From contig CAIIXF020000008.1 of NCBI GenBank assembly GCA_903813345.2, positions 21,684,822 to 21,748,821 of the forward strand: 64,000 nucleotides of DNA. The letters are read 5' to 3'. This document shows positions 1-64,000 of this stretch, in pieces. The notes under the pieces are model-generated. The model saw only the letters and a program-made list of their open reading frames with translations, did not search any database and was not told where the DNA came from. Numbering within the stretch: position 1 is the stretch's first letter; each line of letters begins with the position of its first letter. The position numbers and the translations under genes were made by a program. This stretch comes from Owenia fusiformis. Lineage: Eukaryota; Annelida; Polychaeta; Sabellida; Oweniidae.

Positions 1-86
1 GACCATTTTGGCCCAAAAATGACCAAAATCAATCTTTGGCAAGATGATTCGCTGGAACCCACCGAACCACGCTGGCTATGGGCCTG
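1..86. mobile_element. right end of a short-TIR DNA element cut by the window edge
   Basis: The sequence ends in CTGGCTATGGGCCTG, matching the right terminus of the complete element at 38680-38877 (CTGGCTACGGGCCTG). Internal sequence such as TTTTGGCCCAAAAATG also resembles that element (TTTTGGCCCAAATATGG). The left terminus is outside the window. The 5 bp that follow (CATGT) would be one half of its target duplication, by analogy with the complete copies. Confidence 0.6.
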
Positions 87-89
87 CAT

Positions 90-3000
90 GTACATAATGT
101 AAATAGACTTAACTATTGGTTGTCATAGCAGTAGGCTCTACATCAATAACAATATTCATTTGTTTTTTATAATAGTATTACAATGACGAAACTTTTCAAA
201 AGAATAATATCGATACTAAATGATCCATAGCCAATTCTGGCATTTTAGACAATAAAGGACTGGACTTATTGACTGGAAATGGTCCAAAATGATTTTGGGT
301 GTATTTTGACTATAAAATAAAATAAATTTCTGGGTGTCATTTTTGAAGAAATGAATGAGAATTTTATTACTAATAAAGTATAAGTTGGAAAGAACTTGAA
401 ATTACTGATTAGTATGGTGATTTTCTCATTAAAATAGAAAATATACTCATCTATTTAAAAACACAAAATAATACAGTTATGACGTCGCAATCAATGTGCT
501 AATATGCATAAATATAATTTTGCAAAATAGAGCTCTTTTTTTATCTTTAATATGATATAAATTTTATCAAAATCGAAGAAATATTCGGGGAGTTATGTGT
601 AAAAAACACTTTCTGGTCATTATTTTCTGGTTACTATTGACATGGGCATTTAGGCACTTGAGGTCCACTTTTCATAATTTTTAACAAGTGAATCTCAAAA
701 CTAGGCACTATGAGCTTTCCAACGGTACCAAATTTATCCCTAGGCCTATGTCATAACTGTACATGTATAAGTACTTTCAACTAGCGCTTTTGGGCCATCA
801 TTTAGACTACCTACAATACACAATAGAAAGGGCATGTGATTTTTGGTGTTTTGGGATATGATTTTGATTTGGCTGTAGAAAAAAAATTAGCTCGGTGACC
901 CCATATTTTTGGAGTCATAATTCTAAGAATTGAACGTAATTTAAACAAATATAAAAAAAATTCTTGTTAATTACTATTATTTATATTAGGGGGAAACAGG
1001 AGCGTTCATGGCGTAGGAAGGTGTAAATTCAACACAACGCCAAATGAAACAATTGTGTCAAATCTTCTATATCAAAACGCCTATTTTATGCTCGTAAAAC
1101 GTCACTTTAAGGCAATACCTTTCTAATTTAAAATGTTCGAATGTTTTTCATCACATAAAATCACTATGGAAAGCCGGTCTTTTAAATCTCGACACAACTC
1201 ATTCTCACTTTTCTAATGTGTAAATGTTATTTTTTCTCGAACAATATAGACAACAAATTTCCAGATAACAATGAGAGAATTTTTTACCATTTCTGAATAA
1301 ATGAATTTAGATACATATTATTGTCTGATTCCATCGTGAATCGTGCAATACGACGATACAGAGTAAAGAAACGCAGTGTGATTAATCGTTTCAAAGAAAC
1401 ATATTCGTGATCAATGACAATTAACCCTAATGTCTGCAACCTTTTTATAACAATAATTCGCAAGACCAAATAACCCCCCTTCCACCCTCCACAAAGGTCA
1501 AATCAAGGTAAACGTGACTTGGGGGTGCCAAAACCTTTCCAGAACTGAAGTTGTACTTTCAAAGATAGCAGGTATCGCCAAAACTCGTAATGGAACGCGT
1601 AATTGAATAATCAACAGTTTCAAGTTTTTTCTTCAACATTCATATTTCAAGAAGTACTACCAATAACAATTAGTGATTTAGCAAGAAAATAGATAAGTGC
1701 TGTATAAGCATTGCGGAACATGCACAAAAATTGCAAAGGTATTCATCAAGTAGTAAAAAAAACAGTTTTTCTCTCAAATTCGTAAATAGAACGCGATTCA
1801 CGAATATTTGGTGCTATTGTAGTATAGCTCACTTTTAAAATTCATAAGAAAATCAATAGTGGCTCGATTTTTATAAAATCTGTTCAGTGATTAGAGCAAT
1901 AATGATTACTTTGCATTTTCTGCAATATTAGAAACAAGGTAACTTTCAATATTTTAAAACGAATTCAATATTTTAGACTCTGGTGAATTTCAGTTTTCAA
2001 AATGTGTTATTTATCTGAGGCCCAGGTTAGAAAAATAACATCGAGGCACAAAAATCTATTAAAAGAGTAGTACTATTGAAAAATCGAGCATATCATATGG
2101 TATCCAAAAAAACATTGCTTTAGGCTAGTGTGCGCGAGATTACTTTTACAATTTATTCACAATGAGAAAATATATAAAGAACATAGGAAACATATATAAA
2201 GAACATAGGAAAAATTAATAAGCCTTTTTTATTATCACTTTTCAATACTACGCACTGGCGATTTGGCGTATATTGTTCCTCCGCCACTGTTGAAAATGCA
2301 TTATTTCTCCCATTGAATAATAGCTATGTTTAAATATATTGTATAAAATGTATAGATATGTGTTTGTAATCACTGCAAATTGGTATGTCATCCCTCTTTA
2401 TGCCCATAAAATGTATATATTTCTCAGCAAACAAGCTTGTGTTTTTTCTTGAGTTTGTGTTTGTTTTCCTTGTAACTTTGCATGATTTGGATTTTTCCAG
2501 CATGCAAAACAAAGAATCTACTTCTTATGGCCTTACATAGCATATTGTCCAACTTTCTTACATCTGTACATTGGAATAGTTAGTCGAATACGATTTACTT
2601 ACGTCTAAGAGGAGCAATGGTTCCCGGGAAAATATAACTAAAAAATCAGAAAATATATTTCTGGGCCCTCCAAAAAATATGTTTCGGCCTAGATGAAGAG
2701 ATATACTTCACCTAGAATTCCCATTGATGATTCTTTTGTTAGATATTGATCTAATGATTCTTATTTATCAAAAAGCCGGATGCAAAACGGAATAAAAGCA
2801 AAGATAGAAGCGTGAAAAGTACAGGTTGCCAAGGTAAACAAACCTTTTAGAAAATGAAAAGTTCATTTGTACACAGTGATTGTAGCGTAGATATTTTAAT
2901 TGTCTTGTACCATTTGATAGGGGACATCTTCAGGAACATGCTCGTATAAAGATGATAAAATTTGGGTCAGTATTAATGAAATGGCAAGCGATCTTCCAAA

Positions 3001-3635
3001 ACGCTATGGATATATTTTAGCGCTATCGCGTCATTCACACGATGACCAGCTTCTCCAAAGTGGCAATAGAGATGGTCGAAAGGCGCTAGCGGCTTTTGTA
3101 ACGTGAAACACAGAAGACGTCGTACTCTGGTTATTGCTACTATAATGCTTCACTAACAATATCTAATATAATTATTTCATCAACAAATTACAATTGTTGA
3201 AATAAGCTTGCTCTACAACAATATTAAAGTATATCAGTCACAATATCTATGAGGCTCCCAAGGGAGTGAAAGAACTAAATGTGTAATTTATTATATAGGA
3301 ATATAAAGGTTACATGTACCCACCATGTTATCTTTGCTGGTAAAGTGCACCATCCAACCCTCTTTAATAAGCTGGGAGCCTGCACGCTTGGTATGTTTAA
3401 TAGATTGCACAATCCTCATGAGAGGTATGTTACTGGATGTCAGCCTGAAACAAAAGCACTCCCTACAGATACATATAAGTGCTGGAGAATAGTAAGGCAG
3501 AACAGAGTTAGAAGCAATGAGATTTTAGAGCTAAATGGAGTTATTAATATCAACAATATACATGTAGTAGCCTATAGTGACATAAAACATGGAAAAACAC
3601 TGAAATGTGATAAAGTCAGTAAAAATCTCTCATAC
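90..3635. other. intron sequence downstream of PRKD exon 7; no gene recognised
   Basis: By the gene model this is the intron between the acidic-linker exon and the PH-domain exons, which are not in the window. No PH-domain coding was found on the minus strand. A plus-strand frame at 3279-3656 (125 codons) overlaps exon 7 on the opposite strand and resembles nothing I know. Confidence 0.5.
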
Positions 3636-3798
3636 CCAAGTGCAGGTTTCTGTTGAACAGTATCATCCGCCTCTTCCAGTTCAGCCATAGCCTCATCATC
3701 CAACTCTCCAGGACATTCCTCTGAGTTATCAACAAATGAGCTGTCAGTGTCTACACATGATATGCTATCATTAGAGTCTATGGAGTCAAATGGAGCAC
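3636..3798 (-). CDS. PRKD: PRKD exon 7: acidic linker before the PH domain
   Basis: The acceptor is TTACAG|GTGCTCC and the donor GCACTTGG|GTATGAG. It enters in phase 1 and leaves in phase 2, giving residues 279-332. The segment is rich in Asp/Glu/Ser, with short runs such as GELDDEAMAELEEADD. This resembles the acidic stretch between C1b and the PH domain in animal PKDs, where a DMEEAM-like motif occurs. Sequence conservation is lower than in the C1 exons, so the call also rests on phase, position and composition. Confidence 0.85.
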
Positions 3799-4070
3799 CT
3801 GTAATGAGCAATACATTTACATTTAAAGATGTGCACATGAATGGGCTCTTAGGAGTGAAAACTTACATGTTAACACTTCAGTTCAGTTCAGTGTTTGGAT
3901 GTTCCATCGTCTACCATACACCCAGAACTGACTTTGTGAATGCTTCATGTTGTGCAATTAAAAAAGTTCAAAAATTGTTCATATTTTACTCTTAATGACA
4001 GGTGATGATTGCTAAATGAGAATGTAGACTAAAATGTTGAATTAAAGAATTCATACAAATGGCCATTTCC

Positions 4071-4468
4071 TAGCCTTGCCCAAGTCGGTATTTTTTACTT
4101 ATCTGATCTTGAATTATTACCGCCTTGTACAATCCAATACATCTCCGCTGCTATTATGCTGAGATATTCAACGGTTTCGAGATTTCCATAATACCTACGC
4201 TATCAGGGGTATCGCGAAACCTTATTGATTAACAGATATATTTGTATTTTCATGATGAATTCATGCAAGATTTGTTCGTGAAAAGTCCCGACGAAAAGTG
4301 TACTTGTTTTTGACCGTGCATAATAATGAGCTAACGCTGCAGGGCCGTCGTTGATTGGTCACATTTTACCGACATAAACATTGAGTCGGTAAAGCACATG
4401 GCTTTCTCTTTTGTACAAGGCGGTCATAATAGAAATCAGATAGTAAGAGACCGACTTGGGCAAGGCTA
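4071..4468. mobile_element. 398-bp MITE with about 58-bp TIRs and a 9-bp target duplication
   Basis: The element starts TAGCCTTGCCCAAGTCGGT and ends with the inverted copy. The imperfect arms run to ATTACCGCCTTGTACAA and its complement. It is flanked on both sides by GCCATTTCC (4062-4070 and 4469-4477). A 9-bp duplication fits the Mutator-like superfamily, but no transposase is present. It lies in PRKD intron 6. Confidence 0.85.
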
Positions 4469-4521
4469 GCCATTTCCCTGAATACATCATAGTTGTGATT
4501 TCACTTGTGCCTCAGACATCT

Positions 4522-4868
4522 GTTTTTATCACATGAATAGGAGTGTCTAAGCATTTTGATTGGTCAATTGTGATGATGTATATTCCGTATCACATGGCAC
4601 GTGACTAATTTTCATGTGATACGGTGGGCTGTATCACTATGGAGTCAATAGCAACGATGTGACGTCACTGGTTATATCACTTACTAGCTAAGGAAATCAA
4701 TATGACGTCATACTATTTCACAAACAAGTACGAATACAACGGTATGACGTCATATTGTTTCAAAGCGAAATCAAAAATTGTAATAGTTACCAGGAGTACA
4801 GGGTACTGAACACAATCAAAACTGACCAAATCAAAATGCTTCAGAATTCCTAGACATGTGATAAAATC
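4522..4868. repeat. imperfect inverted repeat (foldback/MITE-like)
   Basis: The left arm (TTTTATCACATG, then AAGCATTTTGATTGGTCA at 4549-4566) is repeated in inverse near 4823-4868, ending at CATGTGATAAAA. The interior holds further short palindromes around GTATCACATGGCACGTGAC. No clean target duplication was found. Confidence 0.6.
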
Positions 4869-4871
4869 GTC

Positions 4872-5010
4872 ATCACACGTTTCAGCTTATGTGATACAGG
4901 AAATATTCCACTCGGGTAACAATGTATCACAACTCAAGCTTCGCTTTCGTGGATGATACAATATTACCTTTCGTGGAATATTTCCTGTATCACATGCTGA
5001 AACGTGTGAT
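4872..5010. repeat. long hairpin, arms about 50 bp
   Basis: Arms starting ATCACACGTTTCAGC and ending GCTGAAACGTGTGAT enclose matching GTGATACAGGAAATATTCCA and its complement. The central loop contains AAGCTTCGCTTTCGTGG. It abuts the inverted repeat at 4522-4868, so the two may be one composite element. Confidence 0.7.
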
Positions 5011-6983
5011 AACTGATAGTACTTCTTTACAGTATATTAAACAGGGTTGGAGAATGATCACAATGTATTTTCAAAATTCATGATTATGGTTAATATGATA
5101 TACTAAATTACAATAATGAAGCACTAAGTAATACATGGATTTCAATTCAATTCATTTCTTTGCAGATTTTAATTATACATGTACTAGAACTAAGTTCATA
5201 TTTTAAAGCCACCTTTTAAACTAATAAGGTCAACCAGAGGTCAATTATCTAAAGCAGGGTCATCTTTAGAATCCCTTTAATTGGAAATTCTTAACAGTAC
5301 AATTAGATACATCTTACCTAGTATATAAAACCACATTTAAGACAATAGTTATAAAGACAACACAGGAAAACTAGATACACTGTACCAGAGTCAAATAGCA
5401 TAAGAATGATGTAGTTACACCAGGAGGTTAATTCACACATGGCCTGAGAAAAATGCCATGATACATTCAGCCATAGTAGATCACACAAATCAATTGTTTT
5501 ATTTTGTTTTATTAATTGGAACTCTATTAAAACATGAGATAATGAAAGAGATGCAAATATTAAACGGATTAAGGGATCAATTCATACGAGAAAAACACAG
5601 TTAGTATAAATAGAGACTAAGGGAATTTCAAACTTTCACACATTTGTGACAGGATTCTATGATCACAAGATCAACACCCTCTAGTGGCCAGGGACAGAAC
5701 CAACACCAAAAAGCAAGAAATCCTGAGAAAGGAACAGCAGAATACCTACAATTTGAAAATCTGGATATATCTGAAAGGCCAGAGGAAAGTCAAACTGCAA
5801 TTTTCTCCAGATTTGAACTCAAAGCTTTTGGTTTTAAATAGGCTTGAAGCATCAATCCTCTCAGCATTACATGCCAAAAATGTACATGCATATGTGAAAC
5901 ATGTGAAACATGAACAGATAAAACAAAGGAGACCCTTCTCAATATTGACCACTCATCTTAGTTTTATAAGGTTTGAACTAATTACAATAATAAGCACTAT
6001 CTTGTACATTGGTGATTAAGGCACTGAACAAAAACCCTTATTATGAAAATTTCAGCAAAAGCTTTATATACTAAACTACCTAATAGCCATACAATTACCC
6101 AGACTTGTAAATTCAGACTTCAACAGTGCAAGAGAATTTCCCCAAATGAATTAGAGCAAAGAAACTCATCTAAGCAAAGCATTACCTTGAGACGTATACA
6201 ACCTCAGCAAACCTATCAGAAAATATGGCCACACACTTTATTTACATGCATTTATTGAAAACACAAACTCTGATATGATAAACAAATTACATCTCGCTTT
6301 ATAAAAGGTGGTCAAATGTAAGTAAGTTTTAAAATTGGCCAGGCTGGTAATAAGAAAATCATTGTCAAAATATCTAGTATCAGAGCAAGTATGGCTGATA
6401 ATGGGACATGCATAGGTAAGTCTGTTCTTAATGGATAACTGTTTCAAAACATACAAATCGATTCACATGGAGAAGTTGGTTCACAAACAACATAGGTACA
6501 AAGTGTTCAATTTCTAGATGGTATCTTGTTTACCACCAATGAAGTTAAGTATAATCACATATATTATAACAGTCATATTTTATTTGTATGTAACCATAAT
6601 GACTATTAATCAAGTTGTAAAGCAGTCCTCATTTTAGAGTTGAAGAACTGGTATTTTTAACATGGGTCACGAGCCAGCGCTGCCATTTCGTGAATTAGCA
6701 GCCCTCTAGTAATTGTTCACATGATGTGCTAGTACAAATAAAGCATAGTATAGTATTTTGTTTACCACCAATGAAAGTGAGCAATAACTCTTGGTTATAT
6801 CCCATATATATATGGTTGTAATTAACATAATTAGCCAGAAACCCCTCCTCAAAGGAGCCCTGTGTTCTTTTATGTGCACCCATTCATAGACATACAAGTA
6901 CACACCACAGCCTTTTTGTATAAGTTGTGGACCACTCAGTCAAACACCCTGAAGTACTTAACGCATATAAGAAAATTAAGTCT
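5011..6983. other. PRKD intron 6, nothing recognised
   Basis: AT-rich sequence with only short, unsupported open frames on both strands. Confidence 0.5.
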
Positions 6984-7058
6984 TGCCTGAACCGGGGATC
7001 GAATCCGGGACCTATTGCGTAAGAGGTACCTGTGCTACCACTGAGCTATATGGGTGGA
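6984..7058 (-). repeat. tRNA-derived pseudogene or SINE head
   Basis: On the minus strand the sequence holds a pol III A box (TAGCTCAGTGGTAG) and a B-box-like GGATTCGATCCC at tRNA-like spacing. The T stem is recognisable. The 5' and 3' acceptor strands do not pair, the D stem has mismatches and the anticodon stem is weak, so this is not a functional tRNA. It sits in the intron just 3' of PRKD exon 6 in minus-strand order (lower coordinates). Confidence 0.7.
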
Positions 7059-7091
7059 CTATAATAATCATCTACAAGAAGAGTTAGGATC

Positions 7092-7134
7092 TAGGATTGA
7101 ACTTAGGACCTCTTGCTTTAGAGAAAAGTGCTTA
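7092..7134 (-). repeat. second, degenerate tRNA-like fragment
   Basis: GATTGAACTTAGGACCTCTT here aligns with GATCGAATCCGGGACCTATT of the neighbouring tRNA-like sequence, followed by a matching purine-rich AGA..AA.TGCTT tail. It reads as an older tandem copy of the B-box/anticodon half. Confidence 0.5.
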
Positions 7135-7257
7135 CAATACTACACACTAACAAATCATTACAGCACTACATTATACTGCAGTTATCACTGGACACTCTAT
7201 AACCCCAGCTATCTGACCAATGGGTTTTGCAATTTATGAAATAAAGCCATAACTTAC

Positions 7258-7338
7258 CATCCACTGCACCTGTTATACAACCCTGGCAGTCCTTTGCTAC
7301 AGATGATGAACACTTTTTGTGGCAGTTAAATTTACAAT
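7258..7338 (-). CDS. PRKD: PRKD exon 6: second half of the C1b domain
   Basis: The acceptor is AATTGCAG|ATTG and the donor GTGGATG|GTAAGT, 81 nt, phase 1 to phase 1. It supplies Asp252, Cys253, His258, Cys261 and Cys269, completing the HX12CX2CX13CX2CX4HX2CX7C zinc signature of C1b. In PKDs, C1b is the higher-affinity phorbol ester/diacylglycerol site. The core peptide CKFNCHKKC is strongly family-like. Confidence 0.95.
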
Positions 7339-7565
7339 CTGCAATTAGATACATGTAGGATTATAATACACACAGAATTTCTATTATGTCCTGACTTTTT
7401 GATGAGGAACAACTAGGATGAAAAAACACAAATGGCTTAGATATGAGATTTAATCAAGAAAATGACACAAGTTTATAATGACTAAGAATTGTAGGTATTC
7501 AAAAATAAAAATGAGTATTAAAGAGGCAGACCATCAGTTGATGAAAATACCATTTGTTAGACCTG

Positions 7566-7690
7566 CAATCACTGTCTAAACAATCCTTTGGGTTATTTCA
7601 TCTTATACTTTTGCTTTGCAATCCTTATCTGATCACTTGCTAAAAGGATTTCATCCAATACCTTTGCATTGCAATCCCTGTCTGAACAAT
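7566..7690. repeat. three imperfect ~53-bp tandem copies spanning the exon 5 donor
   Basis: GCAATC(C/A)(C/T)TGTCTGAACAATCCTTT-like sequence recurs at about 7566, 7618 and 7671. The last copy overlaps the 3' end of PRKD exon 5 and its donor. The other two are degenerate duplicates inside the 323-bp intron. Confidence 0.65.
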
Positions 7691-7887
7691 CCTTTAAGTA
7701 ACTTCTTGCAGTGTTGACACACTGTAGGTCGTGTGTAATTGTGCATTACAAATGTATGAGGAACTTTGATTCTCCCAGCATATTCTCGTTCTAGCCATAA
7801 TGGCCGCCCACCACTCCAAGATCTGGAGCGACTGTATTTGGTTTCATTGTTGTGATTAGTGGCAGAGGTGTCAGTGAGCGGTGAGAG
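7662..7887 (-). CDS. PRKD: PRKD exon 5: inter-C1 linker and first half of C1b
   Basis: The acceptor is TTTCCAG|CTCTCACC and the donor TGCAAAG|GTATTGG, 226 nt, phase 0 to phase 1, residues 177-251. The linker carries a basic/serine-rich [10 protein letters not shown], at the position where vertebrate PKDs have a 14-3-3-binding serine segment ending in GRP. Then KVPHTFV opens C1b, with His220, Cys233, Cys236 and Cys250 in place. [20 protein letters not shown] is close to the family consensus. Confidence 0.96.
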
Positions 7888-8161
7888 CTGGAAATGGAAA
7901 GATCATAAAAATAAGAAAATAAGGCACTGTGAGTGTGACGACAAATCTATGTGTTAAACTAACAATACGAAAGTTATAATTCAAAAAATATGAAATTCAT
8001 TTTTACGTACATGTCCTATATGTACATGAGCTATATAAAACAAGAGCTCTGACATATATTTGTTACATAGGATTACTACTACTACTACACTATTTAAAAG
8101 GCAATTAATTGCATCTGTTTAAATCATTAAATGGTCATATAATGTATAACTTGCAGACAGT

Positions 8162-9151
8162 CAGTGTTTTTCCTAAGGCAAAATACATCACAGGACCACC
8201 GGACTGACAGGTATACATTTTGGCCAGTCCATACCAAAACTCATCGGACATTCGGACCTGTAACTTCAGTTTAATCACCGGTCCGTGTGAAAACTAACCA
8301 GTCCAAGACTAAGAGAGAAATGAAAGTAACAAATTTTAGAGCGAATTTCTTGCGAATTCAGTTTCAAATCAGCCCATAATCGCATGTTTTTATACATGTT
8401 AAAGGTGACCTACTTCTCAGCGTACACTTAACTGCAAATTATATTGAATTCGGACGAAATTTCCGAAAAAATCATCAAAAAATTAACTTTAAAGTTTACA
8501 TTATTAATGCGCATGCGCATAATTCTATCGTTTTGAAAATGCTTTTGATTGGTCGATCAACTAAAATTCACGTGCCATCACTCGTGGATCACCATGAGGT
8601 CTGCATGCTTACGAATACGGTTTCACGATAGCCCTGATAAACAGGCGTAATAATCATGGGAATCTCGAAACCGATCCAATATATGACAAAATTAACCAAC
8701 CAATCAGCGATCAGATTTTGCAATGATACCGAAAGATAAACCAAGGGCGAACGTAATACCCGGATCGTTCGCAAATTGGCGTTCGGTTTTTTACCACATC
8801 CGATTTGAATTAGCCAATAAAACCTCACGCGGTAAAAAATCGAGATGATTACCCAAGAGTCTAATCAACCAATCGGAGAACAGTTTCTGTTTGATGCTGA
8901 TAAAAAAATGATGATACGTAAACATCCTCCCGTGCAGCCAATTTCACTAAAATGATTTTTAGAATTTCAAGGTTTTACCGTAGATATGAGATTTCAGACA
9001 GCGATCGGACCAAATTTGGGAGTAAAGAAATGATTTAAGATGAGGAACCGGACACAGGCAGAATTGAGGACTGGCTACTTGATAAAACTCATCAGTCCGA
9101 AGCCCACATCACCGGAGATGTCCTATGGTCCGGCGCTTAGGAAAAACTCTG
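8162..9151. mobile_element. 990-bp non-autonomous hAT-type element
   Basis: The TIR is CAGTGTTTTTCCTAAG at the left and CAGAGTTTTTCCTAAG (reverse complement) at the right. It is flanked by a perfect 8-bp duplication CAGACAGT (8154-8161 and 9152-9159). CAG-starting termini and 8-bp duplications are typical of hAT transposons. Near the ends, GGACCACCGGACTGAC and related GTCCGG sequence form further inverted matches. No transposase frame is seen. It lies in PRKD intron 4. Confidence 0.88.
8605..8930. repeat. degenerate copy of the 4071-4468 MITE family inside the hAT-type element
   Basis: GGTTTCACGATAGCCCTGAT and the following GGGAATCTCGAAACCG match, in inverse, the interior of the 4071-4468 element (GGTTTCGCGATACCCCTGAT and GGAAATCTCGAAACCG). 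Ends are not clear. This implies insertion or capture within the hAT-type element. Confidence 0.5.
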
Positions 9152-9159
9152 CAGACAGT

Positions 9160-11978
9160 ACAAAAACTACACATTATATTAAAACTGAATCATATACATT
9201 TATTCATAACCTCTCTATTTCTAAGTTTTTCATATTATTTCACTGTCATAGACACTGCTCATTTTAAAACATGATTATCATTCAACTCATCCTAAAACAC
9301 TTATTGTAATTAAAAAGTTACAGTGTACTAGGATCATAAAAGCATATTGCCAATATCAAAAAAAACAAAAGCAAGCAAGCACACCCTACTATAGTATTAT
9401 ATAGGGACATAAACCACCAATTAATACTTGTACGTGTGAAGCTAGACTGAAACAGTTATTTCAGGTTATAAAAATGAATGATATAAAAGTAGTTTTACAT
9501 CATATAAGTGAACTAAATGTATAAAGACTTATAAATAAAGGCTTTAGATTCTGTCCAGAGGGGCAGTATGATATTGACCAATGAAAATATATTGACCAAG
9601 GGCTTCGGCCAGTGAGTGTGTCAATTCATTATATTTTACTAAGTCAATGACATAATTCACCTTAAAATAAGATCCATATCACTTCCAATTACTTATTTAT
9701 TCCATCAAAACATTGATTTCTATGAGATATAAAATCTTATTTGATCGAGACAAGATGCAATTATTATTGCATCACAAATGTTAAGATCATAACAGATACC
9801 AGTTATATTAGTTCTGGAGATGCAAGTACATGAGCAAAATCATCCATGGAAATATACCAAAGTGCTTCAATCTTTCATATTCTCTTTAAGTTAATAATGA
9901 ATCTAATACATGCTTGAATATATGGGATTATGGTTAAAATAGGACTAAATATGGGATATGGGATATCAATTTTATTTTGTCCTGTATTCATAGAATATTA
10001 TATTTATATCATATCAAATATAATATAACATATATATTTCAAAAATTCTTTTCTAACAGTATAATTTGTAAAGTCCAACTAATGTTGATTTACCATACTT
10101 AATTACATTAATAAACTACATTGGAATTAAAAAAGGTTCAGAGAGTCTAGGAACAAGCATTGTACTAATATTACATATGAAAATCTATAATTATCAGGGA
10201 CAGTTATGTTAATATATCTTATCTGTGTTAACAAATGAATACATTACTTACACCCAAAGCACTAATCTAATACACAATGACAACATTTAAGCTTAAAAGA
10301 TGATAAATCATAAGAATTGTGTTGACGTATCTTTTGTTAGCGTCTCATGCCCTCTGTCTCAAGAGCATTAGCTGTTTCCAGTAGATAATCATAGTGATGT
10401 ATATCCTGTTTCTCCGTGTTCTATTTCAATACTTTATTTCAATTTACTGTTTTGCTCTAGACTGTTTCAAAACTTTTCCACATTTAGATGGTAATTCGTA
10501 ACGTTTGTAGGTATGAGTAAATGTTTCTGAACGTGTCTTTTCCTTTTTTTGTTTCATTTAATATCATACTTTAAGATATGATTTATTTATATATCTTATT
10601 TGTTAGAATAACATTTCGCAGTTTTGGTTGGAGGTATTTATTTTCATATGGTATGGTACATAATGCTTTCATATGGTATATCATATAGCCTTCTCTCTAA
10701 ATATCATTCAGAGAATATATCAGACCATATGAAATCTGTCATTGAGCAGCAACATTTACTTTACATAGTAGTCACAACATTTTCCAATTTTCTTGGAATT
10801 CTGACTGTAATTGAATGATTTGGATACAAAAAAAACTAACTAATATTTTACATTGAAAATGTTTCATGGCACATACTACCCTTATTCTCCCTAGCTTCTA
10901 TGCCTATCACAGATGATTATATAATTTTGATTAAATATTAATGATCTTCATGTCCTTTTATGTGAGGTTCAATATACATTTAGTCTAATTGTAAAATGAA
11001 TGTAATCTTCTTACAACTGGAGAGAATATAGTGTCATGATTTTATATTTTGATTTAATATTCTGATCAATGAATTATCTCCTATTAAAAGAGGTAAGACA
11101 GAGTCAAGTGTTTGTGAAGGGTATACAGAATCACTGAGGACAATATCTTGAAAAATTATTCTTCCCTGAACAATTTATCATTGTAAAAATGATAAACTAG
11201 ATTGCAAACTACAAAAGACGTACTCTAAATTGTATGAAGCTAATTTGTCTTGCTTTCAATTCTTCCTCATTTCTCTGAGGTATTTAGACGTGATAACCAA
11301 AATTAACAGATGAATCAAGCTTCATATTTCAACCATTGAATGAAAACCATATTTCAACCATTGTATGAAACCATTGAAAAGAGCAATTGTTTCTACAAAG
11401 AAGAAAAGAAATGGATTTTATACATTTACACTAAAGCTATTGTGTTGTAATTCATTAGGTAAAATAGCAATTACTTAATGAAAATAAAGGGATGAACTGC
11501 TCAAAGAATCTTTTTCACCATTTAGGTGTCTCTTTCATACTTATCCTGTATAAAAGTCAACCTTAATTTGATTAACAGGAGCTCTTCATAATTGAAAGTA
11601 AATGATTTCAGATTTCAAAGCTTCATTGTTCTTGACAAATAAAATGTGAAAATACAAAGTGTTACCATGACTACTGCATTATATGGTCTTGCTTACAAAT
11701 GACATCTAAAGGAATTACACATGAAAGTAAGGATGAGTGGGTGAGTCCACATAATTTCATGGCATGCGATCAAAAAATTCAAATCATTTATAACAAAAAT
11801 ATCAGATACTGAGACTAAAAGCTCAACATAATCGAGTACACAACACTACAATAATTAATAACTAGGAAAAGCTGAACTTTAGCTATGTCTGCAGCCATTG
11901 GTATTTTCAATACAGAAGAACCTTCATTATGGTTCTGTGATTATCACAAACATTCATGAAAACTAGTAAAATACTCAC
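9160..11978. other. PRKD intron 4, nothing recognised
   Basis: AT-rich sequence with no long frame, no recognisable family motif and no clear inverted repeats. Confidence 0.5.
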
Positions 11979-12091
11979 AAGTTGTGATTCAGCCCCTTGT
12001 AGACTTTGCATTGAGCCCTGTCTTTTGCGTATGTGGGAGCAATTGTTTGGTATTTTGTATGCACATCTTTTGTGAAAATTCTGTCCACATC
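11979..12091 (-). CDS. PRKD: PRKD exon 4: second half of the C1a domain
   Basis: The acceptor is GTTCTTCAG|GATGTGG and the donor CAACTT|GTGAGT, 113 nt, phase 1 to phase 0, residues 139-176. It supplies Cys140, His145, Cys148 and Cys156 of C1a, within [14 protein letters not shown], nearly identical to the family motif. A basic RKRQGSMQS follows, a plausible phosphorylation-type serine segment. Confidence 0.95.
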
Positions 12092-13069
12092 CTGAAGAAC
12101 AAAATATTTAAAAATTCAAAAGAATAATTTATTAAATCTTATTATTTATCTATTTTGCGTTCATGTTGTTAAGTACTTGGGGTTAAAGCACTTAGTAATA
12201 GAAGCCCCTTCATTTTGATATTGACCTTATATTATATATTACCATGACATTGAAGAGTTACAATGAGCTAGTATTCCTAACCATATATGGGCATGTGGAT
12301 AAAAAGGTTTCATACATGGTTCTCCAGACAGTAAATGAGCTTACGAAGATTGTGAATGAATACAAATGAATCCATTAATTCTGTTCAGACATCTTATATG
12401 TCAGCTAGGATAAAATAATGAAAACATGTGACATCCAAAAGTCATATGAGATTTTACAAATACAAGTACATTACATAATGTAGATTTTTTGCACCAATAA
12501 GTATCTTAAGTTTTCATATTTACTCTATCAGGACAATTTTGAAACACAGAGATTATTAAATGTATCACACTCCAAGAGCAAAATGGGCACTTTGCAAATT
12601 ATCAAGAATGCCTGAAACCTAGTCAGATCTTGATACTAATCTTGAAAAGTTTTCTCTCAATCTTAATGGCAAGACATTGATGACATAGTCAACAATAGCA
12701 ATATAGCTTTTTTGGATTATGTCATATTCAGTAAACAATTTGGAATTAGATTGGGAAAAATGCTTTACCTAAATAGTCTTTTTTTGTGTGTCTAAGGTGA
12801 CTTTCTTATGTTTTACCTTTCTTAAAATAATTTTGAAATATCAAAAGTTTATTGATTATTTCAATAAAATACTATTATCTATAGATTGTGAAAAAAAGGC
12901 ATGGGTCATTGATTACCAGGATTTTATAAATACTGTGTGCACTGTATGATAAGTGCATAATCATCACAAGCATTTAAGGCCTACAAAATTGAATTAGACC
13001 AGTTGCCATGTTATTTTCCTGCAATCAATGCATCTAACTTTGTGTTGTTGCATGATGCTTGCTTCTTAC
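12092..13069. other. PRKD intron 3, nothing recognised
   Basis: 978 bp between the two halves of C1a. No repeat or coding signal was found. Confidence 0.6.
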
Positions 13070-13201
13070 CTTCACATTTAAGTCCCTGGCGCACAAGTCC
13101 AAACAACATCTCACCACAGAAGTCACAGAAATGAGGGGACTTGTAAGAGTATACGAACAACATATGGGGGCGGATCTGTAGTTCCTCCATGGTGGTAGAG
13201 G
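13070..13201 (-). CDS. PRKD: PRKD exon 3: first half of the C1a domain
   Basis: The acceptor is CTTTTCAG|CCTCTACC and the donor TGTGAAG|GTAAGA, 132 nt, phase 1 to phase 1, residues 95-139. It begins with [18 protein letters not shown] and contains His107, Cys120, Cys123 and Cys137 of the C1a zinc signature. Gly-Glu-Met-Leu and [11 protein letters not shown] follow the PKD consensus closely. The internal ATG sits in a good initiation context. The upstream exons join in frame, so I treat it as internal. Confidence 0.96.
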
Positions 13202-14503
13202 CTGAAAAGAGAACAGTATAAACATATATACTTGAAATTATATTTCTTATTTTCTAATAAATAATCATTAATGAACTAAATTCTCTTGAGATAACTAGTG
13301 ACCAAATCTTGGTAGAATATTTCTTTTTACCACCAAAACACACAGTTCAAAAATATTTGATATAATCCAGTAGGAAGGAGTGTTCCAATGGACCAAAATG
13401 ATGTACATGTATTTTCTATTTACATTTTTATAATCATACCTAAGATTTTGGCATGTTCCTTAAATCAAATATTGTCCCATGGATTTTTGAGGCCATTTTT
13501 TGGCCATCTTTAATTTTCAATGTTATAATGTTAATCAGTTCAACACTTCCATAGTTTTGGGAGTTTAGAGCTATAAATTGTACCCCCAGATTATACCAAA
13601 ATGTTTTTTCAAATTTTTTCAAAGATTTTGCCCTCGTGCCCCATCAGAAATATCTCATAGTAGTTGATGCAATTATATTTGTAATTATGTATTATATCAT
13701 ATAAAAAAATCACCCGAGATAAAAGTATTTTTAAAGTAAGAATGTCAATGTGATCTAATACTTCGTGCATGTAATATATTCAGCCACGGTAACTTTGATT
13801 ATTCATCAGAAACAGAAATAAAAATGTAAATATTCAGCCAATTCATATCAATGGAAATCTATATTCTGAACAATGGATAAGAATGACTTTGAAGCAATGA
13901 TTAATGTATCTCTTATTGAAACAAACTTTGCAAACAATTAACTACAATCAGAAATTATTTCTTAAACAAACATACTGCATCATTTGTATCAAATAGTTTT
14001 CTCAATACTGAAATTGACGACTTGGTACAATCTAATAACATCCGCAGAATCTAATTCACAAACAAGTTATTAAATGCAATCATGATATATACAGCATCGG
14101 TATCCTGAAGACAATTATGAAACGTGCGATAGGCAGACAGATGATGACTTTCATTTCCCTTGCTGATATTTCAATGATACAAATGTAAGAGTTAAGAGGA
14201 AAACAACTCTTTCCATAAACAACATATTGAAATTTTAGCTTGGAGGCCATGAGAGTGGTGACATAAAGGATATTCCCTGGAGATTTTAATTTTTTGTAAT
14301 AGTATTTTACTTTTTCCAAGATCCCAATAGACAAGAATGAGTAGCTGATAAGTTATTGCAAACGGTTACAAAAGTGCAACAATTTGTTAGATTTTGACAT
14401 ATGCCGAAACTGTTCACAAAAATGGTGATTATGCTACTAATGTATCATGTAACTGATATAAATTGTCAATAAAAGATATAATATAATGAATAAATAAGCA
14501 TTT
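13202..14503. other. PRKD intron 2, proximal part, nothing recognised
   Basis: AT-rich, with short open frames only (for example 14080-14334 minus) that lack family resemblance. Confidence 0.45.
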
Positions 14504-14985
14504 TTATCCCACGATTAATGTGTTATCTGTACAATAACAGCTATTGATATTTCTGATATTATTGAATTCCGTGTGATATTTTCCAGAAAATCGTTTATCA
14601 AACTCATATGTGTGTGATATCGTTTATCTCACGCATATCCGTGTGATATCACAATTGCATTTCGCGCCACAATATTGTTGGAAATTAGGTCAGATAATTT
14701 ATTCTCTTTTGAGAAAATAGCTCCGTTAATTTTTTCTATTTAAGTTACAACCGTGTATTGAATTAAGATTGTGTATATAATTTGATTAGAAGGCTGCTTA
14801 ATAACGATTAAAAATGGTATTTATGACGAACTATACCATGTACAGAAAGTAGTGCATATTACTGCGCAGTGGCCGGTGCAAATTCGTCTGACGAAGAATT
14901 GGCGAATCTCTAGTTTATATTGTTTGCCAATGTCCTGGAAATTGGATCAGAACATCACAAGGTGATTGTAATCATGGGATAAACC
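14504..14985. mobile_element. TIR element of the GTGATATC-rich hairpin type
   Basis: TTTATCCCACGATTA near the left end is repeated in inverse as TAATCATGGGATAAA near the right end. The interior contains several GTGTGATATCGTTTATC segments in both orientations. No target duplication was established, so the boundaries are approximate. Confidence 0.5.
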
Positions 14986-15004
14986 CAATATCACATAATT
15001 TCTC

Positions 15005-15108
15005 GTGATATCATTTTATTGCCTCGTAGATATCAAATATCAACACTCATTCGCTTCGCTCACTCGTGTTGATATTTGATATCAACTTGGCGATAAAAAT
15101 GATATCAC
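15005..15108. repeat. 104-bp long hairpin
   Basis: GTGATATCATTTTATTGCC and GATATCAAATATCAACAC are repeated in inverse around a loop containing TCGCTTCGCTCACTCG. The arms are about 42 bp with few mismatches. The loop resembles that of the hairpin at 4872-5010. Confidence 0.8.
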
Positions 15109-15208
15109 TCAAAATGATGTGATATTCTGTATTTATGTATATAGGTACTGATACCAATATCTCCATATTATGAACACCCTTGAGTAAAATCCTTTATAAT
15201 ATGTAACA

Positions 15209-15966
15209 GTGGCGTAGCCAGGAAGGAAAAAGCGACGAGGCAAAAATATTTCATAACTCTGTCACGTTGTCACAACGCAATATGCATATGTACAGCCGGG
15301 CATACATCAATTGCAAGGCAACACAAATTTCCATCATAATAATACTTCAACGCAACGCAATTGAGTAATATACTATTTTGTACTGAAATTAAGTCGTCTT
15401 TTGAACAATTTATTTATAAAACAACTCGTCGTCAGTCCAGTGGACAATATAGCAAATTTAATTGTCTCTTAAAATTCTAATTTTGAAAGCAATCGGATGG
15501 ATGGATCGTTACTCATATGACTTATGGCAACCCAACCATTCCCCATTTGTTTAACATGGGATCTGCCATTTTTGTTAAATTTCATGAAATTCATCAATTT
15601 TGACATCAAATTTTGACCCAATGTAATGAAGATACAACATTGAAATGTTGCGAACTTTATAGGGAATAGAATCAAGACACAGATTTATTTTCTTTATTGG
15701 GATTTCTTTTGTTCCTCGCTTAGAAAATAGTCGTTCAAACAAATATGGCAGTTAACATATAAACCTATGAGGAAAACCACTTGTCCTTAACTTTTTTTGA
15801 GGAGTATATTTTGATAAAATCAACGGAACACAAGTTGTTATTTTAATGGTGCGTTTTCAAAAAAGAGATGCTCATTTTAATGGTTTTATATTCGAACATT
15901 ATTTTTCAAAGGCTTAAAAAAGCAACGAGGCACCTGCCTCATTTGCCTTAACGTAGCTACGCGCTT
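15209..15966. mobile_element. possible hAT-like element with short GCGTAGC termini
   Basis: The left end CAGTGGCGTAGCCAGG is of the type seen at hAT termini. The right end holds GTAGCTACGCGCTTGCG, whose reverse complement shares GCGTAGC. No convincing target duplication was found. The interior has GCAACGAGGCACCTG, a motif shared with the foldback element at 46263-48042. Confidence 0.4.
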
Positions 15967-16761
15967 GCGTAATTTCTAATCAGTGTTCTCCACAGTATTT
16001 TTCCTCAAGTGGGTGCAAAATTGTCATTTTGTTTTTATTAAAATCAATGTAAAATATTTACAGGTTTTAGTGGCTATGACCCCCAAGAGGGAGTATTAGG
16101 TGCCACATAATGGTATTTACAATGATTTGTGAAATATTATAAGAAGTGTACATGTAATATACAACTAAGGCCTTAAAATCTCAGGTGGGTAATGCTTGGT
16201 TTAATGCTGCAGGGAGATCACCTATCAATACATTAAAATTGAATCATAAATCCAGTCATTAATGATATCAACAAAAGACCAATGGTCACACTGTGCTTTC
16301 TGCAAGCTATTTTGGTCAATTTTCATCAACATCTTATCAGGCTTTTTTTACTGACTGTTATAATAATATCAGTATTCTTTGTTCAGCTTTGAGATGATAA
16401 AGTAAATCATATTATCATGATATTATGATCTTCATATGTTACAATATTTAACAATTAGTTAGTTTAACTTAGAGATAATTTTAAAATTAGGAGGTCCATT
16501 TTAGAAATCATAGGAGGCCAAATCAATATATATTAGACTTCTGGTTGCAAATAAATAGTTATATGAAACAGATATTGAATTCAAAGGGAGTTCTAAATTC
16601 TAAATATGCTAAGGATTAATCAAAGGGAATTAATGAAAGGTTGAATCTCAAAAACAGAGGTTAGAGCTAAAATCTGGAAAGTATATGATTTTGATAACAA
16701 ATTAGTCCCCTGTTAGGCCTCCTAGTAATAATAAATGATAATATAGAAAAACTGTACATAC
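15967..16761. other. PRKD intron 2, distal part, nothing recognised
   Basis: No repeat structure or coding signal was seen. Confidence 0.5.
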
Positions 16762-16903
16762 CTGAGCATACTACCTCTACTAACGAGTTTTCTTTCACCT
16801 GACTTGTGGGATTATTAATAAGCACCAATACATTGGAACTTGAAGCATCATGTACAAACAGCAAGATCTTGTCTTGTAGACCATAAAATCCATGTTCTGG
16901 ATA
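16762..16903 (-). CDS. PRKD: PRKD exon 2: N-terminal domain, second half
   Basis: The acceptor is TTTGCAG|TATCCAG and the donor TGCTCAG|GTATGT, 142 nt, phase 0 to phase 1, residues 48-95. EHGFYGLQDKILLFVHD matches the conserved GFYGMYDKILLF-type motif of animal PKDs, and SLVEVV precedes the C1a exon as in the family. A longer open frame around it (16667-17131) reads through both splice sites and is not the real unit. Confidence 0.95.
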
Positions 16904-17503
16904 CTGCAAACAGAGATACAGAGATGATGAGAATATATCCACAGAGCTAATATATTGAGAGAAAATAAAAACAATAATGATGCAAAATACCTGTGATGAA
17001 GCACTGCAAGAGATATCATCTATTAACACCAATATAAAAACATGTTGCAGCGGTAAAGTTAACATGATGATGGAGAATGCAATATGTAATAAATAAAGTA
17101 TTATAAATCTAAAACCTGTTAATATAAACAATATCTTGTTTGTGACGTTCTAAGATTGTAACTGTTGTAACGTTGTAACGTGTGTACATGTGTGTGCAAT
17201 TATTTGAATATACTCGTTTATCTACCTTTAAAGCAGAAATCTTTCCTTATGATGATATGCTATTTCCCTACCTAACATTGCATTTTCAGAAATGTTCTAT
17301 CAGTGAAAGATATCACAGTTATCTGGTACTTAGACTATACAGCCCTTTATTCCTAGCATTGCAAACATTGTGAAAAATCCTGTTTCATGGGATTGAGAGA
17401 TGATCGATGCACTGGAATTGTGTGGAAGTTACAGATACAGTCAATCATGCTACCTTGAATCAGTAATCTGTTCAATCAATGCCATACTGTTAATGACCGG
17501 TTG

Positions 17504-17612
17504 ATGAGTTGAAAGGTACAGACTGCCTCAATAAAACTTAATGCTCGGTTGAAAGGTACAGACTGCCTGAATAAAACTTAATGATTAGTTGAAAGATACA
17601 GACTGCCTAAAT
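17504..17612. repeat. three ~45-bp tandem copies
   Basis: GTTGAAAGGTACAGACTGCC followed by TGAATAAAACTTAATG-like sequence occurs three times with few changes. Confidence 0.8.
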
Positions 17613-17621
17613 AACATTACC

Positions 17622-17990
17622 CTTTGCATTCGTTTGACTTCACTTCTTAAAAGAGAGCTTCGTCTTCACTCTTTCAAACTAAAATAAACCTGTGAACTCA
17701 CCGCGCCAATCAGTGTTCGTCGGCCAAAATTGACCGACGTTTTATATATGGTCATTCCTTCTGACATCATCGCTGAGCCCGGAATTGACCAATGACATGC
17801 GCATATTTAATTAGAACGCATTTGGCGTATGTTTCTTCAAGCTCGCTGATTTATTGGAAGAAAGGTCAGCGCGTAGGTCAAAAGTTATTTATAACCCAAA
17901 CTGTCACCGGTACCCGTCGTGGGGGCGGGGCTACTAAACTGTAATATGGTCTCTACTAGGCAGAGTGTAGTTTAACTAGACTCTGCACGC
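17622..17990. repeat. dispersed repeat, longest copy
   Basis: Its 5' part (CCCTTTGCATTCGTTTGACTT) recurs at 43935. Its 3' part (GCTACTAAACTGTAATATGG, then CTACTAGGCAGAG) recurs at 22968-23095. The three copies share different segments, so this is one interspersed family of unknown class. Confidence 0.65.
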
Positions 17991-18212
17991 AGGGTAAAAT
18001 AACATAGGCCAATTAATACTCCCTATGGACTTATATGAACCAAAGCTATAATGTTAGCTAACCCACTGAGTCAGTAGAGTGAACCTTACTTATTGTCTTA
18101 TTTCACAGGTGTGAACTTTTACTTTTATCAAGAGCATGAAAAATATGAAGTTAACTACACATATGTTCAATTTTTTTATCTGGTATGATGGAAAAGTGAA
18201 AATATTTCTGCA

Positions 18213-18660
18213 TTTAGAAGAACACTTCCTTTCTCTTGTAACAATATTTCCACTTTCAAAAATAATACTTCCTTCTCTTGTGACAATATTTCTGCATTTA
18301 GAGAATACTTCCTTCTCTTGTGGCAATATTTCTGCATTTAGAGAATACTTCCTTCTCTTGTGGCAATATTTCTGCATTTAGAAAGAATACTTCCTTCTCT
18401 TGTGACAATATTTCCACATTCAGAAAGAATACTGTCTTTCTCTTGTGGCAATATTTCCACATTCAGAAAGAATACTTCCTTTCTCTTGTGGCAATATTTC
18501 TGCATTTAGAAAGAATATTGCCTTTCTCTTGTGGCAATATTTCTACATTTAGAAAAATATACTGTCTTTCTCTTGTGACAATATTTCTGCATTTAGAAAG
18601 AATACTTTCCTTCTCTTGTGAAAATGCTTTCCTTCTCTTGTGACAATATTTCGGCATTCA
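18213..18660. repeat. minisatellite, period about 40-43 bp, roughly 11 copies
   Basis: The unit is approximately TTCTCTTGTGGCAATATTTC followed by TGCATTTAGAAAGAATACTTCC. Periods near 42 (a multiple of 3) hold frames open on both strands, which explains overlapping 81-107-codon frames here. These are not genes. Confidence 0.92.
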
Positions 18661-21401
18661 GTGAGGATTTATCTTATGAAATTTCAACTCAACAGCGAAC
18701 TCTGTTGCCATGGTGACACACTTGAATAGAAAATGTTGTAAAAAGCTTCCTAGTTCTTGTTTCCTGGATTCCTGGCTCATTAATAAGGCTTAATGAAAGC
18801 TCACGTTTCCTATGCTGATAAAACATTTGTTCAGACAGGCATTACACAGTTGATAAGGCATGGCTTCATGTATATAATGACGATAATGCAATTGGTTAGA
18901 TTTTATAAAATATTTGTACATATACTATCTGCATTCATTCTGATACCCAACACATCTTTTTGTATCAAGGCAACAAGGCAATTGTTATATAACTCGTATC
19001 TCAAGGTTTATCATGATGGTAAGAACTACAACTACATATTATGTAGTAGAAATTATATCACAGCAACTTAAGGAGCATAGCTGGTCATAACTACAGGCCA
19101 TGAATTTTCACAGTATGTAGAGAATTAACTGTGAAAACCACAATCTACTATGTTATTAGACCAAACCCTGCACATTCACAAGCCTTGGACTATTGGTACA
19201 GCCCTTAGAGGCCCCATGTAAAGTTTAAACCACTTTGGCTTATATTGTAGTCTTACCCAATGTTATCAAAGTGTGATATGTGAAACTTTTTTTTTAAATT
19301 TCAAAAAGTGGTTTTTGATAGACTTTTTGTTCCAAAATTTGTGAATTTATTTAAAACCAACTTTTAGAGGTCACTCATATCTTCTAATTAGCCACAATTC
19401 ATACCAATGCATAGCATTCATCCTCCCATGTTTTTTGCCGAAATAATTAAGAAAATCGGTTGATAAACAAGCGAGAAATGAACTTATCAGTGCATGAAAA
19501 TGGTTCTGAGAAAAATGCATTCCAAAATAATAGTTCTCATAGAAACCAATGGTACAATGATATCTAAAACATAATTTATTCTTCCTTTTAACCTGGTTAG
19601 ACAATCAACATTGGTTTTTTATGAAAGTCTAGCATATTTAGAAAAGATTGACATCGAAAAAAAAATTTCAATTTTTTTCAAAAAGTTTTTGTTACCCTAG
19701 TGACATCACTAATGTTTCAAAATATTTTTGATATGCTAAAACATTGAAGTGGCCCATTAAATATGGCATTTTATTATTGAAACAGTGTGTCCTTTGTTCA
19801 ATCTTTGCATTGGTGTTTAAAAGATAATCTTTTTTGAAATGCATTAAGAAATATTTGATGATTAAGAAATTTCAACTTTTTTTGAAAAATGGCGGGAAAT
19901 TTGAATATTTGAGAAATGAAATGCTCACAACTTTTTTTTCAAAAATTTCTTTTTGTTCAAAAATCTCTAAAATCACTTTTTAAGTCCTGACAAATAGTGA
20001 ATGAATGATAAAAAAATATTTTCAAACTTTAGACGGGGACTTTAAGATTATAAAGCAAGAATGGCTTAATGTAAATCATCACTGGCAACACAATGGGGAC
20101 AACCTTGGTGATGTAATATAGATCTATATAAAAATAATAATAAGTCATATCAACAATGAATGTAATCTTCATATATCCAAAGTTTCCTTATATCAATTGA
20201 GTATGTACATCACTACAAAAGTTGAAATAATTTAAGTTTATTCTATGACAACCATCTGAATGAAGTATTTGATCAGCTACATAATTCATGAAATGGATAA
20301 ATCCACATAGCATAGATTTATTCAAATTTTGAATGGCTTATGTCAAGGGAATTTCGTCAGTTGCCTCCATATTATGAATGGTATTCTGGTCAGACCAAAA
20401 TCACCATCTATTTATCAATCCATATATAACAGGTCCTCTTATACAGCCAACTTGGACGAAAGGGAACATGGTTTAAAAAGTAACATTGAATAACATAAAA
20501 TATCATAGCCTATAGCATATAGAATAGAAACACTTTAGCCATCTTTTTAAATAATTCTGATTTCAGCCCATCTATTTATTAAGTGATTAATGATAGGTGT
20601 CTAATATTTCATCGCAGTCATATACCTAATCAATGTACTGATTAATATAGATTGCACATCAGGCAATAAATTAATGCAAATAAAGAAAAGTAATAATAAA
20701 CTCTTACATGTGCTTTACTGATGAAAACATAGTAATAGACAATTACAGGGTACTTATGAGCATTCTAGAGCTGATTAATGGACAGTATTCTTTAACAACT
20801 AGAACTTTTCAGAACCTAATATAGTGTTCCTAAAAGCTATCGCCTCAATTATACTTAAATCCTTAATTATACTGATTACATTGCTTGTAAACAAATGCCA
20901 CTCATCTTTGACATCAACAATGTGTTCCTCAATTTTGATTTGCAGTAACAATGACTTTGGAAGGTACTTAATGCATGTAGGTGATATACTTGTTGAAGCT
21001 GGAATCAATGTTAAGATATGGGGAAATTTGTTGGGAAACTTGGATGAGAGAGTAATGACAATTTTATTAGTGCAAGAATTTAAGAATGTGAAAAGTGCCT
21101 CTTTGCTCAGTGTATAGAGATTCTAGATCATTTTTAAAGATACCAGGCTTGAAAAAACATCAACTTGACAATTTTTTGAAAAACAGAGAAAGTGAAAAAG
21201 AAAAATTCAATTTTGAAAATTTTATCCTTGGATTGCAGCTGCCCCAAATCATCTCAAAACAAAACAATACGATTAAACTTTGTTTATGAAAAGAATGATG
21301 CATCCCCTGAAGAATCAGATGATTGAAGCTCTGGGAAAACTTGTTCTAGTTGATCAAATAATAGCATAAAAGTAGTGTCTTTTTATTTGTGATATAAAAT
21401 G
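18661..21401. other. PRKD intron 1 sequence, nothing recognised
   Basis: Two overlapping open frames on opposite strands at 20799-21117 have no recognisable motifs. A possible eroded inverted repeat lies around 19275-20010, but its ends are unclear. Confidence 0.4.
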
Positions 21402-22460
21402 AACTAGAAAAACAGCAACTCCACGGAGTAGCAAATCCCACCGAACAAAACATATTATGCTTACTATAGCTAGTGTAAATGTTAAAATGTTTGTGCACTT
21501 TGTGATAGAAGCATGAAATTTGGCACAAAGTTAGTTTATACTATTGTGAACTAGGCATCATCATATAAAATTTGAACCAAATCCGTTCACTGGTATATGA
21601 GTTATCAAAGATTACGTTTTTTACGAAAATTGGCTGCCATCTTGAAAATTATTTCTTGAACAGAGCTACTGTGTCCCTAGGCATAATCATATAAAATTTG
21701 AACCAAATCTGTTCACTGGTATTTGAGTTATCAAAGATTACATTTTTACGAAAAATTGCCGCCATTTTGAAATTAAGTGGCCATCTTGAAATATTTTTGT
21801 CGAACATAGCTACTGTGTCCCTAAGCATCATCATATAAAATTTGAACCAAATCCGTTCACTGGTATATGAGTTATCAAAGATTATGTTTTTTACGAAAAT
21901 TGGTGGCCATCTTGAAATTCAGCAGCCATCTTGAAAATCATTTGTTGAACAGAGCTACTGTGTCCCTAGGCATAATCATATAAAATTTCAACCAAATCTG
22001 TTCACTAGTATTTGAGTTATCAAAGATTACGTTTTTTACGAAAAATTGCCGCCATTTTGAAATTAAGTGGCCATCTTGAAAATTTGTTGTCGAACATAGC
22101 AACTGTGTCCTTAAGCATCATCATATGAAATTTGAACCAAATCCGTTCACTGGTATTTGAGTTATCAAAGATAACATATTTTTACGAAAAATGGCCGCCA
22201 TTTTGAAATTAAGCGGCCATCTTGAAAATCTCTTTTTGTGCGAAACTCCTTTGTCCCTAGGCATCAGCATATAAAATTTGAACCAAATCCGTCAACTTGT
22301 ATTTGAGTTATTAAAGATTACATTTTTTACGAAAAATGGTGGCCATTTTGAATTCAGTGGCCATATTGAAAATTCCTTCTCGAGCAGAGGTCCTACACCC
22401 ACGGACGGACGGACGGACGGCTTTCCTATATCCCTCTCGAACTTCGTTCGGTGGGATAAT
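21402..22460. mobile_element. pearl/Helentron-like non-autonomous element A
   Basis: Left end: GCAACTCCACGGAGTAGCAA, with a small hairpin, then ATCCCACCGAAC (21435-21446). Middle: six tandem units of about 126-146 bp. Then comes a (GGAC)n microsatellite at 22402-22420. Right end: a hairpin of TATCCC..CGAAC and GTTCG..GGGATA (22429-22458), containing GTTCGGTGGGAT, the inverted copy of the left motif. This architecture is the one described for bivalve 'pearl' and Helentron-derived HINE/DINE elements. No coding capacity. Confidence 0.75.
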
Positions 22461-24740
22461 GACAAATCAAGTTTGATTACAGGGGGAGGGGGTGGGGGTT
22501 AAACCATAATTAAAACAGCTTTTTCACAACAGTTGATAATTGGAGAACATCATTTATTTTTGTGGGACAAGAGACATTAGTTTATCAAACTAGATAAATA
22601 TCATAACAAGGAAAGCAGTATTACTAGAAGGAAACAATGGTTATTTCAATGGAAAGTTTTTTTCTCAATGTCAATCAACTCATTCTGATACTCATCACAT
22701 CTTTCTGTCTTCAACCAGAAATATGTGTGAAGTTTGAGTGTACTAGTGTGAATCTAATAGAAGGCCATGATTTCTCATGATGCTATCAACTTAAATTAAT
22801 TGTAATGATACAGTGATAATTCATTAATTGCTTTTCTAATGGTATTAATCCAACGGCATATGAAATTCAGATGAAACCAGTTGGCATTTCAAAATAAAAT
22901 CGTAGAAATTCAAAAATGTACCACTCACACATTTTCAATTTATTTTCAATTTTACTTTCCTATGTAAAGAGAAAGGGTCAGCGTGGTAGATTTGGAATGA
23001 TTTGTTACCTGGGCTGTCACAAGGCACCAATCTTCAGGGTGGGGCTGCTAAACTGTAATATAGTCTATACTAGGCAGAGGTTAGTTTATAACTAGACTAC
23101 CAATCTACCAATGGCTTATTGAAATGTATGTGACAAAAATGTGAATTGAACTTATAAGTATTTCGAGAGAGCATTCCTAACAAATCAAATTCACTCCTCA
23201 AACACAAATATAAAAAAGAGAGCTTTGGCCTGTAAATTCAATTCGACGTGGTCAATTATCAGCACTACCTGCTTTTTAAATAATAAAACAGCACACAATA
23301 GCAGCACTTTTCCTGCTTTGCTAATGCATTTTAAGCTAATTCAGTGTAAAGATTTCTAGCAAGCACATACAATTGGCAGAATCAAAGAAATCAGGCTTGA
23401 ACTACTGATCATTTACATCGCATTACAAATGGTCAAGAACAAAATTAGGAGCAATCCAGAATGAATGATATATTGATACTTAAAGTGATCTTCAAGGATC
23501 TTTTCTGAACAGCATGCTTAATCTCAATTTTTACTAGTTTTGGTCAAATCCTTCTGCCAAGATGCAATTAGATTTATAACAGGTTGGCAAGTAATTTTCA
23601 GATTTTCTAATGAGTGCAGAACCTAGTTTCTATATAAGGCTGGGGATATCACTGCATAGATGTAAATCACCTACAATATATTACATTTAATGTCTCATAT
23701 TTACAATTGCCTTTTACATATCATATATTATTAGTAGCTTGATTTCTGCATGGATGTCTGCCTTCTTTTCTTTATCCTTGACTGAAACAAGTGCGGAAAT
23801 ATATGAAAAATAGGATGAATTTCATGAATCAAGAAATTACTATACCCTTTAAAAATCATATCAGTAATATTGCTTGCCTCATATAATTCCCCTTGTATCT
23901 TGTGGAGATGTGTGTAACAGGAGGTCACAAGAGCTTGTAGATAGACTATAATATTTAAGAAGTTTGAAGTGTGATATAAATTGTATAACTGCCTCACCAA
24001 AACTTAGAAAAAATATAATTTTTTTTGAAAAAAATTTCAATTTAAAAGAACAGGTCTATTTAACAGACTATTGGTCAAGTTAGACTTTTTTCAAAAAACT
24101 CATTCTTCCATTTACTTCCAAAACTGATTGCAAGTTGTAGATAAACCTTTTTTCTGGGCATACATGTATACTACATAACTGCATGTACACATTAGGCCAT
24201 TTAAAATTAATTATTATATATGTTGCCATTCTGATGAAGGTTCTTATATAAAAAACTACAAAACCTTTATTTATTTAAAGGGGTTTATATATTATTTAAT
24301 AGTGAAAATGCAACAACACTTAGTGGAAAAGCAAGTAACACCTCTTGATTCAGATGACCTTGTGAATGAAGACAATACTAAAGCTTATATACATGTAGTT
24401 TTTAATCAATCTTGGAACTCATTTCAATACAATATTATTCATGATCACAATTCCCTCTGTCATTTATATGCATTACAAGTACATAGTACATGGGAACATT
24501 TTATTTTTTTCTGAAAACATAGAATTTAGTGACATTAATTATAAAAAAAATTTGAATGGCCTAAGTGTTTTTCTGAATAGGGAATAAGTAGAAATTATTT
24601 TAGGCAATCTTTTGAGTGTCATGCCATTTATACACGATGCTGCCTTATATTTTATCATATATATTGAAATTCAAAAATGGGAACTGCACATTGGCAAATA
24701 ACTTTAAAACTAAGTCTCCATACAGACATTTAATTTCAAA
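22461..24740. other. PRKD intron 1, mostly unrecognised
   Basis: Contains one dispersed-repeat copy (22968-23095). The minus-strand frame at 23731-24000 has no recognisable motifs. Confidence 0.4.
22968..23095. repeat. dispersed repeat, partial copy
   Basis: GGGGCTGCTAAACTGTAATA then CTATACTAGGCAGAGG aligns with 17930-17980. The upstream GGTCAGCGTGGTAG also aligns. Confidence 0.6.
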
Positions 24741-24797
24741 TTCCAATGTAGGTGCCAATGGGCATCTACATTGGAAATGCCCATGTCATGGGCATTT
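24741..24797. repeat. two adjacent perfect 11-bp-stem hairpins sharing two bases
   Basis: TTCCAATGTAG (24741-24751) pairs with CTACATTGGAA (24766-24776). AAATGCCCATG (24775-24785) pairs with CATGGGCATTT (24787-24797) across a single base. The loop of the first also contains CCAATGGGCAT, related to the second stem, so alternative pairings are possible. Confidence 0.8.
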
Positions 24798-25311
24798 AAA
24801 ATAATAATTACATCCCAATTCTTAAAACATGCTTCTATTAGGATACTGTTAGAGTCTCAAAAGGCAACAAGAACATTCATTTTTGAAACAAGAAAATTAA
24901 GTCCCCCCAAAAATGCCCATAAGAGGATTTATTCTCAAGATCTTCATGTAATTGCTCGTGAGAATTTATTAAAAATATTTTTATTTCCATTCACATGTCT
25001 TATTATCAGTCAAAATCAAAGTTAAGCCAATTGCTTTCATTTCTTGTATTAGAAAATGGCAAAATTTTGACAAAAATAGCATCTTTCAAAGTTGACCTTT
25101 AAAAACCACCCTAATGTCAAGTCAAATGTCTAAATTCTCAGAAATCACATTTTAAGTAATAAGTCATACTTCTTCTTCAATTCCATGTCAATTACTTGTT
25201 TTGTAGGGGGGCTTAAAGAGGGGTTTACCGCCACCTGTCCTTTATATGAGGACAATATTATAACACTGAGGCAAGGTCACAACTTGCAACACATTCTTGC
25301 ATTCTAGCATG

Positions 25312-25457
25312 TAATTTCACAATCTCTTTTTAATATGCAGGTCATTTATGTAACTCTTACATATTCAGTAAGGCTAAAGAAATATAATTTCACAATCTCT
25401 TTTTAATATGGAGGTCATTTATGTAACTCTTACATATTCAGTAAGGCTAAAGAAATA
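25312..25457. repeat. tandem duplication, 73-bp unit, two copies
   Basis: TAATTTCACAATCTCTTTTT through TTCAGTAAGGCTAAAGAAAT occurs twice with a single obvious substitution (TGCAGG against TGGAGG), indicating a recent duplication. Confidence 0.9.
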
Positions 25458-27511
25458 AATTTTTGTTTAGTATAACACATATTTTTGGTGAAGGATAATT
25501 AGATGTCAAGTTTTTTTTTATAAAAACTACTATGTTTATGTATTCTAACATATTTTTCTGACAAAATATATTATAAAATAAGATATATTATTTGCTAAAA
25601 TTACCCTGTCTTAATGAAGTTTAAAATGAATGCTAAGCAAGTGATAGATTTACTCTACCCTTATTCAGATAAAATGAATAGACAATTTTATGCTAAATCC
25701 TTAATCAGATTGGACTGTCTGTCACCTTTGTCTAAACAGCTTATGTAACACAGAAATGTGCTCAGCATTAGTTTATCACTGCCTATATAAAAATTATCTT
25801 TGTAAAAGTGAGAAAAATTATATCAATTAGTCAATGGCCTTCTATTAAGCCTCTGCCCAGCCCACCCCTGCTACCATGGTGATTTCCCCCAAACTGTGTT
25901 TGTAAATATGTTGAATGCAAAGAAGGGGTGGGAGGAGGGGTTGCAATAGAACTTCTCTATATTAGAATACTGTAAGGACTGACTTGCTAAGTATCAATCT
26001 TACACTAGGAATTATTACAGCTTATATCATATGATCATGAGGAGTGTATCCAAGGTGATAGCAACTGATCACTGATTTAGGAGGTCACCACGCTCTCAAT
26101 GATTATGTATATTTTAACAAGAATAAAATGCCAAACTGTTCTTAATAAATATAATACATAAAAAATCTTTGGATTTTGAAATTGTGAAATACTGGGAGAC
26201 AATAATGAGTCTGGTTGACTAATTCTGTCACTACCTCAGGGCATGGGTAGGTGGGAGAAAAAAGTTAATGATTGCATTGTCGCTATATGTTTATATAATG
26301 TACTTAGAATAATTAAATTATAGGTATATAACAATCACTTACATGTTCATGTATATCAAATCTTGAAATAACAATATACAAGTATCTAGTAATCCTACAT
26401 TGTAACCATTAGCACAATCTTCTTAATAAGATAACAAATGGTATATTCTGTAGAAAATAAATAATCTAGTATAATTCAATATTCAAAGACACTATATTCT
26501 GCCCATACTATAATTGTACAGAAAGACCAGTGATCAGCCCAGCATGAAGCTTCACTAAGTAGTGCACCTTGTAAAAAATGTGAATTTAACCATCGTTTTG
26601 ATATTCTATGTGCACCCTGATATTTTAATAAAATGGTATATTTAGACATATATTCTGCCAAAAAATCAAATGTTTAACGAAGCATTGTGAGATCCATAAC
26701 ATTTAATATCTCCTGAAGACACTTGGATTATCAAGAATGATTGGCAAGTGTTAACCGAATTCCAGTTCCTGTTGAGAACTACATCTGTAAATCAGTCTTT
26801 ATATTTTCTCTTACTAATGGTTGTTGTACAAACTTGGCTGGATTAGACCCTAAACACCTTACAAAGATAACAGTGATTGGCAAGTTAATAGAAAATATCT
26901 TGAACAAGCTGTAAAAAGTTAAACAGCACTCTAGTAAGCACATATCTTCCAAGGTTCTCTCTAAGCAAGGAATATTCATCTTAAGATAAAACAAGTCCGG
27001 AAGAAAAAAGAACATGATAATGATAACCATATCACATAATTCTATAAATCCCTGGAAAGTCTGTCATGTTTTACAAAACATAATATTAATAAGTCTTATG
27101 TTCATGCCTTTCATCTAAACTAACTGTAATGTTCTGACTTAACATGTTCAACTGTATGAGGAAAATATCAAAATTGGTCCCACCAGCATGATTTTCATCA
27201 GTTATCAAAATCTGGACTTTGTTAGAAATATACTTTTGACATAGTTAAGTTGCTTCATTGTTTGTTGATCAAGTATAAAATATCAAGATATTGTTTTTCG
27301 TATTACAGAATAACATGTATCATTATTAGGGGAGAGGGGGCATTTAATGTCAACAGGCAGAAAAGGGACATATAATGAGTGATGTGTTATCTTGTTTGAG
27401 TCATGATTTTCACCTCTTGCTTCAATACTTGTTAGAAAGTGTAGCATATTACATGTATTCTAGATGTGGTTGCTATAGAGTCTCACTGCTGCTTGTACCA
27501 CAAGCTAAAAC
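25458..27511. other. PRKD intron 1 sequence, nothing recognised
   Basis: Only short unsupported frames. Confidence 0.4.
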
Positions 27512-29852
27512 AACCAGAACAACGGCAACGCCAAAGCGTAGCGAATCCCATCGAACAGAAATGGCTGGCATTTTTACAAATGAATAGCAAATATCATAAA
27601 ACAACACACCAGAAAGCCCTCCATTTTCAAAATGGTTGCTCACTAGCCAAGTTGTCATCAGAAGAAATAATATGCTTTTTAGCCACCTCTGTAGCCACCT
27701 CTAAAATTTTTGAAAAATCGCACACGTACTTGTAAAATAACACACATAAAAGTGGTGGCCATTTTTCAAAACGGCCGACTACTCCCCAAAGTTTTATTAG
27801 ACAATGTGCCATGTTTAAAGTATTCACATATCAAATATGAACAAAATCACTCCACTACTTTTCGAGTTATAGTAAAATACGTTAAAATGGCGGCCATTTT
27901 TCAAAATGGCCGCCGTCTACCAAAAGTGTCTTTAGACAGTGTACAATGCTTATAGTATTCACATACCAAATATGAACAAGAACACAAATGTCTACAAAAT
28001 GTCCCGACCAATTGGTGATCCCATCAAATGGTTATCCTGAAAATGAGTAGACAAGACTTTACCAACACAATTTGAGGACGGAAAATCCAAAATGGCCACC
28101 TTAAAATTTACCCAGATTTTCAAACTAAGAACCACCCCTGAAAATTTTTAATTGATCCGTCACACAGTTAACTAGAAAACATGTAAACAAGACTTTACAG
28201 ACAAGATTTTAGGATGGAAAATCCAAAATGGCTGCCTTGACATTTACCCAGAATGTCAAAAAACTAATCTGTTCCTAGATTTTCATACTAAGAATCATCC
28301 CTGAAAATATGACATCGATCTACCAAATGGTTCACCTAAAAAGGCGTAGACAAGACTTTACAGACAAGATTTTAGGACAGAAAATCCAAAATGGCTGCCA
28401 TGACATTTACACAGAATGCCAAAAAACTAATCAGATGTAGATTTTCACACTAAGAATCATCCCTGAAAATTTGAAATTGATCTACCAAACGGTTCACCTA
28501 AAAACGCGTAGACAAGACTTTACAGGCAAGATTTTAAGACGGAAAATCCAAAATGGCTGCCTTGACATTTGCCCTGATTGCCAAAAAACTAATCAGTTCT
28601 ACATTTTCATACTAAGAATCATCTCTGAAAATTTGAAATTGATCTACCAAACGGTTCACCTGAAAACGCGTAGACAAGACTTTACAGACAAGATATTAGG
28701 ACGGAAAATCCAAAATGGCTGCCTTGACATTTACCCAGAATGCCAAAAAACAAATCAGATCTAGATTTTTATACTAAGAATCATCCCTGAAAATTTGAAA
28801 TTGATCCACCAAACGGTTCACCTGAAAACACGTAGACAAGACTTCACAGACAAGATTTTAGGACGGAAAAATCCAAAATGGCCGACAATAAAAAAGTGAT
28901 TATGTGTTTTTGCTGATTTCTTCTTACAAAATTATCACATATAACTACTGTTAACAATAACATAGGCTTTTACAACAAAGTACATCTGAAATTATTTATA
29001 AAGCTACTAAATAGTTAAAGTATGAAAAGTCAAAAACACCATTCAATATGATACAAAGTATTAACGTACGCTAACTTTTCTTAAGACATTCAAAATGGTT
29101 GACATGACTGAGCTAACAGGTCCAAAATGTAATCAGATCTAGAATGAAGTGAGCTGAACAAGATTTTAAAGTTTTAAAAGCAACTGTGAAGCCGTTTTTC
29201 TTAAAGTTTGCAGACAAGGATTTTAGCATTTGACTTCAAAATGGCCGACAGGAAGTAGGTATCGAGTTAAAATTTTTTCATCCACATCTGTATGCACTCA
29301 TAAGTTATCCCTGAAAATTTGAAGGTGATATCTGTAGCGGTTTTGGAGAAAACTCCCGGACGTACGGACGGACGGACAGACGGACGGACGGACGTACGGA
29401 CAGACGGACGCGCCTAGGCCGACAATATGGCCCCACACTATGTGGTGTGGGGACATAACAAAATCGCTCAACTATTTTTTGTACAGCAAAAATCGTAAAA
29501 TGACGAGTAAAGGCCGCCATTTTTCAAGATGGCTGCCATGTGCTTCTTTAATATCTACATTTGTAGCATTATTAATGTCCTTTATAATTTCTTTACATTT
29601 AAAACATATTGCTATTACAGTTTTACATATTGCACCTAAATTACTGTAAAATCGGCACTAAAATGGCCGCCATTTTGAAATGAGCGGCCATTTTAAAAAT
29701 CGACTTTCGAGCAGAACTTGTACAAAATATGAACAAAATCTGGCCAACGGTATTTGAGTTATTGCCCGGACGGACGGACGGACGTACGTACGGATGGACG
29801 GACGGACGGAGGCGTTCCCTATATCCCTCCGAACTTCGTTCGATGGGATAAT
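27512..29852. mobile_element. pearl/Helentron-like element C, interrupted by a nested element
   Basis: The left end (AACCAGAACAACGGCAACG, hairpin CGCCAAAGCG, then ATCCCATCGAAC at 27545-27556) is homologous to element A. Internal units contain paired AAAATGGC(C/G)GCCATTTT-type segments. The right end has a (GGAC)n tract at 29767-29808 and a terminal hairpin 29822-29850 containing GTTCGATGGGAT, the exact inverse of its own left motif. Units resume after the nested element: AAATATGAACAA before it and AAAATCGCTC after it rebuild one repeat unit. Confidence 0.75.
27981..29458. mobile_element. pearl/Helentron-like element B, nested in element C
   Basis: The left motif ATGTCCC (27999-28005) is inverted at the right end as GGGACAT (29450-29456). 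About six tandem units with a period of about 160 bp follow, anchored on GTAGACAAGACTTTACAG. Then come a (GGAC)n tract (29355-29410) and a terminal hairpin TATG..CCCCACAC and GTGTGGGG..CATA (29426-29457). A 160-bp core repeat is the length reported for bivalve pearl elements. It is inserted between two A residues of element C. Confidence 0.75.
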
Positions 29853-30554
29853 AAGAATTGAGAGTTTGTCTTAATTGAATCTAAGAATTTTAACAGGTCA
29901 GCAGTTTTTATATGTAAACTTGAAAAGACACCAAAAAATTGCACTTTTATGAAAGTTAAACTCCATCATCATTTTGTTGGAATTAATGTGATTTTCAGAG
30001 TTGTATTAGTTATTCAATGAAAATGGGCTATTAAATTCTCTACCCTAAGAGCAACCTGGTGATTCAATTTGTCCATGCTGGGGGGAGCACTAATAAATGG
30101 TCAAATAAAGTCAAAATTACTTTTACAGGGAATATGCATTTCAAAATTCCTACTCCTTGGATGAAGTACTATACATCATACATCATTTTACATGGTACAT
30201 CATTTTGAGACACCTCTCCGTATTAGGACATATTAGCAGAGGCAATGATGATTTCAATATTTTTAGTAACATCTATTATTGTTATTAACAGCTTTTATTT
30301 ATTCAGCTTTGACATTTCTACAACACCAAACTTGTATGAAAAGAATCTCTTTCTGATGAAGTATCCCTTTATTGCATGTGGATGCAACAATCTTCTCTCC
30401 CTGAGAAATAAAATTCATGAATTCTTCATTTACCATTTTGCAATTCATATAACTTTCTTCTGATCCTGACCATTATAAATGAAGCTCTCTTTTACATTTA
30501 GCAAAATCATTTTTTAGGAAATAAGAAAAACTTCAGTAATAAAGCAGTATATAG
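29853..30554. other. PRKD intron 1 sequence, nothing recognised
   Basis: No repeat or coding signal was seen. A 72-codon plus-strand frame (30245-30463) has no motifs. Confidence 0.4.
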
Positions 30555-30558
30555 TTAA

Positions 30559-31097
30559 AGGCCGAGTTCTGGGAAATATTAACACAATTGAACATGTTGA
30601 ACAACTAAAATACATACTTTTTGTGGCTTGGTTGAATTCCAAGTTCCGATGTGCCTCATCAAGAAGACGATAGATTGGCAAAGATTATGTCAAGCGGAGT
30701 TTAGAATTTTTGTGCAAATTTTCTTCTTGGATCGAAAAATTTCATTTTAATTCGATTAACTTACGATAGGTGGCAAAAGGTCTAAAGGTAGGTCACGTGA
30801 CACAAAACAACGAATCATATGACACGAAACAATGATTCATTCGCCAGATGGCGCAGTTAAATGAGGTCAATTTTACGACAAACGAAAACCGTTTAGCTTA
30901 GCTTCAATTTTGCTCTCGCAGTCGAACGAAACTGACACTTCTTTCGTTGATATCTAGGTGAGTGATTTTTTTCAGGCTCCGGTATTTTGACAAAAGTAAG
31001 TTCACGTCGTAGCCATTCTTAGGGGCAGGTTTGAGGCACCAACGATTTATTTTGAAGTTTTTCTAAGGAATTATTCCCGATTTCCAGTATTGTCCCT
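30559..31097. mobile_element. MITE with TTAA target duplication
   Basis: It is flanked by TTAA on both sides (30555-30558 and 31098-31101). The imperfect TIR reads AGGCCGAGTTCTGGGAAAT at the left and AGGGACAATACTGGAAAT (reverse complement) at the right. A TTAA duplication is typical of piggyBac and Kolobok families. No transposase is present. Confidence 0.65.
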
Positions 31098-31101
31098 TTA
31101 A

Positions 31102-33060
31102 TGTATGTTCAACATTAGAGTGAATTGAGCACAGTATCACAGAAAGTTCAATGCTCTGAATGTTAGTTCATATCAGGCAGCATCAATTAAATACAAAATA
31201 TCTTATTATTCATAATGCATGTGACATAATCAGAGAGAAATTATTGTATATCAGCTCCCTAGATGGATGATGATGATGATTATGATGAAGAGGACACAGT
31301 TTATAAGATTTATCAGATTTTCCCAGAAACACACAATATGTTATTATCTGGTTAACCTCTAGACTAGCGTTACCTGAACAGTGAAAAACTGTTTATACAA
31401 AAAGAGTTGTTCAATGACGACAGAGACATTTCTAGCATCTTATTAACCTGTGCGATTAAAATATATTTTTATCCTGACTATTTTTACATCCCATGAATTG
31501 CTACTGACTTTTTGAGCATAAATACTTCTTGTTTTTTACTAGCTCAGATCATTGAATAATTTATCCAGCAAATATGATCATGCATGTTCATATGTAAATG
31601 ATCATGTTTGTTCATATATAATATACATAGGTAAGATAGATTTAGGATAACTAAAGCCAATTGCTTCTAGTTGAACGATGTGAGTTGCTCACTAAAAGAA
31701 AGAGAAAGTTATGAGCATTTGAACTGAAGCAGATTCCCTTCCGCACCGTGTACCAACTACATACCATCAAGAAATATAATAATTATACCTGCCTGCCTGT
31801 CATAGAGCTCTCAAGATGATGAGACCTCGAAGAAACCACTGCCTTATTTAATTTCCGTGATGTTCCATAAAAATGAGATTTACATAAAATATAGTAATCA
31901 AAGTTGACACTTAGCACTTAACATGATTCAATTTTAATTTGGTGACTCCTTCAATTTGGCAATCATGGCAAATATTTGCAGAGATAAATCCGGTAGCTAA
32001 ATTAAATAACGTCCAAATGAAGTAGATATACAGCAATTAAAATTAGAGATTCATTTTTAGGTTATTGCGATATGAAGAAAATATGTAACATTACATAAGG
32101 TGATCTCTAAACATAGACTTACTGGGTAATACAACCAATGGTGATCTTAAAAGAGCATTGCATCAAATTATAAATCTACATGTATATGCACTCTTGATGA
32201 CAAAAGTATATCTTGAGCCATCAACCCTTGCATCTGCCAATAAGCACTTTTCAAGCAGGAAAAAGGCAAAATAAAAGTTTTGCATATTTATTTAAGCTAA
32301 CAATCACATTCAATTTCAAATAAGGGCGGCAATAAAGACTCATCGTGAATTTTGCAGGTAATTGTAAATAAAAAATCGCAAAGTTCTGTAAGAATCAAAT
32401 ATGATTGATAATGCTCTAAAGAGTGAGTGACCTGACTATAGCATTGAATTGATTGATTTCACCCTGGATGTAATACTAGTCATCAATCTAACAATAGAAC
32501 TAAACATACAATATAATGATGTAAGGTTCATCTCAGGGAAAGTTTTATGTCAAAACATCATTGCCCTGGCTGTCATCACTCAGAGCTATAGGAAAATGAT
32601 TTTGTAAAGATCTTACATAACTTATTTCGTTATTTCTGTTTATTTCTTTCTTTATTATTTGATCTCACAAACCGAGATGGCTAAAACATAATTATTAATA
32701 AGGCAGCTCTGAGTTACAAGCTTGACAAAATCCACATAAAATTGTTATAAGCAAAATTATTTTTGCAAAATTAACTGTTTTAGACTCAGTAAAAAATCCT
32801 TTCAAAATAAAAATAACTACATGTACTTTCAAATAATAGAATCCCCTCCCCTCCACTACCTTCAAAGCTACTGGAACTCGGCACATGAGGGAGAAGTTTT
32901 TGGAACAAAACAGGACAAGCCAATTTCATAGCTTTTCAACAATTACATAAGATTTTGAATGAAAACTTATAAATAGCAAAATATTTAAGTTGCCAATGTT
33001 AACATTATAACTTAGTTCTACTCTCTGAATAAATTTTGTTCTACTCTGAAAATATTCTGT
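31102..33060. other. PRKD intron 1 sequence, nothing recognised
   Basis: Apart from an acidic 30-residue frame at 31263-31355 (plus), nothing coding was found. Several TTTATT (AATAAA on the minus strand) occur near 32640-32662 and could serve the minus-strand exons that end at 33061. Confidence 0.4.
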
Positions 33061-33154
33061 TCAGAAGGCCTCTATACCATTCTGTCCTGATGTTTTGTTG
33101 TTCCCTCCCATCCCTATAAGGAATGTGATCATCTTCCAAAATTCATCTGTGATT
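33061..33154 (-). CDS. terminal exon of an unassigned gene or isoform inside PRKD intron 1
   Basis: A 94-nt open segment begins after TAGCAG. With the split codon from the preceding exon it encodes ITDEFWKMITFLIGMGGNNK followed by TSGQNGIEAF and a TGA. The amino acid composition is coding-like, and the phase (2 to 1) fits the upstream exon exactly. The tandem acceptor TAGCAG would let one extra Arg be included or skipped. I do not recognise the protein. Confidence 0.55.
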
Positions 33155-33338
33155 CTGCTATCCAGTAATCTTATCATGGAACAAAGCTGTCTTGTTAAGC
33201 ACCATGCTTATTAGCTATTGTAAATTAATATTGTGACAATATGTTACCATAGTTACCCATATAGAGAAACATGCAATATCTCAGTAGAGAGACTTTACTA
33301 CAATGTACAATTCTAAATGAATTACATTCCTGATTTAC

Positions 33339-33481
33339 CGAGCATTTATATGAGAGCTGATGTCTTGAATTTCCTTAACTGTGGATGTTTCACCAGATCC
33401 CCATATATCTTTATTCTTTGGGGGTATGATAGCAATATTTTTCATAGTAAGCTCTGTCCTTACATAGAGGTTGGTTCCATC
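33339..33481 (-). CDS. internal exon of an unassigned gene or isoform inside PRKD intron 1
   Basis: The acceptor is TACATGTAG|GATGGAAC and the donor AATGCTCG|GTAAAT, 143 nt. The open frame from the acceptor reads DGTNLYVRTELTMKNIAIIP, then PKNKDIWGSG and a helical EIQDISSH segment. It is joined to the exon at 33061-33154 across a 184-bp intron, giving a 79-residue C-terminus. The entry phase is 0, the same phase in which PRKD exon 1 leaves, so a spliced PRKD exon 1-to-here isoform would be in frame. It could equally be a nested gene whose 5' exons I did not find. Function unknown. Confidence 0.55.
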
Positions 33482-35020
33482 CTACATGTACAGTAGACCA
33501 AACAAAAATAAAATTAAAGGTATGTTTCAAGTTTATCTTTTTTCAGATTCTTCTTCTCAATCCACCTAACTTTCTTTTATTACTGCGATATTGAGAATCA
33601 AATTATTAAAATAGGTTATCCCCGTCAAGTGATCTTTGAGAATAAAAGTTGTGATATATTCCTGCTTTCTAGCATTTTTCTCAACAGATCAGTGATTTGG
33701 ATCTAATTTATGCGTAAACGAATCACAAGAAACTAAAATATATCCAGTGCTTTCCATTCTGAAGAGTATCATTAAGTAAATGGTTAATAAAAATAAATTG
33801 GTTAGTTCCCAGAGAAAAATGTTACGAATAAGCCAGTCTTGTACTTGCTATATTCCTCATATGGTATACCTATCAGCTCCCTAAAGATTAATGCTTGTGG
33901 ATAAATACCAGAAAGAAAGAGATTTACTTGCTGCTTGTATTTAATAATAACTAACCAGGGATTTATAGAAACAGCTTATGGGATCACATAAATCACAATA
34001 AAAGATAAATTCACATTGAAATCTGGGGTAATGTGAACTTTGAAAGGTTGCAAGTACTGTAAATATGGATTCACCCTGTTGAAAGGACGAAACATCAACT
34101 TATTTTGAAAATTGGTATAATTGGGATTTATTATACTGTTGAAAAACTGGGATGTTTTTATATTTTTTAGCTCATATATGTTTGAAATAACATTCCTGAG
34201 ATGCAAATTATATTTCTAGCAGTGTTATTAAATACAAATAGTAACAATTACAGATATCAATACTGTATCTTACAATATTACATTATGGGTACTATCCCTT
34301 GAAAATCTAATAACACAGAGTACTTACTACTGATTTATCTCATTAATACAAAACAGCACCATAGCGATCTAATGATAAGCAATAAACTAGAATCAGATTT
34401 CACTTTCAAAAGGAACATTGTGATATAAATTATCCTTCAGTCTCCATTGCCACTTGTCTTCTAGGTTTTGCAATAAAGAATCACACAGTCTCTAACTTGA
34501 TTTATAAATCATTAAGGAGGTGCTACTTATTGATGCACTGTAGACAGATGGGGTGTTTGCATTCTACATGATGCAAGGATCTTACTGGATCATAGAGTAT
34601 TTGAATAAAATATGACATTTTTTCTATATAATAACAGATTGCACAAACATATGTTACATCACCCCATGATTATGGCAATATTAGTGAAATTATTAATTGA
34701 TAGAAAATCAACAAAAATGATATCTATGATGCACGGAGGTTATACTTGTGTTATTATAACTTTTATTGACATATAGTATCATAACATGATTACATTAGTC
34801 AGAACTATAAAAGTAACATTTTCCTTTTTAGAACATATAAAGAACATCATGAGATAAAATATATCATTGTCATGTGACTTTTCTCCACATCCTGATTTTG
34901 TCAAATCATCAATATTAAGTCAGAACAAGTTTGCTAAATCATGCTGAAATTCATTTCAAGTTATCAATTATAACAATTCACCCACTTATTAAATCATTTA
35001 CTTATTATAGACAAGGCAAT
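33482..35020. other. PRKD intron 1 sequence; expected location of upstream exons, none found
   Basis: I looked here for 5' exons of the 33339-33481 gene and found no convincing one. A short segment near 33840-33895 (minus, GELIGIPYEEYSKYKTGLF) is open but lacks a good donor. Confidence 0.4.
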
Positions 35021-35660
35021 AATGACAAAATGTCACCACCTAGTTGCTCACAATATTATAAGTTCAAAGATTTGAATTTCTGAGAACTCTGTAGATGATT
35101 TTGAAAGAAGGTCAATTTGAAACAAGTTTGTTGACCCTGAGAAGGTCATTGAAGGTAAAAACTCAAATTTAAAGTCAGATTTGAACTTCTGAGAAGATGA
35201 TTTTGAAAAAAATTGGTCAATTGGTTGAAGCAAGTTGAAAAAGACCTTTTTGACCTTGAGAAGGTCATTGGAGGTCCAATCTTTTTTGACCTTGAAAATG
35301 CCATTGAAGGTCAAAACTATATTCAGATTTGAACTTTTGAGAACTTGTAGATGATTTTAAAAGAAAATTGGTCAATTTGAAGCAAGTTGAAAAAATACCT
35401 TTTTTAACCTTTTTTGACCTTGAAAGGTCATCGAAGGTCAAATGTTAATTCTAGAGTCAGATCTGAACTTCTGAAAACTTGTAGATGATTTCAAAAGAAA
35501 TTGAAGTCAGTCTAAACAGTATTTGACTAGTCATTGAAAGTTGTAAGAAATTGTTACAGACGCCGATCGCCAACCGCCAATCACCAATCACCAACCACCA
35601 TCCGCCGTCACAAAAAATGGAGACCAACAATATGTCACCACTTTTTGGTGGTGACATAAA
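35021..35660. mobile_element. pearl/Helentron-like element D with AGGTCA-rich repeats
   Basis: The left motif ATGTCACCACC (35030-35040) is matched by its inverse GGTGGTGACAT (35647-35657). The right end is a perfect 11-bp stem hairpin, TATGTCACCAC and GTGGTGACATA (35631-35658). Inside are four degenerate units of 109-148 bp and, where A-C have (GGAC)n, a 7-bp CCAATCA/CCAACCG-type tract at 35570-35610. It has the same overall plan as elements A-C with unrelated sequence. Confidence 0.7.
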
Positions 35661-36165
35661 AATGGGAGCAGTAATGGAAAATGGAACAGTAGATTGTGCT
35701 CTTAAAAGAAGAACCTAAATATGAGACAAATATTTGTTACATGTCTGTTTTCTGTGTGAAGTATTTTACCATTTTGAAATGTGAAGCTCTATTTGAGCTG
35801 TAAGTACGACTAACAGAGTAAATATTGAACATCCACTCTGACTACTAATTACTCCTAATAGAACATATTTTCTAATTCCTGTATCATTGAATGCTACACC
35901 TTACTCTTAGCTGACATTATTTATATTGGGAAAGAAAATTGATATATGTTCGGAAAAAAGACTCAGAAATACTGTCTCAGGCATAAAATTAATTTAGATA
36001 ATATGTTATAATTACAATTAATTCAATAATTACTGATAATCCAACTATGCCCTGAAAACTAGGCACTTCATAATGTTCATACAACAATGAAGAAATCACA
36101 CAAAATAACATTTCAAAGCTGTTTCGTTTCATGCTAGAGTCATGTAAAGATTGAAGCAAGAAAAG

Positions 36166-36246
36166 TCCATCCTCTGAACACAGGGCTCCAGAACTCATAT
36201 CTCCTTAGTAGTGGATGACGTCTGGAACCCTGCATTCGGAGGATGG
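36166..36246. repeat. 81-bp palindromic repeat, copy 1
   Basis: CCATCCTCTGAACACAGGG pairs with CCCTGCATTCGGAGGATGG. A related copy lies at 39127-39212. Confidence 0.65.
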
Positions 36247-37683
36247 AAAGTCATTTAGTATTCTTTAATCAATATACAATGTACTTGTGGTGGTAACATA
36301 TAAACAAATTGTCCAATTCTCAAAGTAAAACAAATATGTCAATACATTTGATTCATTAGCTAATTTTCAAGTGGGTGCAAATGGATTTTCAGGTGGTTGC
36401 TGCGCCTATTTGCTTCAATGCTGGGGAGATAACTGATTAGATATGCAAAAGAGAAAGTATATTACCATGAAGGGTTTAGATATTTCATTTATTTTCTTTA
36501 TCTATTTATTTATTTATTACTTTTACAACAGTGGCACTACTAAAATTTAGTGTGCATCAAAAGAGACAAAAATACATAATCTTTATGTGTGGACATTAAA
36601 TCATGGATAAATACTTTGTACATCAGCTTATATATGTATTTTAGGCAAGATGTCCAATGCTGTCAAAATATTAAGAAAATCTGTTATGTAATATAAGCCC
36701 CATGATACTATAGCTTACAGTGACAGTTACCTTATTCAATTTCATTCAAATGTATATTTTTACACTTATCCAGAGAATTAAGCATTCTGATTTATAAGAG
36801 TCTGTGTCTATCTAAAGGAATAGTAGACTGTGGATCCCACAATAGGGAATTAGAATAAAACATTAGTTGCAAAGTTATGCATAGTATTCACATAAAAACA
36901 ACAATAAGGCTCTGTTATGACAAAATGACATTTCTACTATTATAGACTAGAGACAAAACTAATTCATTAATGATTCATTGCCATGGTAATGATAATTCAT
37001 TGAAATGTTATGATATCCCATAAGTTGTTGCCATGGTAACAGATATAGCCAAAAACCTAGACACGTTTATGATATGTCTTTATAGTAGGCGTAATTCTGA
37101 CCACTACTTATTGGTTTAATGAAAATTTTGCAAATATATTTCCATGGTTACTGATATTGTTAAAACGGTCTGCCTTTTAGAATATGTGACAAAATAAAAC
37201 TCTAATGTAAATCAAAAAAATTAAAATGAATTGATGAATAATATAGATAATATTTATACTTTTGTCCCTAGTCCACCAACCTATAGGAGGATTTCATTCA
37301 TGGTAAATATAATGACTTTTCTTTCATTTCCATAAATCAATAAAAGTATGTACCTCTTCAAGTTTTTATTATAGGTAATTCCCACTGCACTATTTTGTAG
37401 TCTTCAACATCACTACTCGCGAGAGTTTCAAGCAACATACTCATTTACTCTTAAATTACAGACAATTTAGTCAGAAAATCACATACAGGATTAGATTTTC
37501 TTCCTATACATATTGCTGAGATTAGATTCACAATTTACTCCAATAAAATTAAAAAAATAATAATAAAAAAGCTATCTTTGATTAGAACTTATCATTATGA
37601 AATCTGCAAAATCATCTTCAATAGCTAGCAATGTGACATGCCAATAGGGATTCAGAGTAGCATTAGATTTTGTTATTCTGTAA
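36247..37683. other. PRKD intron 1 sequence, nothing recognised
   Basis: No supported feature. Confidence 0.4.
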
Positions 37684-37685
37684 TA

Positions 37686-37949
37686 CAGTGAAACCTGTAA
37701 AGTGGAACACCTCTAGAAGTAGAACACCTTTATCAGACCATCATGAGAAATCATGGCCTTCTTTTAACTTCACACCATATTTCTGGTTGAAGACAGAAAG
37801 ATGTGATGAGTATCAGAATGTTAGCAGACACACTTTTCAGAGTCCCAAGACCAACTGACTTAATGTTTTATTTTATAAGTGGAACACCTCCCAAAATGTG
37901 GAACACTTTTTAAAGATTCTAAAGGTGTCTACTGAGACAGGTTTTACTG
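37686..37949. mobile_element. mariner-type MITE
   Basis: TA dinucleotides flank CAGTGAAACCTG at the left and CAGGTTTTACTG at the right. TACAGTGAAACC is a common Tc1/mariner terminus and TA is its target. The interior has repeated GTGGAACACCTC-type segments in both orientations. Confidence 0.75.
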
Positions 37950-38214
37950 TACTCCTGATTACCCTGCGCATAGTGCCTAGCAGTATCACTCTATCCTCTG
38001 AAGATCATGAATACAATTCCAATTTTGCTGACTTTAATGACATTTTATTAGAGTTTAAATATGCAATTAGTATTAATCTATGAATAGGTAGATGTATAGA
38101 GATGTATAGAGTGATGATAAATCAATCAGATATGTAACTGAATTTTGTGTGACGGACATTCTAAGGATTGGAGACAGAATCAAAAGATTAATTCTCGTGC
38201 AGAGATAAGGAGTC

Positions 38215-38542
38215 CACTGGCGGATTAGGGGGGGGCCTGGGGGCCCGCCCCCCCCCCCTTGGGTGGGCCCAGAAAAAAAAAATTGGGCCCAAAAAGATTT
38301 TTGGGCCACACAAGGCCTTCAGGCCCCAAAAAGTGGGCCTTTTTGGTCATTACTGGGCCTTTTAAGGCCTTATTATTTAATTTCAGGCCAAATTTTGAAG
38401 AAAATGGGCCTCAAAATTTCAAAAATTGGGCCCACTTTTGGATTTTAGGGGCCCAAATTTTTTTTTCGCACAAGCGCGGATGTTTTTTTCTCTGACCTGA
38501 AATTTGGGCCCCCTCCCTTGTTGCTTCCTGGATCCGCCCCTG
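38215..38542. mobile_element. 328-bp short-TIR element with 5-bp duplication GAGTC
   Basis: The left end is CACTGGCGGATTAGG and the right end CCTGGATCCGCCCCTG, whose reverse complement CAGGGGCGGATCCAGG resembles known hAT termini. GAGTC flanks it at 38210-38214 and 38543-38547. The interior is a run of GGGCC-containing short blocks with no lasting frame. A 5-bp duplication suggests the hAT5-like group. Confidence 0.75.
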
Positions 38543-38679
38543 GAGTCAATGTCTTAAAGGGTAGTACTTTCTGATATAGTTATAGCTAATAATGTTACTT
38601 CTTGTAACTACTAACATTAAATCAATTTCTGACTCTAGGCTGTTAAGTTCTGAATTCCCTTCAATGCCTTCATCATCTA

Positions 38680-38877
38680 CAGGTCAGTAGCCAGGATTTG
38701 CCAAGGGGGGGTTCAGTTTTCAAAAATTTCCAGGGGGGTTCACATTTGACAATTTTGGCCCAAATATGGCTAAAATCACTCAAAATTATGAAAAACTACA
38801 TGATTTTGAAAGAATTTTTGGCCAGGAGGGGGGGGGGGTTTGCCCGAACCCTGCGACCCCCCCTGGCTACGGGCCTG
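38680..38877. mobile_element. 198-bp short-TIR element with 5-bp duplication ATCTA
   Basis: The left end CAGGTCAGTAGCCAGG is inverted at the right as CCTGGCTACGGGCCTG. ATCTA flanks it at 38675-38679 and 38878-38882. It is the same family as the truncated element at 1-86. Confidence 0.85.
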
Positions 38878-39126
38878 ATCTACAACATAGAGAATTAAAT
38901 GGCAATATTTACAGTAATATTAATCATTTGTTCCATTTCCAATGCATCTATAGGACATTGGCTATTAGTAACATCCTTGACAGACACAAAATTGTCATTA
39001 ATAAGAATTATAGGAGCTTTGTGTAAATCTATCTTGGCACCTCATTCAATCTCAATTGATGTTTCACATATCATGAAAAAAACTCTTTTAGCGATGCAAC
39101 TTGAAGTTGTTGAACTAATACTGAAA

Positions 39127-39212
39127 CATTCTCCGAACACAGAGCTCTTGACATTATTCCCTCTAAAAAGTTAGAACACAGTGGATAATGTCTAGAACCC
39201 TGCATTTGGAGA
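39127..39212. repeat. palindromic repeat, copy 2
   Basis: ATTCTCCGAACACAGAGCTC pairs imperfectly with GAACCCTGCATTTGGAGAT, related to 36166-36246. Confidence 0.5.
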
Positions 39213-39381
39213 TGATATCAAAATAGCTAGATATCTACTTATAAATGCTCTTATAATCACACTTAATTGAAATAATGAATTACAGCAAAATGAGGAAAAT
39301 TATAGTCTAAAGCATATGGAACTACAGGAACTGAACATATTTCACTTAGCAAAGGTTTCCTGTTGTAGGTTTTACAATACT

Positions 39382-39895
39382 TAGAGCTGGCATCGAATAG
39401 GATTTTAATGTCGACATGTCGGAGCTCTCGATCGACAACAATATCGACATTGTCGCGTCCAATGATATTCGAAAAATGAAAAAAATTTTGAAGAAAATCC
39501 GTCTGAATTTTAGATTTTCTAGGCTTGTAATTAGCAATACGATGCACAATAGTCATCCTCAGTTGTATGTTTCATATTTAACTTACAGGTAAACCATGTT
39601 CAAGTATCAGACTTTGACGAAAAAGCAATAAATAGACATAAAACTACGAGGGGCCCCGAGACCTAATTCGAGAGCAGGAAGTCGATCAAAACAAAAAAGA
39701 AAATTGAAAATGTAGGCGGTAAAACTTCACTAAAATACACCATACAGCAGGTAGTAACAAAGATTTTAATTCATAGGGAAATAGCTTATTATGTCGTGAG
39801 TTCCGACTGTCGATCAAGAGGCGTTGTGTCGACATGGGTGTCCCAGAGAGCATTCGACTGACAATCGACCATTCCGACATTTGATGCCAGCTCCA
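39382..39895. mobile_element. 514-bp hAT-type MITE
   Basis: The left end TAGAGCTGGCATCGAAT and the reverse complement of the right end TGGAGCTGGCATCAAAT form the TIR. A perfect 8-bp duplication ACAATACT flanks it (39374-39381 and 39896-39903). No transposase. The minus-strand frame at 39263-39556 crosses the element boundary and is not a gene. Confidence 0.88.
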
Positions 39896-39903
39896 ACAAT
39901 ACT

Positions 39904-41689
39904 ACAATAGCATTATATCTTTATGATCTTCATGAGGTTTGTCCTAAATGAAGCATAATATTGAAATATGAGCCTCGCCATAGGAAAACCGGACTTATCA
40001 CAAAAATTTTAATTGTGCTACAGAGCCAAAAATGTGCCCAAGTTTAAGAGGAAAATGTGCTAAATTCAAATTCGTCTTTTTATCTATATCTGCAAGGAAA
40101 AATTGTTAAGACAAAAGCCATGGCTCATTTGAAAGGTCTCTTTGTGCTTTTTAGGAGAAACAAAACATCAAAACATTGAAAAAATCTGTGATAAGATCCC
40201 TTTTCCTGTGGCCTGGCTCATATATATTCTGAAGATGAAATACAAGCCCTTATAACACATCCCCTTTATCTACCTCAGCTCAAGCTGGAGGATATTATAT
40301 TGTTGAAAGAAGTGAAACTACATTTGGGGTAAGGTGAACTTTTTAAAAAAAGATCTCTTTTGATAAAACATTCTCAGAAATCATCCAAGATTTTAAGAAA
40401 TATATGTGAGATTTTTACTTCATCTAAGAATTGAATAAGGAAGGAGAATTTAAATTTTAGCCTCGGGTCAAATACATAAAATTCTTGGTAATGCAAAATT
40501 TGAGATTTGATAGAAATGACTTTCCCTATGTATAAGTGAGCTGAAAACTACATGAGTTTGATTAAATTATCATTATTGCTACCTTCTACAGATCATTGAC
40601 AAATGTTGAGCACAATTTATAATAAAAAAGAAAAAAAAAAGTTACAAATATGAATAGTCAAAATTACATAACCAATCTATATAGCTATATAGTTATAGCT
40701 ACAGTATATACCTGTATCATTTATTAAGCAATTTGATTGTGTGAGTTTTGGGGTTTCATCAAGTGCGTACGAAATACCCGGAACGTTCGCAAAGGAGGAG
40801 GGAAGTTAGCACAACAGATTTTGGACAGTCATATGTTTGATTTTGGCCATTTCCTGGGGATTTAAACAGGTGCATATGTTAGGCAAATGCATTACCTCCA
40901 GGAAAATGACTTCTAGAGATGATAAAATAATTTCGACTTTGAGACAAGGTAGATGCAAACAACCCACCCACATGTTTTTTCTGAAATGTTTTCCTGATTT
41001 TTTCTGATTTTTCATGTAGCCATAGACTGTTATGGGGGATTTCCGAAGCAGGGGGACACACATTAACAGAAAACACAATCGCCACTTAAATTACATTTCC
41101 TTGTTTATTCTGTTCGTTTCAAGCCATTTTTACATGTCATATATTTAAGTTAATCAATTATCTAGCATATGATGTGAACAGATTCCAATGCTATAGAGTA
41201 AAATAACCACAAAACGGTACAGAAAAAGGTACCTAGGTCTGAGAAAACCTACCCCTCTATACACCATTGTCTAATGAAGCCCCGGAAACCCCCGGAAACA
41301 AAGCCCCGGATGTCGTGCCATTTCTCGTTTCATTTGGTACACAACTAAGCCCCGGGTATTAAATAAGCCCTTGGTTTCATATAAGAAAAAATGATGAATA
41401 AATAATTCAGAACAAAAATCTGGTTGAGACTTGAGAGTAAAATATTTAAGTTTCTCATTAACACATGGTTCATCCCTATCCATGTACATACTTCATTTTC
41501 ACAGAAATTATTTGCATTTAAAAAATTATCAGAAAATGACAATCTAATTTGTATGGTATAGTCATGAACAAAAACAAGAAAAGCTGAAATGCTCCAAGCA
41601 ATGCTGAAACAACATAAACAACTGTACAGTATCAAATAGAGACGGAATCTTTAGTTATCTCAGTAGAATAATTGCAATTGAAAAACAAA
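39904..41689. other. PRKD intron 1; unassigned overlapping frames at 40806-41085
   Basis: Two overlapping minus-strand frames (40806-41078 and 40879-41085) are open over the same stretch, which may mark an old repeat-coded sequence. I do not recognise them. AAGCCCCGG-type motifs recur near 41276-41355. Confidence 0.35.
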
Positions 41690-41696
41690 TTACAAG

Positions 41697-42469
41697 CAGA
41701 GATCACGGTAGACGTTCGCCATTCGCCAATCGCGAATTTTCGAAAGAGGTGGCGAAAAATATGTAAAGGTATTTCGCAGTTATGGCGAATTAGAGGTGTC
41801 ACGGTTTCCCGATATTGGACCGAATTTCGGTCCGGATGCTTCGGTTCGGGACATGGGACAGAATGGGTTAATATCGGTACATACATCCATTCCCTAAAAT
41901 GCATAAAAACGTGTATAAATAGCGAGGAACACCTCCGATTTCGATCTGAAAAATTAAATATTTTCACTTACCTCGTACCTAGATTACACTTCTTTGCATT
42001 GAAAAGTGTTATTAACGGACCTGCGATTTCAGGTAGATGGTAATACTTGTTCGTAAATTTCTTCATCGTCGTTCGCAAATCGAGTGCATTATCAGTATGC
42101 CGGATGTAGGAAAGAAATTGAAAAATCGAGCCGGCATCTAAGTCGAAAAGTCGGCAGTTTGGAAGTATTTTGGGACTCCAATATCACAAGGTAAACGAAC
42201 TGGTGATATTACACCGTGTAGACTATGTGAAATGCCGATCACATTCGCGGCAGATGCTTTACATTCAATTTTAATTGACGTTTTTTTATTTCTGAATATG
42301 ATTTTGAAAAGTGAAACTGAAAGTGAAACTGTCATCGACATTGGATCATTTTAATGTTCCCTTTTTTACGGTTTTTCAAAATGGCTAATTCATATTTTGG
42401 TTGGCGAAAAATTTTTTGGAAGATTTAGCCACAATGGCTAACAAGTTTTTTCAACTATCGTGATCTCTG
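41697..42469. mobile_element. 773-bp hAT-type element carrying a BED zinc-finger remnant
   Basis: The termini are CAGAGATCACGGTAG and CTATCGTGATCTCTG. TTACAAG (7 bp) is duplicated at 41690-41696 and 42470-42476. It contains the broken BED-type segment at 42097-42354. CAG termini, a near-8-bp duplication and a BED finger all point to hAT. Confidence 0.75.
42097..42354 (+). pseudogene. truncated BED-type zinc-finger fragment (hAT transposase N-terminus-like)
   Basis: The plus-strand frame encodes SAVWKYFG, then GDITPCRLCEMPI, matching the aromatic WKYF and first Cys-X2-Cys of BED fingers. BED domains bind DNA and are common at the N-terminus of hAT transposases. The downstream His/Cys pair is missing. 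An in-frame TAA (42139-42141) separates it from the only upstream ATG, and a stop ends it at 42354. It is a remnant inside the surrounding mobile element. Confidence 0.6.
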
Positions 42470-42476
42470 TTACAAG

Positions 42477-43934
42477 TGATTTGTGTTTGACCCTTGCAAG
42501 AAGAGAAGACCAGAAAAATTCTTAGAATTTATAGCACATTTATATGAATACTAGTGGTCAGAGGTAATACCACATAAAGACAATGGTACGAGTTTGACTT
42601 ACTACTACCAGTATTAAAATCTGCTATCAGCGATGGATGGAATTTGCCTGAATAAGATTTCCGGTGGAATCAGCCAAATTCCTTCATCAGTCACTATTTA
42701 TTGTTTCTTTTCTCTCTTATGAACTAAAACGTTATGTAAAGAAACCGATTTGTGAAAATAAACAGAATTTAAGGAAAAAATAGCCTTTTATCACCTGATT
42801 CAGAAGTTCAGAACGAGGCTGTTATATACAAGGTGCAAAAAGTATTTGTTGTGAACTGTAAAAATAAGGATTGTTTGTGGTTTAAAATGTCTGAATTGAC
42901 GCAAGATGTGATTTAGGGTGAAAAATACACAAAAGAGAAGTTTGTGTCTTAGCTTTATTCAAAATGTTTGATCATAATCAGTGAATATAGATACTGACCC
43001 TATGTACCAGCACACAGTAATACCAGTAGCACTTTTTATTACAGTTCCGAGCACTAAATGAAAATAAGTACAGTATGGTGTAGACTTTATAAAGAAAAAT
43101 ATCAAGAATATCACAAGAGCCTTGCCGAGCTGAACCATAATTAACCAGCAGTAGATAGCTCTCTCATGATGTAGAATAATCTTTTTTAGTAAGAACAACG
43201 TTGATTTGACATTCAAGACTACATATAAATATTAAATACCCTGGATTTTTCATGACAATATCACTTTACTTATAATGTAGACGGTATTGATGTTTCCTGT
43301 TATTCGTAATGGGAATTTCAACTAAAGCTATTCCATGGTACTTGTTTTTGAGCCCATTATATAATTCTATTGCCTCTAAGTATCCAAAGACCTACAGGCT
43401 ATCAGTAAAATGCTATACTTTGAATTCTAGTTTTTTAGTTTTGGTACTGATTTATCTTAATCAGCGATTAAACCAATCGGTTGTTCAGTTGATTTGTGAT
43501 TTACTCATTTTGAGGCTCCTGATCAAAGCCTAGATTAATTGATAATTCCTTATTGTATTGAAAGAGTATAACAGACAATTGAGGCTCTAATTTAGAGATG
43601 GGAAGTCAACCTCTTTCCACTTTTTACAAAGGGTGAACTCTTAGTTACATAATTACAGTACTGTAAAATGTATGTTATGCTGAATGTTCTCATGTTTCCT
43701 TCCAACCATACAAAGAATATGACAGATATAAGATACAGAATTCAGGCTTTGAGGAATGGATTTTATGATTCCCGGACAATAAAAGCCCCTGTGTTATATT
43801 TCCATAGGGAAAACATGAGCTATCTACTGTTGTCAGCTTCAATTTGGCCACATCTTATATTCAAAGAATTAGTCTTTTTACTGTCCATATGAGTAAAAGA
43901 CAAGGGGTATTTCTACCATTAGACTTTATTTCTG
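42477..43934. other. PRKD intron 1 sequence, nothing recognised
   Basis: Short frames only. Confidence 0.4.
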
Positions 43935-44130
43935 TAGTATCCCTTTGCATTCATTTGACTTTGCAACTTAAAAGACTGCTTTGTCTAAGTTTAAGAAAAT
44001 CCCCTAAACTAGCCACACCAACAAGATTTTGTCATCGACAGAAGGATGATTTTCTGTTTCATGATGGTCATTTCCTATGACATCATTGATGCCCCAAAAT
44101 TGACAGATATTGAAACATTCTAGAAAATGC
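43935..44130. repeat. dispersed repeat, partial copy
   Basis: CCCTTTGCATTCATTTGACTT and a downstream GGTCATTTCCTATGACATCA align with the 5' half of the 17622-17990 copy. Confidence 0.6.
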
Positions 44131-44742
44131 TTCAAAAATATCGTTGCGGTAGGTTTGAATTGATTTATGAGCCAAAGTGTGATGGCCACCAGCAGCAGCG
44201 GTGAAACTGCAGTTTTGTCAAACTTATTCAAAGGTTAAATTAGGACTAAACTTTTCGCTCAGGGTACATTATTACTCAAACTTATAGTCTCTTTGTTACA
44301 TAATACAGTAAAGGCAGAATAATATGGGAGAATTAACAAATTTTAGAAATGCAGTTGCTTTCCTTGCTTTAGCACTGTCAATTGCACCGACGCGACATCA
44401 TCACAGGTTTATTGTTTTTTTTCAATAAAACACCAGTTCTCATGGAACTGGGTTATCACCAGACAGCAGTCTCACTTACTTACTCTTATATTATTATTGA
44501 TGGATACCAATTTATCCTGTGAAATCAAAGGTAGAAAATAATCTACACTGGTGCTACATGCAGTAGAGAGACACTTACAGAATATATATCAAATCTTTGT
44601 ATACGCCCCTAATATATATACCTTCTGTTCACAACTGAATGCAATTGACAAAGGCTTAATTCCTAGAAAAGCAAAGGCTTTTTAAAATTGTTCACCTCGT
44701 AAATGGCATCATGCAAGCAAATTATAAGGGAAGAGAAAAATG

Positions 44743-44858
44743 CACATTTGTTGATTAAAGTGCTCGAGTTCAAGTCACACAAGAATGTTTATTTATTATA
44801 TAAATAAATGCTCTAGTGTGACTCGAAAATACAGCACTTTAAATAAACAACAAATGTG
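44743..44858. repeat. 116-bp palindromic element
   Basis: CACATTTGTTGATTAAAGTGC pairs with GCACTTTAAATAAACAACAAATGTG (a short insertion in the right arm). An inner pair GTCACAC and GTGTGAC surrounds an AT-rich loop. Confidence 0.7.
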
Positions 44859-45068
44859 AATCTTTTACTAATATTGAATATCTTATCATATTATACCATC
44901 TGATTTATTGAAGAAACAAATACTGACATATAAAATAACTATAAATTAAATCAGTACATGTCTATCTGAATCATTTATCTGAATAACAGGATATTGAATA
45001 CCATTATCATTGATGGCTGAAATCAAAGTTGATATTTTGTTTTAAGCTTGAAATTCTTATTCTTAATA

Positions 45069-45174
45069 TACACTAGAACCCGCTAAGTAGAACACCTCTG
45101 TAGGTGGAACACCACATAAGTGGAACACTTTTTTGTGGCCAAAGGTGTTCTACTTACACAGATTCTATTGTATA
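45069..45174. mobile_element. short, degenerate mariner-type MITE
   Basis: TACACTAGAACC at the left and GATTCTATTGTA at the right, with GTAGAACACCTC and GGTGTTCTAC inside, resemble the element at 37686-37949. Confidence 0.55.
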
Positions 45175-45619
45175 TTCAGTAACAATTTTCTGATGACTAT
45201 CACATTAACAGGCATGGTCGAGATATTAGAAAATATTTATCTAATAAACCTATAAATCTATACGATGAATTTCATGGTTATTACATTATCCTTTAGGTAA
45301 AATCTTCATTTCCTATTCAATGCATATCGAATTGGATATTTCAACTTAATAGATATTTCTACTTATAGGATACTTTTTCTTCTTAACTTGAGATAGGCAA
45401 CAATTCTCAAATCTGCTCAGACTCTATATTGACTCCCTTATTACATTAAGATAGAGATCAAAGAAAAGCTTCTGTTCAGAGAAAGGGATATAGTTAATGA
45501 GACCATTTAGTTTTAATTATATACAAATAAATTTATATTAATATCTAGTGGTTGGAAGACTGACTCGTGTACTCGAGTTTTACTCGCATTTGTCCTAAAA
45601 ATCAATTGATCGGTTAGAA

Positions 45620-46165
45620 TTATCCCGTTCCCGGACTATGGTCCTGTGAACATCTCAATCTTTTGCCTGTGCGATTACAACATGGGAGAATTTTTTACTG
45701 ATCTTACACTTCAGATACCTACTTCAATAGATTCCTTGGTAATTTAGCATTCTTTTCGTGTAGTTGAATCCACAATTGTCTGGGTTTATCGGCAGAACGA
45801 AGACATTTTTGTTTTTGATCGCAATATTTGCGTGTAACATTTAACTTATTTCAACCGTCAAATTCCTCCATATTGGTACTTCCGGGCTACATCCGGGACA
45901 GCCAAACGGGGGATTCCCCTTTTAAATCCAACCGCCATTTTGAAAAGTGATGGAATCTCTCTCGATGAAAAAGAGAAAATGTTCCCGTTCTGCCGATATA
46001 CCCAGACAATCGGCGGTTCCAATATATTAGAAGTTACATCTTGAGTTCTATAATGCATTGAGGTAGGTATCTTAAGTGTAAGGGGCGTAGATAATTCTCC
46101 CAAGTTGTAATCGTACAGGCAAATGAATGCGATCAGTGCAGGACTATAGTCCGGGAACGGGATAA
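45620..46165. mobile_element. 546-bp MITE with ~200-bp imperfect TIRs and an 8-bp duplication
   Basis: It starts TTATCCCGTTCCCGGACTAT and ends with the inverse ATAGTCCGGGAACGGGATAA. GGTTAGAA flanks it at 45612-45619 and 46166-46173. Further arm matches include TGTCTGGGT and ATCGGCAGAACG. The termini do not match a superfamily I can name with confidence. Confidence 0.88.
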
Positions 46166-46262
46166 GGTTAGAAAACTTGAACTCACGATTTGAAATTTTT
46201 ACCAAAAAAATATTTTTCACTCATTTTCACCTTACCTTGACTCGCGATTCGTCTCTCCTATT

Positions 46263-48042
46263 CACTGGGGATGAACTGGAAACGAGGGAGGTTTTGCCTC
46301 GTATCAAAATGGCGGCGCGTGAAAAAATTTCTTTAGGTAAGATTTTTGTTTTTTACAATTTTCGTGCTTTTATCCTTCAAATTAAAACTTAATATTTGGC
46401 AAGTAAATAGTTTATAAGTTCCGGTTTTATAATATGATTGCAAATTAGAAATCAATACAGACATTGCTGAGATATTTACATTTCAATTCTCTCACTTAGG
46501 AAACGAGGCACCTGTCTACATTTTGTAACAATGAAACGAGGCAATGTTTGACTTGCAACGAGGCAACTATTCTTTCTGTGATAGTGTCTACATTTAATGA
46601 TCTTATTTCCACCGTTCTGGTTACATACGACAGATTACGTTTTACACGATATACATGATTATATATGTAAGAGTTACAGGGATCCACCACCTTACAAAAC
46701 TTCTTAACGGAGAGGAATAAGGGAAAATGCTTGCCGGATTCTGAATCTGTGTATTTTTTAATGATTTTTCACCGTCTTAGAATTTCAATTTTTTTCCTTT
46801 GAAAAAATGAGATTTGCATTGTTTTCCAATTAGAAAAATGAGTAAACGTGAATAGCTCGAAATCTAACGGTGAGATTTTGTTTTAATAAATCATGGATAT
46901 CAAGGCTAAATATAGCTATACAGTAAACATAAAAAAGCAATGCTTGAACTCTTCACATTCACACAAAAAATTAATTGAGGTCTGATATTTGTGAGAATAA
47001 GTTGTACGAGGTGCAATGCTCTACAAACACCAGACTACAGGGTGGATTAGGATCAATGACACACATAAAAATTAATCTAAAAATATTTTATGATAATTAT
47101 CTCAAACAAAAGCAGTTAGCGAAGGATACATTTCATTACACTCAATAAATAGTTATCACTTTTTACTATATATACATATCTCATGGGAATGTATTTCCAT
47201 CTGCTCAAGATATCATATTTTAGCTTCGAAAATCACAATCGTTGGATAATACATTTGTCTCAGAATGATAGGCCACCCTGTAGCAATGTAGCTTTCACTT
47301 GAAGTGTACCCTTGAGAATAATGAACTTACTTTCAAATTGGTCTTGCTTTCGTGGTGTATGTGGCTTTTTAGCAAATCTGCCACGCTCATTTCTTTCCAG
47401 AACCATCTTGTTCAAATGTATCACTATACGCGCATGTATAGACTGATGACATAGATATACATATAAATTTTATGTTATGCCAGGGTAATTATTTTAGTTG
47501 TTTCTCTTTCTTCTATTTTTCAAAATTGATACGGGAATGACGGTTTTTATATTACCTTTTTGTCTATCTAAAATGCTGATGAGGGACGGGATGATTTTTT
47601 TCTTTAAAATAACTGTAAAAACTAATTTTGAAGGAAATAAACTAAAAATACATGCCACATGGTGATTTTAAATGAACAGGGACGCTTCTTTTTATAGGCC
47701 CCGTTCTGTAAAAACAAAACATTTTTAATTAAATATGGTTGCCTCGTTTCATTCTTAAGAATGCTATATAGCTGCCTCGTTTCCTTGAGAAACATGCCTC
47801 GTTTCCTAAGTGAGAGAATTGATATGTAAATATCTCAGCAATGCCAGTATTGATTTCTAATTTGTAATCATATTATAAAACCGGAACTTATGAACTATTT
47901 ACTTGCCAAATATTAAGTTTTAATTTGAAGGATAAAAGCACGAAAATTGTAAAAAACAAAAATCTTACCGAATGAAATTTTTTCACGCGCCGCCATTTTG
48001 ATACGAGGCAAAACCTCCCTCGTTTCCAGTTCATCCCCAGTG
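46263..48042. mobile_element. 1.78-kb foldback transposon with ~249-bp TIRs and 5-bp duplication
   Basis: Near-identical inverted arms (46263-46511 and 47794-48042) start CACTGGGGATGAACTGG and are flanked by CTATT (46258-46262 and 48043-48047). Each arm carries AAAATGGCGGCGCGTGAAAA followed by a good donor (TTTAG|GTAAGA in the left arm), then repeated AAACGAGGCA motifs inward of the arm. A 5-bp duplication fits Transib or hAT5-like families. CACTGGG is one base from the CACWRTG Transib end. No transposase is complete. Confidence 0.85.
47331..47406 (-). CDS. possible first exon inside the foldback element
   Basis: An ATG in context ACAAGATGG begins MVLERNERGRFAKKPHTPRK, then QDQFE, followed by an excellent donor GAAA|GTAAGT. 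A basic RDxxGRF-like start is seen in some transposon-encoded proteins, which is a loose resemblance only. No following exon was found in the element, so it is either a remnant or a splice-ready leader. Confidence 0.35.
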
Positions 48043-48047
48043 CTATT

Positions 48048-49603
48048 CGCAATTTCCATGCTTATAGTTGTAATGTTCTGCTTAATCTGTATAGAATACA
48101 ACTTATTTTCTATTTAATGCCATGTGCGGGAAGACAAACATACTTGGATTTTATTCTGCATTCGTTATTTTTATGCAAAAGTTTCATTTCCGGTTTGATG
48201 CATTCTGGGAATATCCAACAGCCGGGAATAGGGATGTGCAATACGATTTAGACAATAAAAAGTATAGAGGCACTTGAAAGACTTGATCAAATTGATGAAT
48301 TCTGTCGCTACTTGGGAAACTGAAACCGGAAGTAACTCAACTAAGTCAAATCGCGAATATAATCTTGGTTTTTCATGGCCCACTCAAGTAGAGATTTTCA
48401 GGCGAGTCCGACCACTATTAATATCTAAGGTTCACTTTATCTGTTTTGATGTATTTGACCAGTTACTATATATGGATTAATAGATGGCAGCACTTGTGTT
48501 GGTCAGGCTAGATACCAAAATCTAGTTATTTCTTGATTTCTCAAATATTTCTGATTGGATCAAATAACTCCAATTGCAATACAACTAGATTAAATGACAC
48601 AAATGTTGTGTTTTTTTTCTTAAACTTGTGATTCTGAAAAGAATAAATATTTTAACAAATGTGTAAATGAGGATCTAGCCCAACATTTTTCAGCAAAGAT
48701 GAGAATCCTGGAAAATTGAATAAATGACTGTATAAGCCAAAATTCTTCTAGAACAGCACAGAACTCAAATATGTCATCACATGGGAGAAAATACGAGTTC
48801 TTGGTGGTTAAATAAGTAAATTGAAGAGATTTCAAATCTATATAGCCAACATTCATCCTAATATTAACCAGTGATTGACATTTAAAGGCAACTTAATCCG
48901 ATCAGGTCACCTCATACCTTCACCAACAATAGCTCATAATTCATGCTTCTGATTAATATCAGATTATAGCATTATTAAACCTTTATATCTATCTTAAGTA
49001 TGTGAAGATGATCTACAGTACGTGTTTTTCATATATCAGTTTCATGTCTACATGTCAAATGAAAGATACAGATGAAATCCCCAAGTCTGAATCTATTATA
49101 CTCATAGTATGGTTAAAATAGATTTCATTAAAGCTATGACTGTCATTTATTTATTTGTTGTTATGGACATCTATGATTCACTCAAAAACATAAATATTGG
49201 TCACACCCACACCATCCTTCCAGACTACAATTCATATTAACTAGGTACCTGGATTTATATTTTATTTCAGAGTATAATGTGATGATGATAAAATGGATTG
49301 TAATTTCTTGATCCGTCATTGAACTGATCTCTTGGGATACGCATTTGCAAAATGATGAATGAGACAAACCAGGACAAAGTAAGTGAGCATAATACAAATG
49401 ACCTATATCTGGCTGTGTAAGTTATTTTTCAACAATCATGTGTCACATTCATTTTCATCTAACTGCCCAACTACTGCATGCCATTGGAAGTTATATAGCG
49501 TTGAACATAGGTTAGTTCAATTCAGACATCCCCATCATTGTATCAATGCTACAAATGAGCACTGAATGTGCAGCAGGGAAAGAAAGTTGAAATTTGATCT
49601 CAC
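48048..49603. other. PRKD intron 1, part nearest exon 1
   Basis: No gene recognised. CATTCTGGGAATATCC (about 48201-48216) resembles part of a Staf/ZNF143-type promoter motif. Confidence 0.35.
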
Positions 49604-49744
49604 CTTTCTGTCGACGAAAGTACAGGCAATTTCCTTGATGGTCGTCATTGTAAGATCTCCTCCTTCCACTCTCACTGACTCTCTAGAGAGGCCAATCTGC
49701 ATGTAGAAATGGAGTTCGTTACTTCCACCAGTGTCGGAAGCCAT
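49604..49744 (-). CDS. PRKD: PRKD exon 1: start of protein kinase D
   Basis: The ATG at 49744 gives MASDTGGSNELHFYMQIGLS, and the exon ends VDRK at the donor AGAAAG|GTGAGA, 47 codons, phase 0. FYMQIGLSRE and IKEIACTFVDRK match the conserved HLQIGLSREPV and REMACSIVDQK-type segments of animal PKDs. This region is the ubiquitin-like dimerisation domain in the family. The alternative upstream start would be GTG, so the ATG is preferred. The vertebrate Ala/Pro-rich leader is absent, so the N-terminus is short. Confidence 0.96.
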
Positions 49745-51211
49745 CCTTGCTTCTTGAAACACTACAATTGTGAAGAAACAGGACTAAATCTGTGTTCTAC
49801 TCTTATTCCATACTTCTAAACTTCCGTTTAATCAAAAATCACGTGACCACCTGTTGATTGACGAGCTATGTCGTAATTTTTAAAGCCCCTCTTTTATCAT
49901 ACAGGAATATGAATGTAACAATGGACTTTCTTATAACTGATGTAACTGACTTAAGGACATTGTCCAATATTATCAACGATTTGGGAATAAAGAAGTAAGT
50001 CTTGTTAAGGGGGTGGGGTAAATGATTGTTTATATTCAAATTTAAGTGCTAGGCAAGGTATGTCCTATCCCAGCCAATCAGAACACGCTATTTCACATAA
50101 CTGGATTCCATTATATAACCAATAACGGACTCAAGGTCAGTAGTAAAACGGTTGTCATGGTGATGACTGGACTTTAAAGATTAAAAGTGATACTTTGTCA
50201 GCTTGACCCTTGCAAGACATTTCATTGACCCTTGCAAAATGTTTCATTGAAAATGTATTCTTTTTGTCTATTTTGGTGGTTTTTATCTTTTATATGATTT
50301 TGTAGAAAATATTTTGCAATGTGTTAAAAGAATTCAAGCCAAAATTTAGCATTATGTAATGACCATTCCTCCCAGGCGCTGTTTCCAAGTCCAGGGCTTA
50401 AATCATGAAAGAAAATTAATGAAAGACAATTAATTCAACATTCTAACATTTTGTTTAGAGGATCATGAGTCATCGATCATTTTACTCCCTGAGAAGAGGG
50501 GGGTCAAACCGTTACTATCCCTATTGATGTGAGTCTGGCCTGGTTTGAGTTTTTTCTTATTTTTGACATTTAGTAAGCAAATCAGTTAGATCTGCCTGAA
50601 AATATCAGAAAAATGCAAATCAAACTTCATGATGGGGGAAAATTACTTAGTTTTTTTATGACCGTTGATAACTGGACACATCCCTTAATCAAAGAGGGAA
50701 TCAAAGAGGAGGAAAAAACACATTCTGCATGATTTTTCCAAGTCTCTGGTCATTTTCTATCTCTTTATGTATCCTGTGCTGAGGCCGCATTCTAGATATA
50801 TAAACAATGAACTTTCAACAGACTTTCAAGAAGCGAAGTGAAATGAATGCAAAGTGTTCATGCAGTGTTCTTTGTGTACTAGTTTTATATGGATATTATG
50901 AAAGTGTAAATTGTGAGCACTTTTATTTCTGAATGTCTGTGCTTTAAAGAAACTCCATGGTCCTTGCTAAAACCATGGAATATATGTCCATGCTAAAACA
51001 GACATGGATCTGTGGTCTGATTCTCAAATCCACAACTGTTGTTATAATTTTTCTTTTATTCACACTGAGTCGGCCAGTGACATGTAAAATAAATTTATAA
51101 TTTTACAACTAACGAGTGGCTTTAAAAATGGGCGTGTCAAACCCACGTGCTTTTGTTTATTTATCTTTTGCGACTATCACAAAGTAAAGCCTCTTTTTCA
51201 TTAGCATCAAA
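49745..51211. promoter_or_regulatory. intergenic region between divergent PRKD and PH-CaaX genes
   Basis: 1,467 bp separate the two start codons, so both promoters and 5' UTRs must lie here unless upstream non-coding exons exist. Visible candidate sites are TCACGTGACC (49842-49851, E-box/CLEAR-like), CCAATCA within CAGCCAATCA (50071-50080) and CACGTG near 51145. No convincing TATA box. All sites are predictions. Confidence 0.45.
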
Positions 51212-51409
51212 ATGGCTGATGGAGATCAAAATAATTCAGCACAAATCGATGAAAAAAGTGATCCTAGCACTCATAATGATGCCAATGAAGAACTCGAAAC
51301 AACAGATAAATCTGGATGGCTTCTGAAACGTACCAAAATTTCTCATAAATGGATAAAACAGTGGTTCCATTTGAAGAAATTAGACATGTTTTATGGCGAT
51401 TCTGAACAG
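51212..51409 (+). CDS. exon 1 of a small single-PH-domain protein with a CaaX end
   Basis: The ATG at 51212 opens 66 codons, ending at the donor GAACAG|GTGAGA in phase 0. Residues 1-32 are acidic and low in complexity (MADGDQNNSAQIDEKSD). From residue 33, SGWLLKR begins a PH domain (strands beta1-beta4: GWLLKR, KWIKQWFHL, LDMFY). The phosphoinositide signature K-Xn-(K/R)-X-R-W/F is incomplete: WIKQWFHL has Gln where the key Arg is usual. Joined to the exon at 57580 it makes a complete 138-residue protein. It is head to head with PRKD. Confidence 0.85.
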
Positions 51410-51486
51410 GTGAGATTCAAATGAAGAACTTTCCTCTATTGTCTATTTTTTAGCCCAGTTTTCAATCACTCCAACCACTTGTGGGA

Positions 51487-52096
51487 TTACTCACTTCGAG
51501 AGCCATGTTAGATTTTGAAACTTATGGCTCTCAAACGGGGAAGTGAACAGCTGATTAATAGTGACCTTTGAAATCGAATTAAGTCGATCCGCGGCTTACT
51601 TTTGGTCTCTAACTGTGTCTTACATCAGTATCATCAATCCGTGTAAGTATTGGAGCGCTGAAGTACTTCCTTTTCGATCAAGACTTGTAATTGTTAGTCG
51701 AGTGAATGTTTTTACTGCCAAATTCCAATATGGCGTTTTCTGCTCGGACATTTTCGTAAATCTCCGGAGGTTGTCCGAACCTAACTAATTCTCAAAATTC
51801 ATTTCGTTCGTTGCGTATCTCGCTCCTAGCAAACCGCCATATTGGAAATACTTCAAATAGGTTTAAAAACATTCACTCGATGAACAATTTACAAGTCTTG
51901 ATCGAAAAAGAAGTATTTCAGCGCTCTAATACTTACACGGATTGATGATACTGATGTAACACACAGTTAGAGACCAAAAGTAAGCCGCGGATCGACTTAA
52001 TTCGATTTCAAAGGTCACAATCATTCAGCTGTCCAAATGCTCTGTGGGAAAGCTATTAAGTTATATCAAAATCCAAATAGCTTTCGCAGGAAGTAA
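51487..52096. mobile_element. 610-bp palindromic MITE, 8-bp duplication, copy 1
   Basis: TTACTCACTTCGAGAGCC at the left and GGAAGTAA at the right bound long inverted arms, for example AATTAAGTCGATCCGCGGCT and its inverse. TTGTGGGA flanks both sides (51479-51486 and 52097-52104). It lies in the intron of the PH gene. Confidence 0.82.
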
Positions 52097-52224
52097 TTGT
52101 GGGATGGTTTTTGCTCATTATAATATATTTTATCAGTGAATCACACCAGCCACCTTTTAAGAGTGAATGCCTAGGTTTCTCTACCCTGTGCGATGTGTGA
52201 ACCTGTTATAAACTACCCTCTGCC

Positions 52225-52754
52225 TTACTCACTTTGAGAGCCATGTTAGATTTTGAAACTTATGGCTTTCAAACGGAGAAATGGACAGCTGAATAATAGT
52301 GACCTTTGAAACACGAATTAAGTCCATCAGCGGCTTACTTTTGTTCTCTAACTATGTCATACATCATTATCATTCTTCCGTACAAGTATTGGAGTACTAC
52401 CTTTTCGGTCAAGACTTGTAATTGTAAGTGGAGTGAATGTTTTTACTGCCAAATTCCAATGTGGCGTTTTCGTACATCTCCGGAAGTTGTCCGAACCTAA
52501 CTCATTCCCAAAATTCATTTCGTTCGTTGGGTATCTCGCTCCTAGCAAACCGCCATATTGGAAATGGGTCGAAAAAACGTTCACTCGATGAACAATTTAC
52601 AAGTCTTGATCGAAAAAGAAGTATTTCAGCGCTCCAATACTTGCACGGATTGATAATACTGATGTAAGACACAGTTAGAGACCAAAAGTAAGCCGTGGAA
52701 ATCTTTATTGATGTTTTAAAGGTCACTATTATTCAGCTGTCCAAGTGCGCCGTG
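52225..52754. mobile_element. same palindromic MITE, copy 2, right end lost
   Basis: It starts TTACTCACTTTGAGAGCC and follows copy 1 throughout, including TAAGCCG, GCGCTCCAATACTTGCACG and CCGCCATATTGGAAAT. After GGGAAAGCTATTAC the sequence changes to an unrelated block (CTGTAAAACGGGTAATTTTG), so the right terminus is truncated. Confidence 0.75.
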
Positions 52755-53559
52755 GGAAAGCTATTACTGTAAAACGGGTAATTTTGACTTTCAATTTTAG
52801 GGGGTTTTAGCGCGGGAAATTTTAGCGAAATGAAGATTAATCTTTAAAAAATCAAATTAGCGAAATGCATTAGAAATTTTATAATTTATGGCAGAAGAAT
52901 GAATAATGGACATGACAGAGGAATTATCAAAATGTAAGACTTCTAACACACATGGTATTGGTCCAAACTACTGTAATCTCATCTGACTAATCACAAAATC
53001 ACGGTAGCATTTAAAATCGTTGATTTTTCGGTCCAAACTAATCTCATCTGACTCATCACAAATTGCAAACCGGAAGTCGAGCACTGAACGAAAAGCTCCT
53101 TAAATACTAGTATTCATGTAGTTTCCCGGGAAGGAGTTGGGTAAACAAGGCCATTTTAAGCCCCACCTGATTTTCAAGTTTTCTCTTTATTTTATTAATC
53201 TATGTGATATATGTGTTTCAAAAATGTATGAAAATTTAGGTCAAGGTCATATTCCCCAGGTCAAGGTCAAATTAAAAAAATTCATTATTTTCTACCAAAA
53301 TATACCTTTTTGGTTAAAATATCACAAATATCTGTAGGAATTTAGTCTCATAGAGGTTGGAATTACAATATATAGTAAATTGGCAATTTGCCAATAATGA
53401 GATATTTATATTAATATATTCCGCCCTTCCCACGCAACACTGAAAGAGAACAAAAGTACCTAAAATAATGAAAATACTTTATTATTTTTAATTCATTTAA
53501 ATTCAGAATGTACATTTCATGATTTTCCTCTGCCAATATCATATTTTCCCTCAGGATAA
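52755..53559. other. PH-gene intron; twin TCAAGGTCA sites
   Basis: TCAAGGTCA occurs at 53241-53249 and 53261-53269, spaced 20 bp. This is the extended half-site bound by NR5A/ERR-type nuclear receptors. Otherwise nothing recognised. Confidence 0.4.
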
Positions 53560-54215
53560 AATTCATATTCCATCCCTCCCATTATATAACCTCTATGTAT
53601 TCAATAGCAATATCACCCAATTCAATATCGCCCAAATATGACCCAGATAATGTCCTAATATTATAGCAACATCAAGCAATTGTCAATCAAATGTCACTCT
53701 TTGTCAATCCAAAATAACCCAAGTATTGGCCTCATATTATTTAAGTGACAGTCCAATATCAACCCTCTTATTTACCAAATATCACCCAATTATTCTGATT
53801 GCAATATTATCCCACTGTAAATCCAATATCAGCCAAATATGAGCCAAATAATGGACCCAAAATGATAGCGATATCACCCCAATATCAATCCAATATCACC
53901 CAAATATTAACCCAATATTATAGCAATATCAGCCAAATATGAGCCAAATAATGGACCCAATATGATAGCGATATCACCCCAATATCAATCCAATATCACC
54001 CAAATATTAGCCCAATATTATAGCAATATCACCCAAATATAAGCCCAATTCGATAGCAATTTCTGACAAATATCAATCCAATATTAACTTTATATCTGCC
54101 CAATTACCAACATATTGCCATTACATAAGCAATATCAAAAAATATAAGTTCTGATATCAACCTAATATCACAACAATCTCCTCCCAAATCAAGCTTATAT
54201 TACCTCAATATCACT
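53560..54215. repeat. degenerate CAATATCACCC satellite
   Basis: Short blocks such as CAATATCACCCAAATAT and GAGCCAAATAATGGACCCAA repeat irregularly. A ~110-bp higher-order segment is duplicated around 53830-54050. Confidence 0.85.
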
Positions 54216-54496
54216 TCTATTATTAGTTGCAATAGTCTTGACTTGTGAAGCTAAATCTTCTGTAACCTTTCTCCGTTTTCTAGGAGAATTTACCTGCTTC
54301 CTACATATGCAGCATGAATAGCATTTGGCCATTTTGAATAATCAACAAAAATGGCAGGCAAAATTTTCTATAAAGTTCTAAAATTCACATCGAGCATAAT
54401 AAGTCTCCATCAAAATTATTCTTTGTATGCAACAATATAACATTTATGTAACTAAAGAAGCACTTATTAGAGTGGAGACTTGTTATGCTCTATGTG

Positions 54497-56526
54497 CAGG
54501 GCCGTCAGATGGGGGGGTGCGATGGGTGCGACCGCACCCCCCTTTGACACCCCCAAAAAATTAAAAAAAAAAATTTTAAATTTTTTTTTTGAAAAATATT
54601 TTTTTTGGTAGATTAATTTTTTTTCATCGTCTCATACACTTTTAAAGTGCCCAGAAAGCACCAAATAGCATCTTAAAATTGTAAAATTTCCTAGAGGGAG
54701 TAGGCCATCCCTCACACCCCCCTCAATGCAATGGAAAAGTTCTGAATTTATTTTATGTATTGTAGACACTTTTAAAGTGCCCAAGTGCCAAGACATCATC
54801 ACATAGCTCCTTGATATAGTAAACGGTTCTGGGGGACTTACACTTGCTCCCCCTCGGGATCCCCACCCCTCCCCACCTCCCCCTCTGGCACCCCGCCCCC
54901 CTTGACACCCCTCCAAAAAAATTGAAAAAATTGTGATTGACTCATACACTTTGAAAGTGCCCAGAGAGCGTTTTAAAATTGTAAAATTTTCTAGGGGGAG
55001 TGGGCCATCCCTCACACCCAAAACAAAACAATTGAAAAGTTTAGAATTTATTTTAAGTATCATCTCAGACACATGTAAAGTGCCCAGACATCATCAAATA
55101 GCTCCTTGATATAGTCAATGATTCTGGGAGACTAACACTAACTCGCCCTCTTGCATCCCCACCCCACCTCCCCCTTCCCCCTTAACATCCCCCAAAATAT
55201 TGTGATTTTTTTCATATTTTTTATTGAGTCATTCACTTCGAAAGTGCCCAGAAAGCATCAAATAACATCTTAAAGTTGTAAAATTTTCCAGGGAAGTAGG
55301 CCACCCCTCACATCCCCAACAAAACAATTGACAAAAATTCTGAATTTATTTCATGCATTGTCTCAGACACTTTTAAAGTGCCCAGACATCATCAAATGGC
55401 ACCTTGATATGGTCAATGTTTCTGGGGGGCAGATATGGGGGACAAACACTTGCTCCCCCTCTGGCACCCTTATCCCACCTCCCCCTCTGGCTCCCCCCTT
55501 TAACAACCCCCCAAAATTGAAAAAATGTAATTGTTTTTTATTGATTGAGTCATACACTTAAAGGGTGCCCAAAAGCACCAAATATCATCTTAAAATTGTA
55601 AAATTTCCTAGAAGAGTTGGCCACCCCTCACATCTCCTACCAAACAATAGAGAAAATTCTGAATTTCATGTATTATCTCAGACATTTTTAAAGTGCCCAG
55701 ACATCATCAAATGGCACCTTGATATGGTCAATGTTTCTTGGGGACAAACCTTTGCTCCCCCTCTGGCACTCCATCCCACTTCACCCTCTCATTCTCTTTG
55801 ATACCCCCAAAAAGAGTTTGAAGAAAAATTCACATTTTTTATCGACTCATTCACGTTAAAATTGCCCAGAAAGCACCAAATAAGATCTCAAAAGTGTAAA
55901 ATTTTCTAGGGGGAGTGGGTCACTCCTCACAAGTTTGGAAGTTGCATTTGTTGATTTTAAACACTTTAAAAGTACCTAGAAGTCAACAAGTGACATTATG
56001 AAATCATAAAAATTTCTGGCAGCGCACCCCAAAAACTAAAGTATTTTTTTTTACTCAAACACATTAAAAGTGCTCAGAATTAACCAGAGAGCATCTTGAA
56101 TTCCTTGCTGCCCCCTCGCTCCCCTAAGAAGAAAATGATCGAAACAATCTGAATATCTTATAAATAGATTCTATTTCAATTAAAATACCTTGAAAGGGTC
56201 CAGAAATCACTGAATGTGATCTTGAACTGGTAAAAGTTCTCGGGATTTATGCCCTTGGAGTACACCCTCCCCATATTACAGCGTTTCTCCAAATTGCTCA
56301 TACAATATTTAGTCTAAAAACAATATGAAAACAATACTGTAAGATACTACAAAATAAGCTGAGTGGCCCCAATATAGGGAGTAACTGACCCCCCCCCCGC
56401 TGACCCCCCCCCCCCCCCCCCCCCTTTGACTTCCTCAATTTGATTTACGGGGCAAAAAATTGACAACTTTATTTTCTCTTTAGTTAAAACCGCACCCCCC
56501 TTGGAGAAAAGTGTCTTACGGGCCTG
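54497..56526. mobile_element. 2.03-kb short-TIR element with ~300-bp tandem units
   Basis: The left end CAGGGCCGTCAGA and the reverse complement of the right end CAGGCCCGTAAGA form the TIR. ATGTG is duplicated (54492-54496 and 56527-56531). Inside, units of about 295-315 bp repeat four to five times, anchored on AGACATCATCA and CTTTTAAAGTGCCC, with C-rich blocks (CTCCCCCTCTGGCACCC). Open frames such as 54632-55072 (minus) are products of this repetition. Confidence 0.82.
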
Positions 56527-56531
56527 ATGTG

Positions 56532-57579
56532 AAAACACTCAAAGGATTACTACCTCCAGTGAATAAAAATGTCACCCAGACACAGCATTAAATGTCCTTT
56601 CAAAGCTTTACTTACCTCTAAACTGTACATATTGTTTAAATCAATTGTATGTATGGATCAAATAAATATATATTTACATAATCCTGGACAGATAAATCAA
56701 AAACATTCATTCATAGCTGAGTAAATTGGAATTCATCAAGAGGGTTGCAAAATATGTGAATTTTTTTCCTTCTGGCCCCCACCCTCTTTGAAGGTCTCCA
56801 GACACCGTAACAATTTTTTCTAAATTTTTTAAAAAATACTACCCAAAAATATAGACTTCAATCTATGCATTTCTGATGTTTTTTTCTCCTATTCTTAAAA
56901 AAAGTTTTTTCACACTTCAATTGGGGCACTCTCTGTTGCTAGTTTACCCAACTCCTTTGGGAATCTTCAAAATATGGATTTTTTTCGATCGCCCTCGAAG
57001 CAAAATTTCCATTCCACAAAGTACTTTGTGTATCACTTGGGCCCATATGAGGAATCAGAACAAAGCAACAACAAATACATCCTAGTAACATACAATAAAT
57101 TGATGGATATTTTAGGTATTTAACTGCTTTTCCTTGTAAATTGACTTTTGTAAAGCATAATAAACACAGATCTCTAGATAAAATATAGATGTTCTGCTAT
57201 GGTCTGTTCAGATTGAAAACAAATGAAGCAGATCTTCAAAGCAGTCTGTCTTATGATTTATGAATTGCCTTAAACTACCCCTGGAAGATTGTGTTTCAGG
57301 AAGCGGGTACCAGGTCATGTCACCCTTCTAGCCTACCCAAACAATATAATATTACATCTATTATTTGACATTTTGGATATGAGCACCAATTTTCTAAGAG
57401 GGAGATCAATAAAAAAAATCTTAAAGAAATTCCATATTTTGAAAATTTCTTCATATTTAAAACAGAACTTCTTGTCTCATCATAGCAATTGATGCTTTGA
57501 TTGTTTCATACTTTTCTGGAGAAATTCAAATTCCTAATTATTATTCATTCATATAATGGTAAAAATTATGTACTTGCAG
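56532..57579. other. PH-gene intron, 3' part, nothing recognised
   Basis: No repeat boundary or coding signal other than the downstream exon acceptor. Confidence 0.45.
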
Positions 57580-57798
57580 AATATGCCCAAAAAGATTTCC
57601 TTGGATGGAGCACAAATATCAGAGACAGACATTGATGGCAAACAATTTTCCTTTAGTATTAAACAGAAGGACAGTAGTAGGGTGTATTACATATGTGCAG
57701 AGACTGAAGATATTCAAAATAGCTGGATGGAAGCTATTTGTTTTGCTAAAGCTGCACACCGGACTGGTGATAAATCAGAGGCATGTGTTTTACAATGA
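57580..57798 (+). CDS. exon 2 (terminal) of the single-PH-domain CaaX protein
   Basis: The acceptor is TACTTGCAG|AATATG, phase 0, 72 codons and TGA. It completes the PH domain: ISLDGAQI, FSFSIKQ and VYYICAET strands, then a helix EDIQNSWMEAI with the near-invariant PH tryptophan. The protein ends EACVLQ. C-V-L-Q fits the CaaX rule, and Gln at the last position favours farnesylation in known substrates. A PH domain plus prenylation would suggest stable membrane association. I do not recognise a named orthologue. The length (138 aa) is little more than one PH domain. Confidence 0.87.
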   Translation, partial: NMPKKISLDGAQISETDIDGKQFSFSIKQKDSSRVYYICAETEDIQNSWMEAICFAKAAHRTGDKSEACVLQ

Positions 57799-58021
57799 AG
57801 CAACTTGTTGCTATGGAAACCTAAATATTACTGTGCATCTTGCTCCATCCTGTGTCATGATGGTGTATTGAGAACAAGGAAACAAATACCACGCAAGAGT
57901 CTAAAGGATAATTTGACCAAGCTGAATTCTGTTGCCACATTTTGTAAAGATTTTCTTTGATTTGGAAAGTTGCTAAAATATTACTCCTTTGCTTGAAAAT
58001 ATTGAAACCAATGACTATTTA

Positions 58022-58027
58022 AATAAA
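58022..58027 (+). terminator. candidate polyadenylation signal of the PH gene
   Basis: AATAAA lies about 224 nt after the stop codon, the first good hexamer downstream. Confidence 0.5.
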
Positions 58028-58036
58028 AAAAATGAT

Positions 58037-58123
58037 ACAAATGTTTAATTCTATTGAGGTGAATACTTGTGCATCTTTCATACGTGTCACAGGTATTCAC
58101 TGAAAATAGAATTAAACATTTGT
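58037..58123. repeat. hairpin with perfect 19-bp stem
   Basis: ACAAATGTTTAATTCTATT (58037-58055) pairs exactly with 58105-58123, with additional inner matches (TGAATAC and ATTCAC). It lies at the presumed 3' end of the PH gene. Confidence 0.8.
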
Positions 58124-58126
58124 TTT

Positions 58127-58390
58127 ATTATTCACTGTTATATTCCTCACTCACATTAATGGAACAACAAAGTATTGATGTCTAATCATAATAACAATGT
58201 ACTCCCAGGCTATATGAAATTGAAATTACATGGGACTAAGCCATGACTGGTGAATATCATTTGATATTCAATGGAAGTCAAGTGACTTCTATTGAATATT
58301 GCTTGTTATTTTTAGCTCACGTGGTGATTTAGTCACTTGTAGGACATGGACCAATCAGAGAGTGAGGAATATGATAGTGAAATGATAATC
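58127..58390. repeat. inverted repeat element ~260 bp
   Basis: TTATTCACTGTTATATTCCTC pairs with GAGGAATATGATAGTGAAATGATAA at the right end. A smaller inner palindrome is TTCAATGGAAGTCA and TGACTTCTATTGAA. Confidence 0.65.
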
Positions 58391-58875
58391 AACAATATTG
58401 TTGTTTTCAGCTTTTAATGAGAAAGTATAAAATATTGACAAAAATAATTTCCAATTAGAGCCACTGCCTAGATTCCACAGCATTACCTCATGAATAATGG
58501 GTGATGCTTTAAAATGAAGATATGTATAAAAAGTATATTTTAATTGGTAATTTTACAATTATGCATTGCTAAATGAAATATTAGAAAACTGAACATCTTC
58601 TATGTTTCTCAAATTCATGCATGCATAGCGAGACATGCATTATCAGTTTGTGACCAATCAGAATACAGTATAACAATCTGAAAGGGAAATGATGAATGAT
58701 TTTTATTTTGTCCATGTCTCGGTATCCATGTCAATGCCGTATGTGCCAGCAAATTTGTTCTGAAATGTTTGCCAGTTCAATTATATTATATTACATTGTT
58801 ACACCATGTGTGACAAGGATTTAATCACAAGAGCCTATCTATCATATGTGAAATAATGCAGTTCACACACTAATA

Positions 58876-59226
58876 ATTGTCCCTACACTACCCAAAAAAA
58901 CTTGCATTATCGACATTTTGACAGACTACGGAGTTCAGAGCTATTTGTCAACTTCCAGTTCTTGACCACAAGCTCCTAACAGTTGTCAAGTTGGAAATTG
59001 CCTTGGTCCAATTCATGTTTTCAGTTTCTTTGATATAGACTGCTTGCTTAATCCATGTATCCCGTCTGTTACTGGCATTGTCTAGCACTGTTACATTATT
59101 CCAATCTATAGTACAGTTACTGGAGCACATTGGGAGCCCATGCTCAAGAACTGGAAGTTGATAAATAGTTCTGAAGGCTGCCAAAATGTCAATGGTGTAA
59201 GTTTTTTCTGGTAGTGTAGGGACAAT
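58876..59226. mobile_element. 351-bp TIR element enclosing a reverse-transcriptase tail
   Basis: ATTGTCCCTACACTACC at the left is inverted at the right as GGTAGTGTAGGGACAAT. Arm similarity continues through CAACTTCCAGTTCTTG. No target duplication is evident. It encloses the fragment at 58948-59184. Confidence 0.7.
58948..59184 (-). pseudogene. C-terminal fragment of a retroelement reverse-transcriptase protein
   Basis: The minus-strand frame contains TIDWNNVTVLDNASNRRDTW, then IKQAVYIKETENMNW. This resembles the short C-terminal tail (W..V.VLD....R...IKEA..I......NR) common in Penelope-like/GIY-YIG-associated and similar retroelement proteins of marine invertebrates. Recognition is from memory. 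The usual Asn-Arg after the helix reads Asn-Trp, and no catalytic domain is present, so it is a remnant. Confidence 0.5.
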
Positions 59227-60669
59227 CTGTCACAATCATCAGTTTGAGAATTAGTCAATGAACCTCTTCAGTGAAATAATGTAATTGTGTGCTATCTAAA
59301 TTATAAACACTCTCCTCTTAAATTGAACTCAATGCATTATTTCTCATAAATATATCCATGACATATTCTTGTGCTTAGATCCTTCAATCTGTCAATGGCC
59401 TAGGCCTAACTTTCTATTAAATAACTGTTACTTTATGTGTCAAAAAGCATTCACAAACTATACTAGTTTTATCATTTATTTGTGATTATTTTTAGAACAT
59501 TTTGTAGAAGTACTGTATTGTATACATGTATGCATATATATAAATATAATATATATTGATTCATGAATAAATTATTGAAGTAGGCCTATATGTTACTTCA
59601 GAATAAACTTATAAAGAATAAACAAAATCCAGTGTTATTCCTTGTATTGTTCACACAATAATGTACTAGAAGTGCAGATTTCACTTAATGACTCCCCTTC
59701 ATTGTACCACCAACATGAAAGTTAATATAAATTGTCTTAAAAATCTCTTTAAGTTATTTTTTAAAAAATACTATAAACGATTCAAATCATATGTAAATAG
59801 TTCTCTGTGGAGTGTGGAGCATGGGGTTTGTAGAAAAAACCGGGCACCAGGTAGTAAATCCTCCATGCTGGGTTCAAACTTGGTCGAAAAAACCGGGTAC
59901 CCCGAATATATAACATAATTAGATCATTAGAAAACTGTTTTGAATTCACAAAATTGTATGTAACTTCCTTCAAAATTGAGCTAGAAGCTTCAAATAAAAA
60001 GCATTTTAAGGCTTTTTTCTTTCGCTATCATCATGGTCATATGTACAATGGTTATGGGGGGGGGGGAACGATTGTTACTACTGATGAGAAAACATGTCCA
60101 AATACATTTATCAAAAAATTATACTGATTCCTTCAGGTTAAAAATACCATTTCATATCTGCTTTAATTTGGCTCACCTTTTAATTTGACAGATTGGCGGA
60201 TTCAGAAAATCCACCAAATTAAAAATCCGTCACATTTCAGTTTGGAAATGTCCAATGCACTTCAGAAATTAAACTTCTGGGGCCCCTTTTCCTGTCAACA
60301 TGTCATCAATTCTACATTATTCTGAAATAGAACATAGAAAATATCTTAGTAAATACCTGCCTAACATAAACAAGACTAAAATTAAACGTCAGTCCTGAAT
60401 CCACCAAATTCAATGGCAGCCAATATTTGAGTGTATCTACAGTATTCCAAATTACTAGACTAATGTAGTAATCTTCTCAGCCTTGATCAGTTTTAGAACT
60501 TCCAAATGAGCAATTGTCTCAGCTGAGCTGCTGAAGCCAATAATTTCTGAAAATGAAAAATAATGCCATCATTACTGATTCCCGGGAACTATCAAAATGT
60601 AATACTTTTGTTTCGTTTAGAGTAAACTGTAGATTGCACTGAACGAAACTGTTTGAAGAAAGGAAAAAT
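59227..60669. other. intergenic sequence, nothing recognised
   Basis: Contains a near-repeat AAAAAACCGGGCACC / AAAAAACCGGGTACC at about 59835 and 59885, and a poly-G tract near 60057. No gene. Confidence 0.4.
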
Positions 60670-63357
60670 GCACATGCTATCTATTGCAAGACTTACGCCT
60701 GCCACAACCGTCACCATGTTAATCAGTGTTTTTTAAGTAGCGCAAGGATCCTGCCATGACCGTGGTAGTGTTATCGTGTAAGCCTGGTATAACCGTGACA
60801 GGCTGGTATAACCGTGACAATGCTGTATTCTCTTGCAAGGCCTGTCATGACCCTGGAAGTGTTATCGTGGAAGCCTGGCGCGACCGTAGCCTTTATTGTG
60901 GTTTATAAGCGAATGTGAATATTAATGTATAGTAGTAATTTTGATTTTGACATGATTAAGGTAGTTAAACACCATGATCATAGTATTAAACTGTTTAATT
61001 GTAATGAGGATCACTTAAAATTGTTAAGGATATTCCTGGCATTAATGTCATACATATTTACTAGTCATTGCGATACATTATAACGGTCATAGTAGACCTA
61101 AGCCTAAATCTCTACATTACCACCCTCATACCTGGCCTTGCAATACTATATTACATTGTCACGGTCATACCAGGCTTTGCGATCCCATAATACATTGTCA
61201 TGGTCATGCCAGGTTTTCAAATACACATTGTCACGGTCAATTATAGCAATAATAAATTTATACATTACCACTCTCATACCCGAACTTGGAATACTATATC
61301 ACATTGCCATGGCGGTCATACCAAGCCTTGCAATACTATATTACATTGCCATGGTCATGCCAGGCTTTGCAATACACATTGTCACGGTTATAGCAGTCCT
61401 AATCGTAAATTTCTACATTACCACTCTCATACCTGAACTTGCAATACTATATTACATTGTCACGGTCATGCCAGGCCTTGCAGTACTATATTACATTGTT
61501 ACGGTCATACCAAGCCTTGCAGAACTATATAACATTGTCACGGTCATGGCAGGCATTGCAATATAATACAGCATTGTCGCGGTTATACCAGGCTTTCACG
61601 ATAACATTACCACGGTCATGGCAGGATCCTTGCGCTACTTAAAAAACACTGAATAACATGGTGACGGTTACGCCAGGCGTTAGTCTTGCAACAGATAGGG
61701 TCTCGAAAAATGTTAAAATAAAATGTAGAGGTAAGATTATTTGAATTTAGTCAATTTAGAGTCAATCATGTAAAAAAATCTATGTAATCAAAACCTCTAA
61801 AGATTCATTTTGGTGGAAAACGTTTCAATTTACCGGGAAAGTGTAGAAATATCAATAAAAATAGGAATGACAAATGTAGTTTATTTCAATATTTGTTGTG
61901 GTGGGTGATAATCACGAAACTCCCTCAGTGACCCTTTCTTATTCAAACAAATTTTGCCTGTTCAAACGAACTGACTCATTTCTGAGTGATCGTGATTTTT
62001 TCTTATTGTATGTCATATATAACAATAGTTTTTTCAAAGAATGTACAGGTTTCATTTACTCTAGGCTTCCGAGCTGACAGAAGTCTTTTGAGCCAGCTGT
62101 GTTCAGAAAGGTGTCATAGGGCTCATAGACTAGACTAGTAATTAATGAGAGAGAAATTACATGTAGGCCTAGCTATGTTTGTATGATCTACTACATGTGT
62201 AGTCAAGTCTAAAAGGTGAGGTTTTGATTGATTGCATGGATATGAAAATACACAGTGTTCTTTTATTCTTAATTTAAAATGCATTTAAAGGAACGAAAAT
62301 GGAGACCCTATCTGTTGCAAGACTAACGCCTGGCGTAACCGTCACCATGTTATTCAGTGTTTTTAAGTAGCGCAAGGATCCTGCCATGACCGTGGTAATG
62401 TTATCGTGAAAGCCTGGTATAACCGCGACAATGCTGTATTATATTGCAATGCCTGCCATGACCGTGACAATGTAATATAGTTCTGCAAGCATGACCGTGA
62501 CAATGTAATATAGTACTGCAAGGCCTGGCATGACCGTGACAATGTTATATAGTGCAAGTTCAGGTATGAGAGTGGTAATGTAGAAATTTACGATTAGGAC
62601 TGCTATAACCGTGACAATGTCTATTGCAAAGCCTGGCATGACCGTGGCAATGCAATATAGTACTGCAAGGCCTGGCATGGCCGTGACAATGTAATATAGT
62701 ATTGCAAGGCTTGGTATGACCGCTGTGGCAATGTGATATAGTATTCCAAGTTCGGGTATGAGAGTGGTAATGTAGAAATTTATGATTGTTATAAGTGACT
62801 GTGACAATGTGTATTTCAAAACCTGGCATGACCGTGACAATGTATTATGGGATCGCAAAGCCTGGTATGACTGTGACAATATCATATAGTATTGCAAGGC
62901 CAGGTATGAGGGTGGTAATGTTGAAATTTAGGCTTAGTCCTACTATGACCATTATAATGTATTGCAATGACTAGTAAATATGTATGACATTAATGCCTGG
63001 AATATCCTTAACAATTTTAAGTGATCGTCATTACAATTAAACAGTTTAATACTATGATCATGGTGTTTAACTACCTTAATCATGTCAAAATCAAAATTAC
63101 TACTATACATTAATATTCACATTCGCTTATAAACCACGATACGGTCGCGCCAGGCTTCCACGATAACACTTCCAGGGTCATGACAGGCCTTGCAATATAA
63201 TACAGCATTGTCACAGTTATACCAGCCTGTCACAGTCATACTAGGCTTACACGGTAACACTACCACGGTCATGGCAGGATCCTTGCGCTATTTAAAAACA
63301 CTGATTTACATGGCAACGGTTGTGGCAGGCGTAAGTCTTGCAATAGATAGCATGTGC
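60670..63357. mobile_element. 2.7-kb palindrome of 39-bp repeats
   Basis: Arms 60670-61704 and 62302-63357 are inverted copies around a 597-bp non-repetitive spacer. The outer ends read GCACATGCTATCTATTGCAA and its inverse. Each arm is itself bounded by inverted ends (CAAGACTTACGCCTGCC-type) and filled with tandem copies of a 39-bp unit (TGCAAGGCCTGGCATGACCG, then TGACAATGTAATATAGTAT). No clean target duplication. It is probably a foldback transposon or an inverted duplication of one element. Confidence 0.8.
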
Positions 63358-64000
63358 GAAAATGTTTTAGGTTAGAGTCTTTATTCAGGGTAGAGTACAG
63401 GGAGGCAATGTTGTCCATGTAGGTAACTGTAGGACACTCAGTGTGTGCAGTCATTCGCCCGACAATTACATGTACCTACTGTACATGGACTAAATGGAAT
63501 GGTGTAGTCCAATGATCCACCAATGTTTATTTATTTATTTTCATTTAGTGCTTTCATGTATATTGTATTTGTTAATGATGAGTATCCCCTGGGAATATCA
63601 CTTTGTGGATCCTTGGACATACCAATAACCTTTTTATTCTGTGTTATATCTGGACTTTCAACCCCATGGTTATATGAACATACATACTTAGAGTAATATA
63701 GAAAAACTCTGATGTTTGAGCTTACAACATATCAGAGCTAGAGCAGCATTTTCTAGTACTGGGTGTCTCATGTGGTCCATGGCCTTCAAGTCTAATGAAT
63801 TTGAAGACTCATCATAAATCTTAAACTTGATTTGAATACTTACATTGTAAAAACACAATCTACATGTCTCTGTTTGAATGGATATCTCAAATATAAATAT
63901 ATTAAAAAGATAATAACGGAATATTATGATGATTTTCATGAATGCCGCTTCTAACATTTTTACTCTCACTTTGCTTTGCTGCCACTTTGATTGGCTAAAC
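63358..64000. other. right edge, nothing recognised
   Basis: The minus-strand frame at 63688-63969 contains TCRLCFYN before a GTAAGT donor-like site, too little to call an exon. Confidence 0.35.

Follow-up and report, generated by a model that had tools for sequence, protein, structure and literature searches.

The reference for the pearl family of bivalves is reportedly Gaffney et al. 2003. For oyster Helentron-associated elements (HINE), the published description gives an order of 5' subTIR, complementary IR, microsatellite, repeats, 3' subTIR and palindrome (PMC7492417). In the subTIR comparison given there for Crassostrea gigas, perfect subTIRs are in the majority only in Cg_HINE_9 and Cg_HINE_10_13, and in the other HINE elements one mismatch predominates, with perfect subTIRs in less than 50% of the examined pairs (PMC7492417). 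The inverted repeats of that survey were picked at 90% similarity, so that the sample leans towards matched pairs; this much is from the survey (PMC7492417). As one mismatch predominates in most of the elements, the matching looks to us like a family-level property and not one of every copy. In the case of Drosophila DINE-1, the table of Yang and Barbash 2008 holds 14 rows, each with a single subTIR string, and 7 different strings in all, of which one is a register shift of another (PMC2374699). An end mismatch is footnoted in that table for D. mojavensis only, and the accompanying account of the 3' stem infers compensatory mutations (PMC2374699). For two related elements of Culex, Bao and Jurka 2013 described base mutations that compensate each other, and in the model proposed there the pairing of the 5' and 3' ATIRs breaks up the 5' hairpin and determines where replication ends (PMC3627910). 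As a family criterion, the classification of Thomas et al. 2014 uses an identical subTIR of at least 11 bp (PMC4067079).

We analysed a window of 64,000 nucleotides from Owenia fusiformis, which carries four elements, A to D, all on the minus strand. Element A (21402-22460, borders approximate) has the features of a non-autonomous, pearl-like HINE. Read along the minus strand, it starts with the 5' subTIR ATCCCACCGAAC (22446-22457), followed by the IR GTTCGAGAGGGAT (22430-22442). This IR is an imperfect complement of the 5' subTIR, with which it would form a 5' hairpin around a loop of 3 bases. Next come a GTCC microsatellite (22401-22420), central tandem repeats with a period of 145 bp in 5.1 copies (21636-22373), the 3' subTIR GTTCGGTGGGAT (21435-21446) and the 3' palindrome ACTCCGTGGAGT (21418-21429). 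Because this is the order published for oyster HINE, what the first-pass annotation had called the left end is the 3' end of the element. Its statement that the two ends are exact inverses holds: in an exact motif comparison, ATCCCACCGAAC at 21435-21446 on the plus strand agrees with the inverse at 22446-22457 in 12/12 positions.

Element C (27512-29850, borders approximate), whose ends are both homologous to those of A and which is interrupted by element B, follows the same minus-strand order. It contains the 5' subTIR ATCCCATCGAAC (29838-29849), the hairpin-forming IR GTTCGGAGGGAT (29823-29834), in which subTIR position 7 pairs T.G, a GTCC microsatellite (29767-29810), the 3' subTIR GTTCGATGGGAT (27545-27556) and the 3' palindrome ACGCTTTGGCGT (27528-27539). 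Again the ends proved to be exact inverses by motif comparison, ATCCCATCGAAC at 27545-27556 against the inverse at 29838-29849 (12/12). Self-comparison revealed central tandem repeats in C and D as well. The repeats of C at 27884-27915 and 29659-29700 include hairpin-forming stretches, e.g. GGCGGCCATTTTTCAAAATGGCCGCC, and similar stretches occur in the repeats of A near 22186.

The ends of element D (35010-35660, borders approximate) are related to those of B. In D, the 5' subTIR ATGTCACCACC (35647-35657) is accompanied by an IR forming the 5' hairpin (35632-35642), which departs from the subTIR in its eleventh base, next to the loop. The 3' subTIR GGTGGTGACAT (35030-35040) overlaps a small palindrome, TGACATTTTGTCA. 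As had been claimed, these ends are also exact inverses in the motif comparison, with ATGTCACCACC at 35030-35040 matching the inverse at 35647-35657 (11/11). A GTCY microsatellite is absent from D, where another short repeat lies at 35561-35606. An IR complementary to the 5' subTIR is found in all four elements, giving hairpins in 4/4.

Element B (27980-29456) is a HINE nested in C, with borders taken from the interrupted C repeat to within a few bases. It comprises the 5' subTIR ATGTCCCCACAC with its IR hairpin (29427-29456), a GTCC-type microsatellite (29357-29410), tandem repeats of period 162 in 4.7 copies (28114-28882) and the 3' subTIR ATGTCCCGACCA (27999-28010); we found no clear 3' palindrome in B. 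The first-pass annotation had its ends matched through ATGTCCC, and this was not borne out. The two subTIRs, ATGTCCCCACAC and ATGTCCCGACCA, agree in 9/12 positions, 7 of them contiguous, and differ in columns 8, 11 and 12. The window shows no enrichment of ATGTCCC itself (7 occurrences against 5.87 expected), for which 0.13 occurrences are expected within 3 kb in one orientation. The 3' motif is found some 19 bases inwards of the edge at which the C repeat breaks off, which makes it likely to be a genuine subTIR that carries mismatches. A C repeat unit aligns to both flanks of B, which have AACAA in common, and since the C repeat continues on both sides, B was inserted after C. As the alignment extends further with two mismatches, the left border of B is uncertain by a few bases. 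The AACAA at this junction (TTGTT on the element strand), the sole site examined, fits a TT insertion or a 5-bp duplication alike.

Altogether, the published HINE plan is complete in A and C, whose anatomy fits the published descriptions item for item (PMC7492417, PMC4067079), whereas B and D show only part of it.

Co-variation was then assessed between the homologous pairs A/C and B/D. From the subTIR on, the 3' ends of A and C are identical in 36/45 positions, or in 40/60 over a longer stretch, ungapped, and their 5' blocks differ at few sites. The matched change reported for this pair was recovered as their one subTIR difference: position 7 of the 5' subTIR goes from C in A to T in C, and the 3' subTIR is altered in the complementary way. 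The IR of both elements keeps a G opposite this position, which pairs with the C in A and with the T in C. The local hairpin alone consequently does not require the 3' change, and since the IR retained its G we rejected the IR hairpin as a full explanation of the A/C change. A second change, absent from the first-pass annotation, is located in the 3' palindrome, where ACTC/GAGT in A versus ACGC/GCGT in C represents a compensated T-A to G-C replacement. In the case of B and D, column 6 co-varies, with A at both D ends and C at both B ends, and in columns 8 and 11 the two ends of B disagree with each other; as B has two extra bases, the B/D alignment past column 8 is uncertain. What co-varies in A/C is a single subTIR column plus one base pair of the palindrome, and in B/D it is one column out of three that vary. 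Of the four variable subTIR columns in both pairs, two co-vary (one per pair) and two do not, a ratio by which pairing, shared transposase recognition and templating are not to be told apart.

Duplex energies were calculated with DNA parameters for two strands and for the motifs alone, and so leave out what it costs to close a long loop. For the duplex between the 5' and 3' ends they amounted to -15.4 (A), -14.4 (C), -13.5 (D) and -8.2 kcal/mol (B), and for the duplex between subTIR and IR to -9.8, -9.8, -12.7 and -12.0 kcal/mol, respectively. Swapping the ends of A and C weakened the pairing to -10.6 and -12.0 kcal/mol. Pairing of the ends, one of the two mechanisms raised by the first-pass annotation, is a published hypothesis, set out in the Culex description (PMC3627910). 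The calculated energies agree with a displacement of the 5' hairpin by end pairing in A, C and D, but not in B. In B the end duplex is weaker than the subTIR-IR duplex, which argues against a strict need for end pairing in every copy.

In our reading, which we hold at a probability of roughly 0.87, A-D are non-autonomous HINE whose ends are matched at the level of the family. It starts from what the window displays directly, namely the anatomy, the exactly matching ends of A, C and D, the mismatched ones of B and the compensated 3' palindrome. The subTIRs would serve as cis signals read by the Rep/helicase of an autonomous Helentron. Each family would go back to source elements in which one and the same transposase had to accept both subTIRs, and in which these probably had to suit each other too. 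The 5' subTIR would fold with the IR into the hairpin, with the 3' subTIR as its alternative partner, and a switch between these pairings may take place at termination. For the end-pairing step itself we see about even odds. Selection on active source elements would hold the ends matched while the sequences of the families drift apart, and copies, once inserted, would decay independently. The share of perfect subTIRs below 50% in most of the oyster elements described is as expected of such decay after insertion (PMC7492417).

This bears on what had been claimed from the sequence at first. That the ends are matched to each other stands for A, C and D, which are exact and differ between families, but not for B with its 9/12. 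That the ends are kept complementary in each element is not supported copy by copy, since B is mismatched and mismatches are common in the oyster pairs reported (PMC7492417).

A narrower form of the family-level explanation is shared protein recognition only, in which both subTIRs are bound by the transposase as one and the same site, without any base-pairing between the ends. Shared recognition predicts the same matched changes, and the delimitation of families by subTIR identity, as formulated in the classification, fits it (PMC4067079). However, on its own it leaves two features unexplained, the IR beside the 5' subTIR and the compensated 3' palindrome, which point to single-stranded structure as well. 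We therefore rate recognition without pairing as a serious contender that falls somewhat short of an even chance.

The matched A/C change could also be a coincidence or a product of the reader's selection, which we regard as very improbable. With a first-order Markov model of the window and the place of the motif taken as fixed, the exact occurrences expected within 3 kb in one orientation are 5e-5 for A, 9e-5 for C and 6e-4 for D, so that chance is negligible for these three. Exact inverted pairs of at least 11 nt at distances of 200-6000 bases number 437 in the window against 178-198 per shuffle (words with at least 3 different letters; 5 Markov shuffles). Since such pairs are common here, it is by their anatomy that the ends of A, C and D stand out. 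Coincidence gains some room from the fact that a single subTIR column is involved: given one change per end, the same column and the complementary base would be hit with a probability of about 0.03-0.05. Against it, the 3' palindrome is compensated too. A crude simulation, in which substitution rates of 0.05 (5') and 0.2 (3') were assumed, puts the joint chance that subTIRs and palindrome alike remain perfect once any change has occurred at 4e-5 to 7e-5, a figure that serves as a guide only because the model was picked after the pattern was seen. Moreover, the same behaviour has been published in other species. Cut-and-paste TIRs were rejected as well, the ends being asymmetric and carrying hairpins, like subTIRs.

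Least probable of all is that templated copying or gene conversion between the ends during transposition keeps the ends of each copy identical, the other mechanism raised at first, for which we found no support: it is compatible with the exact matches in A, C and D, but B, nested in C and inserted later, is the mismatched one, the IR and the subTIR of D disagree in the eleventh base, and one mismatch predominates among the copies of most oyster elements described (PMC7492417). Being younger than C and yet mismatched, B argues against a re-matching of every copy, subject to the age of its source element. A route by which the subTIRs would pair single-stranded during rolling-circle transposition, mismatches would be repaired against one end and new copies would be re-matched is equally improbable. 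If end conversion were true, a single step could alter the end sequences and give rise to new families, and a demonstration of it would help to explain the origin of new HINE families.

To complete the picture of the window, further elements and relatives were searched for. Inverted pairs with a nearby hairpin were listed from a score of at least 8; most of them were AT-rich pairs due to chance or lay inside repeats, and among A-D only the subTIRs of D appeared. A and C, we think, fell below this hairpin score because their IR pairing is interrupted, and B was missed by the inverted-pair search because it is without an 11-nt match. Sites with D- or B-like motifs at 14254, 36289, 41843, 2916, 9399, 58877 and 59214 showed no HINE anatomy by eye, and the partial motif AACCCACCGAAC at 56-67 had no second match to the motif nearby. 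A scan of three of the seven open frames of at least 120 aa in the window brought up no autonomous Helentron, and Rfam gave no match at gathering thresholds. An open frame at 16670-17149 on the minus strand matches Pfam PF25525, the ubiquitin-like domain of serine/threonine protein kinase D1 (E 1.5e-13), and by this domain match looks like a PRKD-type exon, which points to animal DNA.

A blastn comparison of the window with 168 loci, obtained by pattern scans of viral-contig and genome-contig collections and covering those patterns only, returned no match at E 1e-3 with the low-complexity filter on. Of these loci, 4 + 85 look, by eye and for want of a GTCC array, like chance matches in phage or prokaryote sequence, and the remaining 79, from viral contigs, were judged by blastn alone.

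The window also holds other repeats. Inverted arms at 60670-61704 and 62302-63357, 91% identical over 1074 aligned bases and each with tandem repeats of about 39 bp, are perhaps a large fold-back type element or an inverted duplication. Between 51486 and 52766 there is a pair of repeats of about 570 bases (85% identical), each partly self-complementary (77% and 71%). An inverted repeat of 248 bases at 46263-46510 and 47795-48042, 97% identical, may represent a mobile element of recent origin or the terminal repeats of one.

Regarding the known systems, the closest likeness is to Cg_HINE/pearl as characterised in oyster: a subTIR of 11-12 bp, a complementary IR, a GTCC-type microsatellite, a repeat array, a 3' subTIR and a 3' palindrome, with element-specific changes in subTIR, IR and stems, a likeness drawn from the described anatomy and not base by base (PMC7492417). 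DINE-1, as described for Drosophila, has as points of likeness the family-specific subTIRs matched at both ends, a partial IR beside the 5' subTIR, a GTCY microsatellite and a 3' stem-loop with inferred compensatory changes (PMC2374699). It differs by its 13-bp subTIRs; its description also includes a conserved core and a TT target, of which the latter is no more than suggested in the window elements (PMC2374699). The Culex elements resemble A-D in the asymmetric terminal inverted repeats, the 5' hairpin and the compensatory changes reported between two relatives, but stem from another host and have another sequence (PMC3627910). The end-pairing reading is a published hypothesis to which the window data add little. 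Family-specific matched subTIRs together with compensatory end changes are a known, already published hallmark of Helentron-type elements, and the four elements of Owenia fusiformis provide a small worked case of the published idea that Helentron ends stay matched while families diverge.
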